Source of the DNA: Bacteroidota bacterium
Lineage (GTDB): Bacteria > Bacteroidota > Bacteroidia > Chitinophagales > Saprospiraceae
Length of the DNA stretch: 37,798 nt
NCBI GenBank assembly: GCA_003648285.1
Contig: QMOR01000002.1
Location: 1 to 37,798 of the forward strand
Reading direction: 5' to 3'
Within the stretch, counting starts at the first letter, position 1. Each line of letters begins with the position of its first letter. Position numbers and translations under genes: made by a program. The notes below the pieces were generated by a model. The model did not search any database, was not told the DNA's origin, and saw only the letters and a list, made by a program, of their open reading frames with translations. This document shows, piece after piece, positions 1 through 37,798 of the stretch.

Positions 1-3000
1 CGACGGCGTATAACGGTTATGTTCTGCGATCTGGCAGATTCTACAGGTCTGTCTCAAAAACTCGATCCGGAGGATCTTCGGGACGTGATTCGTGCGTATC
101 AGACTACAGCTGCAAATGTCATTCATAAATACGACGGCTACATTGCTCAATATCTGGGTGATGGATTGCTTGTCTATTTTGGTTGGCCTAAAGCACATGA
201 AAACGATGCCGAGCGAACAGTACTGACGGCTCTCGAAATTGTTCAGTCGATAAGTACGACACTAAATCCAAGGCTAAAGGAAAAGGATAATATTGAATTA
301 ACAGTAAGAATAGGAATCCATACAGGCTTGGTTGTGGTAGGAGAGATGGGCGGTGATGGACGATACGAAAACCTCGCCACAGGTGATACCGTAAATATTG
401 CGGCGCGCATAGAAAATTTAGCTGATCCGAATTCAATAATAATAAGCGAGGCGACCCATAAACTCGTGTATGAAATGTTTAATCTACAGGACCTTGGGAC
501 CCCATCGCTCAAGTGTGTAAGGACAGAGACTCGTGTGTATAAGGTATTGGGAACGGTCAGTCAGCTTGGAGCGTCAGTAGACGATGAGGTAAAGGGCGGG
601 CCTTTTCTTGTCGGGAGAGATGAAGAGATCGGTCTGTTGATTCGCAGGTGGGAACAGTGTAAACGAAATCTGGGACAGGTAGTTTTAATTAGTGGGACTG
701 CCGGAATTGGGAAGTCTGGATTGGTAGATTATATTCGAGCGGAAGTTCAAAACGCAAGCTTTCAATGCATCGAGATTCGGTGCTCGTCGTATCATCAGAA
801 CAGCGCCTATTTCCCTTTGATTATGGCACTTGAAAGTGCTGTTAAAATTGAACAGTCTGAGGCCGAAGAGCATAAACTCGGCAAGCTCGAACACTACCTT
901 AATTCGATTGGCCTGCCACTGGAAAACACATTCCCTTATTTATGCAAACTGCTTTCAATCAGGCCAGGTGAAAACTATGACTACCACAAGTCTTTTGCTC
1001 CTCAAAAACAAAAGCAACTCACATCTGATGCAATTGTAGCATGGTTGTTCAAGGTCGCCCAACAAAATCCTCTCCTGGCAATTTGGGAGGATTTGCATTG
1101 GGCAGATCCTTCGACTCTCGAAGTAGTTGGTTATGTCGTGGATCAAATTCCGACGGTGCCAATGCTTGCTGTTTACACGTTCAGACCTCAGTTCATACCA
1201 ACATGGAGACAGCATTCACATATTACTCCAATCACACTAAACGGGCTTGAATTAGAGCAAATAAAGGCACTAATTGTCCACTGGTCTGGCCAATTCGCAC
1301 TACCAGAAGAGGTGGTAACCCATATTGTCGATAAAACTGACGGGGTTCCTTTATTTATTGAGGAATTGACCAAGATGCTCCTTGATTCGGACATCTTGCG
1401 ACTTGATGGTGATAGATATGAGCTCACTGGTCCCCTCAATAGCCTTTCCATCCCGGATACATTGCAAGACTCACTTATGGCCAGGTTGGACCAACTAAGT
1501 ACTGCAAAGGAGATTGCGCAACTTGGTTCAGTGATTGGGCGGGAGTTTTCATACAAAAGCATAGAGGCCATCCATGCCGGAGCCAAGAAGAGCCTTGAAA
1601 GCGGCCTTGAAGAATTGTTGTCTGCCGAACTCCTGTATGTGAGAGGCAGAATCCCAAACGCGACATATACGTTTAAACATGCTCTGATCCAGGATGCGGC
1701 AAATAATACGCTACTCAGGTCGAAGCGTCAATCGATTCATTTAGCCATTGCAGATTTTTTAGAATCCAATCGCAACGAAGTAGGCCAGAATCAGCCCGAA
1801 ATCATCGCTCATCATTATACCGAAGGTCATGAGTATGAGAAGGCTTTGCAGTATTGGCTGAAGGCGGGAAGTTTCGCGAGACAAAATTCATCTCACTCTG
1901 AGGCAATCGCCCATGCCCAACGTGGCTTGCAGATCGTAGGAAAGCTCCCGGATGCTATGATGAGAGTCGATTGCGAACTCAATCTGCAACTCGCCCTGGG
2001 TACATCATTGATCGCGACAAAAAGTTTTGCATTCCCTCAGGTTGGCGAGACATATGAGCGAGCCAGAATTTTGGCGCAAGAAATTGGCGATCCTGAAAGA
2101 ATGTACGCAGTATTGTGGGGATTGTGTTCGTACAATATCACGCGCGCCAGCCATGAAGAGTCAAAGCAGGTGGGGGAGGACATGAGCAAACTGTCGATTA
2201 AGGGAAACGAAGGCATTTATATTGTTACCACTATTGGTCTTGGCATTCCCTTATATTCCCTGTCCTCTTTTACTGATTCAGTACATCATTTTGGTCTTGG
2301 AATACCTACGTATAGTAAGGATCATCACGATATGCATGTTCGTTTGTTTGGAATGGATATGGGAACTTTTGGTCGGTCTTTTGGAAGTCATGCCGCATGG
2401 CAAGCGGGACAAATTGATACATCACTGACCTGGTGCAACGAGGCGCTTGATATAGCCAATGAAGTTGCCCATCCATTCAGCAGGGCAGTGAGCGGGGCAT
2501 ATGCCGCAATGTTATTTCAGTTCAGACGGGATGTACCAGCGACACAACAGTTGGCTGCGTCAACGATCGCATTGACCAGGGAGCAACATTTTTCATACTA
2601 CCTGGCATGGGGAATGATCATACATGGGTGGTGTGTTGGAGTGCAGGGCAATCCTCTGGATGGCCAGAAACAGATAGAAAATGGACTTATCATGTTCAGA
2701 GATACAGGAAGCCGGCGCTCTTTGCCTTACTACATGTCATTATTGGCAGAAGTCCAGGCAATTTCGGGTCATGTTGAACAAGCGATATCGACGATTGACC
2801 GTGCTATCAAAGAAGCCGACTCTATTAATGAGCACTGGTGGTTTTCTGAATTGCATCGCATGAAAGGTGATTATTTGCAATTGACGTCGCCATCGCAGAT
2901 TGAGGATGCCATATCACTCTATCAAAAGGCACTCGATATCTGCCAGAAACAAGGAGCCCTCACCCAAAGCCTTCGCGCAGCCACTCAGCTGGCAAAATTG

Positions 3001-3135
3001 CATTCCGGCCAGCATCAACAACAAAAGGCGATTGATCTGTTGAAACCAATATATCACTCCTTCCAGGAAGGACATGATACCAGGGACTTGATCGATGCGA
3101 AGGAATTGCTCAGCTCACTTGGTGTTGACATTTAG
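1..3135 (+). CDS. Class III adenylate/guanylate cyclase domain + AAA-type ATPase + TPR protein (5'-truncated by window)
   Basis: Frame is open from base 1 (RRRITVMFCDLADSTGLS...). Cyclase motifs FCDLADST, YLGDGLLVYFGWP and GDTVNIAARIE; Walker A-like GTAGIGKSG; Walker B-like LLAIWEDLHWADPS; C-terminal helical TPR-like region. Confidence 0.9.
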   Translation, partial: RRRITVMFCDLADSTGLSQKLDPEDLRDVIRAYQTTAANVIHKYDGYIAQYLGDGLLVYFGWPKAHENDAERTVLTALEIVQSISTTLNPRLKEKDNIELTVRIGIHTGLVVVGEMGGDGRYENLATGDTVNIAARIENLADPNSIIISEATHKLVYEMFNLQDLGTPSLKCVRTETRVYKVLGTVSQLGASVDDEVKGGPFLVGRDEEIGLLIRRWEQCKRNLGQVVLISGTAGIGKSGLVDYIRAEVQNASFQCIEIRCSSYHQNSAYFPLIMALESAVKIEQSEAEEHKLGKLEHYLNSIGLPLENTFPYLCKLLSIRPGENYDYHKSFAPQKQKQLTSDAIVAWLFKVAQQNPLLAIWEDLHWADPSTLEVVGYVVDQIPTVPMLAVYTFRPQFIPTWRQHSHITPITLNGLELEQIKALIVHWSGQFALPEEVVTHIVDKTDGVPLFIEELTKMLLDSDILRLDGDRYELTGPLNSLSIPDTLQDSLMARLDQLSTAKEIAQLGSVIGREFSYKSIEAIHAGAKKSLESGLEELLSAELLYVRGRIPNATYTFKHALIQDAANNTLLRSKRQSIHLAIADFLESNRNEVGQNQPEIIAHHYTEGHEYEKALQYWLKAGSFARQNSSHSEAIAHAQRGLQIVGKLPDAMMRVDCELNLQLALGTSLIATKSFAFPQVGETYERARILAQEIGDPERMYAVLWGLCSYNITRASHEESKQVGEDMSKLSIKGNEGIYIVTTIGLGIPLYSLSSFTDSVHHFGLGIPTYSKDHHDMHVRLFGMDMGTFGRSFGSHAAWQAGQIDTSLTWCNEALDIANEVAHPFSRAVSGAYAAMLFQFRRDVPATQQLAASTIALTREQHFSYYLAWGMIIHGWCVGVQGNPLDGQKQIENGLIMFRDTGSRRSLPYYMSLLAEVQAISGHVEQAISTIDRAIKEADSINEHWWFSELHRMKGDYLQLTSPSQIEDAISLYQKALDICQKQGALTQSLRAATQLAKLHSGQHQQQKAIDLLKPIYHSFQEGHDTRDLIDAKELLSSLGVDI

Positions 3136-3333
3136 TTTTTCTTGAACACACATATTATTGTGATTGCTAGTTTTGCGAGACGGAAATTGCTATCGTAATG
3201 AGGAGTACGAGGTGGATTTGTACCTCGAAGATTTTACCAGCTAAGTGTTAAATACATGGAAGTATGTTTTTTCACACAATTTAATGAGCAATTTTAAACG
3301 TTTAGGAAAGTAATCACCAGACCTGAAAAACGT

Positions 3334-5061
3334 ATGAAACAATATCTCCTGGTCCTTGCAGTCTTGTTATCAGTCTTGAGTTGCAATCAGGACTTACTGG
3401 ATTTTAATCTATTTGACGCGAAAAGTGATGCGGTGTTTAGCGCCTTTGTCGAAGTGTTTTATGAGGACGGGAATCCCGCGAAGAACGCGCTGGTCATAGT
3501 GGACAAGATTTCAGTTCTGACAGATGCGTCGGGTATGGCATATATCAAGGATATCGAGATGGATTCGTCCGTTTATCTTGTCGTGAGCAAGGGTGATTAT
3601 TTTCATGCTTCGAGGCGCTTTACACCAATAAAGAATGAAGCTCAGTATATCAAAGTTGTTCTGTTAAGCGCTGAGCCGATTGGTCAACTACAAGCTCAGG
3701 ATGGTGGCGTCATGATTATAGACGAGAACGCCGAATTGGACTTTCCACCGAATGCCATCCAATATGCAAATGGCCTTTCATATTTCGGAACAGTATCCGT
3801 TAGTGCCAAATCCATTGCAGCCAATGACCCGGATATGTCCTTTAAAATGCCGGGTGATTTGATGGGTGAGGCTTTGGATGGCGAGACAGTAGCCTTGGGA
3901 AGTATGGGTATGGTAGCAGTTGAATTACGTGGGCAACACGGAGAAGTTTTACAAGTGAAGACAGGCATGCAGGTGGGATTAACGATACGTGTGCCAACGG
4001 AGCAGCAGGCAAGTGCCCCGGCCACAATTCCTTTATGGTATTTTGATGAGGACGCGGGAATTTGGAAAGAGGAGGGAGAGGCAACATTTATCCTCGATAA
4101 ATATGTTGGGTACGTCAGCCATTTTTCGTATTGGAATTGTGACGCAAGCTTTTCTTTAGTTGAATGGAATGCATCGTTTTATTATGAAAGTGGCCCCGCA
4201 TCAAATGTGACAGTTTGTATCACAATCATTTCTCTGAACACTACAAGGTGTGCGTATGCAAACAACCAAGGTGAGGTGAGGGGGAGTATACCGGCAGGTG
4301 AGCGGTTGTTGTTGGAGGTGTATGACAAATGTGGGGCGCCTGCGTTTTCGGGCGAAATTGGCCCATTTTCTGAACCTGCAACTACATACCAATCGCTTGA
4401 CGAAGAGTCACTGGGAGTGTTAAGCGTTACTGGAAAGGCCGTAGATTGCAACGGGCATGCGGTTGTAAATGGGTACGCTATAGTGAGAATCGGTGCATTG
4501 ACATCATACGCTGAACTTGATAAAAGCAATGGTGCATTTGAGATACGTGCTGCACATTGCGTTGAAGATGAAGTTTTGATTACAATAGTTGACGTAGAAG
4601 AATCCAGGCACAGCTTTATTCAGAAATACGAATATTCAAATACCATTAATGCTGGATCAATATCGGTATGTGACCCAGTGAGAGACCAGATTGTAATTGA
4701 TGTCGAAGGACTTGGAAAATTCGTGTTTCATGAAGTGCCAGCACGACTAGTCCGGGGATATACTTCGATAGGTATACCTGATAGTGTACCAATTAATACA
4801 GCGTACATATCTATGCAATTTGAAGGGCAATCGCAGGGAAATTTCAATGCGTGGATGACAGTGAATTTGGAATTGCCCGATGGAGAATTTATAAATATAC
4901 GCGGGAAAGAGAGAGGTGTAAATGTCTTCATTGCCAATTATGGAGAGGTCGGTGATTATGTCATTGGTACAATATCGGGAACTTTGAAGGAGTATAATTC
5001 TGGCACTGACGGCAAGGAGTATGAGTTCAATGGGACGATATCCGCACTGAGGGAGAGATAA
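3334..5061 (+). CDS. Secreted modular lipoprotein with carboxypeptidase-regulatory/beta-sandwich-like domains
   Basis: SPII signal MKQYLLVLAVLLSVLSC; repeated beta-rich segments (VEVFYEDGNPAKNALVIVDKISVLTDASGMAYI..., TGKAVDCNGHAVVNGYAIV...). Confidence 0.7.
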   Translation: MKQYLLVLAVLLSVLSCNQDLLDFNLFDAKSDAVFSAFVEVFYEDGNPAKNALVIVDKISVLTDASGMAYIKDIEMDSSVYLVVSKGDYFHASRRFTPIKNEAQYIKVVLLSAEPIGQLQAQDGGVMIIDENAELDFPPNAIQYANGLSYFGTVSVSAKSIAANDPDMSFKMPGDLMGEALDGETVALGSMGMVAVELRGQHGEVLQVKTGMQVGLTIRVPTEQQASAPATIPLWYFDEDAGIWKEEGEATFILDKYVGYVSHFSYWNCDASFSLVEWNASFYYESGPASNVTVCITIISLNTTRCAYANNQGEVRGSIPAGERLLLEVYDKCGAPAFSGEIGPFSEPATTYQSLDEESLGVLSVTGKAVDCNGHAVVNGYAIVRIGALTSYAELDKSNGAFEIRAAHCVEDEVLITIVDVEESRHSFIQKYEYSNTINAGSISVCDPVRDQIVIDVEGLGKFVFHEVPARLVRGYTSIGIPDSVPINTAYISMQFEGQSQGNFNAWMTVNLELPDGEFINIRGKERGVNVFIANYGEVGDYVIGTISGTLKEYNSGTDGKEYEFNGTISALRER

Positions 5062-5076
5062 AAATATTTACCCTGT

Positions 5077-6276
5077 CTAATCCCTGCTGCCATTCCTCTC
5101 TTTTCCAAAATCAAAGGACATATAATCACTTTCATCAGGCGGTCCAACGGCAAGAAGGAGAAAGGGATTCTTACCAAGCGAATAAATGACGGACGAAAAT
5201 GTAAATCCGCCTTTCTCCTTCAGGTGCGTACGACATACAGGGTGCTCATCACTGTCCCGTGAGCGAAGTGTCATTTGAATCGTTGATGCATTCAGTTCCA
5301 TATCAGAATCCATTCGGGACTGGACTGCAGCAAGACGCACCGCACTATTTGAATTCGTGACAAGTGGGGTCTCTAGCATATCAGGATGAAAGTCATCAAA
5401 CCATGGCTTAATGTCATCATTGACCAGTGGATGATTTGTGTGATAGACTGTGCCGTTCTTGTTTTTCGGTTGAAATCGGACGACCTTATTCGCGGACGCT
5501 TCAAAATCGAATACTTCATCTCCGATTCCAATGATATAATTCTGTCCTGAAGCGTGATCTACATTTTTAACAAAGTTCAGAGCAGATTTTCTGTCGTTTT
5601 GTGCAAGAATACCGCGAATCACAAAGGCAACCGGAAGGCCTGTAGAATTTGCTTTTAATTGCATGAGCGTGTTGACGCATGTCGCTATTCCGTGTTCATT
5701 CATGCCGTTCAGAACAATGAGCCCCGCATGGGTGAGTAGTATTTGATCAGGTATTTCGGCCCCTCCTTCAATGCGCATCAAGACCTGAAACCCATCCGTA
5801 TAGGTCTCGAGGTCCATGTTTTGTGCAACGTATGCAGGTGCACCGTTTATTGCTGGTACACCAAGTCCACTGCAATGATGATTCGCAATATCATTGACAT
5901 AGACCCAAAATTCGTCGAGTAAATTCAATACCAAAATGTCTTTGAATCTCTGCCCTGACCCTGCCGCGATGCCTTGTACTTCGTCCCACAAATCAGGGGT
6001 CCACTTTTTTATTGCACCTTCAAAATCGGCATATTCCAAAAATTCATTTAAGACTTCGTTAGCATCTCGGTTCAAGCCCCGTGTAGTATTGGTTTTCCAT
6101 TTGTCAACAATACTTGCGATGTCTTTGCCGAGTTGTTTGCCATGCTGCACACCGCGTTGGTAGCCATTCCCGGTCACCGTGATTTGCTTCAATGGGCGAT
6201 GAATTTTTACGGGTTGTGCACTTAGTATTAGGGTAAAGAACAGAGTGGCGAGAGTAATTGTGATACGTGATTTCAT
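5077..6276 (-). CDS. C45-family (acyl-CoA:6-APA acyltransferase-like) autoproteolytic Ntn hydrolase, exported
   Basis: Signal peptide MKSRITITLATLFFTLILSAQP; GYQRGVQHGKQLG; candidate nucleophile in NHHCSGLGVPA; QNMDLE and MNEHGIATCVNTL motifs. Start moved from 6309 to the internal Met. Confidence 0.75.
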   Translation of the reverse strand: MKSRITITLATLFFTLILSAQPVKIHRPLKQITVTGNGYQRGVQHGKQLGKDIASIVDKWKTNTTRGLNRDANEVLNEFLEYADFEGAIKKWTPDLWDEVQGIAAGSGQRFKDILVLNLLDEFWVYVNDIANHHCSGLGVPAINGAPAYVAQNMDLETYTDGFQVLMRIEGGAEIPDQILLTHAGLIVLNGMNEHGIATCVNTLMQLKANSTGLPVAFVIRGILAQNDRKSALNFVKNVDHASGQNYIIGIGDEVFDFEASANKVVRFQPKNKNGTVYHTNHPLVNDDIKPWFDDFHPDMLETPLVTNSNSAVRLAAVQSRMDSDMELNASTIQMTLRSRDSDEHPVCRTHLKEKGGFTFSSVIYSLGKNPFLLLAVGPPDESDYMSFDFGKERNGSRD

Positions 6277-6321
6277 TGCAATTGGTTTAATAATGTAATT
6301 CTTGCGCAAGTCCTGAGGGTG

Positions 6322-7446
6322 CTAAGATAAAAATGATTCGACTATCTGCACGAATTGAGACATGTGCTCCGGTTTTCCGATGCTTATCCTGATATGATTC
6401 TTCATGATTGGCCATTTCGTTATCATGACATTTTGTTCGCTGAGTTTCTCCACGACATCCGGTACAAAGTGTTCCGCCCTGGCATAGACAAAGTTTGTAG
6501 ACGATTTGTTATATGCGACTTTCCACTGGTCAAAAGCATCGTAAAGAATTTGTCGGCCCTTCGCATTTTCCGTAACGCACATTTTAATAAAACCGGGATC
6601 TTCGAGAGCGGCAAGAGCACCTGCAACTGATGCGACACTTGTAGCCATTCCATATCCATTGTGCCGTTTGGATAATTCAGAGATATTAATGTTTTGCGAG
6701 ACGGCGTAGCCCAGGCGCATTCCTGCCAGTCCATATGCTTTCGAAAAAGTTCGGCAGACTATGAGGTTGGGTAATTCCTTCACAAGAGGCATCATGCTGG
6801 CTTTTGCACCATGACTGGAAAACTCGATGTATGCTTCGTCAACGCAAATCAAAACATTTTCCGGCACGCTACGGCAAAATGAGCGAAGGGATTCAGGATC
6901 CACCTCGGTAGACGTCGGGTTATTGGGATTGCAAATAAAAAGCAATCTGGTATTGGGGCCAATACTCTTCAGAACGGCATTTAGATCAAGCCGGTCTTCA
7001 TTGTCAAGTGGGACATGTTTGACACTTGCTCCACTAACTTTACCAAAATGCATCATAGTGGGAAATGAGGGCCAGGGAGTGACAATTTCGCCACTGAGCA
7101 ATCCCGCGTGCTGACCCAGCAGACTCAAGACTTCTGTTGATCCTGCCGTGATCATCACTTCTTCATTTTTCACGCCAAGTTTAGTTGCAATGGCCTCAAT
7201 CAATTTGTTATTGAGGGCGTCGGGATATCGGTTTGCACTCTTGAGAGCTTTTGTGGCAGCCTCGAGAGCGCTTTGCGATGGACCATATGGATTTTCATTC
7301 CAATTGAGTCGCAAGAGTTCTTTAAAGGCATATGTGCTCGTTGGCGTTTCGCCAAAATCAAATGCCAAGGCACGCGACCCGATCAGAACTGCGGTGGATG
7401 CAAGGAGGCTTTTCTGAAGCCATTTGCGGCGTGAGATGTTTTGCAT
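6322..7446 (-). CDS. Histidinol-phosphate aminotransferase-like PLP enzyme with Tat-type signal
   Basis: N-term MQNISRRKWLQKSLLASTAVLIGSRALAF; LNWNENPYGPS; CNPNNPTST; PLP-lysine motif TFSKAYGLAGMRLGYA. Confidence 0.88.
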   Translation of the reverse strand: MQNISRRKWLQKSLLASTAVLIGSRALAFDFGETPTSTYAFKELLRLNWNENPYGPSQSALEAATKALKSANRYPDALNNKLIEAIATKLGVKNEEVMITAGSTEVLSLLGQHAGLLSGEIVTPWPSFPTMMHFGKVSGASVKHVPLDNEDRLDLNAVLKSIGPNTRLLFICNPNNPTSTEVDPESLRSFCRSVPENVLICVDEAYIEFSSHGAKASMMPLVKELPNLIVCRTFSKAYGLAGMRLGYAVSQNINISELSKRHNGYGMATSVASVAGALAALEDPGFIKMCVTENAKGRQILYDAFDQWKVAYNKSSTNFVYARAEHFVPDVVEKLSEQNVMITKWPIMKNHIRISIGKPEHMSQFVQIVESFLS

Positions 7447-7498
7447 GATGTAGTTGTTGTTGTGATTTTTTAGTTAATCAAATTTCGCCCTTCGAATC

Positions 7499-7584
7499 CT
7501 GTCACCCCTTCGGGGTTTTGTGCTTGGGTGCAAGTCTCCAGTTATCATTCTGTCACCCCTTCTGGGTTTTGCGCTGCGGTGGGC
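7499..7584. repeat. Two ~34-bp direct repeats (51-bp period) containing a small hairpin
   Basis: CTGTCACCCCTTCGGGGTTTTGTGCTTGGGTGC (7499-) and CTGTCACCCCTTCTGGGTTTTGCGCTGCGGTGGGC (7550-); the first contains ACCCC-TTC-GGGGT followed by TTT. Confidence 0.75.
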
Positions 7585-7622
7585 ATTGCACTCCTGCACT
7601 CCTTAACTCCTCCACTCCTCCA

Positions 7623-9308
7623 CTACTTTTTCCATCCAGGGCCTCTCACAACCATTCCTGGTCGTGCACCAGTATGCGCACCATCGTCCAATACCAACGT
7701 CCCATTTACGATGACATACTGCATACCTGTCGCATATTGATGCGGGTTGTCAAACGTCGCATGATCACTTATTGTGGCGGGATCAAAAATCGCCAGATCA
7801 GCATAATACGACTCCTTCAACGCACCGCGGCTTTTGATCTTCAGATTTGTGGCGGGCAATGTTGTGAGTTTATAAATTGCTTCTTCAAGAGGAATGACCT
7901 TTTCTTCCCTGACGTACTTGCCAAGCAATCGTGCGAAGTTACCATAGGCACGCGGATGAGGATTGTAATTTGTAAACGGCTCTACCGGTGCGATGGAGCC
8001 AGCATCGGACCCAAAGCTCATATACGGCAGTTTCATTTGGCGTTTGACATTCTCCTCTGACATGAGGAAGTAGACGGTACCCACCCGACTGCTATCCTGG
8101 ATGACAAGGTCAATAGCTGTTTCTTCAGGTGATGTGCCGCGCAATTTTGATATCTCGGCGAGGGATTTTCCGGTGTATTTTCGCAGTGAATCACTCCTGA
8201 ATCCAACGAGTAGCAAGTTCTCGGCAGTCCCTGCTGCGAAGTAGAGGTTTTCCCAACCGTCACCAGGTGCCTGCATTTCTTTCATGACCTTTTTTCGGAT
8301 GGCAGGATCTTGCAGCCTCCGTGCCCACTCTCCATAGCCACCTTCCTGCACCCATGGTGGCATTGCCGCGTCAAGCCCGGTTGCACCTGCGATATAGTTA
8401 TACATATCAGTTGTGATGTGCAGGCCGGCAGCCCGTGCGGAATCAATCTTGGCAATAGCGGCCTCCAGCTTGTGCCAGTTGTGCTTGCCACCAGCTTTCA
8501 GATGATAGATCTCGGCTGCAATCTCGGCCTCCGAGGCAATTGTCAGCAGTTCATCAATCGCCTCAAGCCACCTGTCACCTTCACTGCGTAAATGTGTAAT
8601 ATACATGCCATCATAGTCAGAAGCTACTTTGCACAATGCAATGAGCTCATCGGTTTGAGCATAAAAGGCAGGGGCGTAAATTAGCGACGACCCAATCCCC
8701 AAAGCCCCATCTTCCATTGCTTGGCGGGCAAGTGCTTTCATGCGCAAGAGCTCCTCGTCAGTGGGAGGGCGGTTTGCCTCACCAAGTTCGTGAATGCGCA
8801 AAGTAGTAGCTCCGACAAATGACGCAACATTGGGCGAAACACCTCGTCGCACAAGTGATTCAAGATATTCATCAAGCGTTGTCCAGTCGATGTCGTATTT
8901 CACATCCTTCATAAAAGCCAAAGCTTCTTCCTTCATCTGAGGGTTCATTGGACCCATCGACCATCCTTCGCCCATGATTTCCAGGGTGACACCCTGACGA
9001 ATATCACTCTCTGAATTGCCATCGACAATCAATGATTCCGTAGCCCAACTCAGCATGTTGATAAAACCAGGTGCAACTGCAAGCCCTGTTGCGTCGATTT
9101 CAGTTTTTCCTATGGCATTGCCAAGGTCTCCGATAGCAGCGATTTTATTGTCATTGATGCCTACACTACCGGTGAAAGGAGTATTCCCTGAGCCATCGTA
9201 AATGGTACCGTTCCTGATTAGAATGTCGTATTCTATTGGTGAGTTACAACTTGTTAGCAGCAGGGCAGACAAGAGCACCATAAACAGCGTTGAATTGAGT
9301 GTTTTCAT
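7623..9308 (-). CDS. D-aminoacylase / N-acyl-D-amino-acid deacylase-like amidohydrolase lipoprotein
   Basis: SPII signal MKTLNSTLFMVLLSALLLTSC; amidohydrolase layout DILIRNGTIYDGSGNTPFTGSVGINDNKIAAIG, APGFIN, THLRSEGD, FGSDAGS; C-terminal ATNLKIKSRGALKESYYADLAIFDP. Confidence 0.85.
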   Translation of the reverse strand: MKTLNSTLFMVLLSALLLTSCNSPIEYDILIRNGTIYDGSGNTPFTGSVGINDNKIAAIGDLGNAIGKTEIDATGLAVAPGFINMLSWATESLIVDGNSESDIRQGVTLEIMGEGWSMGPMNPQMKEEALAFMKDVKYDIDWTTLDEYLESLVRRGVSPNVASFVGATTLRIHELGEANRPPTDEELLRMKALARQAMEDGALGIGSSLIYAPAFYAQTDELIALCKVASDYDGMYITHLRSEGDRWLEAIDELLTIASEAEIAAEIYHLKAGGKHNWHKLEAAIAKIDSARAAGLHITTDMYNYIAGATGLDAAMPPWVQEGGYGEWARRLQDPAIRKKVMKEMQAPGDGWENLYFAAGTAENLLLVGFRSDSLRKYTGKSLAEISKLRGTSPEETAIDLVIQDSSRVGTVYFLMSEENVKRQMKLPYMSFGSDAGSIAPVEPFTNYNPHPRAYGNFARLLGKYVREEKVIPLEEAIYKLTTLPATNLKIKSRGALKESYYADLAIFDPATISDHATFDNPHQYATGMQYVIVNGTLVLDDGAHTGARPGMVVRGPGWKK

Positions 9309-9512
9309 TTTATACGTCTTATATATCGACATAAGTTACAGAATTATGCCTTTCGTATCGAGTTTCCATGGATTGTGATAATCATGGCATTGGCGATTGA
9401 TTCGGTTTTTGCATTGTTGGGTGTTGGATTTCAAACGCATAAGGTGGTAGGTTTAGATCCTTCGAAGACTTTCAAGTATGAGTGACTAGTAAGGGAGATA
9501 GTTTAGGATGGG

Positions 9513-9548
9513 GTTTCTTTTGTCGCTATTGTTTCTTTTGTCGCTGTT
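9513..9548. repeat. 18-bp tandem duplication
   Basis: GTTTCTTTTGTCGCTATT (9513-9530) followed by GTTTCTTTTGTCGCTGTT (9531-9548), 17/18 identical. Confidence 0.9.
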
Positions 9549-9664
9549 TTGTGAAAATTTGGAATTCGATTTTTCAATGAATGTTATCATGCTGTGTCGT
9601 TAAATAGTAGTCATAACGTTGTCACTGTCACTAAAGGGTCGTTTCTAAATTGTAACTTTACTAA

Positions 9665-11095
9665 ATGATGACTATGATTAGAAAATCACTACTTGTTTCA
9701 TTGGTTATGTTCTCGGCCTTTCTGGTGTCGGGTCAGCAATTTTACTTTGGAGCGGACCTCTCGTATGTCAATGAGATGAATGACTGTGGGGTAGAATATA
9801 CGGTGAACAACCAACCACAAGAACTGTACTCGATATTTGCTGATAGCAGTTGTGGTCTTGTCCGGTTGCGTGCGTGGCATACGCCCAAGTGGTACGATGG
9901 GCTAAATGATGGCAAGCGATATTCTGATCATGCAGACTTTGTGAGATCGATTGCAAGAGCAAAAGCGGTTGGGATGGCTGTACTCCTCGATTTTCATTTG
10001 TCTGATAATTGGGCAGACCCGGGTAAGCAAGTCGTGCCGTCTGCATGGGCTGATGTGGTAGATGACTTGCCCGTACTGCAAGACTCATTGTACAACTACT
10101 TAAAACGTACGCTGGAGGATCTTGACGCCAAAGGTCTTTTGCCGGAAATGATACAGATTGGGAATGAAACCAACCGCGGTATTTTATTGTCCCAAGAGGA
10201 AAATGATGCCGGATGGGTCCTTGACTGGGACAGGAATGCCCCGCTATTTAATGCTGGAATAAAAGCTGTACGAGATTTTGAGAATGCATCCGGAAAGGAA
10301 GTCCAAATTGTCATTCATGCTGCCGATCCCGATAAAGCCGAGTATATTTTTGGTCAGTTTATCGAAAATGGGGTGACAGACTTTGACATCATGGGTATTT
10401 CTTATTACTGGGCGTGGCACAAACCAACTGAAATTGCAGATGCAGGTGAGGCGATCCGGAATTTGAAGAGTATGCACCCCGGTTATGAAGTGTTGATCGT
10501 TGAGACAGGTTATATCTGGACATGGGAATCCAACGACGATGCTGGTAATATCATCAATGAGGTACATCCAGATTACAGTCCTCCGTCACCCGAAGTGCAA
10601 AAGCAGTGGCTCATAGACATGACACAAGAGGTGATGGACAATGGATGTATGGGCGTGATTTACTGGGAACCTGCATGGGTGTCGTCGCCATGTTGGACGC
10701 AATGGGGACGTGGCTCGCATCAGGAGCATGCGACGTTTTTTGATTTTGATAATAATTTATTGGAAAATGGCGGTATCGGATGGATGACACACGAGTATGA
10801 TTTTCCAACCTCAATCCTCGACGCGGGTATGTCGCCTCACGAATTTAGCGTGTACGCGGATTCAAATAGCAACACACTGATTGTGCGTATAGAACCCAAC
10901 CCAATCAGCGCTACACTTGAATTGAAGATTGTGAATATCTCCGGTCAGTTGGTTTTTTCAGATTCCTCTGTGGGATTTATAAATGGTCAATATCAATTAA
11001 AGATACCTGATCTACCTGCTGGTAATTATGTGGTTTCAATTTTTGGGAAGAGGGGAGTTATTGGATCGGAGATGGTATGGATACCTGGAGAATGA
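9665..11095 (+). CDS. Glycoside hydrolase family 53 (arabinogalactan endo-1,4-beta-galactanase-like) with T9SS C-terminal sorting domain
   Basis: FYFGADLSYVNEMNDCGVEY, LRAWHTPKWYDGLNDG, LLDFHLSDNWADPGKQ, QIGNETNRGIL, YWEPAWV; Por-type tail IEPNPISATLELKIVNISGQLVFSDS...LPAGNYVVSIFGKRG. Confidence 0.9.
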   Translation: MMTMIRKSLLVSLVMFSAFLVSGQQFYFGADLSYVNEMNDCGVEYTVNNQPQELYSIFADSSCGLVRLRAWHTPKWYDGLNDGKRYSDHADFVRSIARAKAVGMAVLLDFHLSDNWADPGKQVVPSAWADVVDDLPVLQDSLYNYLKRTLEDLDAKGLLPEMIQIGNETNRGILLSQEENDAGWVLDWDRNAPLFNAGIKAVRDFENASGKEVQIVIHAADPDKAEYIFGQFIENGVTDFDIMGISYYWAWHKPTEIADAGEAIRNLKSMHPGYEVLIVETGYIWTWESNDDAGNIINEVHPDYSPPSPEVQKQWLIDMTQEVMDNGCMGVIYWEPAWVSSPCWTQWGRGSHQEHATFFDFDNNLLENGGIGWMTHEYDFPTSILDAGMSPHEFSVYADSNSNTLIVRIEPNPISATLELKIVNISGQLVFSDSSVGFINGQYQLKIPDLPAGNYVVSIFGKRGVIGSEMVWIPGE

Positions 11096-11189
11096 TGGCA
11101 TCCCTTCTCACCCTGAATAGCCAGACCGCTGCGTAGGATGGCATCACATCTCACTCTCCGTGGCCAAGCTGGCGTAGGAGGGCATCAGG
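11094..11189. repeat. ~40-bp degenerate tandem repeat (2 units plus a partial)
   Basis: GATGGCATC...TCTCAC.CT...GCGTAG at 11094-11136 and 11137-11176, then GAGGGCATCA from 11177. Confidence 0.75.
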
Positions 11190-11211
11190 CCAGTACCGAT
11201 CAACAAGTGCT

Positions 11212-11239
11212 CAGAACCAAGTTTCCAGAACCAAGTTTC
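11212..11239. repeat. Perfect 14-bp tandem duplication
   Basis: CAGAACCAAGTTTC x2 (11212-11225, 11226-11239), ending on the stop codon of the minus-strand globin gene. Confidence 0.92.
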
Positions 11240-11636
11240 ATTGAATAAAATTCGAACTTTTACTTTGCTCAATCTTGTACTGCATCAGAATCGCCATAGA
11301 GTCAGCACGTTTCTTTGCTTCTTCTACTTTTTCACCAACAAAATGCTCGTCAAGCGTTTCAAAAAATAGTTTTTTCCACCGGGTGAAGTGTTCTTCAGTG
11401 ATGGCTGTCTTCTTGCTCAACGCAATATGAGGGGTCATGGCATTGCCTTTATAAGTCATGACATCCAGCAGTGCTGACTCCCAAAAGCTGTACATGACAG
11501 GCATATGCTTATCCCAATTGATATCAGCTACTTCATTAAATATTGGGCCAATAACGTCGTCTTGTCTGACCTTCTTATAAAATTCGTCAACGAGGAGTTC
11601 GATGTCTTTGCGGTTTTGGATTGGTGTTCTAGTCAT
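11238..11636 (-). CDS. Group III truncated hemoglobin
   Basis: About 132 aa, DIELLVDEFYKKVRQDDVIGPIFNEVADINWDKHMPVMYSFWESALL, typical of group III trHb. Confidence 0.88.
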   Translation of the reverse strand: MTRTPIQNRKDIELLVDEFYKKVRQDDVIGPIFNEVADINWDKHMPVMYSFWESALLDVMTYKGNAMTPHIALSKKTAITEEHFTRWKKLFFETLDEHFVGEKVEEAKKRADSMAILMQYKIEQSKSSNFIQ

Positions 11637-11744
11637 GAGGATTATAAATGAGAGATTGATGATTTAATATGCCACGAATTTCAAGAATTTTCACGAATTT
11701 GTTTTAGCCCGTTTTGCCAGTCATAGCCAATCGGGCATCCGGGT

Positions 11745-12293
11745 TCAATTAACAATCTCCGATCCTGTATACTTCTCCAACCGATTCAACTCCTCAGCGA
11801 CATATTGCTGCCATTTCAATTGATTGTCACGATTTTTCATGTGCTCGGTTTCTCTGTCATATTGCTCTTGCATGAGTTCTCTTTCTCGTTGGTTCTCCTT
11901 AAACAGATTTTTTATTTCCGAATCATAGCGCTTGGTAAATGTTGTCATTGCAATTGTTTGCTTCAATTTACGTGCGTGCAATTCAGATATATCAAAGTGT
12001 AACTGTTCATGTGCTAATAATTTATCTGTCGCCTTGCTGCTTTTTACCCATGACAGGGATTTGTCACAATAGGAAAACACTTCAAATGTGTAAGTAGTTT
12101 TACTGTACGAGGACTGCCAGCGGAAGCTGTACTTCACACCAGATTGCGTCTGGGCATGAAACCTGCTCGATGCATCGACGGGACCCTGAAAGTCTTCCCA
12201 TACCAAAGGACTGTCGGCATTCCACTTGATATTTTGTCCCACAGACATCGTGGAGGTGAGTAAAACAAGGAATAATACAAGCGTATAGTGCAT
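11745..12293 (-). CDS. DUF922-like secreted protein (putative metal-dependent peptidase-like)
   Basis: Signal peptide; WNADSPLVWEDFQGPVDASSRFHAQTQSGVKYSF; LLAHEQLHFDISELHARKLK (HEQLHFD motif). Confidence 0.75.
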   Translation of the reverse strand: MHYTLVLFLVLLTSTMSVGQNIKWNADSPLVWEDFQGPVDASSRFHAQTQSGVKYSFRWQSSYSKTTYTFEVFSYCDKSLSWVKSSKATDKLLAHEQLHFDISELHARKLKQTIAMTTFTKRYDSEIKNLFKENQRERELMQEQYDRETEHMKNRDNQLKWQQYVAEELNRLEKYTGSEIVN

Positions 12294-12337
12294 TTCGTGT
12301 GATTCAATTCTTGAATGTGCCCATGTAAATATAATTT

Positions 12338-13570
12338 ATGTTGTATAATGAGCGGGTGACTGTTTCAAAAGTAGAACTGGGATTACGTCAAAACTGGCAA
12401 CAGTTTGCTCTACTTGTCGTCATCAATGCATTTGTCGGAGGCATGGTAGGGCTCGAGCGATCCATCATTCCTGAGTTGGCAGGCCAGGAATTTGGCCTTG
12501 TCGTAAAGTCAGCGGTACTCTCGTTCATTGTTGTTTTTGGAGTGACAAAGGCGCTTACCAATTACTTTGCCGGAGCTCTTGCAAATCGTGTAGGGCGAAA
12601 GCGATTGCTTGTACTCGGGTGGATTATCGCTTTGCCAATTCCATTGATATTGATTTACGCTCCTAGCTGGAACTGGATCATTTTCGCAAATATCCTGCTT
12701 GGGATAAATCAGGGCCTCACCTGGTCGAGTACAGTGGTAATGAAGATAGACTTAGTTGGGGATAAGGAAAGGGGTCTTGCAATGGGTATCAACGAATCGG
12801 CTGGATATCTGGCCGTAGGAGCGGTTGCCTTCCTCACGGGCTGGATTGCATCAGAGTATGGTGTGCGACCATATCCGTTTTACCTTGGGATTGGTTTTGC
12901 AGTGACTGGCCTGTTGATGTCATGGTTGCTGATAAAGGACACGATCCATCATGTTGCAATTGAAACAAGCCAATCTACTATCGCCAGACATAAGCATGTA
13001 TTTTGGGACACCACTTGGCGTGACAGGAACTTAGGATCAATCACACAGGCTGGATTGATCAATAATCTGAATGATGGAATGGTATGGGGGCTCTTTCCGA
13101 TACTTCTCAGTTCACTTTCATTCAATCTCGAAACCATCGGAATCATCGTTGCGATATATCCGGCAGTATGGGGTATCAGCCAACTATTCACAGGGAAACT
13201 CGCAGATTTATTCCGTAAGAAATGGCTGTTGTTTATCGGTATGCTGGGTCAGGGATTCGCATTAATCGGTTTTATCTGGGCATCGACCTTTACGCACTTT
13301 GTCCTTTTGTCAATCGTTCTTGGCTTGGGAACCGCACTCGTGTATCCCACATTTCTCGCGGGGATTGCTGATTACACACATCCGGAGCAACGGGCAAAGA
13401 GTGTTGGAGTCTTTCGTTTATGGCGGGATATGGGATATGCCGTCGGAGCCATTCTCACTGGTGTCATCGCTGACATCTGGGGTATACTACCGTCCATCGG
13501 GGTGATAAGCGGCTTGACAATTGTTTCCGCGCTGATTATTCTTGTCAGAATGCGTGATCGCAATGAGTAA
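12338..13570 (+). CDS. Major facilitator superfamily transporter
   Basis: Polytopic hydrophobic protein; MFS motif-like LANRVGRKRLLVLGW and repeated half GKLADLFRKKWLLFIGM. Confidence 0.88.
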   Translation: MLYNERVTVSKVELGLRQNWQQFALLVVINAFVGGMVGLERSIIPELAGQEFGLVVKSAVLSFIVVFGVTKALTNYFAGALANRVGRKRLLVLGWIIALPIPLILIYAPSWNWIIFANILLGINQGLTWSSTVVMKIDLVGDKERGLAMGINESAGYLAVGAVAFLTGWIASEYGVRPYPFYLGIGFAVTGLLMSWLLIKDTIHHVAIETSQSTIARHKHVFWDTTWRDRNLGSITQAGLINNLNDGMVWGLFPILLSSLSFNLETIGIIVAIYPAVWGISQLFTGKLADLFRKKWLLFIGMLGQGFALIGFIWASTFTHFVLLSIVLGLGTALVYPTFLAGIADYTHPEQRAKSVGVFRLWRDMGYAVGAILTGVIADIWGILPSIGVISGLTIVSALIILVRMRDRNE

Positions 13571-13646
13571 ATGAGCCAACAAAGCCAATTTAGATTTACC
13601 AAATCTTAAGGATTTTGGAAATCTGTACGGGGCTAATACGAAAGGC

Positions 13647-13674
13647 AAGGCCCGGAAGCTACCTCCCGGGCCTT
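13647..13674. terminator. Bidirectional hairpin between convergent genes
   Basis: Perfect 9-bp inverted repeat AAGGCCCGG / CCGGGCCTT with a 10-nt loop between the MFS (+) and EF-G-like (-) genes; no strong T tract. Confidence 0.6.
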
Positions 13675-13708
13675 ACATAAGAATTCTCTTAGCGTTCATG
13701 TTTCACAA

Positions 13709-15832
13709 TCAGGCTTCCTGAAGCTCTTCCTGATGTTCAGCGATGAGTTTCTGTTGCAGTTCCATTGGCACCGCCGTATATGTGTTAAATGTGCGCTTGA
13801 ATTTCGCACGCCCCTGCGTCAGTGACCTCAATGTCGAGCTGTATTTATACATTTCTGCCAGAGGTACCATAGCCTTAATGACCTGGTAGTGACCTTTGGC
13901 CTCCATACCCATGATCATGGCCCGGCGGGTTTGCAAGTCCCCCATCACATCCCCCATCACATCGCTAGAACACAAAATTTCCACATCGTACATCGGTTCG
14001 AGAATCTGTGGTGCTGCGTGCTTAAATGAGTTCTTAAACACATTTGTCGCTGCAAGCATGAATGCCATATCGTTTGAATCCACCGCGTGCATTTTACCAT
14101 CGTAAACACTCACACGGATATCACGACAATATGAACCTGTCAGCGGACCTTCTTCCATTTTGGCCATGACGCCCTTTTTGATGGCATTCGAAAATTTCAC
14201 GTCAATTGAGCCACCGACGATGCACCAGTAAAATGCAAGAGTACCTCCCCATGGAAGTTTTTCAATATCCTTTTTACGGACATTCAGCCCTGCAGGATCA
14301 CTCATGCCTTCATGATAGGGCTCGATGCGCATATGCACTTCTCCAAACTGACCAGCTCCACCCGACTGCTTTTTGTGACGGTATGAATCATTCGCCTCTT
14401 TTGTGATGGTCTCCCGGTATTGTATTCTGGGTTTGACAAATTCCATTGTGAGGCCATAGACCTTTTCGATTCGATATTTGAGTACATCAAGATGGAGTTG
14501 TCCCTGGGCATGCAGCAAGGTCTGCTTCAATTCCGAAGAATGCTCCACGATGATCGTCGGATCTCCCTCATGCACAACGTGCAATGCCTTGGCCAGCTTT
14601 TCCATATCAGCCTTACTCGGCGGTGCGACAGCAACCCGAATGCGCGGTTCCGGAAAATGTATCGGTTCGATCGTCCGGTCGATACCTTTTGTACTTAATG
14701 TGTTGTTTGAGTGCGAATTTTTAAGTTTAACTGTCACGCCAATATCCCCGGCTTTAATGAGGTCGATAGGCGTCCGCACTTTTCCGTTGGCTTCAAAAAT
14801 CTGATTTATGCGCTCCGTCGTGCCCGTCTGTTGGTTAACGACCTCATCACCGTGCTTCAAACTTCCCGAGTATACCTTGAAGTAGGAAATTGTCCCAACC
14901 TGAGGTTCGGTCATTGTCTTGTAAATAAATACTGTAGTGCCGCCATCACCCAATGCCAATTCTCCGCCGTCTTCCAGTGGTGCTGCTGCACGGTCGGCTG
15001 GCGATGGGGCTATGTCATTCAGAAATCCCATGATGCGCCCGCTACCCATATTATTGAGAGCTGAAGCACAGAAAACCGGGTAGATCTCTCCTTGTACCAT
15101 AGCTATCCTCAAGCCCTGTGCAAGTTCGTCTTCGCTCAATGACCCTTCTTCAAAGAACTTTTCCATCAGTTCTTCGTCGTTTTCAGCCGCAGCTTCTACC
15201 AAAGCATTGTGCATCTCTTGCGCACGTGCAATTTCCGAATCGGGAATAGCAACTTTTTTGGGCTTTCCACCTTTTTCGCTAAATACGTACATGATCATGC
15301 GCAATGCGTCCACAATCGTATTGAATTCAGTGCCCTCATTTAGCGGATACTGAACAGGGATGACTTTGTTCCCAAACCGTTCTTTCGCCTGTTCAAAAGT
15401 CTGCTCGAAATTTGATTTTTCGTGATCGACCTGGTTGACCACAAAGATGGCCGGAGTATTGTATTTTTCAATATACTCCCACAGCAGTTCCGTGCCGACT
15501 TCGACGCCGTTCATAGAATTGAGGACCATGACTGCCGTGTCCGCCACTTTTAAACTGGCAACCACCTCACCCACAAAATCGTCTAGACCGGGCGTGTCTA
15601 TTAAGTTAATTTTATTTCCCCGCCAATTGACATGTAGTAGTGTGCTAAAGAGGGAGTTACCCCTCTCTTGTTCAATACTGGTAAAATCAGAAAAAGTGTT
15701 CCCGCTTTCGACGTCACCGCGTCGGCTGCTGGCTCCGGATTCGAAGATCATCGTTTCTGTAAACGTGGTCTTGCCGGAGCCCGAATGACCCAACAGCACC
15801 ACATTTCTAATGTTTTTTGCTTCCACACTCAT
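13709..15832 (-). CDS. Elongation factor G-like GTPase paralog (EF-G2-type)
   Basis: Full-length EF-G architecture of 707 aa; P-loop GHSGSGKTT, switch II DTPGLDDFVGE, NQVD, and an EF-G domain IV/V C-terminus. Confidence 0.9.
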   Translation of the reverse strand: MSVEAKNIRNVVLLGHSGSGKTTFTETMIFESGASSRRGDVESGNTFSDFTSIEQERGNSLFSTLLHVNWRGNKINLIDTPGLDDFVGEVVASLKVADTAVMVLNSMNGVEVGTELLWEYIEKYNTPAIFVVNQVDHEKSNFEQTFEQAKERFGNKVIPVQYPLNEGTEFNTIVDALRMIMYVFSEKGGKPKKVAIPDSEIARAQEMHNALVEAAAENDEELMEKFFEEGSLSEDELAQGLRIAMVQGEIYPVFCASALNNMGSGRIMGFLNDIAPSPADRAAAPLEDGGELALGDGGTTVFIYKTMTEPQVGTISYFKVYSGSLKHGDEVVNQQTGTTERINQIFEANGKVRTPIDLIKAGDIGVTVKLKNSHSNNTLSTKGIDRTIEPIHFPEPRIRVAVAPPSKADMEKLAKALHVVHEGDPTIIVEHSSELKQTLLHAQGQLHLDVLKYRIEKVYGLTMEFVKPRIQYRETITKEANDSYRHKKQSGGAGQFGEVHMRIEPYHEGMSDPAGLNVRKKDIEKLPWGGTLAFYWCIVGGSIDVKFSNAIKKGVMAKMEEGPLTGSYCRDIRVSVYDGKMHAVDSNDMAFMLAATNVFKNSFKHAAPQILEPMYDVEILCSSDVMGDVMGDLQTRRAMIMGMEAKGHYQVIKAMVPLAEMYKYSSTLRSLTQGRAKFKRTFNTYTAVPMELQQKLIAEHQEELQEA

Positions 15833-16019
15833 ATCAATTAAGCTTTAATTCGTGAAAAATTTGGTATGTCTCGGTTTGTCATAACATTGCCATGACAGCC
15901 TATCAAGGTAGCCATTTCGGGTTCGATTTCCAAAGCGCATGAGCGGGATCATTCGACCGACTGAGGAGCGTTTTTCTTATAGAAAAAATCGCAATGCTTA
16001 AGACCTTGACTGGTAGGGG

Positions 16020-17060
16020 TCAAGCAAGATGATGCGGCAAAAAGGCCATTGGGATGGCAGGAAAATTTTTCTTCGATGCCTCCTTATAAAGCACAGCCAT
16101 GTCGCTCAGAGTTTTGTCCAGTGGGGTATAAGTGAATCCGGGGACACTCAGTGAGCGCGTATTGTCAAAGTGTAAAATGCAGGCCGTAGTCCTTGCCGTG
16201 GGCTTCGAAATCAGGGACTCCCTACCCGTAATGAACTCATATGGCCATAAGAGACGCCAGGCAATTTCAGTCATAGCAGGTTTGAGCCGGATAAACGGAG
16301 CAGGATTTCCGACGAGCTTTGCTATGCGGCTAAAAACATCAATGTAGGTACTATTGGTTCCATTGGCAATCATGCGTTCAGAACCTTCGTCACGTTCAAA
16401 TCGCAGGATACACAGGTGGGCAACGTCTCGCACATCTACAATACCATTGGTACCTACTGGATAGAATTTCAGCCCCCGTGCTCCTCTATAAAAGAATGAC
16501 GTAGACCCTTCCTTCCAGAATCCACTCCCGAAAATAATCGTTGGATTGATGATAGCCACATGCAGACCTTCAGCCTCTCCGCGCCTTACCTCCAGTTCGG
16601 CGAGGTGTTTGGTAAGTCCGTAATGTGAGGTCCAGGGCGTCGGTTCCCATTCTGTTTTCTCGCTTATAAATTGCTCACCACCTGTTCTGGTAAACACGGA
16701 GATAGAACTGATGTGTATGAGCTTTTCAACACCATGATGCAACGCCGCATTGACGACATTGGTCGTTCCGTCAACATTGACTTCGTACTGTCTCTTCTCC
16801 GCGCGCTTTTCGTAGGAGATCAGAGCGGCGGCATGTACGACCCAATCAGCTCCTTGCATTCCAGCATCAAGAGAGTCCGTATTTAAAATATCTCCTTCAA
16901 CCCATGTGACACGATCATCCACATTCGCAACGAGATCCATCCGACTCCCCTTCTGCCGCAATGCAGTGATATTGGTATAGCCTCTCTCGAGAAAGAGTCT
17001 CAGGATGTGAGAGCCAAGCAATCCGGTTGCTCCCGTGATGAAGATGCGTTTTGAATGCAT
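16020..17060 (-). CDS. NAD-dependent epimerase/dehydratase, dihydroflavonol-4-reductase-like extended SDR
   Basis: MHSKRIFITGATGLLGSHILRLFLERG Rossmann motif; ISSISVF; SHYGLTKHLAE (YxxxK). Start moved from 17132 to the internal Met just before the Rossmann motif. Confidence 0.88.
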   Translation of the reverse strand: MHSKRIFITGATGLLGSHILRLFLERGYTNITALRQKGSRMDLVANVDDRVTWVEGDILNTDSLDAGMQGADWVVHAAALISYEKRAEKRQYEVNVDGTTNVVNAALHHGVEKLIHISSISVFTRTGGEQFISEKTEWEPTPWTSHYGLTKHLAELEVRRGEAEGLHVAIINPTIIFGSGFWKEGSTSFFYRGARGLKFYPVGTNGIVDVRDVAHLCILRFERDEGSERMIANGTNSTYIDVFSRIAKLVGNPAPFIRLKPAMTEIAWRLLWPYEFITGRESLISKPTARTTACILHFDNTRSLSVPGFTYTPLDKTLSDMAVLYKEASKKNFPAIPMAFLPHHLA

Positions 17061-17416
17061 GAGGGCGCAAGATAGTAATGTCAATGTTTGGCAGAGTGTG
17101 AATGCTTTGACGAAAGTGGAGATTATCGTCAATAATCAATTTCTGTCGCAGGCAATGTATAGCTAGAGAGTATAAGTATCGAGATGTTAATCTTCCAGGG
17201 TCAGGATTGATGAAGGCGTGGACCTCGGCGCACAAAGGCCAGCCTGCATCAGCTTGAAATTGGGCAAGGGCGTAGTTCAGTATCCAGACGCGCATTTACA
17301 CAGTTGTTTGACTGGTAATTCAACAAAAAGGGTAGAAAATTTTGAAAATTCGTAAAAATCTCCTTTCTTTATACTCAAGAACGATTTTAGTCAAATAGTT
17401 CATTAAATAATATATC

Positions 17417-17998
17417 ATGGCAGTTGATGATACAAGAGAAAAAATATTGAGTGTTGCTGACAAGCTGTTCGGTCGATTTGGGTTTCATAAGACATCCATG
17501 GATGAGATTGCGAAAATTGCAAGGAAGGCTAAAGGGTCACTATACTACCATTTTACTAGTAAGGAGGATTTGTTTAGAGAAGTTGTGTCCTATGAAATAC
17601 TCAATCTAGAAAAGCATCTGTCCGTGATAGTTTTGGATTCAAAATTAAATGCATCGGACAAATTGAAAAAGTACCTGGTAAAAAGGATGGCAATCTTGTC
17701 TGATGCTGCTAACTATCATGAAACTCTAAGAGCGGATTTTTTCGAGCATTTCAATTTTATTGATGGCCTGAGGAGTGAATTTGACTTTTGGGAAAAGGAA
17801 ATGTTACGAAGAATTATAATGGAGGGCGTTGAGGGAAAAGAATTTGCTCCTGTAGAAAACATGGACGTATTGTTGGAGTTGCTGATCATGGTATTAAAGG
17901 GACTGGAGATTCCATTTTTTTTACAAGACAAATACGTGAATTATGCACCACATTTTGAGGGCTTGATGCGCATTCTTACAAGAGGGCTGTCGGTCTGA
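17417..17998 (+). CDS. TetR/AcrR family transcriptional regulator
   Basis: N-term HTH TREKILSVADKLFGRFGFHKTSMDEIAKIARKAKGSLYYHFTSKEDLFREV. Confidence 0.93.
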   Translation: MAVDDTREKILSVADKLFGRFGFHKTSMDEIAKIARKAKGSLYYHFTSKEDLFREVVSYEILNLEKHLSVIVLDSKLNASDKLKKYLVKRMAILSDAANYHETLRADFFEHFNFIDGLRSEFDFWEKEMLRRIIMEGVEGKEFAPVENMDVLLELLIMVLKGLEIPFFLQDKYVNYAPHFEGLMRILTRGLSV

Positions 17999-18079
17999 TA
18001 TTTTTTTGACCTATACTGACTATAAAACATAAATCGTCCATAACGTTTATACAAGATAAAATTGAGTAAAACAAGATAA

Positions 18080-20341
18080 TTGATGAGGAAAGTGGCAGAA
18101 ATAGTATTGCGGTTTAGAGTGCTGATCGTTGTGATGACATTGCTATTCACGGCGGCTACCGGGTATTTTATTAAGGACGTAAAAATCAATCCTGATATTT
18201 TAAGTTACTTGCCTGATGATGATGAGGAGGCTATGTTGTTTGACATGGTTGGAGAGAAGTATGGCGGTAATTATGTCGCTCTAATTGGTCTTGAATCTGA
18301 TGATGTATTTGACAATGAAGTTCTAACTCACGTAAAAGTACTCACAGATACCCTTAGAACATTGGACGGCGTATCGTATGTAACAAGTCTCACCGATGTC
18401 ATTGATATAAAAAGTAGTGAATGGGGTGTTGAAATTGGCAAACTGGTTGATGAATATAATTTGCCGGAAAGTGATGAAGACGTTAGGAAGCTTAAAGAAT
18501 ATACGTTGTCTAAGGATTTTTACAAAGGGGTTATTGTTTCCGAGGATGCAACGCTCACGTTGATTTACGTCAAGATTAGTGAAGGGGTTGATAAGATTGA
18601 AGTGGCAAACAACATTGTAGCGGCAGTTGAAAGCTATAATTATCCTGAAAAAATTCATTTTGCTGGACTTCCTGTGATGCTTGACCAGTTTAGCAAAATC
18701 GTGGTGGATGATCTTTTGCTGGTTGGTCCCTTGGCCCTGTTGATAATCCTTTTAGTACTCTTCTTCGCGTTTAGAAGCGCGGCAGGAGTGATTCTGCCAA
18801 TTGTAACTGTAATTATCAGTGTGACATGGACAGTAGGGATTATGGGCTACCTGGGAGTGGAATTTTCGTTAATTACCAACATCATTCCGATTATTTTACT
18901 TGCGATTGGAAGCGCTTACACTATTCATGTCTTGAATAGAATAAATGAGACAGAGGACGAGGATAAAGTCAAGAAAATAGAAAAAGCTTTGGCCTATATA
19001 ATAATACCGGTATTGTTGGCATCGCTAACCACGATGGTAGGATTTCTTTCATTTGTGTTTGGATCGTACTTAACGATGATAAGTACATTTGGACTGTTTA
19101 CGGCGTTGGGCACTTTTTTCGCGCTTGTATTGTCATTAACATTTGCGCCTGCCTTGTCTGCGATATTTCTGGGTAGGAAGTCAAAAGGTAACGCTACATT
19201 AAGGAGTAACAACAAGTCTTTTCTAACTAAAGTATTGACTAAGCTATTTTATACAGTTCAGTCACATCCAAAGTACATTGTGTCTATTTGGTTGCTTGTA
19301 ATAATGATTTCAATTTTTGGCATTTCCAATATTGTGCGAAAAAGCAATATGGTTGAGTACTTTAAGAAGGATCATACAACAAGAGTTTCTGAGAACCTAT
19401 TTTCTGAAAAACTGGGCGGGACACTTCCGGTTTACTTAATTGTAAAAGGGAATACGCAAAGCCCTGAAGTGCTGAGAATGATGAGAAAGGCTGCCGATTT
19501 TATGGAAGGCACAGGTCATGTTGTGAACACTCAGTCTGTGGCCGATATGATTGAAGAGATGAATGATATTATGGGAACTGATGGCAAGGTTATCCCAGAT
19601 AGAGAAGATAAGATTATAAATCTTTGGTTTTTAATTGAAGGCCAGGAAGTGCTGGATCAGATGGTAAGCCCTGATTTGGATGAGGGAATGGTGGTTGGAA
19701 CATTCACGTCAAATGATAGTCGTGTTATGGCAGAATTTATTGCGGAAGTAAATGAATTCATTGCTGAGAATGACAGTGATAACTACTCTTTGGCTTTAAC
19801 CGGGTTTCCCTCTTTGTATAAGAAACTGGATGAAAGCCTTGTCAAGAGTCAATTAACGAGCCTTTCTATAGCCATTCTATTGGTACTGCTTATTGTATCA
19901 GTCACGTTCAGGTCGCTATTGGAAGGGGCCTACGCAATTATTCCTATTGTATCTACATTAGTCATATTATTTGGATTTATGGGGCTTACTGGTATTCCTT
20001 TAGATGTTGCTACTGTACTGGTAGGAAGTATCTGTATTGGCATTGGCGTAGATTATGCAATCCACATGATTTCCCATATTAACAATGAGTACAAAAATAC
20101 TGGTGAATTCACATTGGCCTTGCAGCATGCAGTTAGTATCAGTGGGAGAGCAATCGTAATAAACGTGATGTCAGTCGCATGCGGCTTTTTGGTTTTGCTA
20201 TTTTCGAACTTGGTGCCGTTACAAAATTTTGGCGTTTTGGTTGCCTTAACAATGATTGTTTCGGGTTTAGGGGCGCTTACGCTAATGCCTGCAATTATGG
20301 TTTTGAGTAAGAGGATATTGAAATTGGCCATTCGCCGTTAG
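18080..20341 (+). CDS. MMPL/RND-superfamily transporter with two SSD-like halves
   Basis: About 753 aa with two repeats of a periplasmic loop plus TM bundle; ILSYLPDDDEEAMLFD; GVDYAIHMISHINNEYKNTGEF; IGSAYTIHVLNRI in the first half. Confidence 0.9.
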   Translation: MMRKVAEIVLRFRVLIVVMTLLFTAATGYFIKDVKINPDILSYLPDDDEEAMLFDMVGEKYGGNYVALIGLESDDVFDNEVLTHVKVLTDTLRTLDGVSYVTSLTDVIDIKSSEWGVEIGKLVDEYNLPESDEDVRKLKEYTLSKDFYKGVIVSEDATLTLIYVKISEGVDKIEVANNIVAAVESYNYPEKIHFAGLPVMLDQFSKIVVDDLLLVGPLALLIILLVLFFAFRSAAGVILPIVTVIISVTWTVGIMGYLGVEFSLITNIIPIILLAIGSAYTIHVLNRINETEDEDKVKKIEKALAYIIIPVLLASLTTMVGFLSFVFGSYLTMISTFGLFTALGTFFALVLSLTFAPALSAIFLGRKSKGNATLRSNNKSFLTKVLTKLFYTVQSHPKYIVSIWLLVIMISIFGISNIVRKSNMVEYFKKDHTTRVSENLFSEKLGGTLPVYLIVKGNTQSPEVLRMMRKAADFMEGTGHVVNTQSVADMIEEMNDIMGTDGKVIPDREDKIINLWFLIEGQEVLDQMVSPDLDEGMVVGTFTSNDSRVMAEFIAEVNEFIAENDSDNYSLALTGFPSLYKKLDESLVKSQLTSLSIAILLVLLIVSVTFRSLLEGAYAIIPIVSTLVILFGFMGLTGIPLDVATVLVGSICIGIGVDYAIHMISHINNEYKNTGEFTLALQHAVSISGRAIVINVMSVACGFLVLLFSNLVPLQNFGVLVALTMIVSGLGALTLMPAIMVLSKRILKLAIRR

Positions 20342-20389
20342 GTCATAATTATTAATACTATTAATTAATATGATTATAATTTAGGAAAT

Positions 20390-21121
20390 ATGAGAAATAC
20401 TAGAAGCACATTACTCACAATTGCAATCCTTTTGACTGCTATGAGTATGTATGCACAAGATGCAAACGCAATTTTAAGTAAAGTGGATGACGTTATGTTT
20501 TCTCCTAAGGATATGTCAGGTAAAACAAAAATTGTTTTGATAGACAAGAATGGGAAGGAGAAGACGCGAGAGGCAATCATGGTGCAAAAAGGAACGGACA
20601 AACGTATTTTTCGATTCACGGCACCTGCTTCGCAAGATGGGATAGCCGTTTTGTCTCTCCCGGATGATGTAATGTATTTGTATCTGCCGGCCTACGGAAA
20701 AGAAAGAAGGATATCAACGTCTGTGAAGAGCCAAAATTTCGCTGGTACTGACTTTTCGTATGATGATATGGAAGCAAAGCCCAATTCAGAAAAGTACACG
20801 CCAAAGCTAATTGAGGCGAGGGGAGATGTGTTTGTTCTCGAGCTTACACCAAAGTCTCCAAAATCCCCTTATTCAAAAATCGTAATGGAAGTGCATGCAA
20901 CACATTACTACCCTGTTTCAGGAGATTATTACGATAAGAGTGGTAAAGTAATAAAAGAGGCTACTTCAAATTATGTGAAAATTGGAGATTATTGGAATGC
21001 TCAGGAGATGGTCATGACTGATTTGAAAAAGAACCATACTACCAGGATGATAATGTCCGACGTAAAGTATGATCAAAATTTGTCTGATGACGAGTTTACT
21101 ATTAGGAAGTTGAAACAATAG
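20390..21121 (+). CDS. LolA-like / outer membrane lipoprotein-sorting protein family (periplasmic)
   Basis: Signal peptide ending MYAQD; PKDMSGKTKIVLIDKNGKEKTREAIMVQKGTDKRIFRFTAPASQDGIAVLSLPDDVMYLYLPAYGKERRI...GTDFSYDDM; ends KYDQNLSDDEFTIRKLKQ. Confidence 0.85.
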   Translation: MRNTRSTLLTIAILLTAMSMYAQDANAILSKVDDVMFSPKDMSGKTKIVLIDKNGKEKTREAIMVQKGTDKRIFRFTAPASQDGIAVLSLPDDVMYLYLPAYGKERRISTSVKSQNFAGTDFSYDDMEAKPNSEKYTPKLIEARGDVFVLELTPKSPKSPYSKIVMEVHATHYYPVSGDYYDKSGKVIKEATSNYVKIGDYWNAQEMVMTDLKKNHTTRMIMSDVKYDQNLSDDEFTIRKLKQ

Positions 21122-21130
21122 ATATATCTT

Positions 21131-22693
21131 ATGCGAAAGAAATCGGTTGCACTTGTTCTCTCAGGTGGAGGGTCAAAGGGTCTTGCTCATATTGGAGTAA
21201 TTAATGAGCTAGAACGGCAGGGATTTGAAATCACATCTATCTCTGGATCCTCTATTGGGGCTGTGATCGGTGGGGTATATGCCATGGGCAAATTGCCAGA
21301 GTACACTGAATGGGTTAAAACACTGAAGCCACATTCAGTATGGAGCTTAATGGACTTTACATTTTCAAGCCGCGGACTCCTGAAAGGTGAAAAAGTTTTT
21401 GAAAAAATGAAAACATTTATACCTGATATCGACATAGAAAGTATGAATATCCCTTTTGCAGCTGTCGCAACTGATATTTTGAATGAACAGGAAGTGGTTT
21501 TTACATCGGGTAGTTACTATGAGGCGATCAGGGCGTCGGTGGCCATCCCTGCCATATTTACCCCTGTTAAGTATAGGGATACGTTTCTAGTCGATGGTGC
21601 AATAATCAACCCGATCCCAATTGAACATGTGCAATGTGGTGCAAATGATTTGTTGGTAGTAGTGAGCCTTTACGGAGAAAGGAATGGAGAGGCAGTAGAG
21701 GGAGAGAAGATCGTGCAAGAAGAATCAGTGTCTGCTAAAATTACTGAGTTCGTAAATATGACCAGTAGCTTGATGAGCTCCGGCAAAAAAACAAGTTTGG
21801 GGTATTACTCACTTATAAATAGGACAACATCGGTGATGATTCATCAATTAGCAAGGCATATCATTGAAAGGCGTAGCCCAGACATGTTGATCAGTATGCC
21901 AGCTGATTCATCCAACATTTTCGATTTTTATAAATCTGAAGAGCTAATTGAACTGGGACATAGATATGCAAGTACGGAAATTTCAAAGTATTGTTCTCCT
22001 CTGACGTTAAAGACTTCAGCTGTAATATGCGCTTATAATGAAGAAAGTACTATTCAGAGTGTTTTGATTGCTATTTCTAATTACTCCTTCGACGAAGTTA
22101 TTATTGTCAATGATGGCTCTACGGACAATACAGATGCCTTGATTTTAGAATTAGTGGATTCACATCGCTTAAAGTATATCAAGTTGCCTGAAAATAAAGG
22201 CAAGGGATTTGCCATGGCGACAGGGATAGAAAGTGCAAGTAATGACATTATTTTATTCCTTGATGCGGACATGTTGAATTTCAAAAATGAGCATTTTGCT
22301 CGGATGCTTCAGCCTCTGCAAAGTGAAGAAATGGACATGGTACTGGGTCAGCCCAGTGAAACTCTGATTAACTCCAATTTTAATCCCTTTAAGTCATTCA
22401 CTGGCCAGCGCGCATTGTTGAAAAAGGATGTGCTTCCAATTCTTGATAAAATGAAGGTATCCAGATTCGGAGTAGAGACTCTGATAAACTTATACTTTCA
22501 ATCGAAAGGGAAAAGAATAAAACATATCATGCTTGACGGCCTTGAACATCCTACCAAGTTTGAAAAAACAACTTCTGCTCAGGCAGTTAAGGAATTTGCA
22601 ATGGAAGGACAGGAAATTGCTCTGACTACTGCAAAAAATTTGGGACTGATTGTGGATATAGTAAACAATTATATTTCAAAGCACACGCAATGA
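21131..22693 (+). CDS. Patatin-like phospholipase fused to GT2-family glycosyltransferase
   Basis: N-terminal patatin motifs LSGGGSKGLAHIG, GSSIG (GxSxG) and LVDGAIINP (DGA). C-terminal (about residue 295 on) GT2 motifs SAVICAYNEESTIQSVL, VIIVNDGSTDNT, ILFLDADM. One uninterrupted ORF. Confidence 0.92.
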   Translation: MRKKSVALVLSGGGSKGLAHIGVINELERQGFEITSISGSSIGAVIGGVYAMGKLPEYTEWVKTLKPHSVWSLMDFTFSSRGLLKGEKVFEKMKTFIPDIDIESMNIPFAAVATDILNEQEVVFTSGSYYEAIRASVAIPAIFTPVKYRDTFLVDGAIINPIPIEHVQCGANDLLVVVSLYGERNGEAVEGEKIVQEESVSAKITEFVNMTSSLMSSGKKTSLGYYSLINRTTSVMIHQLARHIIERRSPDMLISMPADSSNIFDFYKSEELIELGHRYASTEISKYCSPLTLKTSAVICAYNEESTIQSVLIAISNYSFDEVIIVNDGSTDNTDALILELVDSHRLKYIKLPENKGKGFAMATGIESASNDIILFLDADMLNFKNEHFARMLQPLQSEEMDMVLGQPSETLINSNFNPFKSFTGQRALLKKDVLPILDKMKVSRFGVETLINLYFQSKGKRIKHIMLDGLEHPTKFEKTTSAQAVKEFAMEGQEIALTTAKNLGLIVDIVNNYISKHTQ

Positions 22694-22715
22694 TTATCTA
22701 AGTAAATCAGAAGAA

Positions 22716-24098
22716 ATGATCCGAATATATTTCGCTGTTGCCTCCTTGTCAGTTTTCTTCCTGTTCTCCAGTGTAGTACATGCTCAGGATGTCGTTAACA
22801 AGCTTAAACTGACCGGAGAATTACTAACAGACCAGCGCTTCTTGTTAGACGCTCCACATGACTGGGCCTGGAACGAGAATCGTTTAACTCTAAGGTTGAG
22901 TAAGAACATATCAGGTAATTCAAAATTTCATAGTGAAATTTGGGTGCGGAATATTGGTCTTCCTACTGTGAGTTCATCCGCTGACTTATACAATAAGGGG
23001 ATAATTGACCCTATTAATCTAGAAATACGCGAGGCATACGTTCAGTTGTTTGGATTTTTATCAAAGAATTTGGATGTTAAAATCGGACGTCAAAGGATAG
23101 CATGGGGAACGGCGGATAAGCTAAATCCAACGGATAATCTGAATCCTTATGATTTGGAGGACATATTAGATTTTGGGAGACATAGAGGATCTGATGCCTT
23201 AAGTTTGGATTATTACTTTAATTCGGATTTTTCATTACAAACGGTCTATATCCCATTTTTTCAACCGGCAAATTTACCTGTTGGCATTTTTGCAAATGCC
23301 CTTACACCAAGTATGGAATTGCCGCCTGGAATGACTTTGGTGGATTTTACGGATTCAGTTGAGTTGCCGAGGTATAATCTGGCCGAAAGCTCTACAGCTG
23401 GAGTAAAATTAAAGGGTTTTGCTGTCGGGTTTGATTTTTCAGTAAGTTATGTATGGGGAAGAGATGGTTTGCCAATGAGTGTGTATAATAGTTTTGCACC
23501 TGTCGATACATTGGGTGGGGTGAGCATTAATTCGCAGTTGTCATTCTATCGCACGCACATATTCGGATTTGATATGGCTGGCAGTATTGGTGGTGTAGGT
23601 GTATGGGCAGAGGCAGGATTGTTTTTGCCTGAAAATGAAGTGATTATGACCACGGATCTAACAAAGTTCTTTCCTGGCTCGCCTGAACCGGTAATCATGG
23701 ACTCAGTTGTCTTGGAAAAAGAAGTATATGCTAAATTCGTAGTAGGTGCAGATTATAATTTTTCTAATGGAATATACTTGAATATCCAATATTTACATGG
23801 CTTCGTAAATGAGAGGGGTAGGGATGGTTTGAATGATTATTTTTTCGTTCAGCTTGAGAAAAAGTTCTTCGATGAAAAATTGAAAATTGTACCATTAGCC
23901 GGCGGCTTTATAGTTTCTGATTGGAGGAATGTAAGTGAGAATTATACTGTAATTTATATTCCGAGTATGTCTTATATGGCTACTGATAATGCAGAAATAG
24001 TGCTTTCAACAGCCCTTTTTACTGGGAAAGGAGAAAATGTATTTGCCAGTTTGACGGATTATGATATGTTTATGTTTAAATTGAAATATAGTTTTTAA
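22716..24098 (+). CDS. Outer-membrane beta-barrel / DUF1302-like porin
   Basis: Signal peptide ending VVHAQD; alternating beta-strand pattern; NLDVKIGRQRIAWGTADKLNPTDNLNPYDLEDILDFGR; aromatic C-term FMFKLKYSF. Confidence 0.75.
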   Translation: MIRIYFAVASLSVFFLFSSVVHAQDVVNKLKLTGELLTDQRFLLDAPHDWAWNENRLTLRLSKNISGNSKFHSEIWVRNIGLPTVSSSADLYNKGIIDPINLEIREAYVQLFGFLSKNLDVKIGRQRIAWGTADKLNPTDNLNPYDLEDILDFGRHRGSDALSLDYYFNSDFSLQTVYIPFFQPANLPVGIFANALTPSMELPPGMTLVDFTDSVELPRYNLAESSTAGVKLKGFAVGFDFSVSYVWGRDGLPMSVYNSFAPVDTLGGVSINSQLSFYRTHIFGFDMAGSIGGVGVWAEAGLFLPENEVIMTTDLTKFFPGSPEPVIMDSVVLEKEVYAKFVVGADYNFSNGIYLNIQYLHGFVNERGRDGLNDYFFVQLEKKFFDEKLKIVPLAGGFIVSDWRNVSENYTVIYIPSMSYMATDNAEIVLSTALFTGKGENVFASLTDYDMFMFKLKYSF

Positions 24099-24160
24099 TG
24101 TGGCCCCTCTTAATGTGGCCCTCTCAATATGATCCCGCTCAATGTGGTCCCTCTCAATAG
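24095..24160. repeat. Degenerate ~15-bp tandem repeat (4 units plus a partial)
   Basis: TTAATGTGGCCCCTC / TTAATGTGGCCCTC / TCAATATGATCCCGC / TCAATGTGGTCCCTC / TCAATAG, starting on the stop codon of the barrel gene. Confidence 0.85.
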
Positions 24161-24198
24161 GGCATTGATCATGCTGCGCGATGCTGCTTAATATTTAA

Positions 24199-25287
24199 CT
24201 ATGGGAGATAAATACCGCCGTTAATCGTATCGATTTCCGCACCCGTAACCGAAGCGAGCGCATTCGGTGTTTCGATAACGCGCAGGAGACCACAAAGTGC
24301 CATAAGTACTCCTTCCTTAAAGTCAATGATATCACTATCCGGGACAAGAACAGAGACATGCATCTGCTCGAGTTTATCTCGAATTTCATCGCCAAGAAAA
24401 GTATTGTGCGCGCCACCCCCTGTAAGCAATAGAGTAGGCGTAATTGCTTCCTTTTTGAGGATGTTTTTTATTTGAACTGCGATGCTCTCACAATTGTAGT
24501 TGACAACCGTCCTCATTTGATCTTCGACAGACAATTTTGATTTTTGTAGAATTGGGACAAATGTATTTGTGACAAACGAATTGTCGAGTGAGTACGGCTC
24601 AGTTAATGGAAGAGGAATGATGCCGCTTAATTCTTTCATAAGACTCAAAGAAATTTTCCCCTCTCGGGCCAACGCCCCTTTGTTGTCGTAAGTCAACCCT
24701 TTTTGTGCCGCGAGATAATTCAATAGCTGATTACATGGGCAAATGTCCCAGGCATATATTTCTTCTCCATTGTGTGCGCTGAGGTTGGCGATTCCCCCAA
24801 GATTGAGGTAAAAACCATACCCCGCAAAAAGATATTTTTCCACAATAGGAGCAATTGGAGCTCCTTGCCCGCCATGCGCCATATCATTGCTCCGAAAATC
24901 TGAAATCACTATCACATCTGCACCTGCCGCAATATGCGAGGGGCTCCCGATCTGAACGGTAAATCCGTTTTCGGGTGAGTGAAAGACCGTGTGACCATGC
25001 GAGGCGATATAATTCGGAGTAATTCCGGACGATTCAATAAACCGGGCGCACATTTCACCAAATAGTACTCCCAGTTCAGCGTCCAGCCTGCTGAGCTCAA
25101 GGGAACTCAATCGTGGAGCGGATTCGAGACGCTTTTTCCAGGGTCCGTCAAATGCCGCCTCATGTGTCGCCAGCAATTTCCATTCAATCACATCGTCCTC
25201 ACCCGAATTAAACTCGACCATGGCGAGGTCAACTCCATCCAGTGAGCTACCGGACATCAATCCCAGGATATTGTAATTCATCATCAT
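24199..25287 (-). CDS. anmK: Anhydro-N-acetylmuramic acid kinase
   Basis: LGLMSGSSLDGVDLAMVEF; ASHGHTVFHSPENGFTVQIGSPSHIAAGADVIVISDFRSNDMAHGGQGAPIAPI; LLTGGGAHNTFL. Confidence 0.95.
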   Translation of the reverse strand: MMMNYNILGLMSGSSLDGVDLAMVEFNSGEDDVIEWKLLATHEAAFDGPWKKRLESAPRLSSLELSRLDAELGVLFGEMCARFIESSGITPNYIASHGHTVFHSPENGFTVQIGSPSHIAAGADVIVISDFRSNDMAHGGQGAPIAPIVEKYLFAGYGFYLNLGGIANLSAHNGEEIYAWDICPCNQLLNYLAAQKGLTYDNKGALAREGKISLSLMKELSGIIPLPLTEPYSLDNSFVTNTFVPILQKSKLSVEDQMRTVVNYNCESIAVQIKNILKKEAITPTLLLTGGGAHNTFLGDEIRDKLEQMHVSVLVPDSDIIDFKEGVLMALCGLLRVIETPNALASVTGAEIDTINGGIYLP

Positions 25288-25294
25288 AAAACTA

Positions 25295-25618
25295 TCATGG
25301 TTTGAGCGTCATCGAATATGCGGCCACATCTTGTATCTCACTTTCTGACAAGATTCCGTCAAACGGTGTCATGAGATTTTTTCCGTCTTTGATCAGGGTC
25401 AGCCTGAGTTCAAAAGTCAATTCTGAAACTGTAATATCCTTGGCGCCATTCAACTGCATTTTTCCGTTGTCGCCGTGACAAAGCACACAGTATTGTCCAT
25501 ATACTTTCTTGCCATTGGCCACATCCCCCTTGACCTGCTCCGTACTTGCGCATCCTCCACTTGCACCTATGTAGATAATCAGGCCAAAGAGGAATACCCC
25601 TGTCAAATATGATTTCAT
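25295..25618 (-). CDS. Monoheme c-type cytochrome lipoprotein
   Basis: SPII-like GASGGCAS; heme motif CVLCH in GKKVYGQYCVLCHGDNGKMQLNGAKD; late Met MTPF. Confidence 0.9.
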   Translation of the reverse strand: MKSYLTGVFLFGLIIYIGASGGCASTEQVKGDVANGKKVYGQYCVLCHGDNGKMQLNGAKDITVSELTFELRLTLIKDGKNLMTPFDGILSESEIQDVAAYSMTLKP

Positions 25619-25742
25619 TCGTAGTGATTGTATTATTCAGCATGAAAAATAGTCTTTTTATAGCATTGTTGGATGAAAGTGTTGCTCCCTGGAGATAGCA
25701 GCCTCTTTCCACATATATCTTGTGTACATTGTTTTTTACGAA

Positions 25743-27191
25743 ATGCAACATCGCCCAGAATATCATTTCACACCGGAGTCAAACTGGATGAACGATCCAA
25801 ACGGGTTGATTTATTTTGAAGGCGAGTATCATTTGTTTTATCAATACCATCCGGATTCAAACGTATGGGGCCCGATGCATTGGGGACATGCCGTGAGCCG
25901 GGACATGGTACATTGGGAGCACCTTCCTATCGCATTATATCCTGATTCTCTGGGATACATCTTCTCGGGTAGTGCCGTCATCGACTGGAAGAATACCAGT
26001 GGTTTGGGTCAAAAGGGAAAGCCACCAATGATCGCAATTTTTACGCATCACAATGAGGATAGCGAGCAGGCCGGTGGCAATCAGTATCAATATCAGTCGA
26101 TAGCGTATTCAAACGACAAGGGACGGACCTGGACGAAGTATCAAGACAACCCTGTGCTTCATAATCCGGGTATTAAAGATTTTAGAGATCCGAAAGTCAT
26201 CTGGCACGAGGAGTCGGGAAAGTGGGTGATGGTTCTTGCGGTGTATGACAAGGTCATGATCTATCATTCGCCAAATTTAATTAACTGGACTTTTTCTTCG
26301 GAGTTCGGAATTGAATGTGATACGCGATTATGGGAATGTCCGGATTTATTCCCCCTTACTGTCGGAGGTTCAGCAGAAATCAAGTGGGTTTTGCTCGTGA
26401 GCATCCAAAAAGATGGACCGAACAAGGGAAGTGCAACCGGATATTTTATTGGAGATTTTGATGGTAAGACGTTCAGAGCCGATAAAGAAAATCAACAATG
26501 GGCTGATTACGGAAAAGACAATTATGCCATAGTCACATGGTCAGATATTCCGGCAGAGGATGGCCGGCGACTGGCGCTGGGATGGATGAGCAATTGGGAG
26601 TATGCAGAGAGTGTGCCAACCGAATCTTGGCGTGGAGCCATGACCTTGCCAAGAGAATTGAAATTGTACAAAGAGGGAAATGATTATCACTTAAGGTCCC
26701 TACCGATAAGAGAATTAAATTCCCTTAACAGAAATACCACAAGGTTGGAGTCGCAACATATTGATGGTCCAAGTAGAATTGATTTTGATACAAACGGACA
26801 TCTGTACAAGATCGAACTTGTGTTTAAGGATCCGGGTGAAGGAATTGTCGGAGTGCGTATATCAAATGGACATGGCGAGTGCCTGGATGTCTGTTACGGT
26901 GGTGCCGATAAAGTGTATTACATAGACCGGACACAAGCAGGCGATATAAAATTTAATAATGCTTTTGCTGGGGTGCATATCGCGCCGGCCGGTTATAAGC
27001 GTGCGGACGTACAAATGACTATTTTCCTTGACGTTGCATCTGTTGAATTATTTGCAGACAATGGCGGATGTGTGATGACGGACATCTTCTTTCCGTCGGC
27101 TCCTTTTGATAGAATTGGGATTTTTGGTGATCCATATCCGGTCATTCTGGAAAGTGGTAGCCTGACTATGCTGAATAATGAGCTATATTGA
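25743..27191 (+). CDS. Glycoside hydrolase family 32 (beta-fructosidase/levanase-like), no obvious signal peptide
   Basis: FTPESNWMNDPNGLIYFEGEYHLFYQYHP; KDFRDPKVIWH (RDP); LWECPDLFPL (EC). Start set at Met 25743. Confidence 0.93.
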   Translation: MQHRPEYHFTPESNWMNDPNGLIYFEGEYHLFYQYHPDSNVWGPMHWGHAVSRDMVHWEHLPIALYPDSLGYIFSGSAVIDWKNTSGLGQKGKPPMIAIFTHHNEDSEQAGGNQYQYQSIAYSNDKGRTWTKYQDNPVLHNPGIKDFRDPKVIWHEESGKWVMVLAVYDKVMIYHSPNLINWTFSSEFGIECDTRLWECPDLFPLTVGGSAEIKWVLLVSIQKDGPNKGSATGYFIGDFDGKTFRADKENQQWADYGKDNYAIVTWSDIPAEDGRRLALGWMSNWEYAESVPTESWRGAMTLPRELKLYKEGNDYHLRSLPIRELNSLNRNTTRLESQHIDGPSRIDFDTNGHLYKIELVFKDPGEGIVGVRISNGHGECLDVCYGGADKVYYIDRTQAGDIKFNNAFAGVHIAPAGYKRADVQMTIFLDVASVELFADNGGCVMTDIFFPSAPFDRIGIFGDPYPVILESGSLTMLNNELY

Positions 27192-27228
27192 GGATCAAAC
27201 GCTTTCTGATTTGCGAATTACAATAAAT

Positions 27229-27678
27229 ATGAAAATGCAAAATTTCTTCTTGATCACCATCGCACTATTGCTTCTGGGAAGCATGAGTTGCAACGACGAT
27301 GAAGAATTTATCGGGTGCCCTTGCAGTGGGGGTGATCAAGCACCAATTTATCGGGGCTGTGGCTACATGAGTGATTGTGGTGAATCACACGAATGTGGAC
27401 AAAAGGAAATGTTAGAAAAGGTATATAGTACAATAAGATACCCTGCCGAAGCGCGTGAAAATGATATTCAGGGAACCATAATAGTGGAGTTTGAAATTGA
27501 CATATTTGGGAAGCCTCAAAATTGTCGAGTGCGAAGTGATACATTGGGGTATGGCATACCGGAAGCCGCAATAGAAGGAGTCAAGGCATTAAGTGAGCCT
27601 GGGTTTTATCCGGCTAGACTAGATTGCGAGCCCGTCGACTTTACTTTTGTATTCCCAATCAAGTTCAAGTTGCAGTAG
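27229..27678 (+). CDS. Lipoprotein with TonB C-terminal-like domain
   Basis: SPII signal MKMQNFFLITIALLLLGSMSC; YSTIRYPAEARENDIQGTIIVEFEIDIFGKPQNCRV...FVFPIKFKLQ typical of the TonB-C fold. Confidence 0.85.
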   Translation: MKMQNFFLITIALLLLGSMSCNDDEEFIGCPCSGGDQAPIYRGCGYMSDCGESHECGQKEMLEKVYSTIRYPAEARENDIQGTIIVEFEIDIFGKPQNCRVRSDTLGYGIPEAAIEGVKALSEPGFYPARLDCEPVDFTFVFPIKFKLQ

Positions 27679-27703
27679 CGGGACTTATTATAATCACTTG
27701 TTG

Positions 27704-27725
27704 AGTGGCTAGGCAGTGGCTAGGC
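27704..27725. repeat. Perfect 11-bp tandem duplication
   Basis: AGTGGCTAGGC x2 (27704-27714, 27715-27725) between the TonB-C lipoprotein and MocA-like genes. Confidence 0.9.
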
Positions 27726-27752
27726 GTCATCAACATTATTCACTCTAAGTAA

Positions 27753-28325
27753 ATGCCAAACATACCCATACTCATCCTTGCCAGTGGTGCAGGAAGCAGG
27801 TTTCAGGGCATCAAACAGCTCCAGGATATTGATGGTGTGCCTATGATCAAGGGTGTCATCCATTCGGCGATGCGCGCACGTGGGGGAGAAGTCGTCGTTG
27901 TACTCGGAGCGCACAGGAAGGTGGTTGCACAAGCGATATCGGACATGCCTGTCACCACCGTCATCAATCAGAATTGGGAGATGGGGATGGCCGAAAGCAT
28001 TAAAGCGGGGGTAGAATGTGTGGAGGCACATTTCCCGAAAGTGAGAGCCATATTGATTACACTTGGCGATCAGCCGTATATCGACGCATCAGACTTTGAT
28101 AGACTGGTTGCACTTTATATTGAACATCCTGACAAGATAGTTAGCGCCAGATACAATGGCGTGTGTGGTGTGCCGGCCATATTTCCGGATACGCGATGGC
28201 AGGACCTCAAGAGCCTGTCAGGAGATTCCGGAGCCCGGGAGCTACTTCGTTCCAGGGATGATGTTTTGACGGTCGAAATGCCCGAGGCAGGTAGGGACGT
28301 GGATCGGCCTGAAGATCTGGTTTAG
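27753..28325 (+). CDS. MobA/MocA-like nucleotidyltransferase (molybdenum cofactor cytidylyltransferase-like)
   Basis: ILILASGAGSRFQGIKQLQDIDGVPMI; NWEMGMAESIKAGV; LGDQPYI; SGDSGARELL; VDRPEDL. Confidence 0.85.
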   Translation: MPNIPILILASGAGSRFQGIKQLQDIDGVPMIKGVIHSAMRARGGEVVVVLGAHRKVVAQAISDMPVTTVINQNWEMGMAESIKAGVECVEAHFPKVRAILITLGDQPYIDASDFDRLVALYIEHPDKIVSARYNGVCGVPAIFPDTRWQDLKSLSGDSGARELLRSRDDVLTVEMPEAGRDVDRPEDLV

Positions 28326-28564
28326 CCCATTTACTTATTTCTGTTCCTGCTCTGTTTGGTCAGATAACATAGTATCAGCCCATATTTGAGTACCTGTCAT
28401 GGTTCGGCTTCGCTCACCAGAAGTTCCTGAGCGATCCCACTAAAAGAGGGAGAGTCGAAGGATAAAGGATACAGGCAATAGGACATTCCCCCTATCAAAT
28501 TCACACTTCATAGATCGATTACGACAGTTCATCAAAAAAACTTTGGAAACTTTACGCGTGAATA

Positions 28565-28594
28565 TTGTTTCCTGAGTATACAATTGTAATTTTG
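28565..28594 (+). promoter_or_regulatory. Bacteroidota-type promoter (-33 TTG / -7 TAnnTTTG) for the efflux operon
   Basis: TTG at 28565-28567, a 19-nt gap, then TAATTTTG at 28587-28594, ending 5 nt before the TetR ATG at 28600. Confidence 0.5.
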
Positions 28595-28599
28595 CGCTT

Positions 28600-29205
28600 A
28601 TGTCAAGAGAGGAAGTACTAGAGGGAGCGAAGGAACTTTTCTTGCGATACGGCATTAAGAGCATCACCATGGATGACGTGGCAAGAGAAATGGGCATATC
28701 CAAAAAGACACTCTATCAGCATGTCAAGAACAAAACTGACCTGATAGAGCGGATCATTCATCAACACATTCACGATGAGAAAAAATGTCTGAGTGAATTG
28801 CCTGGCCAGGCACACGATGCGATCGAGCAGGTACTGATGATTGCACAGTATGTGGTCCAGATTTTAAGAGGGATGCGGCCAACTACGATGTTTGACCTGA
28901 AAAAATACTATCGCGAATGCTGGAACATGATGGAGGAGTTTCAGCATGAGTATATGTACGAAATGATTCGCGGCAATATTGAACAGGGAGTCAAAGAAGG
29001 CTTGTACAAGGATGACCTTGATGCTGACATTATCGCCAAACTCTATATTGGAAAAACCATGCTCCTGACTGATGAAAAATTATTTCCAGTAGGGGAATAT
29101 GATCGTGATAAGCTTTTTACTGAATTTATTCAATATCACCTGCGCGGAATTGTATCCGAGAAGGGAACGAAGCAGCTCGAAACCTACCAACCCGATTACC
29201 TATGA
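28600..29205 (+). CDS. TetR/AcrR family transcriptional regulator of efflux operon
   Basis: SREEVLEGAKELFLRYGIKSITMDDVAREMGISKKTLYQHVKNKTDLIERI; overlaps the next gene by 4 bp (ATGA). Confidence 0.93.
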   Translation: MSREEVLEGAKELFLRYGIKSITMDDVAREMGISKKTLYQHVKNKTDLIERIIHQHIHDEKKCLSELPGQAHDAIEQVLMIAQYVVQILRGMRPTTMFDLKKYYRECWNMMEEFQHEYMYEMIRGNIEQGVKEGLYKDDLDADIIAKLYIGKTMLLTDEKLFPVGEYDRDKLFTEFIQYHLRGIVSEKGTKQLETYQPDYL

Positions 29206-30524
29206 TCAAATATTTCATTACGCTGCTACTCGTCTTGCCGACGGTATTTGCTCAGGCGCAATGGCAGCTCTCGCTTGAGCAGACGATCGCTTATGCGATG
29301 GAAAATGCGGCCAATATCAAGCTGGAAAAGAAGGACATCGAAGATGCTGAGAGTCAGATCCTGGAGTTTAAGTCCATCGGTATTCCGAAACTTGACGCCA
29401 ACGTAGACTACGCTTATTTTCTAGCATTACCAACAATCCAGATACCGGATTTTAACGATCCATCAGGACCCACTATTCCGGCACAATTCGGTACCGATAA
29501 CAGACTTGATGCCGGCTTTTACCTCGATATGATGCTGTTTGATTTTTCATGGATACAGGGATTGCGTGCGCAGAAAATGTTCAGAGAGCTTGTTGTCAAG
29601 GAACTGGACGTCACCGAGTATCAGACACGGTCGACAATCACACGCGCATACATGGCCGTGTTGATCATGGAGCGGACGAATGAACTCATTGATAATAATA
29701 TCAGCAACATAGAAAAACTTCACAGGGAGACAGAAGCATTGTATGAAACGGGGTTTGCAGAGAAATTGGATGTTGACCGGCTTGTATTTTCACTGAGTAA
29801 TTTGAATGTGGAAAAAGAAAGGGCGCTACGGGCGATAGATATGAGCGAAAATCTTTTGAAGTTTCAAATGGGATTTCCCGTGATAGAAGAAATTGAGCTC
29901 ACAGATGAATTTGATATCATTGCTGACCAGCTTTCGGTAGAATCAATTGATCTGACGGGAGGTGTCGATTATCAGGCAAGGCCGGAATACAGAGCGCTGA
30001 CATTGCTCGAGGAATTAAACGAAACCAATGTCAAGGTAGTCAAGGCAGGGTATATGCCGAGTTTCAGGGGGCATGCATCATATGCGCAAACCTTGCAACG
30101 CGACGAATTGTTTGATGCAAATAGTTCGTCCTGGTTTCCAAGTAGTGTGCTGGGTGTATCAATGAATCTTCCAATTTTCGACGGTCTGGAACGGAAGGCT
30201 AAAATACAACGGGCAACAATCAATTCGGAAAAAGCATCAATACGCCGGTTGGATTTTGAAAATGCCATGGAAATGGAAGTGCGCAATGCGCGCATTGCAT
30301 ATATCAATGCGAGGGATGCATCTGTGTCGCGTTCTGATGCGATGGACCTCGCGCAATCAATATACGATGTCACACAAATTAAATACCGCGAAGGGGTAGG
30401 TTCGAGTGTCGAGCTGACCCAGGCGGAATCTGAACTATACACTGCACAAACAAATTATATCAATGCGCTCTATGAACTCATCGTCACCAAGACAGATTTG
30501 GACATCGCGCTTGGCAAAATGTAA
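29202..30524 (+). CDS. TolC-family outer membrane efflux protein
   Basis: Signal peptide; LSLEQTIAYAMENAANIKLEKKDIEDAESQILE; YREGVGSSVELTQAESELYTAQTNYINALYELIVTKTDLDIALGKM. Confidence 0.93.
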   Translation: MIKYFITLLLVLPTVFAQAQWQLSLEQTIAYAMENAANIKLEKKDIEDAESQILEFKSIGIPKLDANVDYAYFLALPTIQIPDFNDPSGPTIPAQFGTDNRLDAGFYLDMMLFDFSWIQGLRAQKMFRELVVKELDVTEYQTRSTITRAYMAVLIMERTNELIDNNISNIEKLHRETEALYETGFAEKLDVDRLVFSLSNLNVEKERALRAIDMSENLLKFQMGFPVIEEIELTDEFDIIADQLSVESIDLTGGVDYQARPEYRALTLLEELNETNVKVVKAGYMPSFRGHASYAQTLQRDELFDANSSSWFPSSVLGVSMNLPIFDGLERKAKIQRATINSEKASIRRLDFENAMEMEVRNARIAYINARDASVSRSDAMDLAQSIYDVTQIKYREGVGSSVELTQAESELYTAQTNYINALYELIVTKTDLDIALGKM

Positions 30525-30528
30525 ACAC

Positions 30529-31710
30529 ATGACCACAAGAATAAGCCTTGTAATAATTGCCTTGGTTCTGCTCGGTTGTAGTGCCCGTCCGATTCAGGAC
30601 GAGGGCGCTTTACCTACTGATCTGTCCGGGTTGAAAGCCATGAGAAAGGACAAAAGGAATGAGATCAAGATGCTTCAAAACGACCTGAAAGAGATTGAAG
30701 CAAAGATCACGGATTTAGAACCGAATCGCCTGGACAAGAAGCGCCTTGTAACAACAATTGAGGTAGTGCGTAGTGACTTTAGGCGCTATGCTACGATCCA
30801 GGGGGCAATTGCATCAAAGAATCTCGTGACAGTTTCGAGTGAAGTTCCGGGTCGCCTTACTTCGGTTACGGTCGATGAAGGGCATCCAGTTAAGCGTGGT
30901 CAACTCATCGCTTCGGTGGATTTAGAGTCATTGAAGAAACAGCGTCAGGAACTCGAGACGCAATTGGAATTGGCTCGTGATATTTTCGAGAGGCAGGAGC
31001 GGCTTTGGAAGCAGCAAATAGGCTCAGAAGTGCAATACCTCCAGGCAAAAAACGGTGTGGACAGATTAGAAAGGAGTATCGAAACCATCGATTATTCGTT
31101 AACCAAATCAAATATTTACGCACCAATAACGGGTGTCGTGGATATCGTAAATCTCAAGACCGGTGAAATGGCACAACCAGGCATGCCAATCATCATGATT
31201 CTTGACACGAGGAATATCATGGTAGTGGCTGATGTTCCCGAAAACTACCTCGGTAAAATAAAGAAGGGTGATATTGTCAAAATTCATTTTCCCGCACTCG
31301 ATCAGGATATCGAAGCGCCGGTCACGTTAATTGGCAGAAAGATCCATCCTGCAAACAGAACATTTAAAATTGAGATTGACCTGCCGAATAAAAGTGGATT
31401 GCTTAAACCCAATTTGCTTTCTGAGGTGCAGATCAATGACTATGTCGAACCTGATGTGATTGTGATTTCACAGGAATTGATTCAACAGGAAGTAGGAGGT
31501 CGCGATTTTGTGATATTGGCTGAGTCTGATGATGAAGGTAGCCATGCAAAGAAAATTTATATAGAAACTGGTCAAAGTTACGAAGGAGCTGTTGTGGTGG
31601 CGACCGGACTTAAAGCAGGGGATGTATTGGTAGTAGAGGGTGCGCGAGGGATTGCTGACCTTGAAAGTATTCAAATCCTTAATCCGGAAACTGCGACCGA
31701 TGACAAATAA
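30529..31710 (+). CDS. RND efflux periplasmic adaptor (HlyD/MFP family) lipoprotein
   Basis: SPII signal MTTRISLVIIALVLLGC; SEVPGRLTSVTVDEGHPVKRGQLIASVD; coiled-coil; NIYAPITGVVDIVNLKTGEMAQPGMPIIMI. Confidence 0.93.
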   Translation: MTTRISLVIIALVLLGCSARPIQDEGALPTDLSGLKAMRKDKRNEIKMLQNDLKEIEAKITDLEPNRLDKKRLVTTIEVVRSDFRRYATIQGAIASKNLVTVSSEVPGRLTSVTVDEGHPVKRGQLIASVDLESLKKQRQELETQLELARDIFERQERLWKQQIGSEVQYLQAKNGVDRLERSIETIDYSLTKSNIYAPITGVVDIVNLKTGEMAQPGMPIIMILDTRNIMVVADVPENYLGKIKKGDIVKIHFPALDQDIEAPVTLIGRKIHPANRTFKIEIDLPNKSGLLKPNLLSEVQINDYVEPDVIVISQELIQQEVGGRDFVILAESDDEGSHAKKIYIETGQSYEGAVVVATGLKAGDVLVVEGARGIADLESIQILNPETATDDK

Positions 31711-34700
31711 AATAAAAGAGGGGATACGCAATTTTGGCCTTACTTCTCTTGCCGTCGATAATGCGACGAGTGTTTTCCTGATGACGTTTATGATCATGAT
31801 CTTTGGAATCATGTCATATGACCAGATGCCAAAGGAGCAGTACCCGGAAGCAGCCTTTCCCACTGTATTTATCAACACACCGTACTTTGGAAATTCGGCA
31901 AAGGATATCGAGAGTCTTGTCACGAAACCCATTGAAAAAGAATTGCAGAGTATTGAAGGGGTAGAGGATATCAGTTCCACATCAATTCAGGATTACTCAG
32001 TCATCACTGCCGAATTCGGAACTGACATGGACATGGATGACGTCATCAGGAAGGTGAAAGATGCCGTTGATAATGCAAAAAAAGAGCTTCCTAACGACCT
32101 GGATGACGACCCGATGGTCGTGGAGGTAAATGCTTCCGAATTTCCAATCATGACGATCAATATGTCAGGGGATTTTGGCATGGACGAACTCAGAGAATAT
32201 GCTGAGTACATGGAAGATGAGATAGAGGATATGGATGAGATATCCAAAGTCGTGATCAAGGGTGTACTGGAGCGCGAGGTGAAGATAGATATTGACATGA
32301 TCAAAATGATGTCCCTGAAAGTGTCATTTGAGGACATCGAGAATGCGATTTCTGCCGAGAATATAACGATGTCAGCAGGTGAGATTGTCAGGAATGATTT
32401 CCGACGCGCCATACGTGTTGTAGGTGAGTTTGAGACGATGGAGGATATCGAAAATGTCATTGTCAAAAGTGAAAACCAGCGTCCGATTTTCCTGCGGGAT
32501 ATTGGTAAAGTCACGTATGGTTTCAAGGACAGAACCAGTATTGCGCGTTCTGACGGCTTTCCGGTTGCATCGCTTGACGTGATTAAACGATCGGGAGAGA
32601 ACCTCCTGAATGCTTCCGATAAAATAAAACTGGTCATCGAAGAGGCAGAGAAAAATGTACTGCCTTCTGATATGAAAATCACCATCTTCAATGATCAAAG
32701 TATCAATACACGAAATCAGGTCAATAACCTGGAGAACAGCATTATTTCAGGCGTCATACTTGTCGTGATTGTATTGCTTTTCTTCCTTGGCTTGCGTAAT
32801 GCCGTGTTTGTGGGAATGGCAATACCGCTGTCAATGCTGACCGGTATTATTGTATTGCATGCAACTGGCACTACGATGAACCTTGTCGTATTATTCGGAT
32901 TAATATTGGCGCTGGGCATGCTCGTTGACAATGGGATCGTAGTCGTAGAGAATGTCTACCGGTATATGCAGAATGGGAAGTCCGGGGATGTTTCTGCAAA
33001 ACAGGGCACTGGTGAAGTGGCCTGGCCAATTATTGCATCGACAGCAACAACGCTTGCTGCATTTCTTCCTCTCGCATTCTGGCCCGGCATAATGGGGGAG
33101 TTCATGCTATACTTGCCTCTGACGTTAATTATCGTATTGTCTTCCTCACTGTTTGTCGCACTGGTGATTAATCCTGTGTTTACAGCAAAGCTGATGAAGG
33201 TCGATAAGTTTAAAGAGGATAAGGCAGTTCGGAAACGCAAGCGTCGCAATGTGTTGTTAGGCGTGCTCATGATGCTCGTTGTAGCATTAGTGGGGCATCT
33301 GACGAAAATCTATGCGATGCGGAATTTATTGGTATTGGTGGCCATCATTACACTCATAAATACTTTCGTTCTGCGTGGGGCTTCTATCTACTTCCAGAAG
33401 AATATCATGGTGGCTCTTGAACGGGCATACGACCGATTCGTACGAATGGCTTTGCATAAATTATTTCCTGTGGCGACGTTCGCAGGTACAATTGGATTAT
33501 TGTTTTTTGCGATATGGTTGCTGTCGGTAAAAATGCCCAAAGTGGAGTTTTTCCCGAACATCGATGCTATTTATATCAATGCATTTGTCGAGTTGCCTAT
33601 TGGCAAAGACATAGAAGCGACAAATGCTATCATGCTTAAAATGGAGGAGCGCGTCACGGAAGCGATGGCCCCCTACGAAAGTATTATTGAGTCTATTTTG
33701 TCACAGATTGGGGCGAATACTGCAGATCCAAATACGCCTCCGGAGCCTGGTGTGACTCCACACAAGGCGAGGCTTACTGTTGCATTTGTTCCAACCGAAG
33801 ACCGGGATGGTGTGTCAACCCGTGATGCCCTGGATGATTTGCGTGAAGCAGTATTGGGTGTATATCCCGGTGTGCAGGTCGTGGTCGATCAGAATGCGTC
33901 CGGACCACCCGCAGGAAAGCCAGTAAATCTTGAATTGTCAGGCGAGAGCATCGATGTGCTGGCGATTGAATCAGAAAAGCTGATCTCGTATTTGAACAGC
34001 TATGGGATCCCGGGTATTGAACAACTTCAGGCAGACGTGAAAAACGGGAAGCCGGAATTAATTATCAATATCGACAGGGATGCTGCAAGAAGATACCAGC
34101 TGTCCACATATAGTATCGCTAATGCCATTCGAACTTCTGTCTTCGGAAAAGAAGTCTCAAAGTTTAAAGTGGGAGATGATGAGTATCCAATTCAACTTAG
34201 GCTGGACCCGCGATACCGGCATAATGTAACAGATTTGCTCAATCAAAAAGTGACATTTCGCAATCAGTCAACAGGGAAAATAATTCAGGTACCGATATCA
34301 GCGGTGGCAACGGTTACGAATACTTCGACGTACAGTGCAGTCAAACGTAAAAATTCGGATCGGGTCATCACGATATTTTCAAATGTACTCGAGGGGTACA
34401 ATGCAAATGAAATTGTAGCCCAATTGCGGGATGCCATGACTGAATATGATTTGCCGGTTGGATACAATTATGAGTTTACGGGGGAGCAAGAGCAGCAGGC
34501 TGAGGACATGGCGTTTCTGGCAAATGCATTTCTGATTGCCTTATTTTTAATTTTTATCATCCTCGTTTCTCAATTTAATTCACTGACGTCGCCATTCATT
34601 ATTATGATTTCTGTGCTGTTCAGCACGATAGGGGTGTTTCTTGGATATGCCTTGACTGGTATGACGATATCCGTCATATTTACGGGTGTTGGTCTGGTGT

Positions 34701-35155
34701 CGCTGGCAGGAGTTGTCGTGAATAATGCAATTGTACTCGTGGACTACATTAGTTTGCTCATTAAGAGAAAACGGTTGGAGAAGAATGTGAAAAGTATGTT
34801 TGACCTGACAAAAGATGAGGTAAAGAACGCTATTATAGATGCCGGATCTACAAGATTACGACCGGTCCTTTTAACAGCTATCACAACTATTCTTGGATTG
34901 ATACCGCTGGCTATAGGATTCAATTTTAATTTCTTCACCTTTATTAGTGATCTTGATCCACAGTATTTTGTGGGTGGCGATAATAGTGCAATGTGGGGTC
35001 CAATGGCCTGGACTGTTATTTATGGCCTTGTATTTGCTACATTTTTGACGCTGATAGTTGTGCCGGTCATGTACTGGTTGGCATATCGGGGAAAGCTCGT
35101 TTTACGTCAGTTACTTTCGGGAAAAAAGGAGAATAGTATAACTCCTGCAACATAA
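31700..35155 (+). CDS. RND efflux inner-membrane transporter (AcrB/HAE1-like)
   Basis: Start Met at 31700 (MTNKIKEG), 11-bp overlap with the MFP gene; about 1151 aa; ILALGMLVDNGIVVVENVYRYMQNG; GVGLVSLAGVVVNNAIVLVDYI; RLRPVLLTAITTILGLIPLAIG. Confidence 0.95.
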   Translation: MTNKIKEGIRNFGLTSLAVDNATSVFLMTFMIMIFGIMSYDQMPKEQYPEAAFPTVFINTPYFGNSAKDIESLVTKPIEKELQSIEGVEDISSTSIQDYSVITAEFGTDMDMDDVIRKVKDAVDNAKKELPNDLDDDPMVVEVNASEFPIMTINMSGDFGMDELREYAEYMEDEIEDMDEISKVVIKGVLEREVKIDIDMIKMMSLKVSFEDIENAISAENITMSAGEIVRNDFRRAIRVVGEFETMEDIENVIVKSENQRPIFLRDIGKVTYGFKDRTSIARSDGFPVASLDVIKRSGENLLNASDKIKLVIEEAEKNVLPSDMKITIFNDQSINTRNQVNNLENSIISGVILVVIVLLFFLGLRNAVFVGMAIPLSMLTGIIVLHATGTTMNLVVLFGLILALGMLVDNGIVVVENVYRYMQNGKSGDVSAKQGTGEVAWPIIASTATTLAAFLPLAFWPGIMGEFMLYLPLTLIIVLSSSLFVALVINPVFTAKLMKVDKFKEDKAVRKRKRRNVLLGVLMMLVVALVGHLTKIYAMRNLLVLVAIITLINTFVLRGASIYFQKNIMVALERAYDRFVRMALHKLFPVATFAGTIGLLFFAIWLLSVKMPKVEFFPNIDAIYINAFVELPIGKDIEATNAIMLKMEERVTEAMAPYESIIESILSQIGANTADPNTPPEPGVTPHKARLTVAFVPTEDRDGVSTRDALDDLREAVLGVYPGVQVVVDQNASGPPAGKPVNLELSGESIDVLAIESEKLISYLNSYGIPGIEQLQADVKNGKPELIINIDRDAARRYQLSTYSIANAIRTSVFGKEVSKFKVGDDEYPIQLRLDPRYRHNVTDLLNQKVTFRNQSTGKIIQVPISAVATVTNTSTYSAVKRKNSDRVITIFSNVLEGYNANEIVAQLRDAMTEYDLPVGYNYEFTGEQEQQAEDMAFLANAFLIALFLIFIILVSQFNSLTSPFIIMISVLFSTIGVFLGYALTGMTISVIFTGVGLVSLAGVVVNNAIVLVDYISLLIKRKRLEKNVKSMFDLTKDEVKNAIIDAGSTRLRPVLLTAITTILGLIPLAIGFNFNFFTFISDLDPQYFVGGDNSAMWGPMAWTVIYGLVFATFLTLIVVPVMYWLAYRGKLVLRQLLSGKKENSITPAT

Positions 35156-35161
35156 TGATAC

Positions 35162-35800
35162 ATGATTAACCTGGATCACTTTCGAAAAGAATTCGACAAG
35201 GACAAGTTGGACAAGGGCAGTGTCAAGAAGGACCCATTTGCACAGTTTGATGTTTGGCATAAGGAGGTGATGCATGTCGATGCGGAGGGAGCGATCACGA
35301 TGACCTTATCGACCGTGGATTCTCTCGGTCAGCCTTCATCGCGGATCGTACTGCTACGCACGCTGGGAGAAGAGGGATTTGGCTTTTTTACGAATTTAAC
35401 GAGCCGCAAGGCGATTGAAATAGATGGGAATCGTCAGGCTTCGTTATTATTCTTTTGGAGGAATTTTCAACGCCAGGTCAGGATCGAAGGAGAACTGATC
35501 AGAATGCCTGTAGAAGTTGAAGACGAGTATTTTGCCGGTCGGCCAAGAGGCAGCCAGATAGGCGCTTGGAGCTCGCCACAGAGCGCCTCGATTCCCGATC
35601 GCAAGAGCCTTGAAAAGATGGTGCGCGAGTATACAGATCGCTTTGAGGGAAAGGATGTCCCACGTCCCAGCTACTGGGGTGGATTCATTCTTGATCCCAA
35701 AAGAGTAGAGTTTTGGCAGGGTCGCGAGAGCCGCTTACATGATCGCATCGTCTATAGCAAAGTCGACAATGGTTGGAAGATCGAGCGTCTGGCGCCTTGA
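35162..35800 (+). CDS. pdxH: Pyridoxamine 5'-phosphate oxidase
   Basis: DPFAQFDVWHKEV; PSSRIVLLRTLGEEGFGFFTNLTSRKA; RQVRIEGE; SQIGAWSSPQS; PSYWGGFILDPKRVEFWQGRESRLHDR. Confidence 0.96.
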   Translation: MINLDHFRKEFDKDKLDKGSVKKDPFAQFDVWHKEVMHVDAEGAITMTLSTVDSLGQPSSRIVLLRTLGEEGFGFFTNLTSRKAIEIDGNRQASLLFFWRNFQRQVRIEGELIRMPVEVEDEYFAGRPRGSQIGAWSSPQSASIPDRKSLEKMVREYTDRFEGKDVPRPSYWGGFILDPKRVEFWQGRESRLHDRIVYSKVDNGWKIERLAP

Positions 35801-35881
35801 CAAGGAGTAATTGGCCGGTTGTGGCAGGCGGTAGATTGTTGATGCTTCAAACGTCAAAAATCAAACGTGAAAGATCAAAGT

Positions 35882-36331
35882 TCAAATCCCCCCACAAGCT
35901 CCCTCCGAATCAGTCCGCGTCACACTCCATTCATTAAAATAGGCGACGTCATTTTCCGGGAGCTCCAGCTCCATGTAATTCTTCTTAAAAGCAATCCTTG
36001 CAATTTCCCAGCGAACGAGATTGACTCGTTTTAAAAATATCAGATGATCTATTTTATTATCGGTCAATTTATATCCCAAGTCTTTAAGGCGTGTACGGAC
36101 GTCATTTAAGTGCTTCTTTTTCAGGCACTGGGAGCAGTTCACATTTTTATTGACAACAAAAAATTCAATAACCGTCAATATGGCTGCGATGCCTACAATT
36201 GTATACCATTTGCCCAGGAAAGAACCCGGCCAGGCCTTGGAGCATGTTAAAATGAGTACTGCAAACACAATAAAATAAAGCGCAAAACGCAAGCAGGTAT
36301 ATTTCGTCAGATTCATCTTAGTGAACATCAT
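35882..36331 (-). CDS. Hypothetical membrane protein with CxxC motif
   Basis: Two predicted TM segments near the N-term, then NVNCSQCLKKK and a basic C-terminal domain; no family recognised. Confidence 0.6.
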   Translation of the reverse strand: MMFTKMNLTKYTCLRFALYFIVFAVLILTCSKAWPGSFLGKWYTIVGIAAILTVIEFFVVNKNVNCSQCLKKKHLNDVRTRLKDLGYKLTDNKIDHLIFLKRVNLVRWEIARIAFKKNYMELELPENDVAYFNEWSVTRTDSEGACGGI

Positions 36332-36372
36332 CCTGAAACTATATTTGCCTGCTTCGTTCTCACCCCATTATT

Positions 36373-36786
36373 CTAGCAATATTCGTCAAATGCAGCCGCG
36401 AGATTTTCAGCAATCATGCCAGCACTGCGACCCTCAATATGATGGCGCTCGAGGAAGTGTACAAGTTTTCCTTCTTTAAAAAGGGCAATTGAAGGCGAAG
36501 ACGGAGGATAGGGGAGCAAATAGTCTCTTACGCGTGCAGTTGCGTCTCCATCTACACCGGCAAATACAGTGTACAAATTGTCCGGGCGTTTGTCATTCTG
36601 CAAAGCGATTTTTGCTCCCGGACGGGCATTCGCTGCAGCACAACCGCATACGGAATTAACCACCAACAAGAAGGTGCCATCCTTCGCCTCCATAATATTA
36701 TCTACATCTGCCGATGACCTTAGACTATTAAATCCGTGGTCAGTAAGGTCACGGCTCATTGGCACTGTCAGTTGCTCTGGATACAT
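36373..36786 (-). CDS. BrxA/BrxB-family bacilliredoxin
   Basis: MYPEQLTVPMSRDLTDHGFNSLRSSADVD; LLVVNSVCGCAAANARPGA (CGC motif); SPSIALFKEGKLVHFLERHHIEGRSA. Confidence 0.93.
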   Translation of the reverse strand: MYPEQLTVPMSRDLTDHGFNSLRSSADVDNIMEAKDGTFLLVVNSVCGCAAANARPGAKIALQNDKRPDNLYTVFAGVDGDATARVRDYLLPYPPSSPSIALFKEGKLVHFLERHHIEGRSAGMIAENLAAAFDEYC

Positions 36787-36923
36787 ATACTTTTAAATTT
36801 TGTCTCGTTTATGAATGTGTAATGATAGTGTGCAAAGATAGAACATCAAATGGACACGAATGTTTCTGGGAATTAAGAACCGGGTACAAGATGGAGTGAG
36901 GACTCCGCAGCGCGCATCCCGAT

Positions 36924-37529
36924 TCACGCATCAGAAGCCCGCAAGGCTTCCAGATCCCCCTCATCATCCACATCCCGCAGTGTAATTCCGAGTCCGAAGT
37001 TCAATCCGGCTTCAAGCAATCGGCTAAGCGTTTGATGCAGCACGTGCTCTGTACTCCAGTCCACATTTTCAAAAATTCCGGGGACAGGTTGAGTGGCACC
37101 CACAAGGTAGTAGCCACCGTCAAGGGCAGGGCCGATGAAAACATCAGTATCCATGAGTGATTTGATTGCCGCATTGAGAATCTCCGTGGTCAGTTCGCTG
37201 CAGTCCGAACCGATCAGGATGGCACGCTTGTATGTGTTTAAGGCGTCGGAAAGGGCATTGTGCATACATGCTCCGAGATCACCACCAACTTGTACGCACC
37301 GATGTGCTTTAAGTGAAGACCAGGTGTCACTTTCCGGAACGAAATCACTATAGCAGATTACCAGATGTGCATCCGTATTCGAAGCCTCCGTCATCGTGTG
37401 ACCGAGCAATTGCAAATACACTTCAAGAGCCCGTTGATCGCCAATTGTAGCGGCGAGACGTGTTTTTACCTTGCCGATCACAGGGTTTTTAACAAATACG
37501 ATGAGGGCGCTGTCGTTATTGTCCGTCAT
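36924..37529 (-). CDS. DUF2064 / TIGR04282-like glycosyltransferase-fold protein
   Basis: LIVFVKNPVIGKVKTRLAATIGDQRAL; GGDLGACMHNAL; AILIGSDCSELT; IGPALDGGYYLVG. Confidence 0.88.
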   Translation of the reverse strand: MTDNNDSALIVFVKNPVIGKVKTRLAATIGDQRALEVYLQLLGHTMTEASNTDAHLVICYSDFVPESDTWSSLKAHRCVQVGGDLGACMHNALSDALNTYKRAILIGSDCSELTTEILNAAIKSLMDTDVFIGPALDGGYYLVGATQPVPGIFENVDWSTEHVLHQTLSRLLEAGLNFGLGITLRDVDDEGDLEALRASDA

Positions 37530-37798
37530 TATTTGTCTGAACCATCCTTCTTACTCTTCTTTTTATCCTTCTCCTTGCGACGCAGGTCATCGCCCTCATC
37601 AATTTTACGTGATACTGCGGAATATGGTCCTTTAATGATTTCCATATCCTGTTCCAAACCTTCTTTGATCTGGATGAAATCATTGTTTTGAATACCGGTG
37701 ACTACTGTCATCAAGCGAGCAGTATCTGCTTCATAGATAAATATGACCTCCTGCTCATCTTCTTCATACTCCGGATCGTTTACGTCTATATCTCCTTC
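37529..37798 (-). CDS. C-terminal part of RND/ABC efflux periplasmic adaptor (HlyD/MacA-like), truncated by window edge
   Basis: Open to the window edge with no in-frame stop: EGDIDVNDPEYEEDEQEVIFIYEADTARLMTVVTGIQNNDFIQIKEGLEQDMEIIKGPYSAVSRKIDEGDDL; resembles adaptor C-termini. Confidence 0.75.
   Translation of the reverse strand, partial: EGDIDVNDPEYEEDEQEVIFIYEADTARLMTVVTGIQNNDFIQIKEGLEQDMEIIKGPYSAVSRKIDEGDDLRRKEKDKKKSKKDGSDK

Follow-up and report, generated by a model that had tools for sequence, protein, structure and literature searches.

A putatively TetR-controlled cassette of a Bacteroidota genome joins a patatin–glycosyltransferase fusion to an AmeABCD-like exporter

Introduction

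AmeABCD of Castellaniella defragrans is a characterised system composed of HAE3, LolA-superfamily and DUF1302 proteins; mutants that lack it tolerate monoterpenes less well and accumulate more Nile Red (PMC6394551). A second system with partly similar components is the attachment and export part of the aryl polyene clusters (ApeD, J, K, L, M and N), which has a glycosyltransferase/acyltransferase, ApeJ, a lysophospholipid acyltransferase and a thioesterase (PMC8253772). The hopanoid transporter HpnN is reported to operate with no dedicated partner in either the periplasm or the outer membrane (PMC6394551).

The window (the whole stretch of 37,798 nucleotides analysed here) contains a five-gene locus in which a single repressor gene heads both an MMPL–LolA–DUF1302 line and lipid-modifying enzymes; in relatives, these enzymes go with a tripartite RND pump instead. 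The initial annotation treated the locus as a candidate undescribed system. For the exporter part this does not hold, as AmeABCD had already been characterised (PMC6394551). No paper was found in the open-access literature on a TetR–RND–patatin–ACP or patatin–GT2–MMPL cluster, and none on a cluster of the type present in Lutibacter (L038, see below).

Gene content and layout

The locus consists of five open reading frames, all open and on the plus strand, that encode in order a TetR-family repressor, an MMPL pump, a LolA-like carrier, a patatin–GT2 fusion and a DUF1302 barrel. Positions and Pfam families agree with the initial annotation, as do the intergenic gaps, there given as about 81, 48, 9 and 22 bp. 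The first measures 81 bp with TTG 18080 as the MMPL start and 84 bp with ATG 18083; the others are 48, 9 and 22 bp. All five reading frames are intact with their catalytic motifs kept, and the open reading frame list shows no further member of the operon. Also as annotated, the block 17417–24098 has no ketosynthase, acyl carrier protein (ACP) or acyltransferase by this list and Pfam, and dehydratases are likewise absent from it. The source genome is a draft of 290 contigs and 72.56% completeness. A minus-strand open reading frame of 126 aa (16915–17295), which has no Pfam match, is probably spurious. Simple terminators and sigma-70 promoters occur at about the counts found in shuffled sequences and are uninformative.

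The MMPL/HAE3-type RND pump (18083–20341, plus strand) has about 752 aa from the ATG and 12 TM segments, which appear as 12 hydropathy peaks, together with a GVDYAIH motif. It scores 176 bits with PF03176, well above the cut-off, and 295.7 bits with the TIGR00921 HAE3 model, for which the cut-off is 351.9. The LolA-like periplasmic carrier (20390–21121, plus strand; 243 aa) has an apparent signal peptide and matches PF17131 LolA_like at 171 bits, DUF1329 at 26.6 bits (cut-off 23.1) and PDB 3bk5 at E=2e-22. The DUF1302 outer-membrane beta-barrel (22716–24098, plus strand; 460 aa), also with an apparent signal peptide, matches PF06980 at 29.6 bits (cut-off 23.2), and its predicted model consists mainly of beta strands and is porin/AlgE-like. 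Thus all component families of the export line from inner membrane through periplasm to outer membrane that had been proposed are present, consistent with a complete line.

The patatin–GT2 fusion

The fourth gene is a single reading frame of 520 aa with both a Patatin (94.8 bits) and a Glycos_transf_2 (95.5 bits) Pfam match. A simple misreading is ruled out as its source: in this draft assembly the junction has neither a stop codon nor an in-frame ATG, GTG or TTG, and it is therefore a real single open reading frame in the assembly. No other fused patatin–GT2 reading frame was found in the order sample, the phylum sample or a pattern-based scan of genome contigs.

The patatin-like lipid acyl hydrolase domain (21131–21991, plus strand; PF01734) has intact GGGSKG, GSSIG and DGA motifs, and no TM segment or signal was seen in it. 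Its alignment displays the GxSxG nucleophile elbow, the DG[AG] dyad and the glycine-rich oxyanion loop of PlpD/RssA-type enzymes. It matches PlpD (5fqu) at E=2e-31, and reaches 169 bits with the RssA model, where 272 are needed. The GT2 domain (21995–22693, plus strand; PF00535) is of GT-A fold, with a DAD motif and two C-terminal helices. D90-A91-D92, which supplies the DxD signature, and N39-D40-G41-S42 are invariant across seven homologues, and the domain is conserved at 39–47% across classes. Its AlphaFold model (pLDDT 80.5) is closest to the folds of GpgS, ArnC, GtrB and DPM synthase (Z 18–20), with GpgS, ArnC and DPM tied in Z. An alignment that put the fusion together with separate GT2 rows appeared to be misaligned and was left out: the GT2 rows scored 24–28% against the whole, and an invariant column fell within the patatin portion.

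Insertion and distribution

The GC content of the cassette is 38–40%, against 44–48% in the flanking genes. To its left lies an epimerase/dehydratase gene (16020–17132, minus strand) and to its right anmK (24199–25287, minus strand). In 18 of 29 relatives this pair is intact, the epimerase gene lying directly downstream of anmK, often with a 4-bp overlap; here the cassette splits it. Because of the GC contrast and the intact pair in relatives, the five-gene block is probably an inserted cassette acquired by horizontal transfer. The 3′ edge of the cassette carries a 15-bp tandem repeat of 4.2 copies (24097–24158), which has one further match in the window, a weak one.

An MMPL orthologue (E<=1e-60) is found in none of 247 other genomes of the order, and TetR and GT2 orthologues each occur in 3 of 295 other genomes of the phylum. 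This rarity rules out a general Bacteroidota operon; the cassette appears to be a rare and horizontally moved one.

TetR and operator-like sites

The TetR-family repressor (17417–17998, plus strand; 193 aa, PF00440 TetR_N 60.5 bits) is 64% identical to the TetR at the head of three other loci, L038, L039 and L136. A matrix for a 27-bp motif was built from sites that precede tetR in seven further loci, with the window left out. Its two best matches in the window fall exactly in the two expected gaps, on both tetR flanks. Site 1, TATACTCAAGAACGATTTTAGTCAAAT (17370–17396, plus strand), lies upstream of tetR and scores 19.1 bits, with P of about 0.0002 against dinucleotide shuffles of the gap; site 2, CTGACTATAAAACATAAATCGTCCATA (18016–18042, plus strand), lies between tetR and the pump gene and scores 15.6 bits, with P of about 0.0006 by shuffling. 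A second site is also present between tetR and the next gene in eight other loci (L136, L038, L039, L103, L104, L139, L087 and L138), and the matrix finds a tetR-upstream site in L141 and L142, which adjoin L111 and L112 and were not in the training set. Orthologous TetR and conserved operator-like sites at both tetR flanks are thus common to the window, Lutibacter and G362 clusters. The predicted operator sequence is a handle for finding further members.

Related clusters

In genome G362, from another class of the phylum, all families of the window cassette lie within one cluster, in the order TetR-MMPL-LolA-phasin-UbiB-GT2-LysE-PlsC-4HBT-SPT-like-patatin-DUF1302. In G813, TetR-MMPL-LolA-DUF1302 are contiguous, at 64, 48, 65 and 68% identity to the window; the G362 barrel is 40% identical. 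With four of the genes side by side in G813 and every family gathered in a single cluster in G362, the clustering is not due to chance. The initial annotation had set conserved co-occurrence in Bacteroidota as a test: these two clusters bear it out, but it is rare and not general. The single transcription unit proposed there gains support from the shared operator layout and the conserved gene order.

Patatin and GT2 also occur as separate genes with a TetR of the same family and an RND/MFP/TolC pump, in L038, L112 and L111. L038, from Lutibacter, reads TetR-MFP-RND-TolC-ACP-patatin-GlsA-GT2, its additional genes being ACP and a GlsA-type acyltransferase; those of L112 are PlsC, PAP2 and KAS III. 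Patatin with such a pump and regulator is found as well in L039 (with ACP), L103, L104, L139 and L140. The patatins of these clusters form two distinct lineages, which suggests that patatin was recruited repeatedly.

The 27-bp motif precedes tetR in clusters that have the tripartite RND/MFP/TolC pump together with patatin, acyltransferase and GT2. Accordingly, the regulator and lipid enzymes recur while the exporter is exchanged between two machines. This operator-like motif, which links the window cassette to clusters with the other exporter, is what is new here. The TetR, patatin and GT2 of the window are nearest to the Lutibacter cluster with the RND/MFP/TolC pump, and its pump, carrier and barrel to a cluster without lipid enzymes. 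The cassette reads as a mosaic.

Proposed function

We are about half persuaded that the locus is an inducible cassette, gained by horizontal transfer and repressed by TetR, whose products modify a putative amphiphilic lipid and export it. This reading is based on the full cluster of G362, the gene order of G813, the occurrence of patatin and GT2 with the same regulator, and the operator-site matches. TetR would bind the two operator copies, whose sequence and layout are observed, and would leave them in the presence of a hydrophobic or acyl ligand. The cytoplasmic patatin, assigned by family and motifs, may use its Ser-Asp dyad to remove or transfer an acyl chain of a presumed substrate on the cytoplasmic side of the inner membrane, while the GpgS/ArnC-like glycosyltransferase fused to it might add a sugar to the head group of the same or a neighbouring lipid; substrate and coupling are conjectural. 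Driven by the proton motive force, the HAE3/MMPL pump would move the product to the periplasm; there the LolA-like protein would carry it, and by way of the DUF1302 barrel it would enter or cross the outer membrane. The families and gene order of these three proteins are observed, and the route is modelled on AmeABCD and aryl polyene precedents.

The initial annotation reasoned that without ACP and acyltransferase the system acts on existing lipids. The genes are indeed absent, but the reasoning is weakened because cognate clusters carry ACP, PlsC/GlsA acyltransferase, KAS III or a serine-palmitoyltransferase-like enzyme; partners missing from the window could therefore act in trans. Doubtful, in our estimate, is a wider proposal, in which a mobile TetR-controlled Bacteroidota cassette family has one core (patatin, acyltransferase, GT2) and an interchangeable exporter (RND/MFP/TolC or MMPL/LolA/DUF1302), the window fusion single-handedly turning existing membrane lipid into a surface-exposed glyco-lysolipid.

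Several observations count against lipid export. The window cassette lacks an acyltransferase, the usual companion of patatin. G813 (85% complete) keeps the exporter and has no patatin or GT2 orthologue, and in G995 the exporter stands under an AraC-type regulator and no lipid enzymes adjoin it; the exporter thus does not need them. G581 has regulator, operator-like site and GT2, but no exporter on the available piece. In addition, a TetR with an RND pump is the usual make-up of a drug or solvent efflux locus. The main alternative, possible though short of probable, is inducible efflux and membrane defence: TetR would sense a compound that is hydrophobic and toxic (a solvent, terpene, fatty acid or antibiotic), the line would expel it, and the patatin–GT2 protein would repair or remodel lipids or glycosylate the compound, with no dedicated lipid product exported. 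The exporter matches AmeABCD, with its ties to monoterpene tolerance and Nile Red accumulation (PMC6394551), the machine that takes its place elsewhere, behind this TetR and operator-like site, is a pump of the standard HAE1 RND/MFP/TolC kind, and the pairing of patatin and a PlsC/GlsA acyltransferase would fit deacylation and reacylation of membrane lipids. However, the ACP, KAS III, serine-palmitoyltransferase-like and GT2 genes of cognate clusters favour specific lipid synthesis over repair, and the cross-class conservation of GT2 also argues against efflux.

Perhaps the cassette is instead a reduced biosynthetic cluster, an attachment-and-export half that needs ACP, acyltransferase or serine-palmitoyltransferase-like enzymes encoded elsewhere in the genome, or that is decaying. 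Such enzymes stand beside the same genes in Lutibacter L038 and G362 (ACP or SPT-like, with GlsA/PlsC), and the window genome has a partial oxoamine-synthase homologue at a contig end (36% over 213 aa). Nevertheless, the five reading frames are intact and keep their catalytic motifs, and the neatness of the fusion and the shortness of the gaps suggest that the unit functions; we consider reduction improbable. That an unrelated patatin–GT2 gene was inserted by accident between carrier and barrel of an Ame-like exporter is very improbable: LolA and DUF1302 are directly contiguous in G813, G995 and G968, but in G362, an independent case, GT2 and patatin lie between these two genes behind the same TetR and operator-like site, and Lutibacter has both enzymes behind that regulator and site.

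To our knowledge, the delivery of unusual Bacteroidota lipids to the outer membrane is largely unsettled. Should the exchanged exporters turn out to carry one and the same lipid, the two pump types would have a physiological substrate in common, which a comparison of tetR and pump deletions could reveal.

Comparison with known systems

Like AmeABCD, the window encodes together an MMPL pump, here putatively of HAE3 type, a LolA-superfamily periplasmic protein and a DUF1302 outer-membrane protein (PMC6394551), and its LolA-superfamily partner has the DUF1329 match of that type. The Ame counterpart with DUF1329, AmeB, however, is 451 aa long, and the Ame system includes AmeC as a further periplasmic protein. 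Because the window operon has no further reading frame for it, the exporter is best described as Ame-like and not the Ame system proper. TetR, patatin and GT2, present in the window, are not reported in the Ame cassette.

The overall logic of the aryl polyene attachment and export part resembles that of the window, although the match is incomplete: the RND-family exporter ApeM and LolA-like chaperone ApeL correspond to the RND-type pump and LolA-like carrier (PMC8253772). Aryl polyene clusters have ketosynthases, ACPs, dehydratases and the LolB-like ApeN (PMC8253772), none of which is found in the cassette; the window GT2 is joined to a patatin rather than an acyltransferase, and the window has a DUF1302 barrel. 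HpnN is also an MMPL-type pump, one that exports a membrane lipid from the inner membrane, but it is distant in sequence, HpnN models scoring far below cut-off on the window pump.

In the Lutibacter cluster a tripartite HAE1 pump replaces MMPL–LolA–DUF1302, ACP and acyltransferase are present, and patatin and GT2 are unfused. Yet this cluster shares with the window an orthologous TetR, an orthologous patatin (61%), an orthologous GT2 (47%) and the operator-like site.

Cassette genes and protein signatures

The cassette has five plus-strand open reading frames at 17417–24098, with Pfam matches, all above cut-offs, to TetR_N, MMPL, LolA_like, Patatin plus Glycos_transf_2 (in a single frame) and DUF1302. 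Intergenic gaps are 81 (84 from the ATG), 48, 9 and 22 bp. The MMPL pump displays 12 hydropathy peaks and has a GVDYAIH motif in its second half. The LolA_like and DUF1302 proteins have apparent N-terminal signal peptides; the sequence of the patatin-GT2 fusion contains neither a membrane segment nor a signal peptide. In alignments, the oxyanion loop, GSSIG and DGA motifs of the patatin domain are all intact and the GT domain retains DAD. PlpD is the closest solved structure to the patatin domain, and the GT model resembles GpgS, ArnC, GtrB and DPM synthase, all tied at Z 18–20. The DUF1302 protein is modelled, with modest confidence (pLDDT 70), as a porin/AlgE-like barrel. The fusion is known from one assembly; the draft source genome comprises 290 contigs and is 72.56% complete.

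Related clusters and exchange of exporters

Genome searches were samples, and orthologue labels outside the window are based on phmmer/BLAST and Pfam. In G813, a genome of the same class, TetR, MMPL, LolA and DUF1302 genes are contiguous on a 5.7-kb contig (64, 48, 65 and 68% identity to the window); patatin and GT2 are not found amid the exporter genes, nor are orthologues found elsewhere in this 85%-complete genome. One cluster of G362, from another class of the phylum, encodes TetR, MMPL, LolA, a phasin-like protein, UbiB kinase, GT2, LysE, PlsC, thioesterase, a serine-palmitoyltransferase-like enzyme, patatin and DUF1302. The palmitoyltransferase-like enzyme (L087 1005–2198) is a second copy, 50% identical to that on contig C15. 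The MMPL proteins at L087 7701–10601 and L088 7759–10659 are both 966 aa; the former carries an insertion of ∼206 residues ahead of the second membrane block relative to the 753-aa window pump, and the latter shows a similar break in the match. In G995 (L210 10169–14572), MMPL-LolA-DUF1302 adjoins an AraC-type regulator, with DUF2147 behind and without TetR or operator; the export line is therefore itself a portable unit. G968 has LolA-DUF1302-DUF2147 in the same order.

Other relatives carry a tripartite pump. A Lutibacter locus (L038) encodes TetR, MFP, RND, TolC, ACP, patatin, a GlsA-type acyltransferase and GT2, each as a separate gene. TetR-MFP-RND-TolC is found with patatin in five further loci (L039, L103, L104, L139 and L140). 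At L104 1691–2556, L139 13863–14728 and L140 4665–5530, representing three different genera, the patatin gene is broken into two frames of 157 and 113 aa; that of the G479 TetR-RND cluster is intact, unlike these. G509 and G329 display TetR-MFP-RND-TolC-PlsC-patatin-(PAP2 with KAS III or DUF3108)-GT2. Judged by gene order and size alone, G362 and G329 have a common downstream flank; equivalent positions within one family thus house both exporter types.

Predicted operator

A 27-bp imperfect palindrome, approximately TCGACYANNAAACGNNNNTAGTCGAA, emerges when the regions upstream of tetR from seven other loci are aligned. These loci, with the window excluded, supplied a scoring matrix; two pairs among them are near-duplicates, and the effective training set is thus about five. 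The matrix's two top scores in the whole 37.8-kb window fall in the gaps before and after tetR: one at 17370, preceding the gene, and one at 18016, ahead of the pump gene. Against shuffles of each gap their probabilities are 0.0002 and 0.0006; the next distinct match scores 8.4. The second site is also present between tetR and the next gene in eight loci, scored without the locus's own clade. L141 and L142, which cover the tetR ends of the G329 and G509 clusters and did not contribute to the matrix, both have the first site ahead of tetR. Matrix scans of four other MMPL operons (L089, L090, L093 and L094) gave no strong site; in a fifth, L091, the gap after the TetR gene contains a weaker match (14.8). 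The motif is predicted to be an operator common to the cassette and the TetR-headed clusters that carry it. At L138 657–3545, a TetR gene with two predicted operator sites is followed by genes for a radical-SAM/B12-binding protein, GT2 and LysE; the contig piece examined encodes no exporter.

Insertion and mosaic origin

The cassette is an insertion between anmK and an epimerase gene. These genes are adjacent on the same strand in 18 of 29 relatives checked, commonly with a 4-bp overlap, and EF-G follows the pair in at least three; in the window they are held apart by 7 kb on the opposite strand. Cassette genes have 38–40% GC vs 44–48% in neighbouring genes, and 247 other genomes of the order yielded no MMPL orthologue at E ≤ 1e-60. 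A 15-bp tandem repeat (4.2 copies, 24097–24158) at the right edge, directly after the last stop codon, is possibly an insertion footprint. About 4.5 kb from the cassette lies an ordinary tripartite efflux operon (28600–35155): a second TetR gene, OEP (TolC-type), HlyD-type MFP and a large AcrB-type RND frame.

Sequence comparisons suggest a mosaic origin. The window TetR, patatin and GT2 are closest to Lutibacter (64, 61 and 47% identity), the G813 TetR being equally near; the pump, carrier and barrel are closest to G813. In the patatin tree, the window sequence shares a group with those of Lutibacter and G479 and with several stand-alone patatins, apart from G362, G329 and G509, and so two patatin lineages joined such clusters.

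Proposed function and known systems

Across clusters, regulator and predicted operator are constant, patatin and GT2 recur in most, and the exporter can be exchanged. Either exporter type is suited to amphiphiles; the RND/MFP/TolC pump acts directly across both membranes. Perhaps the genes combine efflux of hydrophobic compounds with lipid remodelling, a tentative alternative ranked close behind lipid export. The recurrence of lipid enzymes beside exchangeable, amphiphile-suited exporters favours lipid modification and export; there is about an even chance that the cassette modifies and exports an amphiphilic lipid, the putative substrate. The MMPL/LolA/DUF1302 line has a precedent in AmeABCD, the characterised HAE3, LolA-superfamily and DUF1302 system of Castellaniella (PMC6394551), and RND plus LolA-like proteins have been proposed to export aryl polyene lipids (PMC8253772).

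Follow-up and report, generated by a model that had tools for sequence, protein, structure and literature searches.

In the aryl polyene clusters of E. coli, an RND transporter (ApeM) is found with a LolA-like chaperone (ApeL), a lysophospholipid acyltransferase (ApeD), and ApeJ, which is annotated as a glycosyltransferase/acyltransferase; for these proteins a role has been proposed in attaching a lipid and exporting it to the outer membrane (PMC8253772). AmeABCD from Castellaniella defragrans includes a DUF1302 outer-membrane protein, a periplasmic protein of the LolA superfamily, and an RND inner-membrane transporter, and is linked to monoterpene efflux (PMC6394551). A third group of genes, PG1175–PG1181 of the iron-dependent stimulon of Porphyromonas gingivalis, brings together an outer-membrane lipoprotein-sorting protein, an MMPL transporter, and a TetR protein (PMC10434189).

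Here we describe a locus from a draft genome of an uncultured Bacteroidota bacterium (GCA_003648285.1) that encodes a patatin and a glycosyltransferase (GT) as one protein. The window, meaning the whole stretch of DNA that was analysed, covers 37,798 nucleotides of contig QMOR01000002.1. The fusion is the fourth of five genes in a co-directional run of TetR, MMPL/HAE3 RND transporter, LolA-like protein, fusion, and DUF1302-type barrel, so that an RND pump, a LolA-like carrier, and a DUF1302 barrel lie in one run and would make up an exporter set of the Ame type. Ketosynthase, ACP, and dehydratase genes, by which an aryl polyene cluster would be recognised, are absent from the five operon genes (17417–24098) and their immediate neighbours. 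Other loci are referred to by our own L numbers.

Results

One reading frame joins a patatin to a GT-A glycosyltransferase

A single ORF at 21131–22693 on the forward strand begins with ATG and encodes 520 amino acids, and the frame passes from patatin to GT2 without a stop. Both domains score far above their Pfam cut-offs: Patatin (PF01734) at residues 8–165 (E 1e-26) reaches 94.8 bits where 27.7 are required, and Glycos_transf_2 (PF00535) at residues 296–422 (E 4.3e-27) reaches 95.5 bits where 23.3 are required. An earlier sequence-only reading had proposed a single fused ORF and called for a domain-architecture search, and this search finds both families above their cut-offs in the one unbroken frame. 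Its two-domain layout also holds, with the start of the GT domain moved from residue ~295 to ~291–293, which leaves almost no linker. Standalone patatins stop a few residues past Y287 and the initial Met of standalone GTs aligns near residue 293, and this places the domain border at about residue 290. The junction (21989–22018, forward strand) reads YCSPLTLKTS and contains neither a stop codon for the patatin nor a start codon for the GT.

The patatin domain (residues ~1–290; 21131–22000, forward strand) belongs to PF01734 by its score and by the GxSxG Ser, the DG[GA] Asp, and the glycine-rich oxyanion loop. These motifs are GGGSKG at 12–17, GSSIG at 39–43 with S41, and DGA at 155–157 with D155, the Ser41/Asp155 dyad. 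The closest NCBIfam model is NF007623 (RssA; E 1.1e-49), and the score of 169.3 bits against a curated cut-off of 272 makes this half RssA-like and not RssA. PlpD is the nearest solved structure both by sequence (E 3.9e-30) and by structure. A signal peptide was not seen when the patatin sequence was read for one, and we therefore place the fusion in the cytoplasm.

The GT domain (residues ~291–520; 22001–22690, forward strand) belongs to the GT2/GT-A group by its PF00535 score, a DXD-type metal motif, and the GT-A fold of its model. Its motifs include NDGSTD (327–332), DAD (378–380, with D378 and D380), GVE (447–449), and H473; from the layout of the motifs, H473 may share a role with the GpgS metal site. 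All 29 near-invariant GT positions (the same in at least 95% of relatives) are retained. A model of the domain from 75 sequences (pLDDT 86) has many GT-A matches, the best being GpgS, the nearest solved fold (E 6e-13, TM 0.68), followed by ArnC and GtrB. The resemblance to GpgS is one of fold only, since the GpgS model (NF010496) gives 54.3 bits against a curated cut-off of 262 and the sequence profile match to GpgS spans just the first half of the domain. For the whole protein an AlphaFold model reached a pTM of 0.53, at which neither the packing of the two domains nor a cleft shared by them is established; its alignment included two relatives with in-frame neighbours that were read through the patatin stop purely as a bridge.

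The fusion lies in an operon with an RND transporter, a LolA-like protein, and a barrel

All genes of the operon are on the forward strand. The first encodes a TetR-family regulator (17417–17998; PF00440, E 1.3e-16) that is ~60–72% identical to the TetR in the same place of many related operons. It is followed by an MMPL/HAE3-type RND inner-membrane transporter (18080–20341; PF03176, E 1.2e-51), which also matches TIGR00921 (E 5.8e-88) under that model's curated cut-off, and by a LolA-like periplasmic lipid carrier (20390–21121; PF17131, E 2.1e-50). The last gene, after the fusion, encodes a DUF1302-type outer-membrane beta-barrel (22716–24098; PF06980, E 5e-7) whose counterparts in the same operon place are mostly 60–75% identical. 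Both the carrier and the barrel have an apparent signal peptide, as read from their sequences. Scans for promoters and terminators gave results at chance level.

The operon block (17417–24098) has 38–40% G+C as against 44–48% across most of the flanks, and G351 is the sole other genome of the family sample with strong matches to both halves of the fusion. Together, these data suggest that the block was acquired horizontally. A second exporter set (TetR, OEP, HlyD, and an RND transporter of the AcrB type) lies elsewhere in the window at 28600–35155, and a PNPOx gene comes next (35162–35800). A 575-aa ORF at 3334–5061 has no Pfam match at E 1e-5.

The patatin and the GT are separate neighbours in related operons

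The usual home of a separate patatin and GT is an operon of TetR, MMPL RND transporter, LolA-like protein, in some cases acyltransferases, patatin, GT, and DUF1302-type barrel. This operon is conserved in Bacteroidota and apparently unstudied. In its fuller form in Bacteroidetes OLB9 (L074/L103), the order is TetR, MMPL, LolA-like, KASIII, methyltransferase, GNAT, SDR, PlsC-type acyltransferase, patatin, Acyltransf_2, GT2, GT2, and barrel, and short versions retain TetR, MMPL, LolA-like protein, patatin, GT, and barrel. Both domains of the fusion are 57–62% identical to those of operons of the L107, L092, and L074/L103 type.

In two loci the patatin–GT pair lies behind TetR and three genes sized like HlyD, AcrB, and TolC, in place of the MMPL, LolA-like, and barrel genes (354, 1025, and 449 aa in L099, 1493–9553; 354, 1024, and 456 aa in L117, 1790–9550). 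These exporter genes were assigned by size and by a layout like that of L078, where Pfam identifies the three as HlyD, AcrB, and OEP. From these layouts, it appears that the patatin–GT pair is constant and the RND exporter interchangeable.

Other arrangements were also seen. In two related MAGs, the GT and the outer-membrane barrel form one 688-aa ORF (L146, 8897–10963; L148, 8777–10843), and the presence of an ATG and a signal-peptide-like sequence at the junction means that the barrel may start internally. A 289-aa ORF in L111 (2438–3307) matches a LolA-like protein and a barrel and lies beside a second set of operon genes; it is either a product of recombination between tandem operons or part of a chimeric contig.

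The patatin–GT fusion is rare. Among ~1,650 genome look-ups, which were overlapping samples of relatives, order, phylum, family, and class, residues 1–520 were matched only by the window's own genome. Two GT-derived peptide patterns, scanned against 85,488 species genomes, gave 78 loci from the best 80 of 214 candidates; such a scan detects only genes bearing one of the two patterns and may omit records very close to the window's genome. Calling ORFs in these 78 loci and 12 further ones did not find a second patatin–GT ORF. Among the matches listed, the two are separate genes in all 61 distinct loci that hold both, and the genes are adjacent (–75 to +200 bp) in 43 of these and overlap in 24. 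The overlap is exactly 4 bp in 15 loci, which suggests translational coupling. The literature, as far as it was covered, held nothing relevant on patatin–GT fusions.

Because no other genome in these searches has the fusion, it appears to be dispensable for function. Functional coupling of the two halves, as the sequence-only reading had proposed, is probable and strongly backed by the neighbouring genes, the frequent 4-bp overlap, and the sharing of one operon; the relatives are split yet tightly linked.

Phylogenetic trees place the window GT in a supported clade of 22 rows (98/98) with L087, L086, and L117, in all three of which patatin and GT touch. The window patatin falls in a supported set of 29 rows, where it lies close to L099, L117, L087, and L098, its exact position being weakly supported. 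The window branches are long in the two trees (0.54 and 0.60). We also considered an origin of the fusion by deletion within an OLB9-like operon; this is not needed because the closest relatives already have the two genes side by side. Two divergent patatin paralogues occur close together in L087, L119, L121, and L131, directly adjacent in L087 and L131, and a division of labour between them is possible.

Discussion

We think it rather probable that neighbouring genes of one lipid-export operon have fused here and that their products are enzymes of one lipid-tailoring step that feeds an RND–LolA–barrel exporter. The N-terminal half, a cytoplasmic, membrane-facing patatin like RssA and PlpD, would cut or transfer an acyl chain of a membrane lipid. 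The C-terminal half, a metal-dependent GT-A enzyme with a GpgS-like fold, would then add a sugar to that lipid or to some product of its pathway. The MMPL RND pump would extract the glycolipid, the LolA-like protein would ferry it across the periplasm, and the DUF1302-type barrel would serve as the passage or the site for its delivery to the outer membrane, with TetR controlling the operon. We infer the lipid substrate, the order of the reactions, and the role in export; a lipid pathway is supported by the MMPL, LolA-like, and barrel context and by the PlsC-type and other acyltransferases of the fuller operons.

Deacylation followed by glycosylation of one lipid is plausible. We put forward only tentatively, and with some doubt, the broader idea that a bifunctional enzyme deacylates and glycosylates one lipid, that an undescribed glycolipid enters the RND–LolA–barrel route, and that the pair is a widespread core in Bacteroidota.

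The two halves might also have separate substrates within one pathway, with the fusion merely fixing their ratio. The patatin would then edit or recycle phospholipid acyl chains, and the GT would use another acceptor, either polyprenyl phosphate or a head group of the glycerate type. This has a fair amount in its favour, given that the closest matches of the GT are GpgS and enzymes that act on polyprenyl phosphate, ArnC and GtrB among them, and that operons like L074 have an acyltransferase and a second GT between patatin and GT. However, the tight adjacency and the 4-bp overlaps across many lineages favour a shared step, and we regard action on separate molecules as the lesser possibility, though one to be taken seriously.

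It is unlikely, in our judgement, that the fused frame reflects a base error or a strain quirk in one draft assembly and that the organism truly has two overlapping genes. The fusion is known from a single draft genome that is 72.6% complete and in 290 contigs, and every other locus examined that holds both genes has them apart. In simulations over codons 281–292 (36 bases), 13 of the 36 single-base deletions and 132 of the 144 single-base insertions restored a patatin stop and a usable GT start within 20 codons. Against this, the remaining Pfam-matched genes of the window appear to be complete, without a broken frame among them, and the junction lacks a long homopolymer. Moreover, ATG, GTG, and TTG are absent at the position where relatives begin the GT: residues 266 to 311 contain no such codon, and the first one past the junction is residue 312, within the GT fold. 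Most split versions would therefore require an unusual N-terminal GT extension. We are fairly confident that the fusion is real.

Both active sites are intact, as the sequence-only reading had it, with the named motifs present and the catalytic residues conserved in relatives. S41 and D155 are kept in 69 of 69 relatives, so the variation in catalytic residues that would have spoken against that reading is not seen. Its patatin signature stands as regards Asp155, which is conserved; the DGA form is itself atypical, DGG being present in 68 of 69 relatives. The window retains 45 of the 48 near-invariant patatin positions (again the same in at least 95% of relatives), and the three departures are R2, A157 (DGG to DGA), and C169, the last at an Arg conserved in 68 of 69 relatives. 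The R169C change together with the long branches in both trees makes some relaxation of the patatin half possible. It is very improbable that activity is confined to the GT half and that the patatin half has been reduced to a decaying membrane anchor: R169C, the change of DGG to DGA, and the long branch would fit decay, but S41, D155, the glycine-rich loop, and the 45 near-invariant positions are kept, and Ala directly after the catalytic Asp is common among patatins. The positions kept in both halves argue against a dead fusion.

That genes which elsewhere simply lie side by side are fused here is good evidence for their joint action, but it adds only a little to what the operon already implies, and we give more weight to the conserved operon. 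What the fusion does is point to a Bacteroidota operon that ties a patatin and a glycosyltransferase to an RND exporter, a lipid carrier, and an outer-membrane barrel. Marinilabilia salmonicolor and Prolixibacter denitrificans carry the whole operon unfused, so the system can be tested.

As a comparison, the split-pair operons of M. salmonicolor (L107), P. denitrificans (L092), and OLB9 (L074/L103) share gene families and a similar order with the window operon. They differ in having two genes, and many add KASIII, methyltransferase, GNAT, SDR, PlsC, Acyltransf_2, and a second GT. The patatin-like phospholipases RssA and PlpD are of the same family as the N-terminal half but have no GT domain. 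GpgS (glucosyl-3-phosphoglycerate synthase) resembles the C-terminal half in fold and in its DXD-type metal site, but it is only ~21% identical to it and has no patatin. The E. coli aryl polyene clusters share the RND transporter and the LolA-like protein; the window operon differs from them in lacking ketosynthase, ACP, and dehydratase, in having a patatin in place of an acyltransferase, and in having a DUF1302-type barrel. The exporter core of the window may be related to the genes PG1175–PG1181 of P. gingivalis. AmeABCD shares the DUF1302/LolA/RND trio, and the passage that describes it mentions neither a patatin nor a GT (PMC6394551). For the export part of our model, the Ame system and the aryl polyene system (PMC8253772) offer a precedent.
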